Below, in pieces: positions 1 through 64,000 of a DNA stretch of 64,000 nucleotides. Position 1 is the stretch's first letter. Every line of letters starts with the position of its first letter. This DNA is from Novisyntrophococcus fermenticellae (lineage in GTDB: Bacteria; Bacillota; Clostridia; Lachnospirales; Lachnospiraceae). The translations under genes and the position numbers were made by a program. Below the pieces are notes generated by a model. That model had not been told where the DNA came from and did no database searches. It saw nothing but the letters and a program-made list of their open reading frames with translations. The stretch is taken from positions 2,790,001 through 2,854,000 of the forward strand of contig NZ_CP076458.1 of NCBI RefSeq assembly GCF_018866245.1. The letters run 5' to 3'.

Positions 1-2
1 CA

Positions 3-1037
3 GAGCTTGTAGCCGGTTCCTTCATTAGCACCGCACAGGCCTTTTTGAAGGTGGGTCTTGCTACAACCGTGCTGGTGGGAATCGCTCAGGTAACGGCGGG
101 AAAGCTTGATTTTCTGTTTTTCCTTGGTTTTCTGTTTGCCGCCGCACGAATCTACGACCCTATTTCACAGACGCTGCAAAATATAGCCGCCACCTTCAAT
201 GCAAAACTCTATATTGACCGTATGCGTGCCATTCAGGAGGAACCGGTTCAAAACGGAACGGAGCATTTCACTCCGGATGGGTTCGACATCATTTTCAACC
301 ATGTGAACTTTTCTTACCAAGGCGATGAGGAAGGCGTTTTAAAGGATGTATCCTTTTCAGCAAAGCAAGGCGAGGTCACGGCACTGGTGGGTCCCTCCGG
401 CGGGGGGAAATCTACGGCTGCCAAACTGGCAGCCCGTTTCTGGGATACCGGATCCGGAAAGATTACGCTTGGAAGTGTGGATGTATCCTCGGTCGACCCG
501 GAAACGCTGCTGAAATACTACGCCATCGTGTTTCAGGACGTGGTGCTTTTCCGCGATACTATTATGGAGAACATCCGCCTGGGACGGCGGGACGCAAGTG
601 ATGCAGAGGTGCTTGCCGCCGCCAAAGCCGCCCACTGCGATGAATTTGTGCAGGTACTTCCCCGGAAATATGGGACGATGATTGGAGAAAACGGCGCAAC
701 ACTTTCCGGCGGGGAGCGCCAGCGCATCTCCATTGCCCGCGCATTATTAAAAAATGCTCCTATCGTTTTGCTGGATGAAGCCACCGCCAGTTTAGATGTG
801 GAAAATGAGAGTGCGGTACAAAAGGCGCTTTCGCACCTGTTGCAAGGCAAAACAGTTCTTATTATTGCCCACCGTATGCGTACTGTCGCAGGTGCCAATA
901 AGATTGTGGTACTGGAAGAAGGCAGAGTAGCCGAACAGGGTACTCCGGACGAGCTTATGAAAAATGGAAGAGCATTCCGCCGTATGGTGCAGCTGCAGCA
1001 GAAAACCACCGCCTGGACACTCGGAAACAATGCCTGA
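3..1037 (+). CDS. ABC exporter, permease-ATPase fusion (3' part)
   Basis: C-terminal part of a type IV (MsbA-like) ABC exporter half-transporter. The frame is open to the left edge, so the N-terminus lies outside the window. The first 60 or so visible residues are the last membrane segment and coupling region; the nucleotide-binding domain follows. From the TTG at 45, Walker A (GPSGGGKST) is near residues 115-123, then the signature LSGGERQ, Walker B (IVLLDEAT) and the switch histidine (IIAHR). Such proteins work as homo- or heterodimers; a partner gene would be expected to the left. The substrate cannot be told from this sequence. A strong terminator follows 27 bases after the stop, so this ends a transcription unit. 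Confidence 0.9.
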   Translation, partial: ELVAGSFISTAQAFLKVGLATTVLVGIAQVTAGKLDFLFFLGFLFAAARIYDPISQTLQNIAATFNAKLYIDRMRAIQEEPVQNGTEHFTPDGFDIIFNHVNFSYQGDEEGVLKDVSFSAKQGEVTALVGPSGGGKSTAAKLAARFWDTGSGKITLGSVDVSSVDPETLLKYYAIVFQDVVLFRDTIMENIRLGRRDASDAEVLAAAKAAHCDEFVQVLPRKYGTMIGENGATLSGGERQRISIARALLKNAPIVLLDEATASLDVENESAVQKALSHLLQGKTVLIIAHRMRTVAGANKIVVLEEGRVAEQGTPDELMKNGRAFRRMVQLQQKTTAWTLGNNA

Positions 1038-1063
1038 CATGAAAAGAGCATGCAAACGTATAT

Positions 1064-1090
1064 CAGCCGCCTTCGGGCGGCTGATTTTAG
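1064..1090 (+). terminator. Rho-independent terminator of the ABC exporter
   Basis: A perfect 8-bp GC-rich stem (1064-1071 with 1076-1083) is closed by a TTCG tetraloop and followed by ATTTTAG. Confidence 0.9.
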
Positions 1091-1255
1091 TACTGTGATA
1101 AAGTCCTTAAAAATGCTGTAGAAAGCTGTGGGCTGCATGGACCGGCTCAACATTTGACAGTGCCATAATTTTTTCCGTAGTTTCCTGCGGTGTACTTGCC
1201 CACATGTATTATATTCAAGCACACCAAAATCACAATTTATATCTAAAATAACTTT

Positions 1256-1279
1256 GAGCCGTCCAAAGCTGAACGGCTC
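1256..1279 (-). terminator. Probable terminator of the 56-aa gene
   Basis: GAGCCGT (1256-1262) pairs with ACGGCTC (1273-1279). On the minus strand it is followed by AAAGTTATTTTAG, a modest U tract, just downstream of the small gene ending at 1288. Confidence 0.6.
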
Positions 1280-1287
1280 TTATATGA

Positions 1288-1458
1288 TTAGATAATCGGA
1301 AAGTTCAGCACATATTCCGGATCTGTGTAATATGGTGGTCTTCTCCCTATCTTCGGCATAGACCATGTACATCGATCCGAGTCATATTGCATTTGAACTT
1401 CCTCAGTAGAATGCTTCAGAAGCAATAACTTAATTTCCGGAGAAAATTCGTATTTCAT
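1288..1458 (-). CDS. Small hypothetical protein (56 aa)
   Basis: A short reading frame starting at ATG 1458 with a well-placed AAGGAG ribosome binding site about 8 bases upstream and a hairpin terminator just after the stop. The product is 56 residues, starts MKYEFSPEIK, has no membrane segment or signal peptide, and carries a tyrosine- and proline-rich C-terminal half (GRRPPYYTDPEYV). I do not recognise the family. It stands alone between the ABC exporter and the dehydrogenase, transcribed opposite to both. The binding site plus terminator are the main reasons to believe it is real. Confidence 0.55.
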   Translation of the reverse strand: MKYEFSPEIKLLLLKHSTEEVQMQYDSDRCTWSMPKIGRRPPYYTDPEYVLNFPII

Positions 1459-1634
1459 AACAATAGCTCCTTGACATGTTGACTTGAGTTATTATATTCA
1501 CCCGATTGCTCAAACGAGCAAGTACACCCTATCAAACACAGCACCCCATAGAGCATCCGCTTTTTATGCACGGGGAATGTCTAAAATACATACCCTATAC
1601 CATATGAGAGAATGAAAAAATGGAAGGTTTATTT

Positions 1635-2618
1635 ATGGATAATAAATGTAATTCAGAGCAAGATGAGCAGCTTATACAGCAATTTCAGGAAATGTTTGAA
1701 GAAAATATGGAGACAGATCCATACCCATTATATCCGAACTATGGAAAAATATTACGTTATGAGGATATACCGGTAAATATGCCGGAGCAACGCCAACTGC
1801 GCCAACCCGGAGTTGAAAAACTGATGGTACCCAAACCAATCATTGAAAATCCTCATTATAAGGGGAGTGACAAGCTAAAGGGAAAGGTTGCCCTCATCAC
1901 CGGAGGAGACAGTGGTATTGGAGCTGCAGTTGCCATTGCATTTGCAAAAGAAGGGGCTGACGTTGCCATCGCATATCTTGATGAGCATGAGGACGCAAAT
2001 CGAACAAAATGTAGAATTGAGCAGCTGGGACAACGTTGTTTGTTGATGCCAGGTGACTTGCGGAATAAAAACCAGTGCGTGGAGATTGTAAATGCAACAT
2101 TAAAAACTTTCGGACAGCTTGATATCTTGTGTAATCATGTGGGCATTCAGTTTCAGCAATTAAATTTGGAGGAGATAACGGATGAGCAATTTGATGATAC
2201 CTTCAAAGTAAATGTTTATTCTCACTTTTACACGACCCGTGCCGCCCTGCCCCACATGAAACCCGGCAGTTCAATCATCGGTACCTCTTCCATCGTAACT
2301 TATATAGGCGAGCAGCAATTGATTGACTATACGGCAACCAAAGGCGCTATCGTCGGTTTTACGAGAGCACTGGCAAAAAACGTTGCTAAACGAGGAATCC
2401 GAGTAAACGCCGTCGCTCCCGGGCGCATCTGGACACCACTTATCCCGGCAAGTTTTTCGGCAGATGAAGTTGCGGTCTATGGCGCCGATAATCCGATGCA
2501 GCGGGTTGCCCAACCCTTTGAACTTGCACCCGCTTATGTCTATCTGGCTTCCGACGATTCACGTTTCGTTACGGGGCAAGTATTTCATGTGGACGGCGGA
2601 GGATCGACAAATTCTTAA
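1635..2618 (+). CDS. SDR family oxidoreductase (general stress protein 39 type)
   Basis: NAD(P)-dependent short-chain dehydrogenase of the long class with an N-terminal extension of about 80 residues, like the Bacillus YdaD/YhxC stress proteins. The cofactor motif TGGDSGIG is at 89-96, NHVG (variant of NNAG) at 167-170, the catalytic serine near 218, and YTATK at 232-236. The C-terminal [12 protein letters not shown] is typical. The start at 1635 is chosen because GGAAGG lies 7 bases upstream; an in-frame ATG at 1620 has a weaker site. The physiological substrate is unknown; a role in stress or detoxification is inferred from family only. Confidence 0.9.
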
Positions 2619-2626
2619 ACCGAAAT

Positions 2627-2663
2627 CAGTGGTTGCATGCATGAAGTTCGCATACAACCACTG
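2627..2663 (+). terminator. Hairpin between convergent genes
   Basis: CAGTGGTTG (2627-2635) pairs with CAACCACTG (2655-2663), flanked by AAAT on the right and TTTCGGTTT on the minus side. It lies between the convergent dehydrogenase and DUF1653 genes and could serve both. The U tracts are weak. Confidence 0.5.
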
Positions 2664-2719
2664 AAATTCCAAAATGTCATTCAAAACGTTTTTCGTATCT
2701 TCCTCCGGTTTGTTTTATA

Positions 2720-3199
2720 TTAATCTAATAATCCGTATATTTTGTACATTAATATCATGTTTTGATACATCATCTTATTTCCCATCAATTGCCTGTATGT
2801 AGCAGATTTAACTTTTCCATCCGCTTTCAAGCGCTCCATTTTACCCGTTACGTCCTCATAATTCTTCTGTACTGCTTTAAGCACCTCTTCAAATGCATCC
2901 TGTCTGGAATTCTCTGCATTTAAAGACACACTCTGATTGATATTATCAACTTTCTCGAATCGGAATTTCTGTTTAATATCCGGATATTTTTCCTTGTCAA
3001 CTTGTCCCATAAACATTTCAAATGGGCGTATCCATATACCTCCATCTCCGTAAAGAGCCCTGTAAACAACCATGTCTTCATTGGTTTCCGAATGCTTTGC
3101 AATCGAAATGATCTCATACAAATACTGGGGACTATCCGGTTCTGTAATCATCTCACGCTTAAAATGCTGTACAATATCTCCCGGTTTAAACTCTCTCAT
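2720..3199 (-). CDS. DUF1653 domain protein
   Basis: A 159-residue cytosolic protein whose first 85 residues fit the DUF1653 family (FKPGDIVQHFKRE, then VYRALYGDGGIWIRP and a FMGQVDKEKYP segment); the family's function is not known. The rest is helical and charged. The start at 3199 is chosen because GGAGG lies 9 bases upstream; a TTG at 3220 in the same frame would place that site inside the gene. It is followed by no clear partner; the pyrophosphatase-like gene lies upstream in the same direction, 66 bases away. Confidence 0.8.
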   Translation of the reverse strand: MREFKPGDIVQHFKREMITEPDSPQYLYEIISIAKHSETNEDMVVYRALYGDGGIWIRPFEMFMGQVDKEKYPDIKQKFRFEKVDNINQSVSLNAENSRQDAFEEVLKAVQKNYEDVTGKMERLKADGKVKSATYRQLMGNKMMYQNMILMYKIYGLLD

Positions 3200-3265
3200 C
3201 ACATCTTTCCTCCAAGACAATCTAATATCTGTATTCTGTTTTTACATCCACTTACTTGGTCAATT

Positions 3266-3589
3266 CTACATTTTAATCTCTGATTTGAAATACTGTTCTT
3301 GAAATCTTAGCTGTTCCATAATTTCTTCTTTGCTAAAAGAAATGTTTTCAGGTGCAATAACCCATTTTTCTTCAACATCATCAGCCCGGCAAATAATTGC
3401 TATTATTTCTCCTGTGAATTCCTTTACAGGCTCGTAAACTCCCAATATATAAGCATCCTGTTCTTCACCATCCGGTGCAATAATTCCCTCAATAAATCCA
3501 TAGTTAACTGAATAATATATATCTTTATGCTCTGGATGATAACTTCCCAACGGTCTATCGACAGTTACTTTTACAATATCTCCTATCAT
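3266..3589 (-). CDS. Short inorganic pyrophosphatase-like protein
   Basis: A 107-residue protein related to soluble inorganic pyrophosphatases (VTVDRPLGSYHPEHKD, YGFIEGIIAPDGEEQDAYIL, then a GEIIAII strand). It is shorter than the class I enzyme of about 170 residues but keeps the acidic GEEQDAY motif that corresponds to the metal-binding DGDPxD region. Clostridial genomes carry many such short versions, usually annotated as pyrophosphatase; activity is not proven from this sequence. AAAGGCGG precedes the ATG. Confidence 0.7.
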   Translation of the reverse strand: MIGDIVKVTVDRPLGSYHPEHKDIYYSVNYGFIEGIIAPDGEEQDAYILGVYEPVKEFTGEIIAIICRADDVEEKWVIAPENISFSKEEIMEQLRFQEQYFKSEIKM

Positions 3590-3666
3590 AACTAAAACCG
3601 CCTTTCTCTTTCCACATTATTCTACCAGATCCAGCCTTTTATTGCCATTACTTTAAGAAGCAAAAT

Positions 3667-3699
3667 AATGGCAGATAATCACGAGGAAAATCTGCCATT
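3667..3699 (-). terminator. Terminator downstream of the epimerase pseudogene
   Basis: AATGGCAGAT (3667-3676) pairs perfectly with ATCTGCCATT (3690-3699); on the minus strand ATTTTGC follows. It sits 65 bases past the epimerase stop codon. Confidence 0.7.
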
Positions 3700-3763
3700 T
3701 AAAATACCTGTGTTAAAATGTTTTTACTCAAACCTGCCAGTTATTACCTATCTTCGGAGAATG

Positions 3764-4614
3764 TTAAAAAATAGTTATCCACCAGGTATTCACATAATTT
3801 TTTTGTGGCTCCAGCTTAATCAGGTTCTGCTGTTTTTCAATATCTTCAATCACGCCCTCTTCGCCCTGAAGCGATGCCCATGGTTCGATACAGATAAATG
3901 GAGCATCTTTTTTGGGAATATGCCAGAGACATAAGTTTTTCATCTGAGGAAAAGTCAGTTCAACTCCATGATTGTTTTTTCGGGATTTTAATGCCAGTCC
4001 CTGACCTACATCCCGTAAAATAATTGCTCCCCTATCGAAAAGGGATAACGACAAAGGCAAAATTCTCTCATCCTCCAAGGGATAGACCTTATCCTTCCCC
4101 GTCCGGAGTTTTCCCTCACTCAGACCAACTTCCATCGGCTGATGTTCATCTGTAAATTCGAGATAACAGTCATGTAACTCCCCTTCTCCATTCTGCGGCA
4201 CAAAAAAACCCGGGTGACCGCCAAGGCCGAAGTACATCGTCTCTTGTCCATAATTCCTGACAATATAAGATATCTGAACAGCATTGTCAACCAACTGATA
4301 TTCAACTTGGTATGAATACTCAAATGGATAGCATTTACGCATTTCATCAGTAATCTGCATTTCGAACAGCAGCTTTTCTTTGTTTACCTCTATTGCCTTA
4401 TACTCTGCGTCCGTAGAAAAACCGTGAATCTCCAGTGGATATCTTTTCCCCTTGTAAGTATAACATTTCTCGTAAAGCCGTCCAACATAGGGAAAGAGAT
4501 TTAACGCGCGCCTGCTCCAATACGCCGGATCTCCCTGCCACAGGTATTCTGCATTTCTCCGCCGGAAGAAGAAACCTCCAGTGTCAGTTTTCCATTATTT
4601 AATTTATAATTCAT
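3764..4614 (-). pseudogene. Aldose 1-epimerase family protein, frameshifted
   Basis: Galactose mutarotase-like gene. An ATG at 4614 overlaps the end of dgoK and reads MNYKLNNGKLTLEVSSSGGE, the normal N-terminus, but then runs out of frame and stops. The rest of the protein is in another frame beginning around 4560 (EYLWQGDPAYW, FPYVGRLYEK, HGFSTDAEYK) and runs on to 3764 with the expected GGHPGF and WHIPKKDAPFICIEPWAS motifs. About 7-8 residues usually found between GEMQ and EYLWQGD are missing, so a small out-of-frame deletion is the likely cause. An internal start at ATG 4360 would give only 198 residues. It was the last gene of the sugar-acid cluster. Confidence 0.75.
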
Positions 4615-5560
4615 GTGTCTGTTCTTCTCCATATTTGAAAATTTTAATTAGCCCGCGCGGTACCGCGCCCTGTGCTTCCTGACGTGATACGCAGGTAATT
4701 ATTTTGTCTGTTGCCTCCTGTAAAAGCCGTGCCAGCGCTGTTTTTATTTCTTCACGGCCAGCAATAACCACTTCTTTCTGCGGCAGTTTTTTTATCTGCA
4801 TCACCTCATTATACAGTATTGTCCCCATATAAAAACTATATATCTGTATCGGTGTACACGCATATACTTTTTTGAGAATACGTACTTTAAATAAAGCCTG
4901 ATTCATTCCCATCCGTCCACAATAATCATAGCCCTTTAGCAGAAAACCGCAGTCCAGGCCTTTTACGGATAAATCAACCGTATTTTTTAAAATCGTGTTT
5001 TCGGCCAACGCCGCAATCATTTCTCCCGTCAGCATCGTTGAAAAACTGCTGATTTGTTCCTTCTCATTTGTGATAATTACCTTCGAGTGAGACCCCGGCA
5101 AGACGAATATTTTTTCTTTTTTATCCGCTTGGGACAGACCCATTAACTCCGTCTCCTCACCCCGCATAATATCCGCATACATCAGTGATGTGTCATCTGC
5201 TTTCAGACCACTGATAAAAACGAACGGAATATCCGTAATCTCCGGCAGACGGACGAGCTCCATCGCATTGTGCAGCTCTTCCAGGCCTGCTGGCAATGAT
5301 ATATATTTTCCTTCATAAATACCACCTTCGGAGGAAATCATCCCTGTTGCCAAAATATATCTGATCTGTGAATCTTTCAGTTCATGTTTTACCAAAACAT
5401 CCTTTATAGTACTTTTTATACTTTGCTTTAGCTGACTTTTATCAGTGAGGCCCGCAGTCGCACCCAAATGAATCGGGTATGTCTCTTCCACCTGTGTATC
5501 TCTTAATAAACTGATACGGGTGTTTGTCGTTCCACCATCAATAGCGAGATAATACTCCAT
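4604..5560 (-). CDS. dgoK: 2-dehydro-3-deoxygalactonokinase
   Basis: Cytosolic kinase phosphorylating 2-keto-3-deoxy-galactonate, the second-last step of the DeLey-Doudoroff galactonate route. The product is about 318 residues with the N-terminal sugar-kinase phosphate motif AIDGGTTNTR and a C-terminal VVIAGREEIK segment, normal length for the family. Two adjacent ATGs exist; the second (5560) is better spaced from GAGGAG. It follows the aldolase gene by 35 bases and its end overlaps the old start of the epimerase, so the three were probably one operon. Confidence 0.88.
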   Translation of the reverse strand: MEYYLAIDGGTTNTRISLLRDTQVEETYPIHLGATAGLTDKSQLKQSIKSTIKDVLVKHELKDSQIRYILATGMISSEGGIYEGKYISLPAGLEELHNAMELVRLPEITDIPFVFISGLKADDTSLMYADIMRGEETELMGLSQADKKEKIFVLPGSHSKVIITNEKEQISSFSTMLTGEMIAALAENTILKNTVDLSVKGLDCGFLLKGYDYCGRMGMNQALFKVRILKKVYACTPIQIYSFYMGTILYNEVMQIKKLPQKEVVIAGREEIKTALARLLQEATDKIITCVSRQEAQGAVPRGLIKIFKYGEEQTHEL

Positions 5561-5595
5561 CATACACTCCTCATCAAATACATATACTGGTCAAG

Positions 5596-6249
5596 TCAAT
5601 CCTTTTGCACAGCTCTAATATAGCATCTGGCTTTCTCGGTGATGGCTGCAAACGCATTATTCGCAATCAGCTTTTTATCCACTAGGTTGGACCCGATGCC
5701 GAATCCACAAAGTCCATAATTTTGGTATTGTTCAATGTTTTTTTCATTGATACCGCCTACCCCCAGGAACTTGAGGTGGGGGAATGGACCTTTTACCGCC
5801 TTAATATATTCCCCGGTCAGACCGGCCGTTGGAAATAATTTTATAAAATCAGCCCCGGATCTGTCAGCTGTCTGGATTTCAGTCGGAGTATAAGCTCCAG
5901 GTATCGACACCAGATTTATCTTTCCAGTCATCTTTATAACCGCTGGGTTGGTATCAGGTGAAATAATAAATTCTCCGCCTGCCGACTTTGTCAGCCCTAC
6001 CTGTTCTTCATTGGTAACCGTTCCGGCACCGATATGCATTCTGCCCTTAAATTCATTATGTAGCAATGCAATATCTTCGGCAGTTACACGATCGCTAATC
6101 GTATGATCCGCACTGTATGTCACCTCTAAAAAATGAATTCCGGCTTTATACAGTGCTTGTCCTAATGGAACCAGTTTTTCCCTTGCCACACCTCTGACAA
6201 TGACAATCAACTTTTCTTCCTGTATTTGTTTTATCAATTCTTCCTTCAT
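5596..6249 (-). CDS. KDPG/KHG (2-dehydro-3-deoxyphosphogluconate/galactonate) aldolase
   Basis: Class I aldolase cleaving 2-keto-3-deoxy-6-phospho sugar acids to pyruvate and glyceraldehyde 3-phosphate. Numbered from ATG 6249: VRGV at 18-21, catalytic glutamate in FLEVTY near 42, substrate loop GAGTVTN near 74-80, and Schiff-base lysine in DFIKLFP at 137, followed by FLGVGGI. Length (217 aa) is normal. A TTG at 6264 is an alternative start. It lies just before dgoK, so the physiological substrate is probably KDPGal. Confidence 0.88.
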   Translation of the reverse strand: MKEELIKQIQEEKLIVIVRGVAREKLVPLGQALYKAGIHFLEVTYSADHTISDRVTAEDIALLHNEFKGRMHIGAGTVTNEEQVGLTKSAGGEFIISPDTNPAVIKMTGKINLVSIPGAYTPTEIQTADRSGADFIKLFPTAGLTGEYIKAVKGPFPHLKFLGVGGINEKNIEQYQNYGLCGFGIGSNLVDKKLIANNAFAAITEKARCYIRAVQKD

Positions 6250-6308
6250 GCTTTTGTCTCTCAACCTACCTATCTGTTTATGCTTTCCTCATGAAAGATT
6301 GCTCCCCC

Positions 6309-6533
6309 TTATTTATCAGCAATTTTATCTATGGCTCGCTGATAGATCTCCGTCAATTCATCAATATGCAATTTCTTCATCGTCGAACAGTATTCATTCC
6401 ATTTTTCATCAATATCCCATTTGCCGACAATAAAATTGACCGCTGTTTCATCTCTGTATTTTGTTAAGTCCTGTTCCAGAGCTAAAGCACAATCCGCATC
6501 CTCTTTGGCAACAGAAGGTTTCCAATAGTATGT
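6309..6533 (-). pseudogene. 3' fragment of a sugar ABC transporter solute-binding protein
   Basis: An open frame of 74 codons without a start reads YYWKPSVAKEDADCALALEQ and ends YQRAIDKIADK before TAA at 6309-6311. This fits the extreme C-terminus of lipoprotein-type extracellular solute-binding proteins of carbohydrate importers. An in-frame TAG at 6534-6536 marks where homology stops. It lies directly upstream of the aldolase, where a transport gene would be expected, so the accessory region to the right seems to have removed the rest of the importer. Confidence 0.6.
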
Positions 6534-6588
6534 CTATCATAAAAGCATTGATAGGGAGAAAGGAAATAAATTCTTGCTCCCCATGCCC

Positions 6589-6897
6589 TTAATCCATGTC
6601 CGTATCCGGATTTTTTTGCATTGCCTTACTGAAAAACTTTCCATTGGCTTCCTGTTTCTTCAAAAATGCAATCAGTCTTGGAATATCTTCTTCCTCAATA
6701 GGAACATCTAGAACAGATTCCACAGCCGCACCAACTTCAATCAATCTGTGGGTACGTTTCTTTCGTTCCTCTGCCTGTTGTCGTTTTGCTAACTGCTTCG
6801 CCTGTGCTTCCGCTTTCTTCGCCTGCTCAATTAACTTTTGTGCTCGAAGATTCTTTTCCTGAATTCGTTCTTCTAATGATCTGGTTGACTTTGCCAT
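6589..6897 (-). CDS. DUF3847-like small coiled-coil protein
   Basis: A 102-residue charged protein. Residues 5-45 form a lysine/glutamate/alanine-rich coiled coil (EERIQEKNLRAQKLIEQAKK) followed by RKKRTHRLIEVGAAVESVL, the pattern of small plasmid/transposon proteins of the DUF3847 type. The tail is acidic. The start at ATG 6897 is chosen over a GTG at 6909; neither has a strong binding site. Its function is unknown; these genes usually sit near mobilisation genes, absent here. It is directly downstream of tnpW and likely cotranscribed. Confidence 0.65.
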   Translation of the reverse strand: MAKSTRSLEERIQEKNLRAQKLIEQAKKAEAQAKQLAKRQQAEERKKRTHRLIEVGAAVESVLDVPIEEEDIPRLIAFLKKQEANGKFFSKAMQKNPDTDMD

Positions 6898-6934
6898 ACA
6901 CATACTCACTTTCTACCGCAACTGCGGTGCTAAA

Positions 6935-7114
6935 TTATTTGTTATCGTTGTTACCTGTCTCTACTAAAGACAAATCATTTGACATTAAATGCATGAGCTT
7001 CTCCTCAAAAGATTTCTCTGCCTTTTCATCAAAAAACACATTGACCTGATAAATCGTCGTACCAATGCGCCTTACAAATGTGTTGTTTCCTGTCGGTTCT
7101 GTTTTCTGTTCCAT
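6935..7114 (-). CDS. tnpW: Transposon-encoded protein TnpW
   Basis: A 59-residue protein beginning MEQKTEPTGNNTFVRRIGTT and continuing YQVNVFFDEKAEKSFEEKL, which matches the small TnpW family found on clostridial conjugative and mobilisable transposons. The start is fixed by AGGAGGTGG 8 bases upstream of ATG 7114. The role of TnpW is not established. It is expressed toward the DUF3847-like gene, away from the sigma-like gene. Confidence 0.8.
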   Translation of the reverse strand: MEQKTEPTGNNTFVRRIGTTIYQVNVFFDEKAEKSFEEKLMHLMSNDLSLVETGNNDNK

Positions 7115-7128
7115 ATTTCCACCTCCTC

Positions 7129-7157
7129 TTGATATACGAACATTTGTTTGCTATAAT
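7129..7157 (+). promoter_or_regulatory. Promoter with a LexA (SOS)-like box
   Basis: TTGATA (7129-7134), a 17-base spacer and TATAAT (7152-7157). Inside the spacer CGAACATTTGTTTG (7137-7150) matches the Gram-positive SOS box CGAACRNRYGTTYC at 12 of 14 positions. It points rightward to the gene at 7327. Between them are two hairpins: GTCCTG/CAGGAC around 7173-7194 and AGTAATC/GATTACT (7236-7242 with 7259-7265). LexA control is inferred. Confidence 0.6.
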
Positions 7158-7326
7158 AATTTCAGGATTCTTGTCCTGACAAATTGCAGGACGGACTTCT
7201 GATTCTGTTCATTTTTTCTCTCCTTTCCGTCTTGAAGTAATCTTATTTTTACAAATAGGATTACTCCCTTCATAAATAGAAGAAATATACGGTGGAATTC
7301 GGAACTGTTTTTGAGATAAAGATGGT

Positions 7327-8016
7327 GTGAACGGGAAACTTGCCAGAGCCTATGAATGGGAACGGAATCTGATTCTAAAGCTGGAGTTTGAGAAAGACCT
7401 AGAAGAAGCGAAATCTCCAGCTCATAAAGAAGCTCCCGAACGTAAAAAATTAAAAAGAGAATTAAACAGAGAGGCTCTTGCCCGTCTAGAATCTGCTGCT
7501 AGAACCGAGGATGATTTCAATGTAGTCGTTGACTGGTGGGACAGATTAGATAGTAACCGAGAACGAAAAGAACGTTACCACGAAGTGGGAAGAAATGCAG
7601 TGCCACTGGAATGGGGTGCTTCCGCAGATACGGTTGTTATTCCCAATCCGATTCAGCATGTGTTCTGGAAACAGATTCTAAAGGGGGAATTCTTGGATGC
7701 TATTTTTGACTGTCCCTTGGAAATGCACGAACTGGTTGAAGATGCGGATATCTCTGCTTCCATAAAAAAACTGAAGGATGAACATAAAGAGATTTTGTAT
7801 TATCTTGCCATCAGGCAGTATTCGAATCAGAGAGTTGCCTGCATTCGAGAACAGAGTGATCGGAACATTCGCAAGGTGCGTGATACTGTAATTCGAAAGC
7901 TTCGCAAAAGTTTACTTGCAACATTACAGGAACGGATAAAAAATAAGATTCCCCTCACAAATATAGAACGGGATTTCTTATCTGAATATGGAAATAATGA
8001 TGGATGTACTGATTGA
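7327..8016 (+). CDS. Sigma-70-like region 4 / HTH protein of a mobile element
   Basis: A 229-residue charged protein; the C-terminal 90 residues look like a sigma region 4 helix-turn-helix (LKDEHKEILYYLAIRQYSNQ, then EQSDRNIRKVRDTVIRKLRK). The N-terminal half is a lysine/glutamate-rich helical stretch with a conserved-looking WWDRLDSNRERKERYHEVGR segment. The only usable start is GTG 7327, because an in-frame TGA lies at 7312; a nearby ATG at 7322 runs into TGA, so a lost start by frameshift is possible. It may be a transcription activator of transfer genes no longer present. A hairpin terminator follows at 8019. Confidence 0.6.
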   Translation: MNGKLARAYEWERNLILKLEFEKDLEEAKSPAHKEAPERKKLKRELNREALARLESAARTEDDFNVVVDWWDRLDSNRERKERYHEVGRNAVPLEWGASADTVVIPNPIQHVFWKQILKGEFLDAIFDCPLEMHELVEDADISASIKKLKDEHKEILYYLAIRQYSNQRVACIREQSDRNIRKVRDTVIRKLRKSLLATLQERIKNKIPLTNIERDFLSEYGNNDGCTD

Positions 8017-8018
8017 AT

Positions 8019-8047
8019 CTATGTTATTTTCATTTTTCGTAACATAG
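8019..8047 (+). terminator. Terminator after the sigma-like gene
   Basis: CTATGTTA (8019-8026) pairs with TAACATAG (8040-8047); the left arm is preceded by nothing T-rich and the right by AAAAATCCC, so it would work best leftward, but it lies 3 bases after the stop at 8016. Confidence 0.45.
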
Positions 8048-8153
8048 AAAAATCCCTTCATAAGCATTTTCACGTTGACGATGCATGGATATGTTGCTAA
8101 GATAGTAATATGATTTTCAGTAAACCAGATTACACATAGAAAGAAGGCTCATT

Positions 8154-9074
8154 ATGAACCAGCTATTTAAGAAAAGTTCTTCGAACTGGATACGATATGA
8201 TAGATATGAATGGAAAACAGATGCCAAAGGTATTCTGTATATTACTCCCTGTAAAGATGCGAAACCTGATTTATACAATCCATTAAAGGACGCTGATAAT
8301 ATGGTACTGTCAGCCATCAATCTTGGTCTGCTTTGTATGAAAAGTGAAACCAGTAAAGAAACTCTGAAAACAGAACTCATGAATTTCATACAAAAATATG
8401 GTCTTCTCGGATTTATGACTGCATTACCTACTACACCAGAATTTATTACTTATGAATCAGTTTACTTACCACTGAACCATTTCATAAAAGAAGAATCCAT
8501 GTCCACAGATGAATACCTTTCCTATTTCTTTCCATTTGAACCTATTTCCTTTGCGAAAAGAAATCGAGAATCTATGTGGAACATAACAGATATTGACATG
8601 ATGGCAATTACAATGGCTCTGCAAAATAAACCGCAGGCAGTGACCATGAGTTTTCAAAAAGAATATGCAGAGCGATACGACTGGCTGGTGGAAGAATTTA
8701 AAGACTGGGCTTTTACCTTTGTAACAAGTTTCCTGTACTATCAGGACTTAGATATATTGGATGAAGACCAGAAACGACTTTACCGTCAGGGCATGGCTGC
8801 CTTTGGTGGAATTGCACCAACCTATCATGTGGAACTATTAGATCGACCAACGATTGTGTGGGATTTTCATTCCCTGCTCTTACAGATCCAGATGATGTTC
8901 AGCTTCATGCTGACCGATGAGAAATCTTCCATCAAGGTATGCAAGCATTGTGGTAAAGCATTTATCGCCAGCCGACCTAACGCAGAATTCTGTAGTCCGC
9001 AGTGTAAGAATCAGTACAATGTGTATAAGAGTAGAAGTAAAAAGATGGATGCGATGGATGAGGATGATGATTAG
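8154..9074 (+). CDS. Hypothetical protein with C-terminal CGNR-like zinc finger
   Basis: A 306-residue cytosolic protein with no membrane segment. The N-terminal 250 residues are mixed helical and not recognised. Near the C-terminus, CKHCGKAF, then RPNAEFCSPQCKNQYN forms a C-x2-C ... C-x3-C zinc site like that of CGNR/ABATE-type putative DNA- or RNA-binding proteins, followed by a basic then strongly acidic tail (MDAMDEDDD). It has its own start region after a hairpin and no operon partner closer than 187 bases. Genes like this are common cargo of clostridial integrative elements; the function is unknown. Confidence 0.6.
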   Translation: MNQLFKKSSSNWIRYDRYEWKTDAKGILYITPCKDAKPDLYNPLKDADNMVLSAINLGLLCMKSETSKETLKTELMNFIQKYGLLGFMTALPTTPEFITYESVYLPLNHFIKEESMSTDEYLSYFFPFEPISFAKRNRESMWNITDIDMMAITMALQNKPQAVTMSFQKEYAERYDWLVEEFKDWAFTFVTSFLYYQDLDILDEDQKRLYRQGMAAFGGIAPTYHVELLDRPTIVWDFHSLLLQIQMMFSFMLTDEKSSIKVCKHCGKAFIASRPNAEFCSPQCKNQYNVYKSRSKKMDAMDEDDD

Positions 9075-9208
9075 AATTCAGTTGTTCGGTAATTCCAAAC
9101 AACTACAACACAATTTCTAAAGGAGTCAAATTCGACACCTTTAAAAATACAATAGTTTAAATCAAATTGTTCCTCAAGTTGGGGAATAATTCATTTACAA
9201 ACATTTTC

Positions 9209-9233
9209 AACTTGTCGGAATTACCGACAGGTT
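9209..9233 (+). promoter_or_regulatory. Stem-loop in the leader of the RelA/SpoT-like gene
   Basis: AACTTGTCGG (9209-9218) pairs with CCGACAGGTT (9224-9233) around a five-base loop, 28 bases before the start codon at 9262. No U tract follows. It may be a leader structure or operator; the site is seen, the role is inferred. Confidence 0.4.
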
Positions 9234-9261
9234 CCGCATTTCAAGCAAAAGGGGACTACCT

Positions 9262-9888
9262 ATGAATGATGATATTTTGAAAAAAGATGGATTATCCATG
9301 GAAAAATTGGAAAAACTATCTTATCAATCCAAACTTGGTATTCGTTTAAAGAAGAATCTGCATTACTTTGATAAGGATGCACTCTTCACTGAATTAGAAG
9401 AAATTAACGAATGGTACGACCGTTGTGATTTTCTTCACGATATAGCAACCGATTATCGTGTAAAGAGTATTCAATCCGCATTTCTAAAATATGAACGGTA
9501 TTATCCAGATCATCAGGCCGGAAAAGTATTTAACGATATGCTCGGTTTTCGTGCATTATGTGATAATTATGAAGATGTTTTGTATCTTGGGGAAAATGAT
9601 AAGATACGAGTGGCGGATATGTCTCAGGGCAAGGCTCATGATGATGGGTATCGTGGTATCCATGTTTACTTTCAATTAAGCAGTATTCACTATCCCATCG
9701 AAATTCAATATAATACTTATTATGACAGACAGCTAAACAACTGGCTTCACAAATACGTTTATAAACGAAATTACCATAATAATATTGGATGTGTATTGCG
9801 AAAAGCCTTTGAATCTGGTAAAATCAGAACAGAACAAGAATTTAAGGAGGTGTTGCATCATGTGTTATCTGATTGCAAAGAAATTTAA
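9262..9888 (+). CDS. RelA/SpoT-like nucleotidyltransferase domain protein
   Basis: A 208-residue protein with the (p)ppGpp-synthetase fold signature: RVKSIQSAFLK at 66-76, then VFNDMLGFRALCD at 89-101, GYRGIHV at 129-135 and PIEIQY at 145-150 followed by W161. It lacks HD hydrolase, TGS and ACT domains, so it is a small stand-alone enzyme. Such proteins make alarmones, or in toxSAS systems make toxic (pp)pApp or pyrophosphorylate tRNA. The acidic residue before IQ (E147) and the conserved arginine/lysine/serine are present. The 3' end overlaps the next small gene by 29 bases, which suggests co-regulation. Confidence 0.7.
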   Translation: MNDDILKKDGLSMEKLEKLSYQSKLGIRLKKNLHYFDKDALFTELEEINEWYDRCDFLHDIATDYRVKSIQSAFLKYERYYPDHQAGKVFNDMLGFRALCDNYEDVLYLGENDKIRVADMSQGKAHDDGYRGIHVYFQLSSIHYPIEIQYNTYYDRQLNNWLHKYVYKRNYHNNIGCVLRKAFESGKIRTEQEFKEVLHHVLSDCKEI

Positions 9889-10087
9889 TGATGTTGGATG
9901 TCTGGCATTACAAACCACTCATGGTCAGCATCTGGCAGATTTCAAAAAGAAACTGATTGCTGAAATAGGAACAGATAAAATCCAGTTAGTTACCATCAGC
10001 CGTCCCTCTGCTTTTGGCGAATATGAACCATATTCTTTTGTAGATACAGAGCAGGAATTTGAACAGGAAGTATATAAATTAGCATAG
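9860..10087 (+). CDS. Small conserved protein overlapping the RelA/SpoT-like gene
   Basis: A 75-residue protein starting MCYLIAKKFNDVGCLALQTT and ending in an acidic EQEFEQEVYKLA helix. The start is fixed by AAGGAGGTG 8 bases upstream. It overlaps the RelA/SpoT-like frame by 29 bases in a different frame and is closed by a perfect terminator. I recall similar small proteins on clostridial mobile elements, but their role is not known. The overlap and order (enzyme first, small partner second) fit a toxin-antitoxin layout; that is inference. Confidence 0.65.
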   Translation: MCYLIAKKFNDVGCLALQTTHGQHLADFKKKLIAEIGTDKIQLVTISRPSAFGEYEPYSFVDTEQEFEQEVYKLA

Positions 10088-10101
10088 AACAACCGCATTT
10101 T

Positions 10102-10132
10102 AATTCCCCCGAATTCGGGGGAATTATTTTTT
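10102..10132 (+). terminator. Rho-independent terminator
   Basis: AATTCCCCCGAATTCGGGGG is part of a perfect inverted repeat (10102-10125) followed by ATTTTTT. It ends the RelA/SpoT-like pair. Confidence 0.92.
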
Positions 10133-10195
10133 CAAAACAGTTCCGATTTATCTACTAGATTTCTCCTATTAGTGAAGGACAAGAAATCCCCACAA

Positions 10196-10226
10196 GGCAG
10201 AGCCACCAGCTCTGTCTTTCTTTTTG
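10196..10226 (+). terminator. Second terminator-like hairpin before the recombinase
   Basis: GGCAGAGC (10196-10203) pairs with GCTCTGTC (10209-10216), followed by TTTCTTTTTG. It lies about 90 bases before the serine recombinase start and may insulate it from upstream transcription. Confidence 0.7.
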
Positions 10227-10302
10227 TCCCAAAACCAATATTTTTATACACATGCCGGCTCTCTCGTGGTACAATAAATCCACAGATGAGCCGGTTGTTT
10301 GA

Positions 10303-12126
<1,824 letters not shown>

Positions 12127-12146
12127 TCGGCTGTCCTAGAAATACC

Positions 12147-13121
12147 CTAATGAACGGCATTCATGTGAATGCCGAAGGAAATCCAAACGTTTGGATAACG
12201 CAGGTCGTGAATACGAATTCTTTTTACACCAGCCGCTTTCGAACCTCGATCCATTTCATGATGCAGATAACTTTTTGTAATGTTAAACAATCTCGTATGT
12301 TCATCGATTTTGTATATCATTCCAAAATAATCCTCCAATTCATTATAAAGAAATTCTGGTAGTTCAATCACACGATTTCCCTTGTCGGTCTTTGGTGTGG
12401 TGGTGTATTCAATCCCATCAATTCTTTGTACCTGCTTATCAATCTTTAATGTTCTCTTTTCTAAATTGATATCTCCACGCTCTAGTGCAAGCATTTCGCT
12501 CATTCGTACTCCTGTCCAATACAAAATCTCAAAGGCATAATATGAGATTGGTTTATCTTTGATTGCATCCGCAAATTTGGTATATTCTTCTTTCGTCCAG
12601 AACAACATTTCCTTTGCCTTTGCTTTCCCCATCTTTTTACCCTTGCTACAAGGATTCTTTGCCAAGTCATAGTAGCGGACTGCATGATTAAATATTGCCG
12701 TCAGCTGATTTTGAAGTGTTCGCAGATACGTCTAGGCATAGCCTTTATCATTTTCATCTCGCTTACTTAACAGTTCGTTCTGCCACTGTAAAATATCTGT
12801 AGGAGAGATTTCTGATAAACTCTTTTCTTCAAAATACGGTCTAATATGGGTATTGATGATATGAACCTTTGTCCTGTAGGTGTTCAGCTTAATCTGCGGT
12901 TTAATGTCGGAAAGATAAACATCAATAAAGACTCCAAATCCCATATTGATATCCTTACTTTTCTTTGCCAAAAAATCCCGCTCATATGCTAATGCATCCT
13001 TTTTGGTCTCAAAACCTCGTTTATCATGTTGTTTCTTTTTCCCCTGCCAATCGGTATAGCGCAGAGATACTCTCCAACGCTTCCCATCATAGCCATTCCA
13101 ATTATCTTTAAAAACTGACAC
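12147..13121 (-). pseudogene. Tyrosine integrase, stop codon and missing C-terminus
   Basis: Phage/ICE-type integrase starting at GTG 13121, one base overlapping the rep stop. The N-terminal AP2-like arm-binding domain (NWNGYDGKRWRVSLRYTDWQ) and core-binding domain are followed by an in-frame TAG at 12732-12734 (codon 130, between GYA and TYLRTLQ). The catalytic domain resumes in frame with arginine I (TGVRMSEML), lysine (TPKTDKG) and HDLR, but then departs from the family into an unrelated tail at about 12205, so the second histidine and the catalytic tyrosine are absent. It has two independent lesions and cannot be active. Confidence 0.85.
12155..12196. repeat. Two adjacent perfect palindromes
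   Basis: CGGCATTCA/TGAATGCCG (12155-12174) and ATCCAAACGTTTGGAT (12181-12196) lie 7 bases apart, exactly where the serine recombinase ends and integrase homology is lost. They may be a terminator, or the scar of an element end. Confidence 0.5.
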
Positions 13122-14107
13122 TATTCATTCCCCCTTTCGTGCCAATGTGCCATATCATAATTCACATCACTCTTAATACTGGTTTCTAGATCACTTTTTG
13201 CTGTGAGCAACATTCGGATCAAATAATTCTTCTTATTCACAATCCTTGTATCCTGAGAAACATCATCAAATTTTTCAAGAACATATCGGATGGCTCCACT
13301 GTCGAGACGATAAAATTGATTTCCCATTGACCTTGCATCGTAGATTTCACCATTATTAAAAGTAATTGTTCTATCTGTGGCGATAATCTCACTCATATAG
13401 TCAAGCAAGGCATCTACCATTGCACCATCTCCATCAAAAACTAGAGTTTCATAACTGATTAGATATTTCAGCTCCTCTATGACACGTGCTTTGATTTCAT
13501 ATTGTGATAACTGGCACTCCCTACATTCTTGTAATAGATGGTGATAGGATAAGATTTGACACAACTCACGATATTCAAACCGTTCTATCAACTCCTGCAT
13601 GGGAACCAGACTTTTTGATATCGTAGGTATTACTTCTGTCTCTCCATCCTTCCTCTGAAAGATTGATTGATGATTATTTACTCTTTTGTTATTTACTTTG
13701 TTATTAATTACTTGTGTTGGATGTTCCGTATGCGGTATGCCCGTAATCGAAGGAATCGTTTTCGATTTCTCCGTGAACGGATTTACCGTAATCGGATTTT
13801 CCAATTGCGGTGGGACTGGTACCTGATGCACTTCAATCACATTTTTACCAAAGCGCCCTCTCCCAGTTCTCTCTTGTCCACCAGTCAGATATCCTCTTTT
13901 CATTAATTCATTCACACTAGATCGGATGCAATCCACACCGTCTGGTAGAATTTTTGAAAAGCCTTTCAAATTAAAATCCCAATTGTCTGATAGGGACAAT
14001 ATTGTTACCAGCATTCCTCGATCTCTCAAACTAAGCTTTTGATCAAGTAAAATATCTTTGCTTACGTTCACATATAGTCCTTGGGTTTTGTTCTTTAAAA
14101 CTGCCAA
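13121..14107 (-). CDS. Replication initiator-like protein (DUF6017 type)
   Basis: A 328-residue protein common on clostridial integrative elements. Residues 1-90 look like a winged-helix initiator domain (LSLRDRGMLVTILSLSDNWD, then RSSVNELMKRGYLTG); a variable linker follows, and the C-terminal part (ELCQILSYHHLLQECRECQ, MVDALLDYMSEII, NQFYRLDSGAIRYVL) fits the DUF6017 region. The start is TTG 14107, chosen for AGGAG 8 bases upstream. It precedes the integrase with a one-base overlap. The leader is overlapped by a convergent small RNA candidate (see 14160-14222), as in copy-controlled replicons. Confidence 0.7.
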   Translation of the reverse strand: MAVLKNKTQGLYVNVSKDILLDQKLSLRDRGMLVTILSLSDNWDFNLKGFSKILPDGVDCIRSSVNELMKRGYLTGGQERTGRGRFGKNVIEVHQVPVPPQLENPITVNPFTEKSKTIPSITGIPHTEHPTQVINNKVNNKRVNNHQSIFQRKDGETEVIPTISKSLVPMQELIERFEYRELCQILSYHHLLQECRECQLSQYEIKARVIEELKYLISYETLVFDGDGAMVDALLDYMSEIIATDRTITFNNGEIYDARSMGNQFYRLDSGAIRYVLEKFDDVSQDTRIVNKKNYLIRMLLTAKSDLETSIKSDVNYDMAHWHERGNE

Positions 14108-14124
14108 AAAATCACTCCTTTCAA

Positions 14125-14153
14125 TTGAAAAGGGGCGGCGACTATGCTAGAAT
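14125..14153 (+). promoter_or_regulatory. Promoter for a counter-transcript across the rep leader
   Basis: TTGAAA (14125-14130), a 17-base spacer and TAGAAT (14148-14153) on the plus strand, opposite to rep. Spacing is ideal and both boxes are close to consensus. Confidence 0.55.
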
Positions 14154-14159
14154 ACATTT

Positions 14160-14222
14160 ATATGTAACGTACATGCATAGTCATGTGCCCAAGCTCCTGC
14201 TCCAACAGGGGCTTTTTCTTTT
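14160..14222 (+). ncRNA. Predicted antisense RNA to the rep leader
   Basis: A transcript of about 60 bases is predicted from the promoter at 14125-14153 to a good terminator: AGCTCCTG (14192-14199) pairs with CAGGGGCT (14206-14213) and is followed by TTTTTCTTTT. It is fully complementary to the rep mRNA leader. The rep-strand version of the hairpin has the six-base loop TTGGAG, which contains a YUNR-type motif (UUGG) known from antisense kissing loops. No protein is encoded. Copy-number control of rep is inferred by analogy with RepA_N and pT181-like plasmids. Confidence 0.55.
14192..14220 (+). terminator. Terminator of the antisense RNA
   Basis: Eight-base stem with one wobble pair, six-base loop CTCCAA, then a T-rich tail starting at 14214. 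Confidence 0.75.
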
Positions 14223-14241
14223 CTCTAAAATTCATCACCAG

Positions 14242-14433
14242 TTACCTCTTCATGCATGCTTCTTCGTAATAGATACGATTGATTTTTCCACTCATTACAA
14301 GTAACTTCGGATTTTCTTTTTTCATTCGTTCCGATAATTCCTTAATAATGGCGTATCCTTTGCTTCGACAAACTCCCCAATCAGCACATACCTCGTTTAC
14401 ATCTACATAAACTGTTTTTTCCATCACTTCCAT
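14242..14433 (-). CDS. Excisionase-like small HTH protein
   Basis: A 63-residue protein reading VYVDVNEVCADWGVCRSKGY then IKELSERMKKENP, the layout of small MerR-like/DUF3173-type excisionases and regulators of clostridial integrative elements. The first helix-turn-helix is at about 8-32. AGGAG lies 8 bases before ATG 14433. It is upstream of rep and the integrase in the same direction, the usual xis-rep-int order. With a dead integrase it would have only a regulatory role now. Confidence 0.7.
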   Translation of the reverse strand: MEVMEKTVYVDVNEVCADWGVCRSKGYAIIKELSERMKKENPKLLVMSGKINRIYYEEACMKR

Positions 14434-14587
14434 ACATTTCTCTCCTCTCGGGTAATATGTGGAATAGAAATAAATTTATTACTATCTTGATTTTATTATA
14501 CAGAAACATATTTATTTCTGTTCTTTCTATTTTTTCTATTCTATGATAAAATGGGTTCATCATTAAGAAAATGAGGTGATTTTTGAG

Positions 14588-15526
14588 ATGTCAGTTGGAT
14601 ACAAAATAAGAGCCATACGTGATCTAAGAGGTATGACTCAAAAAGAACTTGGTATCAAAGCTGGATTTTCAGCTGCTACTGCCGATGTTCGAATACGACA
14701 GTATGAAAGTCATAAAATGATTCCAAAAGAAGATAAGTTAAAAGAGATTGCAACCGCTCTTGATGTAGATGTAAGTGCATTAAAAGATCATGATATCTAT
14801 TCTGATCTAGATCTGATGCAGATCTTATTTGAATTAGAGAAAAATCACGGACTGGTAATAGAAAAGGAAGCCGATCGGTATGTATTGTCATTTGACGAGT
14901 CACACCCATTGTTTCGATACACTAACTATAAGCTCGACAGCTGGTACCGAGCCAAATCACAACTTCTATCCTATTCAGAAGATTCAGGATATGATGATAA
15001 AGAATATTTACTTTGGAAATACAGATTCCCACTTGATACTATGGAAATAGAGAAAACAAATGCGGCTAAAGTACAGGAAAAATACAAGCCGTTTGTGAAT
15101 AACTCTTATAGTATAAAAAAAGTTAATGAATTTATTCTTTTATTTGAAAAATTAATTAGAAGTGGATTTGATATACAGATTGCTTCAGCTCCTGAAAGAT
15201 CTGGAATCGGAACCTTTGTTTGCTGTGCAATATTTAAACATTCAGAATTGTTAGAAGCTACTGGTGATGCAGCCAATGCTTATGCGGAGTATCTTTCTAT
15301 GATAACCTATCTGGAGAAGTCAGGAATAGAGATTGAGAGGGAGACGAACTCTTTTGATGGTGAAACACTGTTAGGGGTTTACTTTTATAGCTCTGTGTTG
15401 TCCACTGCGCTGAACCATACAGTGTGGGAAATAATTGCGGCATATAAAGCTGGGACGTTAGATGACAAGATAATGCAGATGCAGTATAAGGATTCCTTGC
15501 AAACATTTGACGTTGCTCTAAATTAA
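14588..15526 (+). CDS. XRE-family transcriptional regulator of the element
   Basis: A 312-residue regulator. The N-terminal helix-turn-helix (IRAIRDLRGMTQKELGIKAG, then RIRQYESHKMIPKEDKLKEI) covers residues 6-63; the rest is helical, TPR-like and not recognised, as in peptide-sensing or element-control regulators. Start at ATG 14588 is set by GAGGTGA 8 bases upstream; a GTG at 14576 overlaps that site. It is transcribed divergently from xis-rep-int, the standard position of an element repressor. A strong terminator follows at 15542. Confidence 0.8.
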   Translation: MSVGYKIRAIRDLRGMTQKELGIKAGFSAATADVRIRQYESHKMIPKEDKLKEIATALDVDVSALKDHDIYSDLDLMQILFELEKNHGLVIEKEADRYVLSFDESHPLFRYTNYKLDSWYRAKSQLLSYSEDSGYDDKEYLLWKYRFPLDTMEIEKTNAAKVQEKYKPFVNNSYSIKKVNEFILLFEKLIRSGFDIQIASAPERSGIGTFVCCAIFKHSELLEATGDAANAYAEYLSMITYLEKSGIEIERETNSFDGETLLGVYFYSSVLSTALNHTVWEIIAAYKAGTLDDKIMQMQYKDSLQTFDVALN

Positions 15527-15541
15527 ACTTAATATTACTTT

Positions 15542-15580
15542 AATCACTTCTTATTTTTCAAAAAATAAGAAGTGATTTTT
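15542..15580 (+). terminator. Strong terminator after the XRE regulator
   Basis: A 17-bp inverted repeat (15542-15558 with 15561-15577, perfect pairing through AATCACTTCTTATTTTT) followed by T residues. Confidence 0.9.
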
Positions 15581-15809
15581 ACTAAAAGCACTGTTAAAGG
15601 CTGGTTTTCAGAAAAAAGACGTCCCTCTCTTGTATCTAACTTCTGTGTTTGATATATATTTAGAAGAAATTAACGCATTATTAACTGCATGCGGTTACGA
15701 AGAATTATTTCCAGGGAATCCCTATGATTGGCTTATTCTCTGTACATCTACTACAGACAATCCTATCGCTTCATTGAGAGATGCAATCGCACCAATTGAA
15801 TACTCTTAA
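15576..15809 (+). pseudogene. C-terminal remnant of an element gene
   Basis: An open frame of 77 codons without a start codon reads LLKALLKAGFQKKDVPLLYL, then LTACGYEELFPGNPYDWLIL and ends before TAA at 15807. The composition is protein-like and resembles the tail of large HTH regulators on clostridial islands, but the upstream part is missing: the preceding in-frame TGA lies inside the terminator of the XRE gene. It is read as a remnant left by deletion. Downstream, 15821-15859 forms a 12-bp hairpin (TTCTGATGGCAG/CTGCCATCAGAA); 15860-15975 shows only a short HTH-like scrap (LKEIAASLK) and no gene. Confidence 0.45.
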
Positions 15810-15975
15810 AATACTCTTTGTTCTGATGGCAGTTGTCATCAGCATAGCTGCCATCAGAACTAAATATATAATTTTGTCGAATAGACTCCCCCTTTACAAG
15901 CACTCAAAGAAATTGCAGCTTCATTAAAAACATGTACGTACGATGTAATCATTGGGGAATTGCACGTATTAATAA

Positions 15976-16785
15976 TTAAAATATTGAATCCCAAATCCCC
16001 TTAATTGCTGAACCCACTACAACTGCTGCACCAATTCCAACAGCTGCTGGAATCCATACTGGCGCTGTAGTAGTTGCTAGAGCTGTCGCAACTCCTGCGG
16101 AAACCACCGTTGCTGCTGCGCTTCCACCAGCTGCTGATATTCCACCGCCAACCGTTTCTTTTGCAACTCTACCAACAAATTCTTCACCATCAATTGTGCC
16201 TTCCAACAAATCTTTTCCTGCACTAATCGTTTCAATTCCACCTGAAATAACTCCTCCTGCAATACCCGAACTCCCAGCCATTTTTGCTAATGATTGTGCC
16301 GAAAGTTTTCCTCCAATTGTTTCCACCGCGATTCTGCTTGTATCAGCTGATGAAATACCGGTAGAAGTCATTTTCTGTGTCACATTAGTCCCTTTGCTCG
16401 CAAGATTCTCAACCGCTTTTTCATAAGCTTGTACTGTTTCATTTGTCCCCATTAACTTAGTGCCTGCATATTTTCCATTTGAAGCCTGCTTAATAGTCTT
16501 AGAAATTGACTGTGCTGTATCTTTCAATTGACTTCTACCAACCACGGTTCCGTTATTCATCAAAAGAACATCATCTCTAACAGCAGTTGTTGATTTCGAT
16601 AAAATACCTTTTGTCCCATTTACTAAATTTCTTGGGTTCATTGTTTGAGCATCTTTATACAATACTTCATGTACAATACCTTTCAATTGAGGGTTATTAC
16701 CTGCTCTCTCAAACGCTTCCATCCCAACTTTTGTTTCATATGTCTTTCTTGCTATTGCGGTTGCAGTTCCATAATTACTTTCCAT
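15976..16785 (-). CDS. Glycine/alanine-rich putative membrane-active protein
   Basis: A 269-residue protein of unknown family. The N-terminal 150 residues are soluble-looking (NGTKGILSKSTTAVRDDVLL, VVGRSQLKDTAQSISKTIKQ). From about residue 165 the sequence is a glycine-zipper-like, strongly hydrophobic G/A/S/V-rich region (GGGISAAGGSAAATVVSAGV and IPAAVGIGAAVVVGSAIKGI) able to form two or more membrane helices, as in pore-forming effectors or glycine-zipper proteins. Start ATG 16785 is chosen for GGAGGT 7 bases upstream. It follows the acidic mini-protein and DUF3825 genes in one direction. An effector role is inference. Confidence 0.55.
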   Translation of the reverse strand: MESNYGTATAIARKTYETKVGMEAFERAGNNPQLKGIVHEVLYKDAQTMNPRNLVNGTKGILSKSTTAVRDDVLLMNNGTVVGRSQLKDTAQSISKTIKQASNGKYAGTKLMGTNETVQAYEKAVENLASKGTNVTQKMTSTGISSADTSRIAVETIGGKLSAQSLAKMAGSSGIAGGVISGGIETISAGKDLLEGTIDGEEFVGRVAKETVGGGISAAGGSAAATVVSAGVATALATTTAPVWIPAAVGIGAAVVVGSAIKGIWDSIF

Positions 16786-16820
16786 TTTTGTTACCTCCAT
16801 CTTAAATTGATTTTTATTGT

Positions 16821-16867
16821 TCTTAACGATCGGGCTTAATAGCCCGCATCATTCATTTCCTGTTCCC
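16821..16867. repeat. Imperfect direct repeat, copy 1
   Basis: About 46 bases starting TCTTAACGATCGGGCTTAAT and ending TTCCTGTTCCC, covering the 3' end of the acidic mini-protein gene. Copy 2 is at 17053-17098. Each contains a short hairpin around the GGGCT...AGCCC core. Confidence 0.6.
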
Positions 16868-17018
16868 AGTTATCTGGTGTCTCTGTTCGACAGTCTAAAT
16901 TTCCATCACTGTCATACCAGTCTGTATATCCGTCCTCGTCATCGTATCCTGCGAATCTTTCTCCGTCAGAATCATTATTGCTCCAGTATCTGTCAGGTTC
17001 ATCAAATAAATCAAACAT
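16836..17018 (-). CDS. Acidic mini-protein (60 aa)
   Basis: A 60-residue protein very rich in D, E, N, Y and W (MFDLFDEPDRYWSNNDSDGE, later DWYDSDGNLD), predicted pI very low, no hydrophobic segment. AAAGGAGGAG stands 4-6 bases before ATG 17018. It lies between the DUF3825 gene and the glycine-rich gene, all leftward, with gaps of 89 and 50 bases. Its 3' end is repeated, degraded, at 17053-17098. It could be an immunity or antitoxin-like partner, a DNA mimic or a binding-site decoy; nothing in the sequence decides. Confidence 0.65.
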   Translation of the reverse strand: MFDLFDEPDRYWSNNDSDGERFAGYDDEDGYTDWYDSDGNLDCRTETPDNWEQEMNDAGY

Positions 17019-17052
17019 GCTTCTCCTCCTTTCAATTAGATAATTAATCTGT

Positions 17053-17098
17053 TTCTAACGATGGGCTAAATAGCCAATATTGTTCATATCCTGTTACA
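17053..17098. repeat. Imperfect direct repeat, copy 2
   Basis: TTCTAACGATGGGCTAAATA and the following bases to CCTGTTAC match copy 1 at 16821-16867 at most positions. Read on the minus strand it keeps codons like QDMNNIGY, resembling the QEMNDAGY tail of the mini-protein, so it may be the remains of a second tandem gene copy. Confidence 0.6.
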
Positions 17099-17107
17099 CC
17101 TCCTTTT

Positions 17108-18325
17108 TCACCATACTTTGTTATATAAAGACAACGCTGTTATCCTATCCTGCAAGTTATCATCATAAGGTAAGATTGTCTTAATTTCATAGAAGTCACC
17201 TGTCCTTCTTATCGCCATTACAAGTTCTGGGCTCTCACATAATGGGCTTTCAATATGTAATGGCATAAACCATGAAACCTTTCCACTCTTTCCTGAATAA
17301 GAAGCTTTTGCATATGAATGATCCCTATGTTGCATCCTGATTCCTCTTTCGAGTGCACTTATAAGCTGGCCAGCGATCCTTGCATCACTCTGCCCCTGTA
17401 TACAATCAGGGAATCTTTCCTTTCGTTGCTGAATAATATGCATCAAACAGTTCTGATTAATATCAAAATCATCAATTATTGGATTAAAGATTTCTGTTCC
17501 CGCATCAAAGAAATTGATTGGTTCTAGTTCCTTCGCTGACTGTTCTTTAGTAAATCCATTATTCAGATAATCCTGCTTGCTCTGAATAACTGATTCTGCA
17601 ATATACGTTTGATACTTTTCATAAAATCTGTATAATATTAGAAAGTCCTTCCCAAACAGATTCATCATTCCTGTATTTACGATTACAGATTTAATATTAT
17701 TAACAACATAGAATTCATCTCTATTCTGTGCTACTAACTGGCTCACTCTTGTTCCAATGATTTTGATATATCTGTCTAATCCCCAAATAGACTTCCAATT
17801 CGGAAAAAGGAGATTATCATAAACGTCTTTTGTCAACTCTTGAATATGTTCATCATTTCTTGCATATACTGCTTCAAAATCATACTTGTTTTCGTTTTTC
17901 ACAGTATCAACTTCCTCTTCTAGTCTTCCAGCATTTTGCAATCTATACTGTTCTTTAAATTTACTTAGATGACCACGTAACTTTCTTTCTTGACAAGAAT
18001 TTTTTCGGCACATTCCATTTACAAGATAGTCTGGAGTTCCTACAAAATATCCGCTATAATAATCACTTCTTTTTATCAGTGATATCATAACTGGTTTCTC
18101 AAAATCTGCTTTCATTCCTGTATCCAACCAAACCATATTGATCGTGGTATCATTCATATTCTTGATATTAAGATCATTATCTAGGTAATACTTTGTGCTG
18201 TCTAATTTTGAAATATGAGCTTCAACTCTATTCATATCCGGAATATGTCCGGTAATTCGATAAATTTCATCAGAGACCGCTTCTTCATCTGTTATTACAA
18301 ATATTTCATTAATTACTCTTTCCAT
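17108..18325 (-). CDS. DUF3825 domain protein
   Basis: A 405-residue cytosolic protein. The middle and end fit the DUF3825 family: YVVNNIKSVIVNTGMMNLFG around 205-225, later the FMPLHIESPLCESPELVMAI block and the family-like TILPYDDN tail. The N-terminal 130 residues are not recognised and contain a possible C-x4-C pair (MCRKNSCQ). DUF3825 proteins have no proven function; some are linked with RNA-binding or cold-shock domains. AGGAGGTG lies 5 bases before ATG 18325. It heads a leftward trio with the mini-protein and the glycine-rich protein, and is divergent from the STAND gene. Confidence 0.65.
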   Translation of the reverse strand: MERVINEIFVITDEEAVSDEIYRITGHIPDMNRVEAHISKLDSTKYYLDNDLNIKNMNDTTINMVWLDTGMKADFEKPVMISLIKRSDYYSGYFVGTPDYLVNGMCRKNSCQERKLRGHLSKFKEQYRLQNAGRLEEEVDTVKNENKYDFEAVYARNDEHIQELTKDVYDNLLFPNWKSIWGLDRYIKIIGTRVSQLVAQNRDEFYVVNNIKSVIVNTGMMNLFGKDFLILYRFYEKYQTYIAESVIQSKQDYLNNGFTKEQSAKELEPINFFDAGTEIFNPIIDDFDINQNCLMHIIQQRKERFPDCIQGQSDARIAGQLISALERGIRMQHRDHSYAKASYSGKSGKVSWFMPLHIESPLCESPELVMAIRRTGDFYEIKTILPYDDNLQDRITALSLYNKVW

Positions 18326-18447
18326 AAGAGCACCTCCTTATTTTTTGTGGTATAATGGTACTGAATTATTTATTCTCTATATCCTCTTTACAAGATTATA
18401 ATACTACTGATTTGTAACAACCTGAATGATATAGAATTGAACTTGTG

Positions 18448-18494
18448 TTGATGTCAATTCCCATCAAGTTCTTGACCAAAAATTGACGTCAATT
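18448..18494 (+). promoter_or_regulatory. Operator-like repeats before the STAND gene
   Basis: TTGATGTCAATT (18448-18459) and the perfect 14-base palindrome AATTGACGTCAATT (18481-18494) share the core TTGAYGTCAATT, spaced 35 bases. A TTGACC box lies just left of the palindrome at 18473-18478 and an A/T-rich minus-10-like stretch right of it. The arrangement suits a repressor site in the divergent intergenic region; the STAND protein itself has an N-terminal HTH-like region. Confidence 0.5.
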
Positions 18495-18528
18495 AATAAA
18501 ATAATTGAATATGTGGAGGGAGATTTTT

Positions 18529-20190
18529 ATGATCTTGAACTATGCAATACTACTTGAATTTTTGAATGACCAGAATGTACAAGGACAAGAAGTTGCCGAA
18601 TGGCTTGGTACCGTGCCGGAAACAATAAGCAGAATCAAGAATAACAATAAAAATATGATAAAAGGAATTGCTCCAGAAAATTTTTATATAAATGTATTCT
18701 GCAAAAAAGACTCTCTTAAAGATTATCAAGGCATAAAGTGTCTTTATTCTTTTCTTGAATCCAAAGACTGTATTACCGATTATATTCACAATGAATATTT
18801 AAATTATGAGAAAAAATATAAGATTGACAGTTCATCAGCTGCCAAAGACTTTTTAATGACTATATTAAGAGAGACATCATATAATAAAAATAAAGATGCT
18901 TCAGAATCTAAAAAAGCTAACCAACTAATTTCTGCAGTGCAAGAATCTACTGCTACATCAATACGCTTCAACAAATTTAAAAATCCGATTCAAAACAATA
19001 CCTTCTTTGGGCGAAAAAAAATGTTTGATGATATCCGTAGAATACTAGAAGAAGAAGGAACCTGTATTGTTTATGGAATTGGTGGATTAGGAAAATCCTA
19101 CTGTTCTTTAAAATATGCTTTGGAATATGCAAATGACTACAGTCAGATCCAACAGGTTATATTTTCAACAGACATCAAAAGCACACTATTAAAAATTCCT
19201 TTCAATGGACTTGATGAATCTCATCTGACCGAGGATGAAATATTAGAAAAGCGTTTTTCAATCTTAGCAACGTTTTCTGAAGATACTCTCCTAATCATAG
19301 ACAATATGGATATCATGCCTGCGGATAAAGATAATTATGAGCGATTAAAACAACTTTCAATGCATGTGATATTCACTACTCGTGAAACTCAAATTGATGC
19401 ATCTAAATTTCAGCTTCCGATCGAGCCCCTTTCTAAGGAAGAGCAGTTAGAACTATTTACACATTATGGGCAATTCAACATAACACCAGAAGATTTGCCT
19501 GCGTATTATAATCTTTTTGAAATGGTCCAAGGGCATACCTTGCTTTTAGAATTGATTGCAAAAACAATGGCCGCAGAAACCTTAACCCCAGAAGAGATGA
19601 CAGCAATACTGTATAGCCCTGAAGATGATGACATCAGTAAAATTCCTATTGAAAAGGACAATCAATACCAGCAGGAAAAAATGAATAAGTTTGTATCAAA
19701 ACTATTTGATACAAGCAAGCTTTCTGATCCACAAAAAGAAATCTTGATGAAATTATCATTAACTTCTATCAGTGGAATACGGCAACGCCTATTTAAGCAA
19801 CTGCTATCATGTGATAATTCAAATATAAACGCCTTAATAAGCCAAAGTTGGATAATACAAAATCGCCCTGGAAGTGCAGACTCATTTAAAATACATTTAC
19901 ATCCTGTAATCCGATCTGCAGTAGTTAACAATACGGAACCAGCAATTGAAAACTGCCATTCCTTTACATATAAGATAGTATCTTTATTAAAAGAAGCCCA
20001 AAATTCTATTTCCATCTGTGACAAAACAGACCTATGCGATATTATTGCTAATTCTAGCGATATGTTTTCTTTTGGCATAAAGGACATAGATCTTTTATTT
20101 GACATGGCACAGATTTTATGGGGCAATTTTTTCTATACTTATGCATACAAAGTTTACCTCATAGGAATATCAATCTTAAAGGAATTATAG
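18529..20190 (+). CDS. STAND (NB-ARC-like) NTPase with N-terminal HTH-like region, 3' end altered by an IS
   Basis: A signal-transduction ATPase of the NB-ARC/STAND class, often used in bacteria for regulation or phage defence. Residues 8-45 resemble a small helix-turn-helix (NVQGQEVAEWLGTVPETISR). The NTPase core has FFGRKK (159-164), Walker A GIGGLGKS (183-190), Walker B LLIIDNMD (254-261), sensor TTR (283-285) and a GLPL-like VQGHTLLLEL (333-342). The C-terminus begins a TPR-like helix pair and stops with KEL at a TAG created by IS insertion; removing the IS and one TTATA copy extends the frame by 18 residues to 21604. Start ATG 18529 has GGAGGG 8 bases upstream. Confidence 0.78.
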   Translation: MILNYAILLEFLNDQNVQGQEVAEWLGTVPETISRIKNNNKNMIKGIAPENFYINVFCKKDSLKDYQGIKCLYSFLESKDCITDYIHNEYLNYEKKYKIDSSSAAKDFLMTILRETSYNKNKDASESKKANQLISAVQESTATSIRFNKFKNPIQNNTFFGRKKMFDDIRRILEEEGTCIVYGIGGLGKSYCSLKYALEYANDYSQIQQVIFSTDIKSTLLKIPFNGLDESHLTEDEILEKRFSILATFSEDTLLIIDNMDIMPADKDNYERLKQLSMHVIFTTRETQIDASKFQLPIEPLSKEEQLELFTHYGQFNITPEDLPAYYNLFEMVQGHTLLLELIAKTMAAETLTPEEMTAILYSPEDDDISKIPIEKDNQYQQEKMNKFVSKLFDTSKLSDPQKEILMKLSLTSISGIRQRLFKQLLSCDNSNINALISQSWIIQNRPGSADSFKIHLHPVIRSAVVNNTEPAIENCHSFTYKIVSLLKEAQNSISICDKTDLCDIIANSSDMFSFGIKDIDLLFDMAQILWGNFFYTYAYKVYLIGISILKEL

Positions 20191-20302
20191 TGGCTCAGTT
20201 GTCAAGACAAAAATCTAAGATTTTTATAATGAACTGATATGGTGGATAAGTGACAAGGAGTATGGGGAAGGCAGTGGAACACCCCCCAGATCCATATATG
20301 CA

Positions 20303-21193
20303 TCAAGCTACATAGGGCAGTAGCATTGCCGGGTAGTAGCATTCAGCCGGTTTTTGATAGTCAAGGGCAGAATGACATCTTTCAAAATTATAAGTGAAAA
20401 TATATCGTCCGATAGCGGCTCTGGCTTCTTTGATATTGTTATATTGTGTAAGGTACGCTTCTTCATATTTGAAGCTACGAAACCAGCGTTCAATCATGAT
20501 GTTGTCAGCCCAACGGCTTTTCCCATCCATGCTTTGGCGAATTCCATTTTTCTTTAAGAATTCAATATATTGTTGACTTGTAAACTGACATCCTTGATCG
20601 GAATTTAAAATTTGTGGCTTTGCAACCTTAAAAGCCTTTTTCAAGGCATTGACAACCATTCGGGTATCAAGTGTATCATCGACTTCCCAGCCGACAATAC
20701 AGCGGCTGTACCAGTCGATTACAGCAGTCAGGTACAAAAATCCATGCCGGATGGGAATATATGTAATGTCAATCGACCAAGCCTGATTAGGCTTGTCTAT
20801 GACAGCATTGCGGAGAAGATAAGGGAATACCTTAGCTTGCTGCATCCGCTTCGAAAGGTTCATCTTTGGGTAGATTGGATGAATGTCCATTTCGCTCATG
20901 TAGCGGCGTGCTTTCCGGCGACCAACATGATAACCACGAAGCTTCAACTGTGCTGACATCTGCCTGGCACCCCAGGTCGGATTATCTGTGTGAAGGTGAT
21001 CAATGATCTCTTTACAAGCCAGTTCTTCCTCTGATACAGGCGTTCCTTTGTAATAAATGCTGGTGCGGTTGATATCCAGGAGCTTTGCCCCGACAGAAGC
21101 AGGTAATTCTTTAGTCGTCAAAAGGTTTTGGACTAAACTTACTCTCGTAGTCAGGTCCACAAATTTCTTCAGATTTTTTTTTGAGCCAGTCAA
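20303..21193 (-). CDS. IS3-family transposase OrfB (DDE catalytic subunit)
   Basis: Integrase-core transposase. An HTH_21-like segment (DINRTSIYY; NPTWGARQMSAQLKLRGYHV) precedes the rve domain with the DDE residues in SIDITYIPIRHGF, LNSDQGCQFTS and MIERWFRSFKYEEAY. The full frame begins at a TTG at 21193 inside orfA; a second TTG overlapping the orfA stop near 21127 is also possible. Production is expected as an OrfAB fusion by frameshifting at the A9 run at 21174-21182. Relative to orfA the frame is +1 (equivalently -2), not the usual -1 of IS3. Confidence 0.85.
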   Translation of the reverse strand: MTGSKKNLKKFVDLTTRVSLVQNLLTTKELPASVGAKLLDINRTSIYYKGTPVSEEELACKEIIDHLHTDNPTWGARQMSAQLKLRGYHVGRRKARRYMSEMDIHPIYPKMNLSKRMQQAKVFPYLLRNAVIDKPNQAWSIDITYIPIRHGFLYLTAVIDWYSRCIVGWEVDDTLDTRMVVNALKKAFKVAKPQILNSDQGCQFTSQQYIEFLKKNGIRQSMDGKSRWADNIMIERWFRSFKYEEAYLTQYNNIKEARAAIGRYIFTYNFERCHSALDYQKPAECYYPAMLLPYVA

Positions 21194-21458
21194 CCTGCAT
21201 GGTTAACTGACCAACCTTTTTGGCATACTCCGACTTCTCTTTGCGTTCTTCTGCAAGCTTATCTTTGAGGTTTTCCTCTCGCTTGTCGTCAAATGCTGCA
21301 GAAGCGTTGTTTAGGAATTCTTTCTTCCAGTTACGGAGTAAGTTGGGTTGAATATTATTTTCAGTTGCAAGGGTATTGAGATCTTTCTCTCCCTTAAGTA
21401 ACTCAATCACAAGGTCTGATTTAAATTTGGCACTAAAGTTTCTTCTTTGTCTGGACAT
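21111..21458 (-). CDS. IS3-family transposase OrfA
   Basis: A 115-residue DNA-binding subunit: HTH_8-type domain (FSAKFKSDLVIELLKGEKDL, then ENNIQPNLLRNWKKEFL) followed by a leucine-rich coiled coil ending in QVDWLKKKSEE. AAAGGATT precedes the ATG. It overlaps orfB by about 80 bases, with nine consecutive A on the coding strand inside the overlap. Confidence 0.87.
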   Translation of the reverse strand: MSRQRRNFSAKFKSDLVIELLKGEKDLNTLATENNIQPNLLRNWKKEFLNNASAAFDDKREENLKDKLAEERKEKSEYAKKVGQLTMQVDWLKKKSEEICGPDYESKFSPKPFDD

Positions 21459-21611
21459 AGCAATGAATCCTTTCTTTCATACTGATTTTAGTATATCAGA
21501 TTCATTAAAATCTGTCTGGGAAAGTGTCTTAATTTATGAGACCATTATATCACAAAGTTCGAGCTAAAGAAAAGACAGAAATACTATTATCAAAAATGCG
21601 ATAAATGTAAT

Positions 21612-21637
21612 AAGCCCTCTCTGTTTTGAGGGGGCTT
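21612..21637. terminator. Hairpin between the island and guaA
   Basis: AAGCCCTCTC pairs with GAGGGGGCTT around TGTTTT with one mismatch. Flanks are only mildly T-rich. It lies just after the reconstructed end of the STAND frame at 21604. Confidence 0.5.
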
Positions 21638-21693
21638 GAAGCAATTCTTAAATTCTCTTTATTTTTTTCATTCTGCTGACATTTTGCTGACGC

Positions 21694-21729
21694 AAAAACT
21701 GGGAAGTCGCTTATTTAGCGGCTTCCCAG
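21694..21729 (-). terminator. guaA terminator
   Basis: CTGGGAAGTCGCT (21699-21711) pairs with AGCGGCTTCCCAG (21717-21729); on the minus strand it is followed by TTTTTGCG. It is 11 bases beyond the guaA stop codon. Confidence 0.9.
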
Positions 21730-21739
21730 CGTTTCTAGG

Positions 21740-23281
21740 TCACTCAAACTCAATCGTAGCCGGTGGCTTCCCCGTGCAGTCATACAGCACCCGGTTCACT
21801 CCCTTGACTTCATTTACAATCCTGTTCGTTGCCTTATTCAAGACAGCCCATGGCAGCTCTGCCGCTTCTGCGGTCATGAAATCGCTGGTCAGCACCGCCC
21901 GAAGTGCAATTGCATAGTCATAGGTTCTCTCATCCCCCATAACTCCTACGGAGCGCATATTCGTAAGTGCTGCAAAGTACTGTCCCAAATCCTTATCGCA
22001 TCCGGCCTTCGCTACTTCTTCCCGGTATATGGCATCAGCCTCCTGTACAATCCGTACCTTTTCAGCCGTAACTTCTCCGATGATTCGTACACCAAGTCCT
22101 GGACCCGGGAATGGCTGGCGGCTTACCAGATACTCCGGAATACCGAGCTCACGGCCAGCTTTCCGGACCTCGTCTTTAAAGAGCATTCGTAAAGGTTCAA
22201 CGATTTCCTTGAAATCCACATAATCAGGCAGCCCGCCCACATTGTGATGAGACTTAATCGTAGCAGATTTTCCAAGACCTGATTCAATTACGTCGGGATA
22301 AATCGTTCCCTGAACCAGAAAATCCACCGTTCCGATTTTCTTAGCCTCTTCCTCGAAGACACGGATAAATTCCTCACCGATGATTTTACGCTTCTCCTCC
22401 GGCTCAGTCACTCCTTTTAGTTTCGCATAAAAACGGTCCTGTGCGTTAACACGGATGAAGTTCAGATCATAGGTGCCTTCAGGTCCGAATACGGATTCTA
22501 CCTCGTCCCCTTCGTTCTTTCTCAGAAGACCGTGATCCACGAATACACAGGTCAGCTGTTTTCCGACTGCTTTAGCCAGCATAACCGCTGCAACAGAGGA
22601 ATCCACCCCTCCTGAAAGCGCACAGAGCACTTTTCCGTCTCCGATTTTTCCGCGGATTTCCTGAATGGTGCTTTCTACAAAAGAATCCATCTTCCAGCTT
22701 CCCTGACATGCGCAGACTTTATATACAAAATTAGAAAGCATCTTCATACCTTCCTGTGTGTGCATAACCTCCGGATGGAACTGGACGGAATACAGCTTCT
22801 TTTCAGGTAATTCCATGGCTGCAACCGGGCATACCGGAGTGGTTGCTGTGATTTTAAATCCTTCCGGTGCCTTTGAGATATAGTCGGTATGGCTCATCCA
22901 GCAGATTGTTTTCTCAGAAACGCCTTCAAAGATGACGGATGTGTTATCTATATCCACTTCTGTCTTGCCGTATTCGCTGACCGGTGCAGTCTCTACCGTG
23001 CCGCCCAGCAGGTATGACATCAGCTGGGAGCCGTAGCAGATACCCAGAATCGGAATACCTAATTCAAAAATTTCCGCACCGCATCTTGGAGAATCTTCAC
23101 CATAGACACTGTTCGGTCCGCCGGTAAATATGATCCCTTTCGGGTTCATTTCCTTTATCTTCTCCAGAGACATTGTATAAGGATGTACTTCGGCATATAC
23201 ATCGCACTCCCTTACACGACGTGCAATCAACTGATTATACTGACCGCCAAAATCCAGAACGATAATCATTTCTCTTTTCAC
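21740..23281 (-). CDS. guaA: GMP synthase (glutamine-hydrolysing)
   Basis: Converts XMP to GMP with ATP and glutamine. The N-terminal class I amidotransferase has the catalytic cysteine in GICYGSQLM and the histidine in FHPEVMH; the ATP pyrophosphatase domain has LSGGVDSS and the dimerisation domain ends PPATIEFE. Length (513 aa) is normal. GTG 23281 is the start, with AGGAGG 8 bases before; an ATG 4 codons on is possible. The usual last residues are PPATIEWE; F for W at the end is of note because the 3' end of guaA is a known integration site for islands, and an accessory region abuts here. Confidence 0.95.
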
Positions 23282-23299
23282 AAGCTTGCCTCCTGTTTG

Positions 23300-23376
23300 T
23301 TATCTTAATGTATAGGCAAAAAATTTTGCCCATATGATACTACGGATTGCTCCGCACTTTGTGGTATCATTATATC
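23300..23376 (-). promoter_or_regulatory. Structured guaA leader
   Basis: On the minus strand ATGATAC pairs with GTATCAT, enclosing CGGA-GCAA-TCCG with a GNRA tetraloop, followed by GGCAAAA/TTTTGCC. It does not match the purine riboswitch core as far as I can see. It may stabilise the mRNA or serve attenuation. Confidence 0.4.
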
Positions 23377-23382
23377 TTATAT

Positions 23383-23411
23383 AGTATAGTGGATTCTTGT
23401 TTTCTTGACAA
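23383..23411 (-). promoter_or_regulatory. guaA: guaA promoter
   Basis: TTGTCA (complement of 23406-23411), 17-base spacer, TATACT (complement of 23383-23388); start of RNA expected near 23376. Confidence 0.65.
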
Positions 23412-23433
23412 GCCTTTTATATTTTCCAGTTCA

Positions 23434-23982
23434 TTAAGTAAAAAATGCCGCCACTGCCACGTCATATTCCGGCAGTCCTTTTGTGCTCCACAGCAGAGTT
23501 ATTCCGAATAAATCCTTAAGAATACCGGTGAAATCAAATCCAAATCCTGTGATGGAATAGCGCCGCCTTTGAGGGTATCTGCAAGGCTTTCCTTCTTCTC
23601 TGGTACAGTGTTCACAGAGAATACATCTGCCTGCGCCAAGTGATTTTCCGGTCGGAATCATTTTTTCCAGTTCCAGCAATGCCAATAGCAGTTTTCTTTT
23701 TACCACCTCATAGGATTCCTGTCTGACGTATTCTGCTTCCTCTGCGGACGTCACCTTATTTCTGATTTCATCAGAATAAGCCACTTTCACAGCTATCAGA
23801 TATGCGCTGGAAAAATGTTCCAGGTAGCAAAGCGCATCGGGCAGTCCTGGCGGACAGGACCAGCGTCTGTCATAATAGGGACAAAGTCTGCAGGACTCCA
23901 TAAACTGTTCCTGAAAACAGTATTTCTCCATCAGTTCTTCCTTCGAAATGTTCCGTACCTGCACATCGGTTTTATAATCCAT
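23434..23982 (-). CDS. DUF2284 metal-binding protein
   Basis: A 182-residue cytosolic protein with the cysteine pattern of DUF2284: CRLCPYYDRRWSCPPG around 31-46 and GRCILCEHCTREEGKPCRYP around 118-137, followed by RYSITGFGFDF. The cysteines probably bind an iron-sulfur cluster or zinc. The biochemical role of the family is not settled. It is the last gene before the guaA promoter, 75 bases beyond the eut operon terminator, and is likely its own unit. Confidence 0.8.
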   Translation of the reverse strand: MDYKTDVQVRNISKEELMEKYCFQEQFMESCRLCPYYDRRWSCPPGLPDALCYLEHFSSAYLIAVKVAYSDEIRNKVTSAEEAEYVRQESYEVVKRKLLLALLELEKMIPTGKSLGAGRCILCEHCTREEGKPCRYPQRRRYSITGFGFDFTGILKDLFGITLLWSTKGLPEYDVAVAAFFT

Positions 23983-24002
23983 AGTATAACCTTCTTTTTC
24001 TT

Positions 24003-24045
24003 AAAAGAGCAAAGCGCCAAAAGCCTGGAGACCTTTGACACTCTT
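24003..24045 (-). terminator. Terminator at the end of the eut operon
   Basis: AAGAG/CTCTT and CAAAG/CTTTG form an interrupted stem (24041-24045 with 24005-24009; 24033-24037 with 24010-24014), followed on the minus strand by TTTTAAG. It lies directly after eutQ. Confidence 0.65.
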
Positions 24046-24057
24046 ATCTGCAATATA

Positions 24058-24489
24058 TTACTGCCAGTCAGCAGGATAGGTAAAGTACGCATACCTTGTT
24101 TTGGATGGTGTTTGAAAATGGATGTGGCTGTTCTTGGGGATATAGATGATTTCTCCCGGTTTTGCACTTAGTACTCTGCCGTCTATTTCAATCTCCAATA
24201 CTCCTTCAATGACCATATCATACTCATCATACGTCAGCGTCCATTCAAAACTGGTATTATCCAGTTCCATGATTCCGCATCCCATGTGAGGCGCTTCTTC
24301 CAAAGTGACCACATCTTTCAGCGCCACTCCTTCTTGTTCGAATGGTTCACACTTTACCGTATCTGTCTGAATCTTCAGGATACCGCTGGGGTCTTTTATC
24401 TTTACAAAATCTGCTTTTGGTGAAGAACCCGCAGACTCTGAAAGAACCTGTTTTACGATTTCACGTATTACTTCTTCACTTACGTTCAT
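24058..24489 (-). CDS. eutQ: Ethanolamine utilisation protein EutQ
   Basis: Cupin-fold protein of 143 residues, reported to have acetate kinase activity in Salmonella. The cupin core is in ITYDEYDMVIEG-like (YDEYDMVIEGVLEIEIDGRV) and PGEIIYIPKNSHIHFQTPSK segments. The N-terminal 20 residues (MNVSEEVIREIVKQVLSESA) form an amphipathic helix followed by a flexible linker, the shape of a microcompartment targeting peptide. It is the last gene of the operon, 38 bases after eutH. Confidence 0.9.
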   Translation of the reverse strand: MNVSEEVIREIVKQVLSESAGSSPKADFVKIKDPSGILKIQTDTVKCEPFEQEGVALKDVVTLEEAPHMGCGIMELDNTSFEWTLTYDEYDMVIEGVLEIEIDGRVLSAKPGEIIYIPKNSHIHFQTPSKTRYAYFTYPADWQ

Positions 24490-24526
24490 GGACAGTACTT
24501 CCTTTCTTAAATCATTTCTATTCTGA

Positions 24527-25747
24527 TTACTTAATAGCTGACTCTATTTTGGACAACAGCTTCGGAGCCAGTACATTCGCTAAAATCAGAGCGGTGATAC
24601 CTGCAACCAGCTTACCAACGATAACAGGGAAAATCATTTCTGAATTCACACCGGCGGTAAACCCTAAGTGATCTCCGAAGACAAATGCAGCACTGACTGC
24701 AAATGCAACGTTTAACAGCTTTCCTTTTGGATTCATCTTGTCCATGATATTGAACATGGCAATATTATTTGCAAGGGTTGCCACCAGACCGGTAGAACCA
24801 TTTTCATCCATACCGAGTTTTTTACCGACAGCGTTCAAGGCCTTACCGAATGTCTTTGTAATCCACTTAACCATCGGGAAAGCTCCAATCAACACGATGG
24901 CAATCTGCCCGCAGACCAGAAGTCCGGATTCCAGCGGAATCGCACCTTCCGCATCCGGCTCTACCATGATGTTCATCAGCGGGAACTTGATTCCGGTCTG
25001 ATATTCAAATACTGCGATAGCTGTAAATACAGTGATGACAACCGTAACACCCGTACCAAACTTATTAAAGCCTCTGATCATTTTATCCGGAGCAAACCAC
25101 AGACCTGCAACGATAAGTGCCGCAATGATAATAACCGGAATCAGGTTCATGAGGATTTCACCTATACCGATCTTGTATGGTGTCATATTCATGACGAGTC
25201 CACCCACGATACAGCCGAGAGGAATCGTAATCATACCGGCCAGGATACCTGCCCCAAGGAAGGGACGGTCCTCTTTTTTGATAATGGATAGTGCAACCGG
25301 AATTGTAAATACCAGTGTGGGACCCATCATGGTTCCCAGAATCAGTCCCGAGAAATTTCCTATGGTTTCATTACCTGCCAGCTGCATGGCCAGTGGATAA
25401 CCACCCATATCGCATGCCAGCAAAGTTGTGGCAAACATGGAAGGATCGGCACCTAAAAGTGTATAGATTGGTACGATAATTGGTTTCAAAATAATGGCCA
25501 GCACAGGTGCTGCTGCTACTACACCAGCCATGGCTATAGCCAGCGGGCCCATTGCATTAAAGCCCTCTTCGAACTGCTCACCGTATCCCAGCTTGTTGCC
25601 TCTGATTTTGTCTATTGCTCCTACAATCATGAAGATCATCATGATAAAGATGATCACTGAGTTAATCGATAGATTTTGAATCCATTCCTGAATGCTGTCT
25701 GTAAAAACACTTGCATTGGTTATATTATCAATTAATTCCTGAAACAT
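24527..25747 (-). CDS. eutH: Ethanolamine transporter EutH
   Basis: A 406-residue integral membrane protein with about ten hydrophobic helices, for example IFIMMIFMIVGAI, LAIAMAGVVAAAPVLAIIL and AFAVSAAFVFGDHLGFTAG. It matches EutH in length and in the CDMGGYPLAMQLA and NIAMFNIMDKMNPKGK blocks. It brings ethanolamine in when outside concentrations are low or pH is acidic. It follows the PduT-like gene by 21 bases and a GGAGGAGC-type site precedes the ATG. Confidence 0.93.
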   Translation of the reverse strand: MFQELIDNITNASVFTDSIQEWIQNLSINSVIIFIMMIFMIVGAIDKIRGNKLGYGEQFEEGFNAMGPLAIAMAGVVAAAPVLAIILKPIIVPIYTLLGADPSMFATTLLACDMGGYPLAMQLAGNETIGNFSGLILGTMMGPTLVFTIPVALSIIKKEDRPFLGAGILAGMITIPLGCIVGGLVMNMTPYKIGIGEILMNLIPVIIIAALIVAGLWFAPDKMIRGFNKFGTGVTVVITVFTAIAVFEYQTGIKFPLMNIMVEPDAEGAIPLESGLLVCGQIAIVLIGAFPMVKWITKTFGKALNAVGKKLGMDENGSTGLVATLANNIAMFNIMDKMNPKGKLLNVAFAVSAAFVFGDHLGFTAGVNSEMIFPVIVGKLVAGITALILANVLAPKLLSKIESAIK

Positions 25748-25768
25748 ATGCTCCTCCTTTAGGGTCGA

Positions 25769-26308
25769 TTATAAAAGAGATTGGTATACCTGAGGGGATG
25801 GCCTCGGAATCACCGTACTCGCCACAAAAAGCTCTTTATTCTCACTGGCTGCCTGGATTGCAGCTCTGACCGCACCCACATCACCTGTGAGGGTCACAAA
25901 ACCTTTACCGCCAATTGCAAATCCGATACGTACTTCTATCAGGGTAATCTGAGCGGCTTTTGCGGCTTCATCCGCTGCCAGTATCGCGGATGCCACCGAA
26001 TAAAATTCAAGCACACCTACTGCCCCGGGTTCTTCCACAATCACCGTTCCGCTCAAAGCCGGAATTAATTGCTCATGTATATTGGAGATTTCCAGTGAAT
26101 CCACCAAAAATTCGCCGGCCCGGTCCAGACCCTCCTTTAAGGCTGCCTTTACATCACCAGTATCCCCAGAAACGATGACAATATACTTTCCGGGGCAGAC
26201 TGTGGAAGAACGAAGCAGGTCTACCTGGGCGGCTTTTACCATATAGTCGCTTGTTTCAATCCCTCTTGCTATGCTGGACAGCTCCACCATGCCAATTGCC
26301 TTTCCCAT
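25769..26308 (-). CDS. Tandem-BMC shell protein, PduT type
   Basis: A 179-residue shell protein with two BMC domains (AIGMVELSSIARGIETSDYM and GAVGVLEFYSVASAILAADE). The first domain has a cysteine at the pore position in SSTVCPGKY, where PduT holds a 4Fe-4S cluster. It is next to the RnfC/PduS-like gene (4-base gap), so the pair may carry electrons across the shell for cobalamin or cofactor reduction. GGAGG lies before the ATG. Confidence 0.88.
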   Translation of the reverse strand: MGKAIGMVELSSIARGIETSDYMVKAAQVDLLRSSTVCPGKYIVIVSGDTGDVKAALKEGLDRAGEFLVDSLEISNIHEQLIPALSGTVIVEEPGAVGVLEFYSVASAILAADEAAKAAQITLIEVRIGFAIGGKGFVTLTGDVGAVRAAIQAASENKELFVASTVIPRPSPQVYQSLL

Positions 26309-26311
26309 TCC

Positions 26312-27661
26312 CTATTCCTCCTTCCTGCAGATTCTGATTTCCCGGTCTGTTACCTCTGTCACCACGCCATCCATACCGGAATGAATATTCGCTGAGAGCC
26401 CTTCTGCCGCGGCAGCGACCAGGTCTCCCTTACTGACTTTACTTCCCGGTTCTACCACCGGGGATGCCGGCTTTCCGATATGCTGAGATAATGGCAGGAT
26501 GCACATATCAGGAACAAACTCTTTTACCTCCGGCAACGTATGTGTTACATATTTGGTCAAATCCAGGCGGGCAATTAACCGATCTGTAGGTATTTTCGTA
26601 TGTTTCCATCCATACCTGGCTTCCGGATCCGGATTACGTTCCACCTGAATTCCTTTTTCCTTCAACCGCTGCTTTTCAAAGTCGTTCATCTTTCGCGGAG
26701 AGAGTCCCATTGGACAGGAGAACATCTCACAGATGCCGCAGCTGCAGCAATTGACTGCACTGCCAAAGCAGCGCTTATACTCCTCCGGACTCATATCTGC
26801 ATGCTCTTTATAAAGATTGCGCATGACCATATGCGGCAGCACCTCATGCCCGATCAGATAGCGCGGACATAGATCCGTACACATCCGGCACTGGATGCAG
26901 GCTGATCTTGTCTGATGAACCATGCGTTCCACGCTTAAGGACGCTCTTCTCATAAGATAATGATTCTTTGGAAGAACCAGAAGATTGCCGGTGGTTTTAG
27001 TCACTACTGCCGCATCAATGTCAGCGTCCTCCTGCAAAACTTTCCCCATCATAGGCCCGCCCAGTATTACACCATAAGCGGGAGTTTCCGGCTCTGCGCG
27101 CTCCAGAAGCCGGCGAATGGGAGTCCCTACAGGGACGTGAAACATCAATGGCTTTTTCACAGCTCCGGTCACCGACAGAAGTTTTTCAGTCACCGGTCTG
27201 CCTTCCATCGCATCGGCTATGGATAATATTGTACCCACGTTATCAACCACACAGCCTACGTCCAGTGGAAGTCCCCGCTCCGGCACAACTCTGCCTGTAA
27301 CCTCATGAACGATAATCTGCTCATCTCCTGCAGGGTAGAACGTGTCCATCGTAAAGAGCTCCACATCCGCCTGTTGGTTCTGAACCGCTTTTTTTAATGC
27401 TTCTATTTCTGTTCTGTATTTTTTCTTTAAAGCAATAACCGCATGCTTTGCCCCCAGATGCTCCGCAATTTTCACTACTGTGCTGACAATGCGGTCCGGA
27501 TACGTACGGCACAGATATTTGTCCGTCTCAATTAACGGCTCACATTCTGCTGCATTTACGAGGAAATACTCGGCCTTTGCTTTTAACTTCACATGGGTGG
27601 GGAAACCGGCACCTCCGGCTCCCACAACTCCTGCGCGTTCTACCGCTTCTACCAACTCCAT
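26312..27661 (-). CDS. RnfC/PduS-like flavin and iron-sulfur oxidoreductase
   Basis: A 449-residue protein like PduS, the cobalamin reductase of propanediol microcompartments. The N-terminal nucleotide/FMN motif is GVVGAGGAGFP; an SLBB-type domain follows (GVVGAV-like SVTGAVKKPLMFHVPVG); two 4Fe-4S clusters are in CIQCRMCTDLCP and CCSCGICEMFSCP; the end is lipoyl-like (GKPASPVVEPGSKVSKGDLV). The start at ATG 27661 avoids overlap with eutN, whose stop is at 27666; an ATG at 27679 is possible. It probably reduces cob(II)alamin for EutT, using NADH, in contact with the PduT-like shell protein. Confidence 0.85.
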   Translation of the reverse strand: MELVEAVERAGVVGAGGAGFPTHVKLKAKAEYFLVNAAECEPLIETDKYLCRTYPDRIVSTVVKIAEHLGAKHAVIALKKKYRTEIEALKKAVQNQQADVELFTMDTFYPAGDEQIIVHEVTGRVVPERGLPLDVGCVVDNVGTILSIADAMEGRPVTEKLLSVTGAVKKPLMFHVPVGTPIRRLLERAEPETPAYGVILGGPMMGKVLQEDADIDAAVVTKTTGNLLVLPKNHYLMRRASLSVERMVHQTRSACIQCRMCTDLCPRYLIGHEVLPHMVMRNLYKEHADMSPEEYKRCFGSAVNCCSCGICEMFSCPMGLSPRKMNDFEKQRLKEKGIQVERNPDPEARYGWKHTKIPTDRLIARLDLTKYVTHTLPEVKEFVPDMCILPLSQHIGKPASPVVEPGSKVSKGDLVAAAAEGLSANIHSGMDGVVTEVTDREIRICRKEE

Positions 27662-27665
27662 AAAA

Positions 27666-27959
27666 TCACCGCTTTCCATGTATCAGGGTTTCATCGATTT
27701 CCTGGTCGTCTACAATACCGACCACAGTTGCATCTACAGGAACGTCCCTGCTTCCGGCCGCACTTCTTGCAGAACTCCCTCCTACATAGATGACTTTTTC
27801 TCCCACACCTGCTCCGATAATATCTGCAGCTACGATCGGATAATCCACCGGCTGGTCATTCAGTAAATTGATGGGCTGGATAACCAGAAGCTTCAAGCCT
27901 GCCAGCTGCTCCTCTTTTCTGGTGGCCCAGATATTGCCTATGACTCTTCCTGTCTTCAT
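27666..27959 (-). CDS. eutN: Microcompartment vertex protein EutN/CcmL
   Basis: A 97-residue pentameric BMC-P protein that closes shell vertices. It has the family core MKTGRVIGNIWATRKEEQLA, then DIIGAGVGEKVIYVGGSSAR and ATVVGIVDDQE. It overlaps the upstream gene by 4 bases (ATGA), which indicates translational coupling. Confidence 0.92.
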   Translation of the reverse strand: MKTGRVIGNIWATRKEEQLAGLKLLVIQPINLLNDQPVDYPIVAADIIGAGVGEKVIYVGGSSARSAAGSRDVPVDATVVGIVDDQEIDETLIHGKR

Positions 27960-28711
27960 AGGCCCTTCCCCCTCTCAGCTGAGGAAAAATCCCTGCGCTG
28001 AACTACAATCTTATGCTTTTCTGCGTATTCCTTTGCGAGATCGGTGAGAATTGCCCTGGTGCCTGCCACGATGGTACCTGCCTTGTCCTCATAAGCGCTT
28101 CTGATATCTTTTTCCGTAATGACATGTTTTCTAAGAACGCGTTCCTGCCTGTCCAAAGGCGCTGTGTCGGTGACTGCCTCCGGGCTGTCCTTCGTAAAGG
28201 CGGGTGACGGTCCGGTCAGAATTAAGGTCTGGAGCCGGCGGCAGGGAATGACTTCCACACCGCTGTCCTGCAGTAATTTCAGATTTTCGGATAATTTCCG
28301 GTAGTAAAGGGCCGGTGCCGTCTCCCTGTAGCCGTACAGCTCCACCTCTTCTTCCGGCAGAAAAATCTTCCTGCCGGATAAAAGCGCTTCTCCAAACAGA
28401 CGGGTATAGCCGCTGTCAAAGATTCCATGCGCAATTTTCCCAAGCAGTTCATTACTCATATCAAATGCAATTACCGCCTCATAGGAAGATAAATCACAAG
28501 CATAGTCCTGTGAAAGGGCATATTTTATTTCATAGCATTCAGATAATGGAGGCGACTCCACAACCGCGCGGCAGTTGCTGTCCCGGACAGTATTCAAGAC
28601 CAGCAGACAGGGCTTTTCTTTATTGCTTTTCCCTTGATTGATTGTCTCTGCTTCCGCTATCTTTTCCTGCACACGCTTACATATTTCACTTACAAGAGCA
28701 TCAATATCCAC
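27956..28711 (-). CDS. Conserved eut-operon protein with targeting-like N-terminus
   Basis: A 251-residue cytosolic protein found in clostridial ethanolamine operons. The first 20 residues (MDIDALVSEICKRVQEKIAE) are an amphipathic helix like lumen-targeting peptides. The centre has a Rossmann-like pattern (PCLLVLNTVRD, YEAVIAFDMSNELLGKIAHG, GRKIFLPEEEVELYGYRETA) and the end (RKHVITEKDIRSAYEDKAGT) is similar to the start of EutT-like proteins. Function unknown; a flavoprotein- or PduM-like role has been suggested for relatives. GTG 28711 with GGAGGAG upstream is the start. Confidence 0.7.
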   Translation of the reverse strand: MDIDALVSEICKRVQEKIAEAETINQGKSNKEKPCLLVLNTVRDSNCRAVVESPPLSECYEIKYALSQDYACDLSSYEAVIAFDMSNELLGKIAHGIFDSGYTRLFGEALLSGRKIFLPEEEVELYGYRETAPALYYRKLSENLKLLQDSGVEVIPCRRLQTLILTGPSPAFTKDSPEAVTDTAPLDRQERVLRKHVITEKDIRSAYEDKAGTIVAGTRAILTDLAKEYAEKHKIVVQRRDFSSAERGKGL

Positions 28712-28744
28712 AAATTCTCCTCCTTTCCTTCTGTTTTTATTGCC

Positions 28745-29557
28745 TTACCTGCAATTTATAGCAATCCCCGCCGGAGTTACCAAAAATGGATTTAAAGGCT
28801 TTACGGTTCTGATACCTGTTTCCTTCTCAATGATTTTTTCGATTCCTGTCAGACAACAGGTTCCGCCGCAAAGATAAATCGTATCTGTTTCCGATGGGTT
28901 TACATAACGGTTAATAATAGATGCTATCTTCTCCACCACGGCCTTTACCACCGGCAGGATTTCCTTATGCCGTGCATAATCCTGCTTGATGGCCTCCGCT
29001 TCTGCGAATGGTATATGATAATTGCCTGCAAGAACCAGTGTCAGATGGGTTCCTCCTGTAGGCTCATCTTCAATTTCGCAGACCTTTCCGTCTCTGAAAA
29101 TGGCTAGTCCCGTGGTTCCGCCTCCGATATCCACGATTACTCCGTCCTGTATCTGATAAACTGCATTTGCAGATGAGGGTTCATCCAATATATTCGTAAC
29201 CTCAAAGCCCGCCCCTTCTGCCACATACTGATGGGTTTTTACACTTCCCTCCGTACCGGCGGGCATGGCAATCGCACAGTTCAAAAGCTCTGTCCCCAAC
29301 CGCTCTTCCAGTTTTCTTTTCAGCATAGCTACCGTCTTAAGCGCACCCGAATAGTCCACAACCACACCATCCCTAAGCACATCTGCAGCCTGTTTTTCGC
29401 ATGCTATAGGATTATTTTCCTCATCCAGTACGACCAGTACGATATATGCGGTACCAAGATCTACTCCAACCTTAAGCTTTGAACTTACCGGCGTGAACGT
29501 CTTTGTCTCTGACGCTTCAACACGCTTTATGAATGCATCTATACGCTTAAAATCCAT
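28745..29557 (-). CDS. eutJ: Ethanolamine utilisation protein EutJ
   Basis: A 270-residue Hsp70/actin-fold ATPase-like protein. Phosphate motifs are VGVDLGTAYIVLVVLDEENN near residue 30 and IVDIGGGTTGLAIF near 150; the adenosine motif is YLCGGTCCLTG. It is thought to act as a chaperone in microcompartment assembly. Length and motif order match EutJ. It sits between PduL and the conserved 251-aa protein with gaps of 18 and 33 bases. Confidence 0.9.
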   Translation of the reverse strand: MDFKRIDAFIKRVEASETKTFTPVSSKLKVGVDLGTAYIVLVVLDEENNPIACEKQAADVLRDGVVVDYSGALKTVAMLKRKLEERLGTELLNCAIAMPAGTEGSVKTHQYVAEGAGFEVTNILDEPSSANAVYQIQDGVIVDIGGGTTGLAIFRDGKVCEIEDEPTGGTHLTLVLAGNYHIPFAEAEAIKQDYARHKEILPVVKAVVEKIASIINRYVNPSETDTIYLCGGTCCLTGIEKIIEKETGIRTVKPLNPFLVTPAGIAINCR

Positions 29558-29575
29558 CTGCCTCCGCTCCTTATA

Positions 29576-30199
29576 CTAGTTTTTATCCTGGCGAATAATT
29601 TTACCGAGGGTAAATCCGCGGACCAGGGCAGCATTGGCCTCATCAAAGTCTATATGCATCTTGAACCGGAACTGTTCATTGATCCGGATCACCACATCCT
29701 GAAAGGTCAGCGGACGTGCACTTAAAACTTGTACACTTACATGGGCTCCATCTGTAAGATCCAGTTCCCGGGCCACATCCGGCGGGACGTGGATATGATT
29801 ATGTGCAACGATTGCTCCATGTTCCACATTCCGTGCCCCCTTTGGCCCTTCGATCTGGATTGCTCCTGCTCCATCCAGATTTCCTGACATGTTTAAGGGT
29901 GCTTTGATCCCTAAATCCACGCAGTCGCTCATGGACAGCTCTGTCTGGGTTTCCTTTCTTACAGGCCCCAGAATTGCCACATGTTCCTTCCTGCCTTTGG
30001 GGCCGATCAGATTCACCCGCTCTTCACTTAAAAATTGTCCCGGCTGGGAAAGGGGGCGCTTTGGATGAAGCTTTGCCCCTTTTCCAAACAGGAATTCCAG
30101 ATCTTTTTCACTCAGATGGACATGTCTGGCCGAAACCTCCACTTCCACCAGTCCGGCTTTTGTGATCGCATCTACAACTTTTTCTACCAGCTGTTCCAT
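29576..30199 (-). CDS. Phosphotransacylase, PduL type
   Basis: Converts acetyl-CoA and phosphate to acetyl phosphate, regenerating CoA inside the compartment. The 207-residue protein has the two PduL barrels and its zinc-binding histidines in SARHVHLS and HNHIHVPPDVAREL, plus the GPVRKETQTELS motif. It replaces the EutD/Pta enzyme of Salmonella. The first residues (MEQLVEKVVDAITKAG) form a short targeting-type helix. Confidence 0.92.
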   Translation of the reverse strand: MEQLVEKVVDAITKAGLVEVEVSARHVHLSEKDLEFLFGKGAKLHPKRPLSQPGQFLSEERVNLIGPKGRKEHVAILGPVRKETQTELSMSDCVDLGIKAPLNMSGNLDGAGAIQIEGPKGARNVEHGAIVAHNHIHVPPDVARELDLTDGAHVSVQVLSARPLTFQDVVIRINEQFRFKMHIDFDEANAALVRGFTLGKIIRQDKN

Positions 30200-30208
30200 C
30201 TTGCCTCC

Positions 30209-31054
30209 TTACTTTTCGTAATCTCCTGCCAGATACTTACACATGATGATGTGCATGGCACTTGACATACGATTCAGTTCTTCAATAAAGTCTTTATGCT
30301 CATACGTTTTACCGTTCCGTAATGCCCCTGCGGCGGCTGCCTCCGTTTCTCTGACTGCCGTACGCAGCTGGTTCAGCATCGCATAGATCCTGCCCAATGT
30401 ATAATCTGGGAGCACCATCTGTTTAATCTTATAATATTTCAATGGATAATGAGAATGCTCGCGCAGCTCCTCATGCGTTAACCCAATCATATAATCTCTT
30501 CGGAACGGCTCATTCATAGCATCACAGCGCATCATCTCCCGAAGACTTGAAAGTACATCCTGAAGGTCTTCGATCAGCTTTTTATAGCCTTCTTCTGCCA
30601 ACGTAGCCTGGTGTAATACAAATAATGCCTCCAGACTATCCAGTTTTCCCCGGAAAACAATCCGCTTATGATCCTTTGGCACGAGTACATTGCCATATAA
30701 GTGGGTCATGTGTTCGGGCTTTGTAAAATAGTAGGCACCGGTTTCGTAATCCACAAATTTAGGCTTTGCACCTTCCTCTTCTTCAGAGAGTTTTACCTTG
30801 GGCATAGGCAGTACCGGAGTAGCCACATAATCCTTGACTGGCTTCCATGACTCTTCCTGCGTACCTGACCCATCCGCCTGATTTTCCTTTTCAGCTTCGG
30901 CGGCTTTATCAGCTTCCCGGATAATCTTGATCTTGCACTGCTGCAGATATTCCCTGGCCGCCGGTGACAGGATTTTCCCCTCCGGAATGGTGTAGGATGC
31001 TGGCTTAGATGCTCTTAGTTCATCGCGTAATACCGCTTCTGTTATCACTTTCAT
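30209..31054 (-). CDS. eutT: Ethanolamine cobalamin adenosyltransferase EutT
   Basis: Makes adenosylcobalamin, the EutBC cofactor, from cob(I)alamin and ATP. The 281-residue protein starts with MKVITEAVLRDELRASKPAS and has a YTIPEGKILSPAAREYLQQ segment typical of EutT, an acidic linker of about 45 residues, then the helical transferase core (PEHMTHLYGNVLVPKDHKRI, LDSLEALFVLHQA, IYAMLNQLRTAVRETE). The HC-x11-HCC metal motif of Salmonella EutT is not seen; only scattered C/H residues occur (MMRCDAM), so this belongs to the clostridial subtype. Confidence 0.85.
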   Translation of the reverse strand: MKVITEAVLRDELRASKPASYTIPEGKILSPAAREYLQQCKIKIIREADKAAEAEKENQADGSGTQEESWKPVKDYVATPVLPMPKVKLSEEEEGAKPKFVDYETGAYYFTKPEHMTHLYGNVLVPKDHKRIVFRGKLDSLEALFVLHQATLAEEGYKKLIEDLQDVLSSLREMMRCDAMNEPFRRDYMIGLTHEELREHSHYPLKYYKIKQMVLPDYTLGRIYAMLNQLRTAVRETEAAAAGALRNGKTYEHKDFIEELNRMSSAMHIIMCKYLAGDYEK

Positions 31055-31089
31055 AACTGTTTAAGCCACCTCCTTCTCTGGTCTTATCC

Positions 31090-31374
31090 CTACCTTTCCA
31101 GAGAAGGCAGAATAGCCTCTACCTCTTCATGAGGCCTGGGGATTACATGAATGGATACCAGTTCTCCTACACGTTCTGCTGCCGCTGCACCTGCGTCTGT
31201 GGCCGCCTTAACGGCTCCCACATCTCCGCGTACCATCACGGTTACAAGACCTCCGCCTACATGCTCTTTCCCAATCAGTGTTACATTTGCTGCCTTTACC
31301 ATCGCGTCCGCTGCTTCAATCGAAGCTACCAGACCACGTGTTTCTATCATTCCTAATGCTTGCATTGCTGCCAT
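31090..31374 (-). CDS. eutM: Microcompartment shell protein EutM (copy 2 in operon order)
   Basis: A 94-residue hexameric BMC-H shell protein ([43 protein letters not shown]-like [18 protein letters not shown]). It differs from its neighbour at 31396 by only a few residues. It is a main building block of the shell facets, with a small central pore. Confidence 0.95.
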
Positions 31375-31395
31375 ATCTCATTCCTCCTTTTTGCT

Positions 31396-31689
31396 TTACT
31401 CAATACTTCTGCTCTGTTTTGGAAGAATTGCTTCCACTTCATCATGAGGTCTTGGGATTACATGGATGGATACCAGTTCTCCCACACGTTCTGCTGCCGC
31501 TGCACCTGCATCTGTGGCTGCCTTAACGGCGCCCACGTCCCCACGTACCATGACGGTTACAAGGCCGCCGCCTACGTGCTCTTTCCCAATCAGTGTTACA
31601 TTTGCTGCCTTTACCATAGCATCCGCTGCTTCAATGGATGCTACCAGTCCTCTTGTTTCAATCATTCCTAATGCCTGCTGTGCTGCCAT
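31396..31689 (-). CDS. eutM: Microcompartment shell protein EutM (copy 1 in operon order)
   Basis: A 97-residue BMC-H protein, nearly identical to the gene at 31090 over 90 residues: Q for M at position 4, D for E in RPHDE, and a different last few residues (PKQSRSIE). The DNA has about 20 silent differences in the shared part, so the two copies are kept alike by selection or conversion rather than being an assembly artefact. The gap between them is 21 bases and both have AGGAGGAA sites. Confidence 0.95.
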
Positions 31690-31709
31690 GTCTCATTCCT
31701 CCTTTTTGT

Positions 31710-33185
31710 TTAAGCATTTTGAAGACGCTTTATGATTTCACTTACAATGACATCCATATTGATATCACTGAAATGTTGCGGTTTACATACCCCTTCGGAA
31801 CAGTCCGGAAGGTCTGCCTTAATATCATCCAGTTCTTTTATTCCTTCTGCCACATGTTTTATGTTCAGCAGATTCAAAGGTCCTACATTGTCCGAGGTCG
31901 AGCTGCCGCCAATTGCTCCGCAGCCAAGTGTCAGCGCAGGTGCCAGATTGGTAGATGCACCGATTCCACCCAATGTGCTTGATGTATTCACAACAATTCT
32001 GGATGCAGGAATTCTTTTTGCAAAATAGTCTACCATGTTTTGGTCTTTTGTATGCATGGAAAATGTATGACCTGCTCCCTCATAGTGCAAAATATCGCAG
32101 CAAAGCTCACATACTTCTTTGTATGACCCGGCGGTATAAAATGCCAAAATCGGAGCCAGTTTTTCATTTGAGTACGGGTGCCCGCGTCCGATTCCGTCCT
32201 CCTTTGCAACCAGTACTTTGGTGCCCGCTGGAATGTCTATACCAGCAAGGTCTGCAATTGTCTGTGCAGATTTACCTACAATGGCCGGGTTCATGGTACC
32301 ATTTGCCCTTAAGATGAAACTGCCCAGCTTCTTGCGCTGTTCATCCGACAAAAAGCATGCTCCCTGGCGCTCCATCTCTGTCTGCACTGCCTGCGCCATA
32401 TCCTCATTGCAGATCACCGACTGTTCGGATGCGCAGATTGTACCATTATCAAAGGTCTTAGATTCCATAATTCTCTTCACTGCCAAAGGAAGATCCGCCG
32501 TTTTCTCGATGTATGCCGGACCATTTCCCGGCCCGACTCCGATAGCCGGGGTTCCTGAAGAGTACGCTGCCCGAACCATGGCAGATCCTCCTGTGGCCAG
32601 GATCAGTGAGATGTCCGGATGATGCATCAGGTGGTCTGTCGCCTGCATCGTAGGCAAAGTGATGCAGCCTACCAGATCCTCGTTCCCTCCTGCTTCCGCA
32701 ATGGACTGACGAATCATCTTAACAGCCTCCAGAATACAGTTCCGCGCATTCGGATGTGGAGAAAACACGATGGCATCTCCCGCTTTGACTGCTATTAAGG
32801 CTTTATAAAGAACCGTAGACGTAGGATTGGTTGACGGTACCAGTCCGGCGACAACGCCAACCGGGACTGCGATATGACACACCTTTTTTTCCTCATCTCT
32901 TCCAAGTTCTCCTATGGTTTTCATGTCTTTAATATGTTCGTATACGCCGTTGCTTGCGAATACATTCTTAATTACTTTGTCAGCTTCGATGCCAAATCCG
33001 GTCTCATCGTGAGCCATCTTTGCAAGGCGCTGTGCATTACGTACACCGGCAGATGCCATTGATTTCACAATCGCATCCACCTCCTTCTGGCTTTTTTCGC
33101 TCAGTTCCTGCTGGGCAGTTTTTGCTTTTTCAACCAATTCACGTACTTCCTGCACTGACAAAAGATCTTTATCGTATAATTGCAT
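31710..33185 (-). CDS. eutE: CoA-acylating acetaldehyde dehydrogenase EutE
   Basis: Converts acetaldehyde, CoA and NAD+ to acetyl-CoA inside the compartment. The 491-residue aldehyde dehydrogenase has the catalytic cysteine in NGTICASEQS and the typical VPSTNPTSTVLYKALIAVKA, FSPHPNARNC and GVGPGNGPAYIEKTA blocks. The last 20 residues (FSDINMDVIVSEIIKRLQNA) are a separate amphipathic helix after a linker, which looks like a C-terminal encapsulation peptide. Confidence 0.95.
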   Translation of the reverse strand: MQLYDKDLLSVQEVRELVEKAKTAQQELSEKSQKEVDAIVKSMASAGVRNAQRLAKMAHDETGFGIEADKVIKNVFASNGVYEHIKDMKTIGELGRDEEKKVCHIAVPVGVVAGLVPSTNPTSTVLYKALIAVKAGDAIVFSPHPNARNCILEAVKMIRQSIAEAGGNEDLVGCITLPTMQATDHLMHHPDISLILATGGSAMVRAAYSSGTPAIGVGPGNGPAYIEKTADLPLAVKRIMESKTFDNGTICASEQSVICNEDMAQAVQTEMERQGACFLSDEQRKKLGSFILRANGTMNPAIVGKSAQTIADLAGIDIPAGTKVLVAKEDGIGRGHPYSNEKLAPILAFYTAGSYKEVCELCCDILHYEGAGHTFSMHTKDQNMVDYFAKRIPASRIVVNTSSTLGGIGASTNLAPALTLGCGAIGGSSTSDNVGPLNLLNIKHVAEGIKELDDIKADLPDCSEGVCKPQHFSDINMDVIVSEIIKRLQNA

Positions 33186-33187
33186 AT

Positions 33188-33721
33188 TTACCTCTCCTGT
33201 CCTTTATTGATATTAAAGTCTAATATCGCATGAATCAGTTCCTGTTTTCTGGCAAATCGGATCTCCTGGCGGGTCATATTGGTAATTTCTATATCTCTCG
33301 CCAATTTTCTGAGTTCAACTACAGTCATTGCTTCCAGCTGTTCCTCTGAAAAATCGGAGTTCTTTGTTTCCTCTGTTGTCTCAGTCTGTTCTGCTGTTTC
33401 GGTTTCATCTTCTGTTTCGGTTTCATCCGCTGCTTCCGGCCCGTACTTAAGCCCGGCCTTGTCGAGCATTCGGATGACCTCCTCTGCCGGCCGTGGAATC
33501 ACGTGAACGCTTATAACCTGCCCCACGCGTTCTGCTGCCGCATGCGCAGCATCTATTGCTGCTTTTACAGCTCCCACATCTCCATCCACCAGCACGGTCA
33601 CAATACCGCCTTTCACCTTTACAACATCACATAAAGAAACATTTGCCGCTTTTAACGCACAATCCAAAGCTTCCACTGCAGTAAGGTAACCATATACTTC
33701 TATCATACCCAATGCTTTCAT
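33188..33721 (-). CDS. BMC shell protein with C-terminal Rho-N/SAP-like domain
   Basis: A 177-residue protein in the EutK position. Residues 1-90 are a BMC-H domain ([40 protein letters not shown]). A threonine/glutamate-rich linker of about 35 residues follows (TETEDETETAEQTETTEETK), then a 45-residue helical domain (LEAMTVVELRKLARDIEITN, KQELIHAILDF) like the Rho N-terminal or SAP-like fold. EutK of Salmonella carries a different, winged-helix nucleic-acid-binding tail at this place, so this is an analogous design. Start ATG 33721; it overlaps nothing and leaves 2 bases to eutE. Confidence 0.88.
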   Translation of the reverse strand: MKALGMIEVYGYLTAVEALDCALKAANVSLCDVVKVKGGIVTVLVDGDVGAVKAAIDAAHAAAERVGQVISVHVIPRPAEEVIRMLDKAGLKYGPEAADETETEDETETAEQTETTEETKNSDFSEEQLEAMTVVELRKLARDIEITNMTRQEIRFARKQELIHAILDFNINKGQER

Positions 33722-33769
33722 ATCATACCTCCGTCTGCAGCTCCTCGTAGAGCTTTTGTGCTATGCTTC

Positions 33770-34423
33770 TTATAATTCCTTGGGATTATCCGCCACATAT
33801 TCTACCGCCTGGGCAAATGCTTCGCAGGCAGCCTTGCAGGCAGACTGGCTTCCGGTGAGTAAAGCACCACCGAAGTTGGTCTCTGATGGCGGGGCATATA
33901 ACACGCACATCTGCACATCTGCAGCCTTCAGTGCGGCATCCACAGCATACATTGCTTCCAGTGGAGGTGCAATCAGGTAAGCAAGTGCCTCTCCTTCCGG
34001 AATTCCTGCTCCCTCAGACAGATAAGAACCGGTTCGGGAAATACAATGCGCATAGTACACAATGGTATTATCTTCATTTGCCGAAATAAAATGCGCTACA
34101 TTTTCAATTATATCAACGCAGGCATCCAGGCCGCTTCGTACTTCTGCAGGATTCGGTCCTGCAAGGATCCCGATGATTTCCCCTGCCAGTTTTGTATTGG
34201 CATTATCAGCTCCACCGTAAAAGCTCTTTGCATAAACGACCTTGACATCGGCTTTCTTGGTTGCCTCATCAAGCGCTGTATACGTAACATCATCGCAGTT
34301 GGACGTGATCAGGGCAATAGACTTCTGATCCGGCGCCAGATTCAGTTCCTTTGCCATGTCCGGGCTGACATGGGGGATAATTTTTGTTGCAAGGACATCC
34401 GCCTTGATTGGATCTCGTTTCAT
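33770..34423 (-). CDS. eutL: Microcompartment shell protein EutL
   Basis: A 217-residue trimeric tandem-BMC shell protein with a gated pore. It matches EutL throughout (KIIPHVSPDMAKELNL, GADNANTKLAGEIIGILAGP, YYAHCISRTGSYLSEGAGIP, PPSETNFGGALLTGSQSACK). AAGGAGGGAA is 6 bases before the ATG. Confidence 0.95.
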   Translation of the reverse strand: MKRDPIKADVLATKIIPHVSPDMAKELNLAPDQKSIALITSNCDDVTYTALDEATKKADVKVVYAKSFYGGADNANTKLAGEIIGILAGPNPAEVRSGLDACVDIIENVAHFISANEDNTIVYYAHCISRTGSYLSEGAGIPEGEALAYLIAPPLEAMYAVDAALKAADVQMCVLYAPPSETNFGGALLTGSQSACKAACEAFAQAVEYVADNPKEL

Positions 34424-34443
34424 TACATTCCCTCCTTGTATCT

Positions 34444-35340
34444 CTAGAGTTTTAAATCAGTTCCACTGGCTTTATGATCCAGAATTTTTTTAATGATTTC
34501 TGCAATATGAGCGCCTGCTTCTGCCGGAATTGTACCGGATTTATGGATATTGGAAACTACGGTTCTTCTGGCCTCCGGCATTCCCACTGTCGCCTTATAA
34601 GCAATATATGCAGACATGGATTCTGCAGTAATCAGTCCCGGCCGTTCCCCGATCAGAACACAGGTAACTTCGGCGCCGGTGATTTCTGAGATCTGATCCA
34701 TGGCGCCTACACGGCCATATTTTACAAAGAAAGGAGTTCCTGTATCAATGCCATAGCTTTTCAGACCCTGTAAAATTGCGGGAAGAACATCCCCTACATT
34801 TGCTGCAACTGCAGCCGAACTCAATCCGTCGGATACATAAATCTGCACCTTGGGATTGCTCTTGCACTTTTCTTTTATCGTCTTTACGCCTTCATCGTCC
34901 AGCTTTCTGCCAAGATCCGGCCTTGTAAGATAAACATCCTTGGAGGCACACTGTGTCTGTACGCTGAACAGACCCATATGATCTACAAATTCCTGATCAA
35001 CATCGGAGAACACCGCATCCTGCGCTGCGGAATGAGCTGCCCGAAACTGCATAACCGGATCTGTCTTTACCCGGGCACCGGCCTTTCCGATGCCTAAACG
35101 GCAGGGTGCATAAGCTTTCAAATCAGCGTATGCTTCCTTGTTTACGGGATTTTCTACCAGATACTGCGTACGAATATCAACGGCAGTCACATCCGGGATA
35201 TAACCCTCTTCAATTACTGTCGCTGCGATATGATTTGGAGAAGCATGGCTTTCCCCGGCGGCAGGAGTTTCCTTAGGCTCCAACTGCATCTCTGTTAATA
35301 CCTGTTCAATAATACTTCTTAATTCATTCTCGTTAACCAA
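34444..35340 (-). CDS. eutC: Ethanolamine ammonia-lyase small subunit
   Basis: Small subunit of the adenosylcobalamin-dependent lyase that splits ethanolamine to acetaldehyde and ammonia. The 298-residue protein has the family core (RLGIGKAGARVKTDPVMQFR, VYLTRPDLGRKLDDEGVK, VYVSDGLSSAA-like IYVSDGLSSAAVAAN, CVLIGERPGL). The N-terminal MVNENELRSIIEQVLTEMQL is the known type of EutC targeting helix, followed by a short linker. Confidence 0.95.
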   Translation of the reverse strand: MVNENELRSIIEQVLTEMQLEPKETPAAGESHASPNHIAATVIEEGYIPDVTAVDIRTQYLVENPVNKEAYADLKAYAPCRLGIGKAGARVKTDPVMQFRAAHSAAQDAVFSDVDQEFVDHMGLFSVQTQCASKDVYLTRPDLGRKLDDEGVKTIKEKCKSNPKVQIYVSDGLSSAAVAANVGDVLPAILQGLKSYGIDTGTPFFVKYGRVGAMDQISEITGAEVTCVLIGERPGLITAESMSAYIAYKATVGMPEARRTVVSNIHKSGTIPAEAGAHIAEIIKKILDHKASGTDLKL

Positions 35341-35353
35341 AGTACTTCACCTC

Positions 35354-36733
35354 CTATTTATTTAAAAATACAGATGCATCACCTGCCAGTGGTGTCAGCT
35401 TTCCATCTTTTGAGAATCCCATCTTCTCCAGCCACTGGTCAAATTCACGAATTGGACGAAGACCATATATTTCACGAAGACTGGCTGCGTCATGATAACC
35501 GGTACACTGATACATCAGCATACAGTCGTCTCCCTGTGGTACGCCCATAATATAATTACAACCGGCAGAAACAAGCAACGCTGCCAGATTTTCGATATCA
35601 TTCTGATCCGCTTTCATATGGTTTGTATAGCAAGCATCACAGCCCATGGGGATTCCTGTCAGTTTGCCCATGAAATGATCCTCCAGCCCGGCGCGGATGA
35701 CCTGTTTTGAATCATACAGATATTCCGGTCCGATGAACCCTACGACTGTGTTAACAAGAAATGGATTATATTTCTTTGCAAAGCCATAGCACCTGGCCTC
35801 CATCGTTACCTGATCCCATCCGTTATGCGCATCTGAGGAAAGCTCGGAGCCTTGTCCTGTCTCAAAGTACATCAGGTTGGGTCCGGTACTTGTGGCCTGA
35901 TGCAGCATCATATCATGTCCCTCTTCAAGCATTGCGGCCGTAAGACCAAATGCGCGATTTCCTTTTTCCGAACCTGCAACAGACTGAAACATCAGATCAA
36001 TCGGCGTATGGAATTTCTCTATCGCCTCCATCTGTGTTGTTACATGTGCCAAAACACAGATCTGCGTAGGTACCTCCCACTTGTTCTTGAACTCGTCAAA
36101 GCTTTTTAAGATTCTGGTTACACTCTCCACAGAATCGTCTACCGGATTCAATCCGATTACCGCATCCCCGCACCCAAGACTTAAGCCTTCCATAACGGAT
36201 GCCATAATTCCCTTAGGATCATCGGTCGTATGATTCGGCTGCAATCTGGATGAGAAGGTTCCGGGCAATCCAATTGTGGTGTTGCAGTGTGCGGAAACCC
36301 GTATTTTCTTAGCTGCATAAATCAAATCCAGATTGGTCATCAGCTTGCAGACTGCCGCCACCATTTCGCTGGTAAGACCACGGGATGCACGTGTAATCAT
36401 CGCCCCTGTCGTCTGGGTGTCCAAAAGCCACTCCCGGAACTCCGCAACCGTCTTTCCTTTCAGTTCACCATAGATTTTCTCATTAACACCGTCCTGGATG
36501 ATTCTCGTAACTTCATCTTCCTCATAGGGAACCGCTGGATTATTACGGAGTTCTTCCAGTGTAATGTGAGAAAGAACGACTTTTGCCGCAACTCTTTCTT
36601 CGGCAGATTCTGCGGCAATACCCGCTAACTTATCGCCGGATTTCTCTTCATTGGCCTTGGCCATCACTTCACGAAGAGATTTAAACTCATACATTTTGCC
36701 AAATAACTTTGTCTTTAAAATCAATTCTTTCAC
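35354..36733 (-). CDS. eutB: Ethanolamine ammonia-lyase large subunit
   Basis: Catalytic TIM-barrel subunit of the B12-dependent lyase. The 459-residue protein matches EutB in length and motifs: SAHCNTTIGLPGTFSSRLQP, PTQICVLAHVTTQMEAIEKF, QSVAGSEKGNRAFGLT, PMGCDACYTNHMKADQND and QCTGYHDAASLREIYGLRPI. It is coupled to eutC with a 13-base gap. A small hairpin (CCTGAA/TTCAGG) stands just upstream at the end of eutA. Confidence 0.97.
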   Translation of the reverse strand: MKELILKTKLFGKMYEFKSLREVMAKANEEKSGDKLAGIAAESAEERVAAKVVLSHITLEELRNNPAVPYEEDEVTRIIQDGVNEKIYGELKGKTVAEFREWLLDTQTTGAMITRASRGLTSEMVAAVCKLMTNLDLIYAAKKIRVSAHCNTTIGLPGTFSSRLQPNHTTDDPKGIMASVMEGLSLGCGDAVIGLNPVDDSVESVTRILKSFDEFKNKWEVPTQICVLAHVTTQMEAIEKFHTPIDLMFQSVAGSEKGNRAFGLTAAMLEEGHDMMLHQATSTGPNLMYFETGQGSELSSDAHNGWDQVTMEARCYGFAKKYNPFLVNTVVGFIGPEYLYDSKQVIRAGLEDHFMGKLTGIPMGCDACYTNHMKADQNDIENLAALLVSAGCNYIMGVPQGDDCMLMYQCTGYHDAASLREIYGLRPIREFDQWLEKMGFSKDGKLTPLAGDASVFLNK

Positions 36734-36773
36734 CTCTCCTTTTTCTATACTAGGCTGCTTTTCCTGAATGATT

Positions 36774-38204
36774 TCAGGAGTTGAAAATCAGTGTTTTTAT
36801 CACAACAGGAACCACCCGGCCAGCAGCGACTGGTTCACCGATGTCAATATAATCGCCATCTTTCGCATAAATTCCATCGATGCAGATAACATCCTTCTTA
36901 TGTTCAAGGAAAATATTGACCGCATTTCCCAACACCTTGGCTATGTCATTTTCAATAACCAGAATAAGCGGATATGGACCTTTTATAATTTCCTCTGCGC
37001 TTTCGGTAATCATGCCTGCAAGTTCCTGGATTTTCAGAAAGCTTGTATGATACTTGCCGGAAAATGCAATAGCGATCTGCTCCAATGCGCCGTCCGTCTC
37101 ATATAGAGGCAGCCTGCTTCGGACTGCATTTTGGAAATTGGCCGGTTCGCATTCCTCCTCCGCGGGAATCTTCAGAACCGGAATGTTTTTTATGGGCAGT
37201 TTATGGTCGGCATAGCTGATCGTACTGCCGCTGACATTAGTTGTCTGTGTTCCGGCTCCAACTACCGTTGCACGGATTGTTTCCGCTGCCGGATATATCT
37301 TAAGCCGCTGCAGGGACGGATTATTCTTTACCGCCCGCCCCAGCAGGACACCGATATCGCCATATTGGTATATATCTCCCTGCTTTTCCTGATAAACGCA
37401 GTCCGCAACACCCCCTGAATATGTGAGGGCCGCAATCTGTGGAGTTTCAGGAAGCGAAGCCCCCTGATTGGTATACATCTTTGTATGGAATTCATCCGGG
37501 GCAGCCACATGAAGAGCCATAGCCAGCTGTTCGGCCATACATTCACACACGCGGTATAGTGTGGCCTGATCAGCGGAGTCTCCCACCTGTATCCGGATCT
37601 GATGCCTGTCCGCCAGTTCCCGGATTGCGGGATAGATATAGGAAATTCTTCCATTTTCAATTTTAATCAGGCGTCCGCCAATATCCAGGCAGCAGGTACC
37701 TTTCAGCACCCCCTTTTGGAAAAATGCAATATTGCTGGTGCCGCCTCCGATATCCACATTGGCTACTACCTCCCTGTGCTCCTCTGACAGCTGGTCTGCA
37801 CCGGCGCCTTTTGCCGACAAAACGGATTCCAGATCCGGTCCTGCGGTGGCAACCACGAAATCCCCAGCCATGTCGCTTAACGCCGCCAACACGGTATTGG
37901 CATTTTGTTTTCTGGCTGTTTCACCTGTGATAATCACGGCTCCGGTTTTCAGATCCTCCGGTTTCATGCCTGCTTTTTGATATTCGTCCTGAATGATTTT
38001 CTTAACCCCTTCCGCATCTATCTCTGACTGAGATAAAAGAGGTGTAAAATAAATCTGGCTTCTATAGGTTACTTCTTTTTCTACGATGCCTATCCGCGGT
38101 ACTGTATAGCTGCTTGCTCTGTTCTCTATGGTGAGTTTGCTGAAAATCAATTGTGTGGTAGATGTGCCTATATCAATTCCCACACTTGTAATCTCTTCCT
38201 TCAC
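36774..38204 (-). CDS. eutA: Ethanolamine ammonia-lyase reactivating factor EutA
   Basis: ATPase that releases damaged cobalamin from EutBC and allows a fresh cofactor in. The protein of about 476 residues is of the Hsp70/actin fold: VGIDIGTSTTQLIFSKL at the start, VANVDIGGGTSNIAFF near 170 and a C-terminal IDIGEPVAAGRVVPVVIKTL. GTG 38204 is preferred because GGGGG lies 8 bases upstream; a GTG at 38213 abuts that site. It stands between eutW and eutB. Confidence 0.93.
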   Translation of the reverse strand: MKEEITSVGIDIGTSTTQLIFSKLTIENRASSYTVPRIGIVEKEVTYRSQIYFTPLLSQSEIDAEGVKKIIQDEYQKAGMKPEDLKTGAVIITGETARKQNANTVLAALSDMAGDFVVATAGPDLESVLSAKGAGADQLSEEHREVVANVDIGGGTSNIAFFQKGVLKGTCCLDIGGRLIKIENGRISYIYPAIRELADRHQIRIQVGDSADQATLYRVCECMAEQLAMALHVAAPDEFHTKMYTNQGASLPETPQIAALTYSGGVADCVYQEKQGDIYQYGDIGVLLGRAVKNNPSLQRLKIYPAAETIRATVVGAGTQTTNVSGSTISYADHKLPIKNIPVLKIPAEEECEPANFQNAVRSRLPLYETDGALEQIAIAFSGKYHTSFLKIQELAGMITESAEEIIKGPYPLILVIENDIAKVLGNAVNIFLEHKKDVICIDGIYAKDGDYIDIGEPVAAGRVVPVVIKTLIFNS

Positions 38205-38246
38205 CGAAACCACCCCCTTGAATTGAAATAATTCATGCTGCCGATA

Positions 38247-39653
38247 TCACTTTGAAAAGCTTATCAAATCCGCCGATTTGTTCATAAAGTCAAAGGAAGC
38301 TTTTGTACCGTGTGTGCCAGACCTTATCTTTAGTTTTCCATGAAGTTTATCCTCGACCATGGATTCTACAATTTTCAGTCCCAGGCTTCCCGTTTTGATA
38401 TTACCGATATTAAATCCGGCTCCGTCATCTTTAACCGTAATTGTGGAATATATCTTGCCCCTTTCAATCCGGATACAGACATTTCCCACCTTTTCTCCCG
38501 GAAACGCATATCTTATGGAGTTTTGAACCAACTCATTGACCGCCAGCGCCACCGATGTGGCAATGTCGGAATTCACTGTAAGATCGTCTCCTTCCAGCTT
38601 CAGGTTTATCTTCTGTGCAGAGGTCAGATAGGTCTGCGCCAGATTGTTTCTCACCGTATGAAGTACTTCTTTCAGTTCCACCTCATCTTTTCCGCTGTGT
38701 GCAAGAAGCTGATGAGTTGCCGAGATGGATAGAATCCGGTTGATGCTCTCATTCAGCAAATGCTTTGTCTCTTCATTCTCGGTTCTTCTGGCCTGCATAC
38801 GAAGCAAAGATGCAATTGTCTGCAGATTATTCTTTACCCGATGATGAACCTCTTCAATGGCCACTGATTTTAATACCAGATTTTTTTCCTGTTCGCGGTT
38901 CCAGGTGATATCCCGTATAATCACCGCCAGTCTGATGTTCTCTTTTTCCAACTTGATCTGACGGATTCTGAGATAATGATTGCTGATTCTGACCTCTGAA
39001 AGAACTTCCTCCAGATCCGACTTCCCGTCATAAGGGTTCAGGCAGATATTTTTGTACTGCTGCCCCAGAATGTCCTCCACGTAACCCAGACTCTGAAACA
39101 ACTCTTTTGCATACATGTTTCGGAAGGTAACAACACCGCTGTCGTCCACCAGAATAAGGCCCTCATCGATGCTTTCTGTCAGCCATTCACTTTCATTAAT
39201 CATATGATTCAACGGAATTTCCACCGCCGCATACCGGTCTTCCGTCTCTTTTGTCTCTTCTGTAATTCTCTTTTCGCGTATCAGCACACCAATCACCCGC
39301 GAATTGTATTTTATTGGTTCCACCGATTGAATGGTATAATTGTCTTCCTGTGTTCTGGCCTTCATATACTTAGTAGCAATGCCCAGGTTGAAGGTTCTTG
39401 CAACGGCTGGCTCATTCTCAGCTTTGGCAAGCATCCCCACCACACTGTTTTTATACGAAGACGGTACCTCTTCCGGCTTTGCTTCGGCAACCACAATGGC
39501 ATCTCCCTCTTTACAGGGACAGTCTATAAAGATGTCTGCCGCCTCCAAATTGGCAAGGGGCTGCAGCGTTCCCGCCATCATCCGGACAACCTGCATCTCA
39601 TCCTCAGACAGATCCGTATATTCCTCACAAAGCTGTTTTATTACATCCTGCAT
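38247..39653 (-). CDS. eutW: Ethanolamine sensor histidine kinase EutW
   Basis: A 468-residue soluble kinase. Residues 1-150 are a GAF-like EutW sensor part, then a PAS-like domain (LTESIDEGLILVDDSGVVTF), a HisKA_2 segment with the phosphorylated histidine (IEEVHHRVKNNLQTIASLLR), and a HATPase (NELVQNSIRYAF, VKDDGAGFN, GSLGLKIVESMVED). No membrane helix, so it senses ethanolamine inside the cell. It phosphorylates EutV. One base separates it from eutV. Confidence 0.93.
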   Translation of the reverse strand: MQDVIKQLCEEYTDLSEDEMQVVRMMAGTLQPLANLEAADIFIDCPCKEGDAIVVAEAKPEEVPSSYKNSVVGMLAKAENEPAVARTFNLGIATKYMKARTQEDNYTIQSVEPIKYNSRVIGVLIREKRITEETKETEDRYAAVEIPLNHMINESEWLTESIDEGLILVDDSGVVTFRNMYAKELFQSLGYVEDILGQQYKNICLNPYDGKSDLEEVLSEVRISNHYLRIRQIKLEKENIRLAVIIRDITWNREQEKNLVLKSVAIEEVHHRVKNNLQTIASLLRMQARRTENEETKHLLNESINRILSISATHQLLAHSGKDEVELKEVLHTVRNNLAQTYLTSAQKINLKLEGDDLTVNSDIATSVALAVNELVQNSIRYAFPGEKVGNVCIRIERGKIYSTITVKDDGAGFNIGNIKTGSLGLKIVESMVEDKLHGKLKIRSGTHGTKASFDFMNKSADLISFSK

Positions 39654-39654
39654 G

Positions 39655-40224
39655 TCACTTTCCTCTGCGCATTAATATAATCTCCGCAACCTTCTTCATC
39701 GCAATATTCTTATGCCTGCTGATGCTGCGGATATAATCGTAAGCCTCCTGTTCCGAAAATCCACGGCTGCTCATGATCACCCCTTTTGCCTGCTCGACCA
39801 CAATCCTGCTCTCCAGGCGTCCGGCTATGATACTGCATTCCTTCTGCAGTCCTCTCATCTCTTTACTGCGTTCCACTGCAATCTCAAGTGCAGGAATAAG
39901 GGAACGCTCACTTAAGGGTTTTATCAGATATCCGCTTACACCGCTTTCCTTTGCAGCTTCTATAAACTCTCTGTCGTTATATGCTGTAAGAAGCACAATT
40001 GTATCTGCCGTCTTTTCCCTGGATATCAGGGATGAAGCCGACAAGCCGTCTAAAAGAGGCATCTTTACATCCATAATTACCAGATCCGGAGACTCTTTCC
40101 TGCATGCTTCCACCGCATCAAATCCGTCAGCTGCCTCACCAACTACGGCATAGCCTTCCTTCTCAAGCATCTCCCTTAAATCCATTCTCGTTATTGGTTC
40201 ATCATCCGCAATGATTACCCGCAT
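39655..40224 (-). CDS. eutV: ANTAR antitermination response regulator EutV
   Basis: A 189-residue regulator with a receiver (ADDEPITRMD; phosphorylated aspartate in LVIMDVKMPLLDG; LLTAYND; YLIKPLSE) and a C-terminal ANTAR RNA-binding domain (RIVVEQAKGVIMSSRGFSEQ, AYDYIRSISRHKNIAMKKVA). In Enterococcus and Clostridium, phosphorylated EutV dimers bind paired hexaloop hairpins and prevent terminator folding. The likely target here is the leader upstream of eutG at 42319-42407. Confidence 0.95.
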   Translation of the reverse strand: MRVIIADDEPITRMDLREMLEKEGYAVVGEAADGFDAVEACRKESPDLVIMDVKMPLLDGLSASSLISREKTADTIVLLTAYNDREFIEAAKESGVSGYLIKPLSERSLIPALEIAVERSKEMRGLQKECSIIAGRLESRIVVEQAKGVIMSSRGFSEQEAYDYIRSISRHKNIAMKKVAEIILMRRGK

Positions 40225-40247
40225 CCTTTGTTCCTCCGCTCGAATGC

Positions 40248-40709
40248 TTATGATTCTGACTTATCAGTTTCAAAATATCTCAGTACTTCGTCGAATCCAC
40301 TTCCTTCATAGCTGCTGGTCACAAATACTTCTTGTGCTCCTGCCAGAGTAAGATAGCCCTTCGCCTGTTCTATCTGTTCAGGGGAGGCGATGTCGCTCTT
40401 TGTGACAATTCCCACACAGGGCTTTCCGAAGGTACTGGAGTATCCGGGTGGGAACATCGTGCCCGCCTCATCTGCCTGCTGTACCAAAGCTATAATATCT
40501 GCGTCCACTGCTGTAACCGTCAAAGCGCCTCTTAAATAATTCCGTTCCAGATATTCCCCCGGCGTGTCAATCAGGTTATCATTCAGCAGCTGAACTGTCT
40601 GCGTCTTATGATACTTTAAATCCTGATTGCTGATGAATTGGCACAAAGTCGTCTTTCCTGCCATGGAACGTCCGATTAAAATAATTCTCTTTTTCTTGTC
40701 CTTCTTCAT
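40248..40709 (-). CDS. eutP: EutP/PduV-like GTPase
   Basis: A 153-residue P-loop protein: G1 GRSMAGKTT at 13-21, G3 DTPGEY, G4 TKSD. EutP has been reported to have acetate kinase activity, and PduV is linked with microcompartment movement; which applies here is not decided. It lies between eutS and eutV. Confidence 0.92.
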   Translation of the reverse strand: MKKDKKKRIILIGRSMAGKTTLCQFISNQDLKYHKTQTVQLLNDNLIDTPGEYLERNYLRGALTVTAVDADIIALVQQADEAGTMFPPGYSSTFGKPCVGIVTKSDIASPEQIEQAKGYLTLAGAQEVFVTSSYEGSGFDEVLRYFETDKSES

Positions 40710-40735
40710 GCCTTTCCCTTCTGTTAAAACGGGAC

Positions 40736-41083
40736 TTAAGACCGAGTAATCGGTGCTGGTGCAAATCCCATGGAATCACATAATACACTCATTACATCAT
40801 GCAATGCCGCCTCTACTCCAGCCACATCTCCCGTGATTACCAATGACCCGTTAAAGCGGTCCACAAAGCCGATCTGAATGTCTGCCGCCTTGCCCGCAAC
40901 ATCCGCCGCAATGATGGCTGCCTCACTTGGTGTGATTGTAAAGATGCCTATGGCTCCCTCTCCATCGATTAAGCCCATCTTTGCATATAAACTGTCAACC
41001 GGATGCGGAATTACATGGGCAAGCGTCACCTGCTTGCCGGGAACAAATTCCTGAATAATTCTCTCTTTTTTATCTTCGTACAT
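40736..41083 (-). CDS. eutS: Microcompartment shell protein EutS
   Basis: A 115-residue bent-hexamer BMC shell protein of circularly permuted type: KERIIQEFVPGKQVTLAHVI then EGAIGIFTITPSEAAIIAAD and FNGSLVITGDVAGVEAALHD. Length matches EutS/PduU. It is the second gene of the operon, 23 bases after eutG. Confidence 0.94.
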   Translation of the reverse strand: MYEDKKERIIQEFVPGKQVTLAHVIPHPVDSLYAKMGLIDGEGAIGIFTITPSEAAIIAADVAGKAADIQIGFVDRFNGSLVITGDVAGVEAALHDVMSVLCDSMGFAPAPITRS

Positions 41084-41106
41084 ATATGTTTCCTCCGTTC
41101 CTTATG

Positions 41107-42243
41107 TCACACAATTCTCCCGGAATAAGCTCTGATAAATACAGAACGGATTTCATCCTTTGTGCACACCCTTGGATTTGTTCTTGTGCAGGCATCGTTA
41201 TACGCCGCTTCCACCATCTCTTCCAGCGCACCGTCAAAATCATTTTTGGATATCCCGGCTGCTTCTATACAAGACGGGAGATGCAGCTGCTGTATATATT
41301 GTTTTGTATCTCTCATCACATTGAAGGCGCTCTGGCGCATGGTTGGTCCTTCTATTCCGACAACACCGGCGATTCTGGCATAGCGTTCGGCAGCCGGTGT
41401 AAGCCGGTCAAAACACCCCGCATTATATCCCATCACATACGGAAGCAGGATGCCGTTTGCCCGCCCGTGCGGAATATGAAAATGAGCCCCGAGGGTATGT
41501 GCCATACCATGATTCAGACCCAGACCCGCATTGCTGAATGCGATTCCTGCCAGGCAGGAGGCATGATGCATCTTCTCGCGTGCTTTCAAATCATCCGGAT
41601 TACTATAAACCTTCACAAGATTGCTTCTCACAAGCTTGATGGCCTTTTCTGCAGCTGCATCTGTGAAATCATTGGCATTTGTGGAAACAAGGGCTTCAAT
41701 TGCGTGTGTAAGTACATCAATTCCTGTATCGGCCGTGACCGAAGGGGGAACTGACTTTACCAGACTTGCGTCTAGCAGTGCAGCATCCGGAATCATCTCA
41801 TCCATTACCAGTGGATATTTGGCAGCTTGCTCTGGATCACTGATCACCGAGAACTTACTTACCTCTGAGCCTGTCCCACTTGTCGTAGGAATCGCTGCAA
41901 ACCTGCATTTTTCCATACCTTCCTGCTTCGCAGATAAGATGTTCATGGCCTTGGCGGCATCTATCGGTGAACCTCCGCCAAGTGCAAGCAGCACCTGCGG
42001 CCGAAATTCCTGCATCAGAGATATTCCTCTGGCAACCACAGCGATATCCGGGTCAGGTTTTACCTCTGAGAATATCTTATATTCTATAGCCTTCTGCTCA
42101 AGGGGCTCTGTCAGATATGCAGTCATACCGCTCTTATACATAAAAGAGTCCGTAACAATCAGCGCTCTTTCAACGCCGTCCAAAATTTCATCCAGCCCTT
42201 CTTTTCCCATATAAATACGGGTCTTCAGATAAAAATACTCCAA
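41107..42243 (-). CDS. eutG: Iron-containing alcohol dehydrogenase EutG
   Basis: Reduces acetaldehyde to ethanol to recycle NAD+ in the compartment. The 378-residue group III dehydrogenase has GGGSPIDAAKAM for the cofactor and a metal site in DVLTHAIEALVS and GLNHGMAHTLGAHFHIPHG. TTG 42243 is the start, with AAAGGAG 8 bases before. It is the first gene of the operon, about 165 bases downstream of the predicted RNA start. No targeting peptide is seen. Confidence 0.93.
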   Translation of the reverse strand: MEYFYLKTRIYMGKEGLDEILDGVERALIVTDSFMYKSGMTAYLTEPLEQKAIEYKIFSEVKPDPDIAVVARGISLMQEFRPQVLLALGGGSPIDAAKAMNILSAKQEGMEKCRFAAIPTTSGTGSEVSKFSVISDPEQAAKYPLVMDEMIPDAALLDASLVKSVPPSVTADTGIDVLTHAIEALVSTNANDFTDAAAEKAIKLVRSNLVKVYSNPDDLKAREKMHHASCLAGIAFSNAGLGLNHGMAHTLGAHFHIPHGRANGILLPYVMGYNAGCFDRLTPAAERYARIAGVVGIEGPTMRQSAFNVMRDTKQYIQQLHLPSCIEAAGISKNDFDGALEEMVEAAYNDACTRTNPRVCTKDEIRSVFIRAYSGRIV

Positions 42244-42318
42244 GTAAATTCTCCTTTCTAATGCAGATTAAATGTTGTTTAATAAGAAACCTCAAAAAAA
42301 GTTTATATTAAACAAAAA

Positions 42319-42358
42319 AGTGCCCCGATTTTCTCAAATAAAGAAAACCCAAGGCACT
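42319..42358 (-). terminator. Attenuator in the eut leader
   Basis: AGTGCC pairs with GGCACT (complement of 42353-42358 and 42319-42324), extended inward by GGGTTTTC/GAGAAAATC, and followed by TTTTTTG. It lies between the promoter and eutG, so it must be bypassed for operon expression. Confidence 0.88.
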
Positions 42359-42397
42359 CCAACGTGCTTAGTTCTGTACTTACTACGCCGCAAGCAC
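42354..42397 (-). promoter_or_regulatory. Candidate antiterminator structures for EutV
   Basis: On the RNA, GCAC-GUUGGA-GUGC (42367 to 42354) has a six-base loop with G at position 4; its 3' arm is the 5' arm of the terminator, so the two are exclusive. Its 5' arm can instead pair with GUGCUU at 42392-42397. The preferred ANTAR loop has A at position 1, which is not met, and the partner hairpin is not obvious. Confidence 0.5.
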
Positions 42398-42413
42398 AAT
42401 TAAGTTTAGACCA

Positions 42414-42442
42414 ATTATAGCATCATTTATTTTTCTTGTCAA
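42414..42442 (-). promoter_or_regulatory. eut operon promoter
   Basis: Perfect housekeeping consensus on the minus strand: TTGACA (complement of 42437-42442), 17-base spacer, TATAAT (complement of 42414-42419). RNA start expected near 42407. A full-strength promoter with an attenuator fits antitermination control. Confidence 0.9.
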
Positions 42443-42550
42443 CTTTGTTCTTATTTTGTCATGCTCAACATGCTTATTTGTAGAATATTATCATCTTCCT
42501 TGTTCATACTGCGCATAATTACCCGGATATTTGCATTTCAATGCATGAAA

Positions 42551-42576
42551 CGAGGCAAGCTGCAGCCTGCCTCTCG
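42551..42576 (-). terminator. Hairpin after spoIIID
   Basis: CGAGGCA...CTGCAG...TGCCTCTCG forms a stem on either strand; on the minus strand GTTTCATG follows, a weak tail. It is 13 bases past the spoIIID stop. 42443-42550 holds nothing else that I can see. Confidence 0.55.
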
Positions 42577-42588
42577 TACATGTATGGA

Positions 42589-42846
42589 TTATTTAGAATT
42601 GTGATGCAGATATTTTTCCCGTGTAGCCAGGCCTCCTCTGATATGTCTTTCCGATTTGTTTACATTGAGAACTTTTCTTGCATTCCGGGCAAGTACAGGA
42701 TTTATCTGCAGAAGTCTATCTGTGACATCCTTATGTACTGTGCTTTTTGAAACGCCGAATTCTTTTGCAGTTTGTCTCACTGTGGCATTATGCTCTATAA
42801 TGTAGGTTGCAATTTCCACTGCACGCTCTTCAATATAATCTTTCAA
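42589..42846 (-). CDS. spoIIID: Sporulation transcription regulator SpoIIID
   Basis: An 85-residue DNA-binding protein that controls mother-cell genes during sporulation. It reads IEERAVEIATYIIEHNATVR then AKEFGVSKSTVHKDVTDRL (helix-turn-helix at about 23-45) and INPVLARNARKVLNVNKSER, the standard SpoIIID sequence. TTG 42846 is the start, with AGGGGAA about 7 bases upstream. It shows that the host forms spores, or descends from a spore former. Confidence 0.95.
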   Translation of the reverse strand: MKDYIEERAVEIATYIIEHNATVRQTAKEFGVSKSTVHKDVTDRLLQINPVLARNARKVLNVNKSERHIRGGLATREKYLHHNSK

Positions 42847-42917
42847 AAAAATTCCCCTACAAATGTTGTTTTTACAGTTTATGAGCGTGCGGCAAATCTT
42901 ATTCCTCTAGTTGGGAC

Positions 42918-42946
42918 TTGCAAAAGAAGACATTTTCCGATACTAT
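42918..42946 (+). promoter_or_regulatory. Promoter of the Crp/Fnr gene
   Basis: TTGCAA (42918-42923), 17-base spacer, TACTAT (42941-42946). Confidence 0.55.
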
Positions 42947-43010
42947 AGTTTATAGAAGTTTTGTTCCGGCAGCAGAGTCTGCAGGAGTAACATACAAGGG
43001 GAGGCCGCCT

Positions 43011-43691
43011 ATGACTCAGACAGAAGATTCGATATATCAACACCTGAAGAAAGGTTATCCTTTCTGGAAACATCTTAATACCAAGGAGCAGGATTATCTC
43101 ACCTCCTGTTCTGCGATATTGGATTATCATAAAAATGACTTCATCTACAGCCGCAGTGATGATTGCCTTGGAATCTTTTTGGTTCTGAAAGGTCAGCTCC
43201 GCATCTATATTCAGTCAGAAGAAAGCAGAGAAATCACTTTGTTCCGTCTGAATGCCGGGGAAGTCTGCACTTTATCAGCCTCCTGCCTGCTTCAGGAGAT
43301 TACCTTTGATATACAAATCGAGGCTGAACAGGACAGTAGAATCCTGCTGACGAATATTGCCTGCTTCCAGCGGTTAATTGAGCGAAATATTTATGTGGAA
43401 AATTATGTTTACAGGCAAACCACAGAGCGGTTCTCCGATGTGATGTGGGCACTCAGTCAGATTTTATTTTCGAGCTTCGACAAACGTCTGGCCGCTTATC
43501 TGGAAGATGAAAGGATACGGATAGGTTCCAGTGTTTTAAAAACGACCCATGAGCAAATTGCCCGAAACCTGGGAAGTGCCAGAGAAGTAGTTTCCCGTAT
43601 GCTGAAATATTTTGAAAAAGAAGGGATTGTATCCCTTTCCAGAGGGGCCGTTACGATTCTCAACCCTAAAAAGCTGCAGGCTTATCTCTAG
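43011..43691 (+). CDS. Crp/Fnr-family transcription regulator
   Basis: A 226-residue regulator: cyclic-nucleotide-binding-like domain (LGIFLVLKGQLRIYIQSEES, FRLNAGEVCTLSASCLLQE) and a winged helix (TTHEQIARNLGSAREVVSRM, KEGIVSLSRGAVTILNPKKL). ATG 43011 is chosen for GGGGAGG 5 bases upstream. Cysteines at the effector domain (VCTLSASCLLQ) are typical of this clostridial Crp/Fnr group, whose signal is not known. It ends with an 11-bp hairpin at 43691-43724. Confidence 0.85.
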   Translation: MTQTEDSIYQHLKKGYPFWKHLNTKEQDYLTSCSAILDYHKNDFIYSRSDDCLGIFLVLKGQLRIYIQSEESREITLFRLNAGEVCTLSASCLLQEITFDIQIEAEQDSRILLTNIACFQRLIERNIYVENYVYRQTTERFSDVMWALSQILFSSFDKRLAAYLEDERIRIGSSVLKTTHEQIARNLGSAREVVSRMLKYFEKEGIVSLSRGAVTILNPKKLQAYL

Positions 43692-43726
43692 GGCGTGATT
43701 GGAGATGATTTTTCAATCACGCTCTT
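43691..43726 (+). terminator. Terminator of the Crp/Fnr gene
   Basis: GGGCGTGATTG (43691-43701) pairs with CAATCACGCTC (43714-43724), then TTGTG. The tail is short. Confidence 0.6.
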
Positions 43727-43784
43727 GTGTACCGTACCATTGGCTTTCGGCCAAAAACGCTGTACTGAAAGCAGGCCACGCATA

Positions 43785-44480
43785 TTAATTCCGTATGATC
43801 TGATGTGCCCAGCGGTATCCAAAGCCCTTAATCGTTTCAATATAGGAGATACCATTATAGCTTCCAAGCTTCTTTCTGATTCTGCTGATATGTACGTTCA
43901 AAGTACCCTCTTCCACAAAATTTTCTCTGGAATCCCATATCTTTTCCAACATTACTTTTCTGGTCACAATCCTGCCGCCATACTCCAGAAGCAGTTCACA
44001 CACCGTATATTCCCGTATGCTCAGATCCAACAGTTCTTCAAGCTTATAGATATGATGCTGATTCAGCTCGATTTTCAAATCACCGGAGAATACTGTACCG
44101 GGGACTTCAACCTCTTTCCACAAAATCCTTCGAAATTGCGCTTCAATCCTGGCCAGCAATTCTGTAATCTGAAAAGGCTTTGTCACGTAATCGTCTGCTC
44201 CTGCCATAAGTCCTTCCACAATTTCTTCCGTACCGGAGCAAGCTGTCAGCATAATAACCGCTCCCTGATAAAAGGCTCTGATCTTCCGGCACAAATCATA
44301 TCCATTCCCATCCGGCAGCCGTATATCGAGTAAGCATAAATCTATGGGCCTGCTTCTCAACTGAATTAAGGCATCCTTTACTAAATGTGCCATATATACC
44401 TCGTAGCCATAACTGCTTACTATATCCTTTATACCAAATGCCAGCTCCCTGTTATCTTCAACAATTAATATCGTTTTCAT
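43785..44480 (-). CDS. OmpR-family response regulator, no adjacent kinase
   Basis: A receiver (ILIVEDNRELAFG, LCLLDIRLPDGNG, MLTACSG, YVTKPFQ) plus winged-helix DNA-binding domain (LSIREYTVCELLLEYGGRIV, LNVHISRIRKKLG, YIETIKGFGYRW). ATG 44480 is chosen because GGGGG lies 6 bases upstream; ATGs at 44486 and 44495 are in frame. The nearest kinase (49889-51151) is 5 kb away and has no regulator beside it, so these two may be partners. Its leader is the palindromic repeat cluster at 44511-44662. Confidence 0.9.
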   Translation of the reverse strand: MKTILIVEDNRELAFGIKDIVSSYGYEVYMAHLVKDALIQLRSRPIDLCLLDIRLPDGNGYDLCRKIRAFYQGAVIMLTACSGTEEIVEGLMAGADDYVTKPFQITELLARIEAQFRRILWKEVEVPGTVFSGDLKIELNQHHIYKLEELLDLSIREYTVCELLLEYGGRIVTRKVMLEKIWDSRENFVEEGTLNVHISRIRKKLGSYNGISYIETIKGFGYRWAHQIIRN

Positions 44481-44510
44481 CTCCATCCCCCACAATCCAA
44501 ATGTTATCTC

Positions 44511-44662
44511 TCGGAGCCGCTTGTTTTCCTTCCGATAGGTTACACTTTCGGAACTTACGTTCCTTCGTGTAACAGACTCCTAACCTTCGGTTTTTCGTTA
44601 ACCTATCGGTTGAAAACAAATGTCTCCTTCGGAGCCGCTTGTTTTCCTTCCGATAGGTTACA
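44511..44662. repeat. Nested direct and inverted repeat cluster
   Basis: A 34-base unit beginning TCGGAGCCGCTTGTTTTCCT is present at 44511-44544 and 44629-44662. Between them, 44600-44626 is an inverted, partial copy (AACCTATCGGTTGAAAACAA), so 44600-44659 can fold into a long hairpin. A second hairpin (GTTACAC...GGAAC/GTTCC...GTGTAAC) spans about 44540-44574. No coding pattern is seen. 44663-44860 holds the arcC promoter region (TATAAT at 44801-44806) and nothing else recognised. Confidence 0.75.
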
Positions 44663-44860
44663 TTATACCAAATTTTATCAGATGGTGTTTTCTTTTTGAG
44701 GCTATTCACAATATATTTTAGGGTTTTTATATGGCCGTATTTACTTGCATTTTCATGAATTTTTTACTATACTTGTACTTATTACAGTTTGCAGTTCAGC
44801 TATAATCTTTTTCCCATATATAGTTGAGCAATAAAGGAATATTAAGAGAGGACTTTAGTT

Positions 44861-45790
44861 ATGGAAAAGAAAAAAGTTGTAGTCGCCCTCGGCCACCGTG
44901 CGCTTGGAACCACTCTCCCCGAACAGAAGATTGCCGCAAGAAAATCAGCTAAAGTAATTGCTGACCTCATCCAGACCGGTGCTTCAGTTGTTATCACACA
45001 TAGTAACGCCCCACAGGTGGGTATGATACATACTGCTATGAATGAATTTGCCACTGCACATAAGGAATATACTGCGGCTCCCATGTCTGTATGTTCTGCC
45101 ATGAGTCAGGGATATATCGGATATGACCTGCAAAACGCAATCCGTGCAGAGCTGCTGCGCCGGGGCATCTATCGTCCGGTGGCTACTGTACTGACTCAGG
45201 TGGTTGTGGATCCATACGATGATGCCTTCTATACTCCATCTAAAGTAATCGGACGTATCCTTTCGAAAGAAGAGGCAGAAGCAGAGGAAGAGAAGGGCAA
45301 CTATGTCACTAAGGTGGATGGCGGATATCGCCGTATCGTAGCTGCTCCAAAGCCGCAGGATATCATCGAAATAGATGTAATCCGCACGCTCGTAGAGGCT
45401 GACCAGATTGTCGTCGCTGCCGGAGGCGGCGGTATTCCTGTAATGGTACAAGAGGAAGAACTCCGCGGCGCCAGCGCAGTGATTGAAAAGGACTTAATCA
45501 GTGAAAAACTGGCGGAATTGCTTCACGCAGATGACCTGTTGATTCTGACCAGCGTTGAACATGTTTCCATTGGATATAACACACCGGAGGCCGTTCCGTT
45601 AGGTAAAATCACTGTTTCCAATGCAAGGAAGTACATGGCTGAAAGACAATTTGAACCCGGCTCCATGCTCCCCAAAATAGAGGCCTCTGTGGCCTTTCTG
45701 GAAAAGGGCGGAAAACGTGCCGTCATTACATCCATTGATAAAGCAATGGATGGATACCTGGAAAAAACAGGAACTATTATTGAAAAATGA
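44861..45790 (+). CDS. arcC: Carbamate kinase
   Basis: Makes ATP from carbamoyl phosphate and ADP, or the reverse. The 309-residue protein has the amino-acid-kinase fold with family motifs VVALGHRALG, VVITHSNAPQVG, PMSVCSAMSQGYIGYDLQ, VVAAGGGGIPV and a C-terminal GSMLPKIEASVAFLEKG. Length is normal. No arginine deiminase or ornithine carbamoyltransferase gene is next to it, so the source of carbamoyl phosphate is elsewhere. GAGAGG lies 8 bases before the ATG; a terminator follows. Confidence 0.95.
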   Translation: MEKKKVVVALGHRALGTTLPEQKIAARKSAKVIADLIQTGASVVITHSNAPQVGMIHTAMNEFATAHKEYTAAPMSVCSAMSQGYIGYDLQNAIRAELLRRGIYRPVATVLTQVVVDPYDDAFYTPSKVIGRILSKEEAEAEEEKGNYVTKVDGGYRRIVAAPKPQDIIEIDVIRTLVEADQIVVAAGGGGIPVMVQEEELRGASAVIEKDLISEKLAELLHADDLLILTSVEHVSIGYNTPEAVPLGKITVSNARKYMAERQFEPGSMLPKIEASVAFLEKGGKRAVITSIDKAMDGYLEKTGTIIEK

Positions 45791-45792
45791 CA

Positions 45793-45838
45793 TACAGAAA
45801 ACCTGCCACTGGCAGCTTTCCTTGCATACTTTGGTATA
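45793..45838. repeat. 46-bp repeat, copy 1
   Basis: From TACAGAAAACCTGCCACTGG to TTGGTATA. An identical 46-base copy is at 61470-61515. It contains the inverted repeat CTGCCA-C-TGGCAG with GAAA/TTTC extensions. Confidence 0.85.
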
Positions 45839-45840
45839 AC

Positions 45841-45876
45841 AAAAGAGTCCGTAAAATGCGGGCTCTTTTATCTTTT
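45841..45876 (+). terminator. arcC terminator
   Basis: AAAAGAGTCCG (45841-45851) pairs with CGGGCTCTTTT (45859-45869), then ATCTTTT. Confidence 0.9.
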
Positions 45877-45921
45877 ATCTTATATTTTCACAAAGTTTCC
45901 ACACGCACTGACTCTTTTTTA

Positions 45922-46305
45922 TCAGTTGAATCTTCGCTTTGATTCACGGAGTGCACAATCCACCTGTTCAAAAAATGTTTCCTTGTTTACCGGGCGCTGA
46001 ACAAAGGAGCACACACCCATACTTTTTAAAATTTCCTGTAGCTCACCGCTTCTGGAAGACTCATCAGCAATCGCAATTGCCGCATGATATGCCTGTAATT
46101 GCAGACTTTGCAAAAATCCGAAATTACCATTTTCCAAGGTTGCTTTGACCAGGTCGATAATAATAAGGTCAAAGCTCATACTTGGCAATTGTCCAAAAAT
46201 ATCGGAACTACACACAGTTGTCTTAATCCCGTCTTCATCATACTGCTTATATGTATTCATAGCCCCGCCTATGCGGGCACTGTCCCTTACTATCAGTAAC
46301 TCCAT
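45922..46305 (-). CDS. Receiver-like (CheY-fold) stand-alone protein
   Basis: A 127-residue protein with a degenerate receiver layout: LLIVRDSARIGGAMN in place of the acidic pair, DLIIIDLVKATLENG with a possible phosphorylated aspartate, AAIAIADESS and a late FVQRPVNKETF where the conserved lysine is replaced by arginine. Phosphorylation is therefore doubtful. AAAGGAGAGG precedes the ATG. It is downstream of the secreted small protein and close to the FtsX/kinase module, so a role in that signalling path is possible. Confidence 0.65.
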   Translation of the reverse strand: MELLIVRDSARIGGAMNTYKQYDEDGIKTTVCSSDIFGQLPSMSFDLIIIDLVKATLENGNFGFLQSLQLQAYHAAIAIADESSRSGELQEILKSMGVCSFVQRPVNKETFFEQVDCALRESKRRFN

Positions 46306-46380
46306 GACTCCCCTCTCCTTTTACATGAATCTTTCACATTTTTATTCCCGTTCACAATTCAAGCTTCGCCAAGTTTAAAT

Positions 46381-46710
46381 TCAGATAGCCGCCGATACAT
46401 ATCCGGCAAATGTAGCCTCTACATAACCAATGCAATTTATTATCTCGACTACAGGCAGGTATCCTTTCATAGTTGTGCTATAGTCATGGTCGTAATAGGA
46501 ATAAAAGTAAGTTTTGGGAACAAATGCAAGCATAGCATATGTAACTGTAACACTAACATACTTTTTTACAACCATGTAAGGAGTAATGCTAACTTCCTGC
46601 TCCACACCACTGTTGCCCTCCAGCGTATATTGTTCTCCAGCCGCATGGGCACTCACAGGCATTAATAGGTTGCTCAGAACTAACAATGTCGCTAATAACC
46701 TTTTTTTCAT
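46381..46710 (-). CDS. Small secreted protein with signal peptide
   Basis: A 109-residue protein with a classic signal peptide (MKKRLLATLLVLSNLLMPVS, cleavage after AHA), then a mature part of about 85 residues rich in tyrosine and valine (VSITPYMVVKKYVSVTVTYA, FVPKTYFYSYYDHDYSTTMK). GAGGAG precedes the ATG. It lies 67 bases downstream of the FtsX-like permease and may be its substrate or an accessory sensor. The family is not recognised. Confidence 0.65.
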   Translation of the reverse strand: MKKRLLATLLVLSNLLMPVSAHAAGEQYTLEGNSGVEQEVSITPYMVVKKYVSVTVTYAMLAFVPKTYFYSYYDHDYSTTMKGYLPVVEIINCIGYVEATFAGYVSAAI

Positions 46711-46777
46711 CTCAAAATCTCCTCTTTAGTATTTTATTTTATTATAACAGCCTAACCTTAAATCTATATTACAATTC

Positions 46778-49222
46778 TTATGTTTCTATTGATTTTTTTC
46801 CAAAAGCCATGGTAAAAAGACAGGTTACGACCAAAAAGAGTAGAAAGATATATCCCCAACTTTTTAAGGGCATCCAATTCCAGACATATAGAATTCCCAA
46901 TTTTACTCTGTCATTCAGATTTATACTGTGTTCAAACTGGTGCTTTGTATTATAAAAAATAACTTTTATAAAGAAAGCAGCGATTCCACCTATAATTCCT
47001 CCCAGAAGAGAGGAACATAAAGAAACTTTACATCTGCATAAATAATATCTTTGGGAATTCATGCCCAAAGAAGATAAGATGCCTACTTCTTTTCTTTTAA
47101 ATCCTTGTGTTATTTTTTTGCTACAGTAAATAATGGATATCATTGCAATACATAGTATATCAGCCAAAATCCATATACTAATTTCTTTAATATAATCAGA
47201 GTTATAACGGCTCTTAATTTCCAAGTCATTAAACGGCTTATTCCCGAGCTGCTTCATCTCCTCCATTGTTTGGGAATAATTAATATGTTTTGATACAAAA
47301 GCATCCAAATATCCAAAAGACTCCTTTGTTTTTGAGTCCAGGCTTTCGCATAACCCATAGCTTCCTATAACTGATAGCGGTCTGGGGATGTTTCTTCTAT
47401 CCTCCCTTTTATTAAAATTATATAGAATTCCCCCAACTTCCACTTCGTTTATTTCTTCTCCTTCTATCCTGAGCTTATCACCGGCCTTTAAAGTATTTTC
47501 ATGATACCTGCCTTTTTCGTTTGTATAAAAATACTCCCCGGATTTCAAATCAAAATCGGGCACATAGACCAGTACCATCTCACCTTTATCAAACTTTTCT
47601 TTATTAAAATAATTATTCTTTATCCCTTTTGTGTAATAGTGATATGCTTCACTATCCGGTTCAATTCCAACAACAAATACCTGAGGTTCTGACACCCCTG
47701 CAAACTGCTGCCAATAATGTTCTTGCAGTTCCTTCACATATTTGCTTCTCTCTATTCCTTCCCAACTGGCGTAAAGATAATTATTACTTTTAAATGCTTC
47801 TACCTTATCTATTCCATATACTTTTTTTACCTGTTCGTAGATATTATCACTTACACTGTCTGATAAAGGATAGTAGCTGTACAATATACTCCATCGAAAG
47901 TCAGGATTTTGCTGTTCAACCGCACTTAATAAAGCCTTTTTTTCATCCACCTGGAGAATACTGAAAAAAAGAACAAATAAAATCAAAAACGAATATTTCC
48001 AATTCCATTCTGTCTGGCCAAGCATTCTGTCCACATATGATTTTTTTACCTTTCTCCTTTTTCTCCGCAGTTCCTTTTTGTTTCTGGAAATACCCTTTGC
48101 CTGTATGAAAATACCCAATGCATCAGATGCCAAGAGTCCAAGCAGTACAGCCATTTCACTGAGCAGTAACCCCCCGGCGGGAATTTCCACCTGTATAGTG
48201 TCATTTCCCAAATAGGTCACCCCACTATACACGATACCGGTCACAATAATTCCAATCAGGGTTCCAACACACAAGGCAATCACATTTGCAATAACAATTT
48301 CCTTAAACAACAAAACGTTAATTGCCCTCATGTGCTTCCCGAGTTTATGGAATATCTTCCATGTGTCTCTTTGTTCGTTCATATAATTCATAAATAAGAT
48401 ACAAGACACAAGCATAAAGCTCAGAAGACTTCCGCCAAACACAAGCCCCCTTTGGAGCAGCTTTATGGTTAATTGATGACCGGATTCTTTTCCGAGTTCA
48501 TAATAGGTATAATTATTGGTCAGTACAATGGCAGAATTCCCTTTTACTTGTAAAATTTCTTTATTCGTATTCAGGTATTTCTTTTTTAGTCTGTAAATAA
48601 AGTTTCCTGTGCCTTCATACCCGGCCACATCATCTTCATGATTTATAAAAAAGGACACATAATCTCTTTTATCCGGAGTTGTGCCTTTCAGTTTTGTAGA
48701 ATAGTCCTGAACAATACCGACCAGCTTATACTTATAGTTTACAATCTCAGAGCCTTTCTCTGAAGTTACTCTGATTGGAAGATATATAGCATCCCCCAAT
48801 CCAGCCGTGATATCTCTGGCCTTGAGAGATAAGCGCTCAATGGCAATCTCCCCCTCTTTCTCGGGAAACCTTCCTTCCAGAATGCTTATATTCTCCATAT
48901 CTCTGGTTTTTAAATCCGCTGTTCCTATCTTACCTAAATCCTTATTCTCCTTGTCCAAGACCATCCCATATGTATAGCTGATTCCAAATTTCTCTACTGT
49001 AGCATGATTTTTCAATCCGTTCACAGTATCCGTGTCCGCGTCTATCACTGCAACATGCCAGTTTCCATATTGTTTTTCTCTGTCAGCTTCCTCCGTTCGG
49101 TCGAAACAGGCAAAAGCAATTCTTAAGACTGCAATCAGGAAATAGGCAAGTATCATAACGCTTATCAAAAGATACCATGATTTTTTTCTTCTTTTGAAAA
49201 TCAATTTCATGAGTTTATTCAT
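46778..49222 (-). CDS. FtsX-like ABC transporter permease
   Basis: An 814-residue membrane protein with a first membrane helix near residues 14-36, a large extracellular region, a core of three helices around 260-370, another helix near 415, a second large extracellular region and three C-terminal helices. This is the two-FtsX-domain arrangement of MacB/BceB-like mechanotransmission permeases. It overlaps the ATPase gene by 4 bases. Such systems remove or sense antimicrobial peptides or lipids; the substrate is not visible. Confidence 0.85.
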   Translation of the reverse strand: MNKLMKLIFKRRKKSWYLLISVMILAYFLIAVLRIAFACFDRTEEADREKQYGNWHVAVIDADTDTVNGLKNHATVEKFGISYTYGMVLDKENKDLGKIGTADLKTRDMENISILEGRFPEKEGEIAIERLSLKARDITAGLGDAIYLPIRVTSEKGSEIVNYKYKLVGIVQDYSTKLKGTTPDKRDYVSFFINHEDDVAGYEGTGNFIYRLKKKYLNTNKEILQVKGNSAIVLTNNYTYYELGKESGHQLTIKLLQRGLVFGGSLLSFMLVSCILFMNYMNEQRDTWKIFHKLGKHMRAINVLLFKEIVIANVIALCVGTLIGIIVTGIVYSGVTYLGNDTIQVEIPAGGLLLSEMAVLLGLLASDALGIFIQAKGISRNKKELRRKRRKVKKSYVDRMLGQTEWNWKYSFLILFVLFFSILQVDEKKALLSAVEQQNPDFRWSILYSYYPLSDSVSDNIYEQVKKVYGIDKVEAFKSNNYLYASWEGIERSKYVKELQEHYWQQFAGVSEPQVFVVGIEPDSEAYHYYTKGIKNNYFNKEKFDKGEMVLVYVPDFDLKSGEYFYTNEKGRYHENTLKAGDKLRIEGEEINEVEVGGILYNFNKREDRRNIPRPLSVIGSYGLCESLDSKTKESFGYLDAFVSKHINYSQTMEEMKQLGNKPFNDLEIKSRYNSDYIKEISIWILADILCIAMISIIYCSKKITQGFKRKEVGILSSLGMNSQRYYLCRCKVSLCSSLLGGIIGGIAAFFIKVIFYNTKHQFEHSINLNDRVKLGILYVWNWMPLKSWGYIFLLFLVVTCLFTMAFGKKSIET

Positions 49223-49911
49223 AGGTTTTCAATACCCTTATCGTAGTCTTCCACAATCCTTCCATCCTGCATTTTCAATATCCTGTAGGCACTCTGCAAT
49301 AATTCCAGATTATGTGTGACCATCAGAATTGTCTGCTGATATCGTACATTACAGTAATTTAAGAGTTCCATAATCTCTTCGCCGGTTCTCATATCCAGAT
49401 TTCCGGTGGGTTCATCCGCAAAAATAATGGCCGGTCGTGTGGCAAGAGCCCTTACAATTGCCATACATTGCTGTTCACCGCCTGATAGTTCTTCCGGAAA
49501 ACGGTCTTTTTTATCATAGAGATATGTGACCTTTAAAAGCTCGTCAATATATTCCATATCCGGAGTCCGGTCATCCAGGTAAAAAGGAACGCATACATTT
49601 TCCATCAGATTAAATTCTGGAATCAACTCAAAATTCTGGAAGACAAAGCCTACCTTTCTTCTCCTCATCGTACAGCGATTTTTCTCCTTCATCTTCGTAA
49701 TATCATCTCCGTCCAGAATCACACGCCCTTCCTCCGGCTTCAATAGGCCCGCACATATTTTAAGAAGTGTAGACTTTCCCGAACCACTTCTGCCAATAAT
49801 CGATGTGAAACTGCCTTTTTCTATGTCCAGACTCACCTTATTCACCGCATGTACCTGTGCCCGGTCCTTTCCATATGTCTTCGTAACTTCATTCAACTGT
49901 AAAACTTTCAC
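49219..49911 (-). CDS. ABC transporter ATP-binding protein (MacB/LolD type)
   Basis: A 230-residue ATPase: Walker [11 protein letters not shown]-loop [11 protein letters not shown], signature LSGGEQQ, Walker [14 protein letters not shown]-loop VTHN. The PTGNLD form is typical of the LolD/MacB/FtsE group that pairs with FtsX-fold permeases. It overlaps the permease (4 bases) and the kinase (23 bases), so all three are translated together. Confidence 0.93.
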
Positions 49912-51151
49912 TCAATGCTCCTCCCTCTTCTGTATTCCAATATGTACCTTCTCCATGCAGCCGCGGCAGATAGACAGAAAAAGTAACTCCTCCTTCTCTG
50001 TTGTTTTTCACGCTGATTTTACCGAAATGCGCTTCTGTCACCTGCTTCGCAATCGCCAGGCCGAGACCGCTGCTGCTGTCATTCTGGCGGTAGCTGGATG
50101 TAAACCGGTCAAAGATATGTTCAATATTTTCTTCTTCAATCCCCCTCCCATGATCTGTCACTGCAATGTTTAAACCAAAACGCCCGATCTGATATATAAT
50201 ACCGACGGCCTCTCCCCGCTCAGAATATTCAATACAGTTTTTTACCAGATTTTCCACTGCTTCCTTCATCCAATAGTCATCATAATAAAACGTAGAACTT
50301 CCTTTTACCTGGCTGTGTAATTCCACCTGCTTTCGTTCATAGATGGCCTCGAACTCCTCTGAAATTTCTTCTGCCAGTTCCCAAATGTCATGGGGACCTA
50401 TCTCCATCTTTCTTTTACCGCAATTCAGCATCCCAACCTTCAGCATCATCGAGATTTGCAGCACCATCTTATCCACCTGCGTAATGGCCTTATCAAGACT
50501 TATCTGAATAAACTCCTTCGCAAAGTTCATCTTTTCCATGTGCATCCGCATAATCGTAAGCGGGGTCTTTAACTGATGTGAAATATCCTCCACAAAGGCA
50601 ATCGTTTTTTTCCTTTCCTGCTCTAATCTTTCTTCCTCCTGTAAGTCCTGCCTCTTATGTTCCTGCAAGGCATAAATCAATTCCCTGGTTTCAGATGGTG
50701 CTATCCTGACTACATTCTGCTCATACTCGATTTTATTTAAATTTGAAATCCATCTGGCTGTGGCCTTTAAAAACTTTTCCCATCCGCGGAAGTATAAGGC
50801 TATACTGCTAAAAATCATGAGTAAGATAACGGCTATTCCCAGAAAGTAGCTGAGAAAGGTTCTTCCAATGGATGTATAAATGAAAGAAACCCCACTTTGC
50901 CCATAACCGGAATTATGTAATATCAAAAGTCCCTGATCATAATTTTGGTCTGAGATATTGCCGGAGAGAAATATATCTATTTTTTCTTTGGGGATTTCGG
51001 ATTCGTCAGACACGACACCCAGCAGACTAATAATCTGATTCGTGTAAGTACTGCGAAGGTGCAGCATTCCGATAACTGATGTGAAAATAAAAAGAAAAGA
51101 TGCTATAACCGATAAAATCAAAATTCTATTACGCCCACTGGTTTTCTTCAT
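49889..51151 (-). CDS. Sensor histidine kinase of the ABC module
   Basis: A 420-residue membrane kinase: two membrane helices (about 9-31 and 95-118) around a short extracellular loop, an H-box EDISHQLKTPLT near 190, N-box NLVKNCIEYSE, and G-boxes DHGRGIEEEN and SGLGLAIAKQ. It is translated with the ATPase and permease. No response regulator is adjacent; the orphan OmpR-type regulator at 43785-44480 is the nearest candidate. GAGGTG lies 5 bases before the ATG. Confidence 0.9.
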   Translation of the reverse strand: MKKTSGRNRILILSVIASFLFIFTSVIGMLHLRSTYTNQIISLLGVVSDESEIPKEKIDIFLSGNISDQNYDQGLLILHNSGYGQSGVSFIYTSIGRTFLSYFLGIAVILLMIFSSIALYFRGWEKFLKATARWISNLNKIEYEQNVVRIAPSETRELIYALQEHKRQDLQEEERLEQERKKTIAFVEDISHQLKTPLTIMRMHMEKMNFAKEFIQISLDKAITQVDKMVLQISMMLKVGMLNCGKRKMEIGPHDIWELAEEISEEFEAIYERKQVELHSQVKGSSTFYYDDYWMKEAVENLVKNCIEYSERGEAVGIIYQIGRFGLNIAVTDHGRGIEEENIEHIFDRFTSSYRQNDSSSGLGLAIAKQVTEAHFGKISVKNNREGGVTFSVYLPRLHGEGTYWNTEEGGALSESFTVE

Positions 51152-51212
51152 CGTACACCTCGAAATTCATCATAATGATGTGACCTTTTGACCCTACTGC
51201 CATCATAATATG

Positions 51213-51221
51213 ATTATAGCA
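51213..51221 (-). promoter_or_regulatory. Extended -10 promoter of the kinase operon
   Basis: TGCTATAAT on the minus strand; the -35 region (TACCAT at 17 bases) is poor, as usual for extended -10 promoters. Confidence 0.45.
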
Positions 51222-51295
51222 AGTATTTCCAGTGTATGGTATACTTCATTTATTATATAACATATGGGTATTGTGAGAATTCCCCAGGACGTACA

Positions 51296-51327
51296 AACTT
51301 CCGGCAGAAAAATATCTGCCGGAAGTT
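51296..51327. terminator. Terminator between glyS and the kinase operon
   Basis: AACTTCCGGCAGA (51296-51308) pairs with TCTGCCGGAAGTT (51315-51327). The plus side is followed by CGTTCTTTTACTTT, the minus side by TGTACG. It lies 18 bases after the glyS stop. Confidence 0.8.
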
Positions 51328-51344
51328 CGTTCTTTTACTTTAAG

Positions 51345-52742
51345 TTAATATTTAAATTTTTTACTGAAATAAGTGTCCAGTTCTTCAATCCTGATTCTTT
51401 CCTGTTCCATCGAATCACGGTCACGGACAGTGACTGCTCCATCCGTTTCAGAATCAAAATCATAGGTCACACAGAAGGGTGTTCCAATCTCATCCTGACG
51501 GCGGTAGCGCTTACCGATATTGCCTCTGTCATCAAACTCACAGTTGTAGGTTTTGGAAAGCTTATCAAAGACTTTCAGGGCTCCTTCATTCAACTTTTTC
51601 GACAGTGGAAGAACCCCGATTTTTACTGGTGCCAGTACCGGGTGGAAGTGCATCACCGTACGTACATCGTTCTTTTCCGCATCCAGAACCTCTTCGTCAT
51701 AAGCGCTGCAGAGGAAAGCCAAAACCATGCGGTCTGCACCAAGGGACGGTTCAATTACATAGGGGACATATTTCTCGTTCTTTACGTCATCAAAGTACGA
51801 CATATCCTGCCCGGAAACATTCTGATGCTGCGTAAGGTCATAATCCGTCCGGTCCGCAATTCCCCACAGTTCTCCCCATCCGAATGGGAATAAAAACTCA
51901 ACATCCGTAGTCGCTTTACTGTAAAAGCTCAGCTCTTCCTGCTCATGGTCACGGTAACGAACCTCTTCATCATTCAATCCCAGTTCATGCAGCCAGTCCA
52001 GGCAAAATTGCTTCCAATAGGCAAACCATTCCAGGTCTGTATCCGGTTCGCAGAAGAATTCCAGCTCCATCTGTTCGAACTCACGCGTACGGAAAGTGAA
52101 ATTTCCGGGTGTAATTTCATTACGGAAGGACTTACCGACTTGCCCGATGCCAAAGGGAATCTTTTTTCTGGAAGTCCTCTGTACATTTTTAAAGTTTACA
52201 AAGATACCCTGTGCAGTCTCCGGGCGCAGGTAAACTGTATTCTTTGCATCTTCGGTAACACCCTGAAATGTCTTGAACATCAGATTAAACTGGCGGATAT
52301 CTGTAAAATCATGCTTGCCGCAGGTAGGGCACGGAATCTGGTGTTGATCAATAAAGCTTTTCATAGCCTCCTGCGTCCAGGAATCCACGCTTCCCCCTTC
52401 AATCTCCATCCCCTTTTCCGCACAATAATCCTCGATGATCTTATCAGCACGAAAACGCTCATGACAGGCCTTACAGTCCATCAGCGGATCGGAAAATCCG
52501 CCCAGATGCCCGGATGCAACCCAGGTCTGTGGATTCATCAGGATCGCACAGTCAACACCAACATTATACGGATTCTCTATGATGAATTTTTTCCACCATG
52601 CCTTTTTAACGTTATTCTTCAGCTCTACGCCAAGCGGACCATAATCCCAGGTATTGGCAAGACCGCCATAAATCTCGGAACCGGGATAAACAAATCCTCT
52701 TGACTTCGCAAGAGCAACAATTTTGTCCATTGTCTTTTCCAT
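51345..52742 (-). CDS. glyS: Glycine--tRNA ligase (single-chain type)
   Basis: Charges tRNA-Gly. The 465-residue class II synthetase is of the homodimeric type, with motif 2 around [20 protein letters not shown], motif 3 around [20 protein letters not shown], and a C-terminal anticodon-binding domain ([20 protein letters not shown]). No T-box leader is seen in the 20 bases upstream, which join it to the lipoprotein gene. It is a housekeeping gene. Confidence 0.95.
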
Positions 52743-52762
52743 TCTTATATCTGCTCCTTCAC

Positions 52763-53383
52763 TTATTTATATATAAGATATACCAGGGAATCCGTAGTAA
52801 TACGTTCAGCCCCTTCGTCTTTTTCATCTGCAATCTTTGCTTTTCTCTTCCCTGTGATTTCAGCATTCTTACTGACGTAGAGGATATCTCCGCTCACCTG
52901 TACATCTACAGGTTCTTCCAGAATCACCACATGCCATTCATCACCATGGGCAAGAATCGTAGCTGCCGCAGCTGTATCTCCATTATTATCCACAAACTCT
53001 GTATTAAAGTCAAACCCTTTGCTTTTGGCCTCTTTTAAAGTACCATAGAACAATGTAGTCTTATGATAAGCGGCATAATCAACATAAGAGGCATAGGCAA
53101 TCTCAATTCTTATAACCCCATCTTTCATCTCACAGGATTTTAAATCTATATTGCCGGATTTCGTATTTTGATTATATTCTTCTATATCCTCTTCCACAAA
53201 AGAACGCAGCTCTTCAACGGAATAATCGTTCTTTTCGCCGTCTCCAACTATAGCTTCTCTTACGGCACCTTTAGCGCTGACAGTAATCGTGTCATCCTTT
53301 ACATCGGCCAAACTGCCGCAGCCGCAGAGCATCAGTGTTATAGTCAGAAGCACAGACAGACGGATCTTCCTGTATATTTTCAT
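52763..53383 (-). CDS. Putative lipoprotein
   Basis: A 206-residue secreted lipoprotein. The signal ends with the lipobox LMLCGC near residues 18-23. The mature part has acidic stretches and a repeated-looking beta pattern ([40 protein letters not shown]). ATG 53383 is chosen for GGAGG 5 bases upstream; an ATG at 53395 overlaps that site. It lies between purA and glyS. I do not recognise the family. Confidence 0.75.
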
Positions 53384-53407
53384 CGAATCCTCCATCGGAT
53401 ACAGCTT

Positions 53408-54688
53408 TTATCTGTTGCGGTAGATAATATCGTCTCTTCCGGGACCGTTTGAAACCATCGTGATTGGAAATCCTATCTGTTTCTCTATAAATTCCACGTA
53501 TTTCCGGCAATTTTCAGGCAGCTCTTCATAGTTTTTGATTCCACGAATATCCGATTTCCAGCCCGGAAGTACCTTCAGTATCGGTTTTGCCTTCTCAAGC
53601 TGCGTAGTGGTCGGGAATTCGGTTGTAATCTTCCCATCAATTTCATAACCCACACAGACAGGAATCTCCTCAAGATATCCCAGTACGTCTAATACTGTAA
53701 ATGCCACCTGCGTAGTGCCCTGAAGTCTGCATCCGTATTTAGAAGCCACACAGTCATACCATCCCATACGTCTCGGACGTCCGGTGGTAGCTCCATATTC
53801 GCCGCCATCCCCGCCGCGGCGTCTCAGTTCATCTGCCTCTTCACCGAATATCTCGGAAACAAATGCCCCTGCACCCACCGCACTTGAGTAAGCTTTGCTT
53901 ACCGTTACGATTTCTTTAATTTCATATGGGGGTACACCTGCACCGATTGCACCATATGCAGCCAGCGTGGAGGAGGATGTTACCATTGGATAGATTCCAT
54001 GATCTGTATCCTTCAATGTTCCCAGCTGTCCCTCCAGAAGAATCTGTTTTCCTTCCTTTATTGCATTCCAAAGAAAGAGCGATGTGTCGCATACAAATGG
54101 CTCCACCATCTTTTTATATTCCATCAGTTCTTTAAATATCTCTTCCGTATCAAGTACCGGCTTATGATACAGGTGCTCCAGCAGTACATTTTTCACAGTA
54201 CACACACTCTTTAACTTTTCCTTAAGTGCAGCTTCATCAAACAGCTCCTGAACCTGAAATCCGGTTTTCGCATATTTGTCTGAATAAAACGGAGCAATAC
54301 CGGATTTCGTCGAGCCAAAAGATTTGCCGGCAAGACGCTCTTCTTCATATTGATCAAATAAAATATGATAAGGCATCACCATCTGTGCCCGGTCGGAAAC
54401 CAGAAGTTTTGGCATTGGTACACCTTTGGATACAACATCCTGTAACTCCTTAAACAGAACAGGAATATTCAGCGCAACGCCATTTCCGATAATACTCGTG
54501 GTATGGTTGTAGAAAACACCTGATGGCAGGGTATGCAATGCAAACTTACCATAGTTATTTACAATTGTGTGTCCGGCATTCGCACCGCCCTGGAAACGGA
54601 CGATAATATCAGCCTCTTCAGCCAGCATATCCGTAATCTTTCCTTTGCCCTCATCTCCCCAGTTTGCTCCTACAATTGCCTTAATCAT
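53408..54688 (-). CDS. purA: Adenylosuccinate synthetase
   Basis: First step from IMP to AMP, GTP-dependent. The 426-residue protein has GANWGDEGKGK at the N-terminus, RFQGGANAGHT, GATTGRPRRMGWYD and NGPGRDDII near the end; normal length. AGGAGG lies 7-8 bases before ATG 54688. The 173-base gap to purB holds two inverted repeats, so it may have its own control. Confidence 0.96.
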   Translation of the reverse strand: MIKAIVGANWGDEGKGKITDMLAEEADIIVRFQGGANAGHTIVNNYGKFALHTLPSGVFYNHTTSIIGNGVALNIPVLFKELQDVVSKGVPMPKLLVSDRAQMVMPYHILFDQYEEERLAGKSFGSTKSGIAPFYSDKYAKTGFQVQELFDEAALKEKLKSVCTVKNVLLEHLYHKPVLDTEEIFKELMEYKKMVEPFVCDTSLFLWNAIKEGKQILLEGQLGTLKDTDHGIYPMVTSSSTLAAYGAIGAGVPPYEIKEIVTVSKAYSSAVGAGAFVSEIFGEEADELRRRGGDGGEYGATTGRPRRMGWYDCVASKYGCRLQGTTQVAFTVLDVLGYLEEIPVCVGYEIDGKITTEFPTTTQLEKAKPILKVLPGWKSDIRGIKNYEELPENCRKYVEFIEKQIGFPITMVSNGPGRDDIIYRNR

Positions 54689-54719
54689 ATAAAAATCCTC
54701 CTATTATCTGTAGACCTCA

Positions 54720-54788
54720 ATACTAGTATAGCCAATCATAAATACCTTTCTGCTTCAGTGAGGTATTTAATGTCGCCTATACTAGTAT
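54720..54788 (-). promoter_or_regulatory. Nested inverted repeats in the purA leader
   Basis: ATACTAGTATAG (54720-54731) pairs perfectly with CTATACTAGTAT (54777-54788) and encloses AAATACCT/AGGTATTT (54740-54747 with 54761-54768). The arms are also self-palindromic (TACTAGTA). TATACT inside the distal arm could be a -10 box with TTCACT 16 bases upstream. Confidence 0.55.
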
Positions 54789-54798
54789 ACAGCAGATT

Positions 54799-54844
54799 TA
54801 AGATAAGTGAAACTTATTATTACTAATAAACTTCACTTATCTTA
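54799..54844 (-). terminator. Hairpin after purB
   Basis: TAAGATAAGTGAA (54799-54811) pairs perfectly with TTCACTTATCTTA (54832-54844), 18 bases after the purB stop. A/T-rich, so of moderate strength. Confidence 0.65.
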
Positions 54845-54861
54845 TTAACTGATATAATAGA

Positions 54862-56298
54862 TTATACGTGAATCTCTGCTTTTATTCCCAGCAAGTCCTT
54901 ATTTTCTTCCAGCAACGGCTGAATTATATTTTTAAGAAATGCATCCACCTGTACCGCAGACCGTCCGGTATATTTGGCCGGATCCATGGTTGCTTCCAGA
55001 TCCTCTCTTGTTAAGTTGAACATCGGATCGGCTGCGATAAGATCGAGCAGATCATTGTCACGTCCCTCTTCCTTCACATGCTTTCCCGCAATCATAGACA
55101 GCTCACGGATACGCTCATGAAGTTCCTGGCGGTCACCGCCGGCCTTTACCGCATCCATCATAATATTCTCTGTCGCCATGAATGGCAGTTCAGACATCAG
55201 ACGCTTCTCGATAACCTTCGGATAAACTACAAGACCATCCACCACGTTCAGGCAGAGATCCAGAATGCCGTCGACAGCCAGAAAACCTTCCGGAATGCTG
55301 AGACGCTTATTTGCAGAATCGTCCAGTGTTCTTTCAAACCACTGGGTTGCGGACGTGATTGCCGGATTCAGCGCATCGACCATCACATAACGGGACAGAG
55401 AGGCAATGCGCTCACTGCGCATGGGATTCCTCTTATATGCCATGGCAGAGGAGCCTATCTGACTCTTTTCAAAGGGTTCTTCCACTTCTTTCAGATGCTG
55501 GAGCAGGCGGATATCATTAGAAAATTTATGAGCACTGGCTGCTATGCCCGCCAAAATATTCAGCACTCTTGTATCCACTTTTCTGGAATAGGTCTGCCCG
55601 GATACCGCATAGCAGGCCGGAAATCCCATCTTTTCCGCAATCATAGGGTCAATCTTATCGATAGTCTCCTGATCCTGGTCAAATAATTCCAGGAAGCTAG
55701 CTTGTGTTCCCGTAGTTCCCTTGCTTCCAAGCAGCTTCAAAGTACTTTGTACATATTCGAGATCTTCCAGATCCATACAGAATTCCTGCATCCACAAGGT
55801 AGCCCGTTTTCCCACTGTAGTGGGCTGTGCCGGCTGAAAATGTGTAAAAGCAAGTGTCGGCTGTGCCTTGTATGCCTCAGCAAACTTTGCCAGCTCTGCG
55901 ATTACGTTCACCAATTTTTTCTTTACCAGCTTTAAGGCTTCATTCATCACAATAATGTCTGTATTGTCACCAACATAACAGCTTGTGGCACCCAGATGGA
56001 TAATGCCTTTCGCCTTAGGGGCCTGTACCCCATAAGCATAGACATGAGACATTACGTCATGACGCACCTCTTTTTCCCGCGCCCTTGCCACATCATAGTT
56101 AATCTCATCCTGGTATTGTTTCAGCTCATCAATCTGTTCCTGGGTAATCGGCAGTCCCAGTTCTTTTTCCGTCTCAGCCAGTGCAATCCACAATTTTCTC
56201 CAGGTCTTGAATTTCATATCCTGTGAAAATACGTACTGCATTTCTTTGCTTGCATAACGCTCGGATAAAGGACTTGTATATCTATCAGTTTGGCTCAT
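54862..56298 (-). CDS. purB: Adenylosuccinate lyase
   Basis: Cleaves adenylosuccinate to AMP and SAICAR to AICAR. The 478-residue fumarase-superfamily protein has TSCYVGDNTD, the signature SSAMAYKRNPMRSE and the helical C-terminus typical of the clostridial long form. AAGGAGACG precedes the ATG, 11 bases after purC. Confidence 0.95.
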   Translation of the reverse strand: MSQTDRYTSPLSERYASKEMQYVFSQDMKFKTWRKLWIALAETEKELGLPITQEQIDELKQYQDEINYDVARAREKEVRHDVMSHVYAYGVQAPKAKGIIHLGATSCYVGDNTDIIVMNEALKLVKKKLVNVIAELAKFAEAYKAQPTLAFTHFQPAQPTTVGKRATLWMQEFCMDLEDLEYVQSTLKLLGSKGTTGTQASFLELFDQDQETIDKIDPMIAEKMGFPACYAVSGQTYSRKVDTRVLNILAGIAASAHKFSNDIRLLQHLKEVEEPFEKSQIGSSAMAYKRNPMRSERIASLSRYVMVDALNPAITSATQWFERTLDDSANKRLSIPEGFLAVDGILDLCLNVVDGLVVYPKVIEKRLMSELPFMATENIMMDAVKAGGDRQELHERIRELSMIAGKHVKEEGRDNDLLDLIAADPMFNLTREDLEATMDPAKYTGRSAVQVDAFLKNIIQPLLEENKDLLGIKAEIHV

Positions 56299-56309
56299 AA
56301 TTCGTCTCC

Positions 56310-57020
56310 TTATGCAAGGCCCAAACGTTTAAATACTTCGTTATAAGCCTCTTCTACGTTCCCCATGTCCCTGCGAAAACGGTCCTTATCCAGCTTTTCG
56401 TTGGTATCCACGTCCCACAGACGGCAGGTATCCGGTGAAATCTCATCTGCCAGGATAATCGTTCCATCAGACAGACGGCCAAATTCGATTTTAAAATCTA
56501 TCAGCTTCATACCTGCATTCAGGAAATATGCTTTTAAGAATTCATTGATTTTTTTTGTATATCCTTTTATGGTGTCAATCTCTTTCTGAGTAGCCAGACC
56601 AAGAGCCAGCGCGTAGTCATCATTAATGAACGGATCACCGAGATCATCATCCTTGTAACTGAACTCCAGTATCGGGCAGAGTAATTCTCTTCCTTCCTCT
56701 ACTCCCATCCGCTTGGAGAAGCTTCCCGCTGCCACATTGCGTACAATTACTTCCAGCGGAACGATGCTCACTTTCTTAACAGCTGTCTCGCGGTCACTTA
56801 ACTCTTCGACCAGGTGTGTCGGAATGCCTTCCTTTTCCAGTTTTCCAAAGACATAGTTAGACATACGGTTATTGATGACACCTTTTCCCATAATGGTTCC
56901 TTTTTTCTCCCCATTGAAGGCAGTTGCATCATCTTTGTAGTCTACAATAACTATTTCCGGATTCTCGGTTGCAAATACTTTTTTTGCCTTTCCTTCGTAA
57001 AGCTGCTCTTTTTTCTCCAT
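56310..57020 (-). CDS. purC: SAICAR synthetase
   Basis: Joins CAIR and aspartate in purine synthesis. The 236-residue protein begins [20 protein letters not shown] and has [20 protein letters not shown] and [10 protein letters not shown], the family signatures. ATG 57020 is chosen for AAAGGTG 8 bases upstream and for homology; an upstream TTG extension to 57104 would include the promoter. It is the first gene of purC-purB(-purA). Confidence 0.95.
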
Positions 57021-57068
57021 GAGTCTGACACCTTTCTTATAGTAAAAGTAGTAAAATGCATCGCTATC

Positions 57069-57097
57069 ATTATATTCTAAGATTTTGTGAAAAGCAA
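57069..57097 (-). promoter_or_regulatory. purC: purC promoter
   Basis: TTGCTT (complement of 57092-57097), 17-base spacer, TATAAT (complement of 57069-57074), 49 bases before the start codon. No PurR-type box was recognised. Confidence 0.7.
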
Positions 57098-57100
57098 GTC

Positions 57101-57859
57101 TCAATCCTGCCGGATTTTCCCAAGGAATGACTGCATTCTTGCATTATCTGATGAAAAAACCTGTTCAGGAGTCCCTTCCTCCACGATTACCCCGTTCTCC
57201 ATAAAAATGATGTGATTTGCCACGTTTCTCGCAAACTCCATCTCATGGGTTACGATTACCATAGTCATGTGTTCTGCTGCCAGCTCCCTGATAACCTTCA
57301 AAATCTCACCAGTCAGTTCAGGGTCTAACGCAGAAGTCGGTTCGTCGAAGAATAGTATCCTAGGGTTCATGGCCAGCGCACGTGCAATGGATACGCGCTG
57401 CTGCTGACCACCTGACAGCTGATAAGGATAGGCATTGGCTTTATCGGAGAGACCCATTTTGGCAAGCAGTTCCACTGCCTGCTTTTTTGCCTCTTCTTTT
57501 TTGCGTTTCTGTACCCGCACAGGTGCATCCATGATATTTTTCAGTACACTGTAGTGGGGGAATAAATTGAAATTCTGGAAGACCAGGCCGTAATATTGCT
57601 GCAGTTTTTTTAAATCGGCCGTTTTTGCATAAACTGCGTGCCCATCCACGCTTTTCACCGCCTGCTCTCCAAGATAGAAAAGCTCCCCGTCGTCCATCTC
57701 CTCCAGCATCGTGGCACATCTTAGTAATGTGGATTTCCCCGAACCTGAGGGCCCGATAATTGCCGTGACCTGCCCCTCCAGGACTTGAAGGGAAATGTCA
57801 TGCAAAACCTCCAGTCCGTCAAATTGCTTTTTTATATGCTTCATTTCAAGATAATTCAT
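57101..57859 (-). CDS. Polar amino-acid ABC transporter ATPase
   Basis: A 252-residue GlnQ/ArtP-like ATPase: Walker [11 protein letters not shown]-loop [11 protein letters not shown], signature LSGGQQQ, Walker [14 protein letters not shown]-loop [11 protein letters not shown] small insertion ([20 protein letters not shown]) sits between Walker A and the Q-loop. It is the third gene of the importer, 46 bases after the permease. Confidence 0.93.
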
Positions 57860-57904
57860 CTGTAAATTCCTCCTGCATAGACTATATCTGCTCCAGTACA
57901 GCGT

Positions 57905-58561
57905 CTAGCGATAATAGCTGAGTTTCTTCTCCAGCTTTTCCATGATATATGCCACCAGAAAATTGAATACATAGTAAAATACTCCTGCTGAAACATATGG
58001 TATTACACTGGACATACTGGCTGCCAGAGCCTTTGCGTTGGTGAACATCTCCGCCACTGCAATAACAAAAGCAAGAGATGTATCCTTAACTAAGGTAATA
58101 ACCTCATTTGTAACAGAGGGCAAAATTCTCTTAATCACCTGCGGAAGAATGATGAAAAAAAAGGTCTGTGCCCGATTGTAGCCCAACAGTTTTGCAGCTT
58201 CATACTGCCCCACCGGCATAGATTCTATACCGCTGCGGTAAATCTCCGCAAAATAGGCAGCATAATTCAGTACAAAGGCAATACAGACTGCCATGTATCG
58301 GTAGCTGGAACTGATGTTAATCTGAAAGATATAAAACGGTCCAAAATACACCAGCATCAGCTGCAGCATCAGTGGTGTTCCGCGCATGATGGAAATATAT
58401 ATCTTTGTGATGGTGCGGATGACAGAATTTCTGGCCATCCTTCCAAATGCGATAACAAGGCCAAGAGGCAGAGAAAACAGCAGTGTTACGCCAAAAATCC
58501 AGAAAGAGGTCAGCATTCCTGACCCCAGTTTGGATATTAAAAGTTCAAAATTAATATTCAT
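57905..58561 (-). CDS. Polar amino-acid ABC transporter permease
   Basis: A 218-residue HisM-type inner-membrane permease with about five helices and the EAA-like loop SGIESMPVGQYEAAKLLGYN. RGTPLMLQLMLVYFG is the typical conserved block. It forms the channel with the ATPase at 57101. Confidence 0.93.
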   Translation of the reverse strand: MNINFELLISKLGSGMLTSFWIFGVTLLFSLPLGLVIAFGRMARNSVIRTITKIYISIMRGTPLMLQLMLVYFGPFYIFQINISSSYRYMAVCIAFVLNYAAYFAEIYRSGIESMPVGQYEAAKLLGYNRAQTFFFIILPQVIKRILPSVTNEVITLVKDTSLAFVIAVAEMFTNAKALAASMSSVIPYVSAGVFYYVFNFLVAYIMEKLEKKLSYYR

Positions 58562-58611
58562 ATTATCTCCTGCAATCGTTACGATTCAAACCATTCAGAA
58601 CCAGACAGTAC

Positions 58612-59463
58612 TTATTTTCCAATGGTCGTAATATCTTTTCCAAACCACTTCTCGGAAATTTTTGCTGCCGTTTGATCCGCTGCAGTTTCTTCCAGTGCTT
58701 TCTGGACTTTATCTCGGAGCTCCGTATTATCCTTCCGGAAACCAACCCCGTACTGCTCCGCCGCAATGGGCTCAGCCAGGATTTCAAAGTTCTTTCCCGT
58801 CTTTTGAATCTGATAGCTGGCCACGACATTATCCATAGCGATGGCATCCACCGCCCCGGATTCCAGATCCATCATAGCGGTCAGATAATCTGCTACTGTC
58901 AGCAGCTGACCAAAGGAAGTGCTCAATTCCTGATTATCCTTTAATGCGGCTTCTGCGCTTGAGTCCGCCTGAACTTCTACAATCTTACCTTCCAAATCCT
59001 TCGTCGCACTAATCCCGGAATCCTTCCTTACAACAAATACCTGATCGTTTTCCATATAGGCATCCGTCCACGCATAGGCGTCTTCACGTCCATTTATTGT
59101 AAATCCGTTCCAGATGCAGTCAATGGTTCCAGATTTCAGCTCCATATCCTTGGAATCCCAGGAAATCGGCTGATATTTGATTTCCATTCCAAGACGCTTT
59201 GCCACTTCTGCAGCCAGTTCCAGGTCAAAACCTGTAAATTCTCCGTCATCCCCGACAAATCCCATCGGAGGGAAATCCTGATCAAATCCCACCGTGAATG
59301 TTCCGTCTTCTGCAGAGCCTGTTTCCGAAGCAGATTTACTCTCTGATTCTTTTGATGATGCCTCCGGCTTGCTCTTTCCTGAATTATCTGATTCCTTGCC
59401 GCAGCCCACAAAAGCCGTCACCATGGCACAGGCCAGAAATATACTTAAAGCTTTCTTTTTCAT
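58612..59463 (-). CDS. Amino-acid ABC transporter substrate-binding lipoprotein
   Basis: A 283-residue family 3 binding protein. The lipobox is VTAFVGCGK near residue 21, followed by a serine/lysine/glutamate-rich spacer (SKPEASSKESESKSASETGS), then the binding domain (FTVGFDQDFPPMGFVGDDGE, FDLELAAEVAKRLG, GTIDCIWNGFTINGRED). The ligand is likely a polar amino acid or cystine. It has its own near-consensus promoter at 59540-59569. Confidence 0.92.
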   Translation of the reverse strand: MKKKALSIFLACAMVTAFVGCGKESDNSGKSKPEASSKESESKSASETGSAEDGTFTVGFDQDFPPMGFVGDDGEFTGFDLELAAEVAKRLGMEIKYQPISWDSKDMELKSGTIDCIWNGFTINGREDAYAWTDAYMENDQVFVVRKDSGISATKDLEGKIVEVQADSSAEAALKDNQELSTSFGQLLTVADYLTAMMDLESGAVDAIAMDNVVASYQIQKTGKNFEILAEPIAAEQYGVGFRKDNTELRDKVQKALEETAADQTAAKISEKWFGKDITTIGK

Positions 59464-59539
59464 ATGATAATATCCTCCACGATTTCATCAATTTATCAAT
59501 GAGTTACTCTACCACGATAAAATGTTAACTCCAGTACCA

Positions 59540-59569
59540 ATACTATCATAATCCGGAAGGCTCTGTCAA
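59540..59569 (-). promoter_or_regulatory. Promoter of the amino-acid importer operon
   Basis: TTGACA (complement of 59564-59569), 18-base spacer, TAGTAT (complement of 59540-59545). Confidence 0.7.
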
Positions 59570-59584
59570 CAGCTTTACGCACGT

Positions 59585-59609
59585 CTGCCCCGCAAACAAT
59601 GCGGGGCAG
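59585..59609 (-). terminator. Hairpin after the Uma2-type gene
   Basis: CTGCCCCGCA pairs perfectly with TGCGGGGCAG; no U tract follows on the minus strand (ACGTGCG), so it may be partly an RNA-stability element. Confidence 0.6.
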
Positions 59610-59613
59610 TGTG

Positions 59614-60156
59614 TCAGATATCCAGCTTGGAAAAGTCTATGGACAAATCTTCATAGATTCCGGCTTTTACCATATCGGAAAAAGTGTATTCATTAATATC
59701 TTCGTGCTCGAAGTTATGAACCATAATTCTATTCTTGTCGAGATCAACAATCCAATATTCCCGAACACCGGCTGAACGGTATTTAAACAATTTAATTGCA
59801 TAATCCATGCGCCTGCTACCTGGAGATACAATCTCAATAATCCAGTCCGGTGCTCCCTTACAGCCTTTATCATTAAGTTTATTCATGTCGCAGATAACAG
59901 ATAAGTCCGGTTCTACATATTTGGCATCAGTCTCATTAAGAAATACAGCAAAAGGTGCAGGAAATATCTCACAGTTTCCCTTCTTTGAGAGAATATGCTG
60001 GGCTATCCGCAAATGCAAAAAAGATAACATTCTTTGATGCTGAGTGCTGGGTGGTGCCATATAGTAAATTTGGTCGTCAATCAATTCTGCCCGCTGCCCT
60101 TCCGACAGGTTGTAAATATCTTCAACAGTGTACGTGTGTTCTTTGGGTAATGGCAT
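59614..60156 (-). CDS. Uma2-family (DUF820) putative nuclease
   Basis: A 180-residue PD-(D/E)xK-fold protein: VEPDLSVICD, then APDWIIEIVSPGSRRMDYAI with the E-x-V-S-P motif and KLFKYRSAGVREYWIVD. These match the Uma2 family, whose biological role is unknown. ATG 60156 is chosen for AAAGGACG upstream; an ATG at 60174 is possible. It is paired with an XRE regulator 47 bases upstream, which may control it. Confidence 0.85.
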   Translation of the reverse strand: MPLPKEHTYTVEDIYNLSEGQRAELIDDQIYYMAPPSTQHQRMLSFLHLRIAQHILSKKGNCEIFPAPFAVFLNETDAKYVEPDLSVICDMNKLNDKGCKGAPDWIIEIVSPGSRRMDYAIKLFKYRSAGVREYWIVDLDKNRIMVHNFEHEDINEYTFSDMVKAGIYEDLSIDFSKLDI

Positions 60157-60203
60157 AATAACACGTCCTTTCATGGTTGCAGTGTTGACAGGAAGTTAGA
60201 AGA

Positions 60204-60419
60204 TTATTCATCATCATCTGGTACATACTCCAGTATATCGCCGGGCTGGCAGCCTAGTGCTTGACATAAGGCTGCAATAGAATCAGTTGTAATGCGTTTG
60301 CCTTCTCGGATATTTTGCAGAGTACTTTCTGATATGATTTTCTCTTTGCGAATTTGATAAGTTGTTAAACCACGCTCTTCTAGTAAGTTTATCAATTTGC
60401 TATATAAAATTTTTCCCAT
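60204..60419 (-). CDS. XRE-family regulator (Cro/C1 type)
   Basis: A 71-residue single-domain regulator: LINLLEERGLTTYQIRKEKI, SESTLQNIREGKRITTDSIA, LCQALGCQPGDILEYV, the YozG-like small XRE family. ATG 60419 has AAAGGAA 6 bases before. Together with the Uma2-type gene it looks like a two-gene module; toxin-antitoxin behaviour cannot be shown. Confidence 0.88.
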   Translation of the reverse strand: MGKILYSKLINLLEERGLTTYQIRKEKIISESTLQNIREGKRITTDSIAALCQALGCQPGDILEYVPDDDE

Positions 60420-60484
60420 AGCGTTCCTTTCTAAAAATCCATTAAGGGATGAAAATACGCAGAATTCTCCTTTTTTATACATCT

Positions 60485-60513
60485 ATACTATCACAAAAGT
60501 ACACGGTTTGCAA
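60485..60513 (-). promoter_or_regulatory. Promoter of the XRE/Uma2 unit
   Basis: TTGCAA (60508-60513, a palindrome), 17-base spacer, TAGTAT (complement of 60485-60490). The 60514-60643 stretch shows nothing else recognised. Confidence 0.6.
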
Positions 60514-60643
60514 TGTATATAATAAGCAAAAATTAACACTCCAGGGACAAACATCCCGGCGGCATGCCATTTAGGGATAAAAAGGAGCATATCAAAGGCA
60601 TTTTGATATATAATTTCCATTGTGGGTGCAGAGTGGGTACGGC

Positions 60644-60672
60644 TTGCATTTCTCTCAAAAGCGTGCTATAGT
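60644..60672 (+). promoter_or_regulatory. queT promoter
   Basis: TTGCAT (60644-60649), 17-base spacer, TATAGT (60667-60672); RNA start near 60679. Confidence 0.7.
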
Positions 60673-60678
60673 AAAAAC

Positions 60679-60765
60679 CGTTCAAGCTCTGGTATAGAAG
60701 CTAAACATAACCAAATAATCGTGTGTTCGTGACCTTCCACACGTAAAACAAAACTAAAGGAGAAT
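60679..60765 (+). promoter_or_regulatory. Structured queT leader, candidate preQ1 riboswitch
   Basis: AGCT (60685-60688) can pair with AGCT (60699-60702); TGGT in the loop (60690-60693) can pair with ACCA (60710-60713), giving an H-type pseudoknot. A hairpin CGTGTG/CACACG (60720-60725 with 60738-60743) follows, then AAAGGAG. queT genes are usual preQ1 riboswitch targets, but I cannot match this to the class I or II consensus; class III or a variant is possible. Confidence 0.5.
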
Positions 60766-60769
60766 TTAT

Positions 60770-61267
60770 ATGCAAAGCAAAAAGGTATTATTTATCTCAC
60801 AGGCTGCCATGATTGCAGCAATCTATGTAGTTCTTACTGTAGCATTTGCCCCCATCAGTTATGGAACCATGCAGGTCCGAATATCAGAGGCCCTTACGGT
60901 ACTTCCCCTGTTTACGCCGGCTGCCGTACCAGGACTTTTTGTCGGATGTATGATTGCCAATATGATAGGTGGTAGTATCTTGCCGGACATTATTTTCGGA
61001 AGCCTTACTACCATGGCCGCTGCGGCTATATCCTACAAATTAAGGAAACACCAGTATCTGGTTCCTCTTCCACCAATAATTCTTAATACACTGGTCGTCC
61101 CGTTCATCCTCTATTATGGATATCAGGTAAATCTTCCTATTCCCCTAATTATGCTTGGTGTTGGTTTTGGAGAGGTTATATCCTGTGGAATCCTGGGAAC
61201 TGTTCTGATAAAAGTCCTGAGCAGATATGCCGGACGAATTTTCAGTCTTAACCGTAAAATGCATTAA
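60770..61267 (+). CDS. queT: QueT-family queuosine precursor transporter
   Basis: A 165-residue ECF-type S component with about five membrane helices (ISQAAMIAAIYVVLTVAFAP, VRISEALTVLPLFTPAAVPG, GCMIANMIGGSILPDIIFGS). It is expected to take up preQ0, preQ1 or queuine with the shared ECF energising module. Length and the QVRISEALTVLP block fit the QueT (DUF988) family. AAAGGAG is 7 bases before the ATG. Confidence 0.9.
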   Translation: MQSKKVLFISQAAMIAAIYVVLTVAFAPISYGTMQVRISEALTVLPLFTPAAVPGLFVGCMIANMIGGSILPDIIFGSLTTMAAAAISYKLRKHQYLVPLPPIILNTLVVPFILYYGYQVNLPIPLIMLGVGFGEVISCGILGTVLIKVLSRYAGRIFSLNRKMH

Positions 61268-61269
61268 AG

Positions 61270-61298
61270 AATAGTCTCCTTTGAGAGACTATTTTTTA
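61270..61298 (+). terminator. queT terminator
   Basis: AATAGTCTC (61270-61278) pairs with GAGACTATT (61285-61293), then TTTT. 61299-61429 shows nothing recognised. Confidence 0.9.
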
Positions 61299-61429
61299 TA
61301 CGAAAGTATTCAGGGAAAGCCGTCAGTGCAAGGGATTCTCTATGACAGCCAACTGCCTTTATTAAGAATATCCTTCCATACAGTTCACTGCTTCACCATC
61401 TATGGAGCATAGTAATGAGGATAAACCAT

Positions 61430-61470
61430 AAGCCGGGAAATCCATATAAAACCTACGGATTTCCCGGCTT
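61430..61470. terminator. Perfect 14-bp hairpin beyond the tRNA
   Basis: AAGCCGGGAAATCC (61430-61443) pairs with GGATTTCCCGGCTT (61457-61470). It lies 50 bases downstream of tRNA-Gly on the minus strand; the tail ATGGTTT is weak. Confidence 0.6.
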
Positions 61471-61515
61471 ACAGAAAACCTGCCACTGGCAGCTTTCCTT
61501 GCATACTTTGGTATA
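61470..61515. repeat. 46-bp repeat, copy 2
   Basis: Identical to 45793-45838 and in the same orientation; here it abuts the 3' end of tRNA-Gly. See copy 1. Confidence 0.85.
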
Positions 61516-61519
61516 GAAA

Positions 61520-61591
61520 AGCGCGAGACGGGATTCGAACCCGCGACCCCAACCTTGGCAAGGTTGTACTCCACCCCTGAGCCACTCGCGC
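61520..61591 (-). tRNA. tRNA-Gly (anticodon GCC)
   Basis: On the minus strand the 7-bp acceptor stem GCGCGAG/CTCGCGC, a D arm with GGCTCAGGGGTGGAGTA, anticodon arm CAACC-TTGCCAA-GGTTG (anticodon GCC) and T arm GCGGGTTCGAATCCCGT form a full cloverleaf of 71 bases plus discriminator. CCA is not encoded. It reads toward the repeat at 61470-61515. Confidence 0.97.
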
Positions 61592-61688
61592 ACATCTGAG
61601 AGTCAAAAAACAACTCGCAGAACATAATATACTATATTTTCAGAACTTTGTCAATAATTTTTTCATTTTTTTATTCTTTTGCATCAAT

Positions 61689-62453
61689 TCACGGTTTTAA
61701 TATGGCACTTAGCACATATTGGTTATTAGGAAAGTTTTTCTGTGAGATATCCTCCAGTTTAATCAAATCCACATCCAGCCAAAGCTCCTCTGCCACTACC
61801 ATCACATTCGCAAACATAATTCCAAAATTCACTTCGTCCCACTTCTTAAGCTGCTCTACGCTATGTCTCTTCGAAAAAATATGAATCCGATTATCATATA
61901 CAACAAAACGCCAGGGCTGTCTGTTCATACTGGACGGAGACAGACGGGCTGCTTCCAGAATCTGATTCATCCATTGCCTCGGGATTTCTTTAAATATACA
62001 TAACTCTTCCAAACTCAGTCTCTTGGCCTCGGACTGCTTTCTGACGTGCGCCCCTTTGCTTTTTCCAAACGCAACAATCCCTACCAGGTTTTTTCCATCC
62101 TTAACAAGCTGTGTTTTCTTTATCCGATCGCTTCCTATATAACAGGTCCCTATCCCGATGCTGCACATATACAGCACCATCTGCTCCATCATATATCCCA
62201 TATTCATCAGGCTTCTTGGCGCCTCTTCCGAATAAAAAGCAAGATAATAGGGTGCTTTCACACTAAAAAAACTCAGAACCTTCTGTTGTCCTTTGCGGTT
62301 GTCCAGTATAGCAATATCTGTGTCGATGTTCCCGAAAAGGCTGGTCAATTCCGTATAATGTGCCCGGATTTTATCTAAAGTCTGAGCATTCAGACCTTCC
62401 ATATTGTAATTTCGCACCGATTTTCTTACAAAAATAGCCTCATATAAATTCAT
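61689..62453 (-). CDS. Nitroreductase-family protein
   Basis: A 254-residue FMN-dependent oxidoreductase-like protein. It begins YEAIFVRKSVRNYN and has LMNMGYMMEQMVLYMCSIGI and RLSPSSMNRQPWRFVVYDNR, the nitroreductase (TM1586-like) arrangement with a swapped order: the SPSSMNRQPW motif is in the second half, as in the NAD(P)H nitroreductase subfamily of Clostridia. The physiological substrate is unknown. Confidence 0.85.
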   Translation of the reverse strand: MNLYEAIFVRKSVRNYNMEGLNAQTLDKIRAHYTELTSLFGNIDTDIAILDNRKGQQKVLSFFSVKAPYYLAFYSEEAPRSLMNMGYMMEQMVLYMCSIGIGTCYIGSDRIKKTQLVKDGKNLVGIVAFGKSKGAHVRKQSEAKRLSLEELCIFKEIPRQWMNQILEAARLSPSSMNRQPWRFVVYDNRIHIFSKRHSVEQLKKWDEVNFGIMFANVMVVAEELWLDVDLIKLEDISQKNFPNNQYVLSAILKP

Positions 62454-62608
62454 AGCATCACCCTTAAATGTTTCGTAACATTATTGTAACATAACTACTG
62501 GCTTTTTCAAGACTTCTCCCAAAATAATTTTATCTAAAGTTCCTATTGTATATTTGAAAAATCACAGCAGTTTGATGGATTGCCAAATAGTTCTTAACGC
62601 TCCTCATT

Positions 62609-63328
62609 CTATGCATAGTATTCCCTGATTTCTTCCATCTTATTTCCAACATCTTCTTTAAACTGCTGCCATGCATCCTCATGTTCCACAAAATATTTGG
62701 GGCATATCTTTCCCGTCACATCATAATGGCGGATTACATCATCAGGCTTCAAATCAAATTGCACACAGAGCCAGCCGGTCAGCTGAACCAGAGTGTTGTA
62801 CGTACTTTCATTAAACTTTCCGGTTTCATCCGGATGGCAGGTTTCTATCGATAATGTATCCACATTTCTGGTATTAGACGCATAAGCCTCTTCACTGCTT
62901 GGGATACATTGAATAACCTCCCCATCAAGCCCAACGACAAAATGGCTGCTGGCGGATGTTCCTGAACCATCTTTCAGGCTTTCGAAGTAATCGTGATTTG
63001 CCTGTGCACTCGTTCCGGCATTCCCTGTATAATGAATTACAATCCCTTTCACCTTTGATAATTTCAATTGAGGGCGGGAATATGGATTCGGTGTTAAAAG
63101 CTGTACATTAATAGCAGGAGCTCCTCTCCAGTCTACAGGGGACTCTGCCAATACCTGTTCATCTCCCCGGATTTCCTGCAAAGGATTTCTCCCCTTAATT
63201 ACTCTCACGCCGGCTCCGGCCAGGAAAATAATCCCAAGAAGCAGCAATACCCGATTCCGATAGACAACACGCCGGCGTTTCTTATAGGATTCAGACAGAC
63301 GCCTGTAAGATTTTCTCTTCTGTGCCAT
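62609..63328 (-). CDS. N-acetylmuramoyl-L-alanine amidase (Amidase_2/PGRP type)
   Basis: A 239-residue membrane-anchored amidase: a basic N-terminus with one membrane helix (VLLLLGIIFLAGAGV at about 28-42), then the amidase domain with zinc ligands in GIVIHYTGNAG, SIETCHPDE and DVTGKICPKYF. It cleaves the peptide stem from muramic acid outside the cell, perhaps in sporulation or cell-wall recycling. ATG 63328 is chosen for GGGGAG 5 bases upstream. Confidence 0.88.
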   Translation of the reverse strand: MAQKRKSYRRLSESYKKRRRVVYRNRVLLLLGIIFLAGAGVRVIKGRNPLQEIRGDEQVLAESPVDWRGAPAINVQLLTPNPYSRPQLKLSKVKGIVIHYTGNAGTSAQANHDYFESLKDGSGTSASSHFVVGLDGEVIQCIPSSEEAYASNTRNVDTLSIETCHPDETGKFNESTYNTLVQLTGWLCVQFDLKPDDVIRHYDVTGKICPKYFVEHEDAWQQFKEDVGNKMEEIREYYA

Positions 63329-63372
63329 ATATACTCCCCTGTCATTTTTTTCTTTACCCTCTATTGTATAAT

Positions 63373-63390
63373 CATCTTGTGTACAAGATG
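63373..63390. promoter_or_regulatory. 18-bp palindrome upstream of the amidase
   Basis: CATCTTGTGTACAAGATG is self-complementary apart from the central GT step. It lies 45-62 bases before the amidase start, next to a TATACA box on the minus strand, so it may be an operator. Confidence 0.45.
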
Positions 63391-63402
63391 TATCCAAAAT
63401 GT

Positions 63403-63465
63403 AAAAAATGCCATGCAATTATCCCAGCCTCCGCTACAAGCGCAGACATAGGTTTCTGCATGGCA
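63403..63465 (-). terminator. guaB terminator
   Basis: TGCCATGCA (63409-63417) pairs with TGCATGGCA (63457-63465); TTTTTTAC follows on the minus strand. It begins 6 bases after the guaB stop. Confidence 0.88.
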
Positions 63466-63470
63466 CTCCT

Positions 63471-64000
<530 letters not shown>

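What the first reader, a model, noticed from the sequence alone, without database searches (positions are those of the whole stretch)
15976..20190. Possible undescribed defence cassette: STAND NTPase, DUF3825 protein, acidic mini-protein and glycine-zipper-like protein beside guaA
Seen: a STAND/NB-ARC ATPase (18529-20190) is divergent from a three-gene leftward set (17108-18325 DUF3825, 16836-17018 acidic 60 aa, 15976-16785 with a hydrophobic G/A-rich tail). Known: STAND ATPases are common phage sensors, and membrane-active effectors are a usual output; guaA 3' ends host islands. Inferred: the set may act as sensor, signalling enzyme, inhibitor and pore. I do not recognise the combination from described systems.
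Basis: partly seen in the sequence, partly recalled or inferred. Interest (0 to 1): 0.75.

Follow-up and report, generated by a model that had tools for sequence, protein, structure and literature searches.

The report
Sensor-broken STAND and two-nuclease cassette
Beside guaA in an unnamed, likely Clostridia-type genome lies a small gene island whose nearest relatives pair an NB-ARC (STAND) ATPase with a likely RNA-cutting enzyme and a likely membrane-anchored DNA-cutting enzyme, probably an anti-virus defence; in this genome a mobile element has cut off the end of the ATPase gene, so this copy is probably disarmed.

Summary
STAND, DUF3825 and the glycine-rich protein recur together in Ruminococcus torques; a Lachnospiraceae genome has a kinase-STAND, DUF3825 and an analogous zipper protein; a third genome has a kinase-STAND, an NYN RNase and the glycine-rich protein. 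Two functions must be re-read. The 'pore' is a predicted PD-(D/E)XK (restriction-type) nuclease with a hydrophobic glycine-rich tail: its RDD..QxKD pattern stands in 119 of 120 listed homologues, with a weak structural match to EcoT38I. DUF3825 is predicted to be a RelE/colicin D-like (BECR-fold) nuclease. I propose a (kinase-)STAND switch that releases an exchangeable RNase and a membrane-tethered nuclease against invaders. A 59-aa scrap of a second partner gene remains at 15630-15809. DUF3825 alone is no marker: only 2 of 18 other DUF3825 loci carry the set. The acidic mini-protein is real but rare, and was not found in 14 other loci. None of the four proteins matches a PADLOC model, and no paper that I found describes the combination. 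Nothing was tested on phage.

The parts
15630..15809 (+). 59-aa remnant of the C-terminus of the ~400-440 aa 'NPFDWLI' partner protein that accompanies kinase-STAND genes elsewhere
   Evidence: 44% identity over 48 aa to the L022 partner, E 8e-14 for that single comparison; profile hit 15576-15806 E 3.1e-10
15976..16785 (-). Predicted PD-(D/E)XK nuclease core (residues ~9-158) with C-terminal hydrophobic glycine/alanine-rich tail
   Evidence: invariant HE, RDD, RxQLKD in 21 sequences; RDD..QxKD in 119 and HE in 117 of 120 listed homologues; AF2 core mean pLDDT 77 and EcoT38I as best match; KD19 maximum 2.05 in the tail
16836..17018 (-). 60-aa acidic protein (20 D/E, 3 K/R), function unknown
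   Evidence: 3 homologues at 69-90% identity; composition; no match in 14 other loci
17019..17107 (-). Degenerate repeat of the 3' end of the acidic gene plus its GGCT..AGCC palindrome, suggesting a lost tandem copy
   Evidence: local alignment score 64 against a maximum of 48 in 500 shuffles of one side
17108..18325 (-). DUF3825 protein, predicted BECR-fold (RelE/colicin D-like) nuclease
   Evidence: Pfam 1.6e-11; invariant H296, R301, R304, E380, K382, T383 in 21 sequences; fold rows
18448..18492 (.). Two TTGAYGTCAA palindromes in the divergent promoter region, possible operator
   Evidence: TTGAC/GTCAA half-sites 4 against a shuffle mean 0.60 here and 4 against 0.80 in the R. torques intergenic region
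18529..20185 (+). HTH-NB-ARC STAND ATPase, 3'-truncated (TPR half missing); last codons and stop come from the IS
20186..21549 (.). IS3-family insertion sequence, 1364 bp (transposase ORFs 21111-21458 and 20303-21193 on the minus strand), 7 places in the genome
   Evidence: rve, HTH_Tnp_1; family name recalled
21740..23281 (-). guaA, chromosomal flank

Best explanation
This is the remnant of a likely mobile, probably anti-phage, STAND-controlled two-nuclease system: the STAND ATPase would sense an invader through its tetratricopeptide arm and release a predicted RNase (DUF3825) and a predicted membrane-anchored PD-(D/E)XK nuclease, but here an IS3-family element has cut the ATPase gene and its arm is gone, so the copy is likely inactive. 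Shown directly: the recurrence of STAND + DUF3825 + glycine-zipper protein in R. torques, of kinase-STAND + DUF3825 + an analogous zipper protein in a Lachnospiraceae genome, and of kinase-STAND + NYN protein + zipper protein in a third genome; the invariant nuclease-type motifs; the IS truncation; the remnant partner gene. Predicted from folds and motifs: REase fold of the zipper protein and BECR fold of DUF3825. Inferred: sensing by the TPR arm, release of the nucleases by NB-ARC oligomerisation, membrane tethering by the tail, and the phage-defence role. The HTH at the STAND N-terminus may also bind the palindromes between the divergent genes (inferred).
Confidence: 0.5

Rival explanations
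1. Pore model: the glycine-zipper tail would insert and form a membrane pore on STAND activation, the N-terminal domain serving only as a regulatory or nucleic-acid-binding part.
For: Hydrophobic Gly/Ala-rich tail in the three homologues examined and in the L003 analogue (KD19 maximum 1.89-2.05).
Against: Strict conservation of the RDD and QLKD motifs and an E..D..QxK series in the L003 protein, which is not detectably homologous, argue for a catalytic core; Mrr and NERD proteins beside the L033 STAND.
Confidence: 0.2
2. Interbacterial or plasmid-borne toxin with immunity: the zipper nuclease would be an exported toxin and the acidic 60-aa protein its immunity partner.
For: An acidic, DNA-mimic-like small protein gene sits just upstream of the nuclease gene; a repeat suggests a duplicated small gene.
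Against: No acidic gene was found in L002, L003 or L022 although zipper proteins are present; no export domain matched in Pfam for the window protein or five relatives; no match in plasmids; a STAND gene at each of the zipper loci read (window, L002, L003, L022).
Confidence: 0.1
3. Transcription-regulator model: the HTH-STAND protein would be a MalT-like activator of a metabolic or stress operon, not a defence sensor.
For: N-terminal HTH-like segment (weak HTH_19 hit in L002, E 0.075), palindromes in the divergent region, MalT-like TPR hit in R. torques below its cut-off.
Against: Its neighbours are predicted nucleases, not metabolic enzymes; the related loci carry a protein kinase in front of NB-ARC; the gene is rare (1 of 295 genomes at E 1e-40).
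Confidence: 0.15
4. The truncated STAND still works as a short, constitutively controlled regulator and the cassette here is functional.
For: Walker A GIGGLGKS, LIIDNMD and FTTRE motifs are intact; the three leftward ORFs are open.
Against: The repeat half is missing, the partner gene is a 59-aa scrap, and no second STAND match at E 1e-40 is in the genome.
Confidence: 0.15

Closest known systems
Avs/AVAST and other STAND (NLR-like) anti-phage ATPases (PMC12931631: search listing and abstract start only; details recalled)
   Same: STAND ATPase as invader sensor, with nuclease output in many members (recalled)
   Different: Effectors are separate genes here; N-terminus is an HTH (window, R. torques) or a protein kinase (L003, L022); no PADLOC hit for the window STAND
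Predicted NTP-dependent conflict systems of Kaur et al. 2020 and the Death/TRADD-N follow-up (PMC7159879, PMC8195603; passages found by search terms)
   Same: STAND NTPases and other NTPases coupled to exchangeable REase, RNase and kinase effectors
   Different: DUF3825 and NYN do not occur in the main text of the first; I saw no MoxR-vWA or EAD part in the proteins given to Pfam, but did not scan every neighbour
ptuXYZ operon (Gerdes 2025, PMC11980606; abstract, outline and sections 26-27 read)
   Same: ATPase + nuclease + BECR-fold RNase as a three-gene putative defence operon
   Different: PtuA-like ATPase, DUF262 nuclease and PIN-YoeB protein instead of STAND, REase-zipper and DUF3825
PD-T4-6 kinase and the MADS kinase mad6 (PADLOC; mad6 named as a kinase from recall)
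   Same: Kinase part of the L003, L022, L031 and L033 STAND proteins matches PD-T4-6 (best 9.4e-19, 1e-14, 8e-16, 7.8e-11); L031 also mad6 3.5e-15
   Different: The match is to the kinase part; the window STAND has no kinase and no hit
CoCoNuT type IV restriction operons (PMC11090510; two passages read)
   Different: McrBC-type GTPase systems; no STAND in the passages seen

Membership tests
STAND NTPase (NB-ARC) | P-loop NTPase with Walker A and B and the NB-ARC profile | tested here: met
   NB-ARC 2e-5, 24.5 bits against a cut-off of 23.5; GIGGLGKS, LIIDNMD, FTTRE
STAND NTPase (NB-ARC) | C-terminal superstructure repeats (TPR) that act as sensor | tested here: not met
   Window protein stops at residue 543 of the R. 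torques relative, before the TPRs found there; lost at the IS
Avs (AVAST) systems | Match to curated models | tested here: inconclusive
   No PADLOC hit for the window STAND at E 1 or E 10; how many Avs models that library holds was not checked, and the sensor half is missing
PD-(D/E)XK (restriction-type) nucleases | Conserved E...D...(D/E/Q)xK motif in an alpha-beta-beta-beta-alpha-beta core | tested here: met
   (Q in place of D/E at the third site)
PD-(D/E)XK (restriction-type) nucleases | Profile or clear fold match to a known family | tested here: inconclusive
BECR-fold (RelE/ParE/colicin D) nucleases | Fold match over the domain | tested here: inconclusive
BECR-fold (RelE/ParE/colicin D) nucleases | RNA cleavage | not testable with these tools
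   needs an enzyme assay
Type II toxin-antitoxin pair | Cognate antitoxin gene conserved next to the toxin | tested here: inconclusive
   The acidic gene, the only candidate considered, has no tblastn hit below E 0.35 in 14 related loci; a diverged version could be missed
IS3-family insertion sequence | Two transposase ORFs (HTH + rve), 3-bp target duplication | tested here: met
   5 of 6 other copies show a 3-bp duplication, the window copy and one other do not
Anti-phage defence system | Protection in a phage challenge | not testable with these tools
   no experiment possible

The most novel reading that the evidence does not exclude
A new, modular STAND-controlled immune system of Clostridia: a STAND ATPase, with either an HTH or a protein kinase in front and, with the kinase form, a dedicated 'NPFDWLI' partner, fires two nucleases at once, an exchangeable RNase (DUF3825, the first function for that family, or NYN) and a restriction-fold nuclease pinned to the membrane by a glycine zipper so that it meets incoming DNA at the entry point.
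Probability: 0.35. Interest if true: 0.7.

Novelty: new variant of a known kind. Interest (0 to 1): 0.5.

Why it matters
It would add a STAND immune module whose effectors are separate, swappable nuclease genes, give DUF3825 a testable function as a BECR-fold RNase, and propose a nuclease anchored to the membrane by a glycine zipper. It also corrects a false lead: the copy in this window is not the one to test, because its sensor gene is cut.

Tried and rejected
Plasmid tblastn with the zipper and DUF3825 proteins: no match. Viral-contig scans with both alignments: 24 and 30 pattern hits, none confirmed. PDB sequence search with both profiles: none for the zipper, one meaningless hit (E 1.9) for DUF3825. 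PHROGs: none for the zipper and acidic proteins; weak hits for DUF3825 (E 0.012) and the STAND protein (PhoH-like, 5.7e-4); DUF3825 relative P0133 matches phrog_11623 of unknown function at 2.5e-10. NCBIfam: STAND matches FxSxx_TPR at 5.3e-11 but far below its cut-off. Pfam scan of five zipper relatives: no family at cut-off, although PF26373 is precomputed for some relatives; its name could not be looked up. Promoter and terminator scans: no more sites than shuffles. Rfam: only the tRNA. R. torques STAND against the 21550-21745 flank: no remnant of the lost half. Zipper search in the order of G349: only G349 itself, 1 of 16. Literature: DUF3825 0 papers; combinations of STAND, NB-ARC, kinase, NYN, REase, BECR and glycine zipper gave no description of this set in the listings and passages seen. 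A pure pore and a toxin-immunity pair were considered and ranked as rivals.

Full report
1. What is there. The four ORFs are at the stated places: zipper protein 15976-16785 (-), acidic protein 16836-17018 (-), DUF3825 protein 17108-18325 (-), STAND ATPase from 18529 (+). Pfam gives DUF3825 1.6e-11 and NB-ARC 2e-5; the other two match no family at cut-off. PADLOC gives no hit at E 1 for the four and NCBIfam none at cut-off. The region is A+T-rich (30-41% G+C per kb at 10-20 kb against 42-51% at 21-42 kb). To its left lie a serine recombinase in two pieces (10315-11232, 11287-12126), a tyrosine integrase in two pieces (12147-12665, 12732-13121), DUF6017 and an HTH regulator, so it reads as a decayed mobile island.

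2. The STAND gene is cut. A DNA search of the own genome found the 20186-21549 element at 7 places. Flank comparison gives copies with the same two ends, which are imperfect inverted repeats; 5 of the 6 other copies show a 3-bp target duplication, while the window copy (and one other) shows none. The ORFs match HTH_Tnp_1 and rve, hence IS3-like. The STAND reading frame leaves its own sequence at 20185 and ends in a stop inside the IS. The R. torques relative is 926 aa and has TPR-type matches from about residue 543-560 on; the window protein aligns with residues 1-543 only, at 56%. No second match at E 1e-40 was found in the genome, and no remnant right of the IS. The missing target duplication and the missing 3' half suggest a deletion next to the IS (inferred).

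5. Conservation of the set. The single genome-contig scan returned 15 DUF3825 loci; 3 more came from the genome search, where 4 of 246 genomes including the own matched. L002 (R. torques) has HTH-STAND divergent from DUF3825 and zipper protein, as in the window, and next to a type III-like methylase gene (name recalled). L003 has partner, kinase-NB-ARC-TPR, DUF3825 and zipper analogue. The other 16 have no match to the STAND, partner, NYN or zipper queries at phmmer E 1e-6; L005 (4.3 kb) and L006 (8.0 kb) lie on short contigs. The zipper search found 1 of 246 genomes in the order (own), 2 of 391 in the class (own and G349) and 1 of 16 around G349; the samples overlap. G349 (L022) has partner, kinase-STAND, an NYN protein and the zipper nuclease on one strand. 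The homologue lists share longest-contig lengths 3420321 (own), 142606 and 39088, so two more DUF3825-zipper pairs are probable, but 117 of 120 zipper proteins share none. HTH-STAND: 1 of 295 genomes, the own (E 1e-40); kinase-STAND: 4 of 295 and 2 of 250 (E 1e-60).

6. The kinase-STAND module. Of 7 kinase-STAND loci read (L003, L022, L031-L034, L045), 5 carry the ~400-440 aa partner; L034 (3.2-kb contig) and L045 (gene 0.5 kb from the contig start) do not. REase-type genes lie beside 3 of 7: L003 and L022 by motif, L033 by Pfam (Mrr_cat 2.4e-27 and NERD 1.1e-11); L031 ends right after the STAND gene, L034 is a short contig, and in L032 and L045 I saw none. The window keeps a 59-aa scrap of the partner's C-terminus (44% over 48 aa; E 3.1e-10). 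So the island once held at least part of that module. Whether the HTH-STAND replaced a kinase-STAND is open.

7. Acidic protein. 20 of 60 residues are D or E. Three homologues; 1 of 246 genomes, the own; no hit below E 0.35 in 14 related loci. It is a real but rare gene. Its 3' end is repeated upstream (score 64 against a shuffle maximum of 48). An inhibitor or immunity role is untested.

8. Possible operator. Two TTGAYGTCAA palindromes lie 36-81 bp before the STAND start and occur nowhere else in the window; two or more copies of TTGAYRTCAA arise in 11 of 100 shuffles of the whole window, but the two lie 35 bp apart. Half-sites TTGAC/GTCAA number 4 in the window's intergenic region (reached in 4 of 1000 shuffles) and 4 in the R. 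torques region (6 of 1000). The motif was chosen from the window, so only the R. torques count is an independent check, and the full palindrome is not there. Self-regulation by the HTH is an inference.

9. How it would work. An invader cue binds the TPR arm; the NB-ARC core exchanges nucleotide and oligomerises (recalled for STAND ATPases); directly, or through the kinase in other loci, it frees the RNase and the tethered nuclease, stopping translation and cutting nucleic acid at the membrane, with dormancy or death of the infected cell. Only the gene set, motifs and truncation are shown. In this genome the trigger half is lost and the partner is a scrap, so the effectors are likely silent passengers.

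10. Known or new. No paper in the searched open library holds the word DUF3825. Combination searches found no description in the listings and passages seen. The design belongs to the known theme of STAND-coupled nuclease systems, hence 'new variant of a known kind'.

Noticed in passing
window 9262-9888: Small RelA/SpoT-domain protein (Pfam 3.6e-06) beside a zinc-ribbon-like 306-aa ORF (8154-9074, no Pfam family) inside the mobile region; could be a small alarmone synthetase.
   Followed up: no
window 10315-12126 and 12147-13121: A serine recombinase and a tyrosine integrase are each in two pieces in the same frame with a stop between; the element looks decayed.
   Followed up: partly
L002 4980-5250 (R. 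torques ATCC 27756): The C-terminal ~90 residues of the 926-aa R. torques STAND ORF do not look like TPR and may be read-through into foreign sequence, so that copy too may be altered at its 3' end.
   Followed up: no
L033 4503-5561 and 10469-11284: A kinase-STAND with its partner is flanked by a NERD protein and an Mrr_cat protein, another nuclease pair for the same kind of switch.
   Followed up: partly
L007 8681-10915; L009 6071-7195; L015 5472-6530; L023 1285-2271 and 8148-9137: Distant DUF3825 genes sit beside a KaiC-like ATPase (L007, Pfam 1.1e-06) or WYL-type regulators (L009, L015, L023; WYL named from recall), suggesting other accessory systems that use DUF3825.
   Followed up: partly
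L023 6429-7616: Only the N-terminal domain of the DUF3825 profile (positions 2-155) matches this 395-aa protein; its C-terminal half is unrelated, so that domain may move on its own.
   Followed up: no
L006 1884-3129: The DUF3825 gene of a deer-rumen Saccharofermentans contig is split over two frames.
   Followed up: no
window 26-30 kb: Genes reading like a bacterial microcompartment/diol-utilisation cluster beside guaA (named from the translations, recalled).
   Followed up: no
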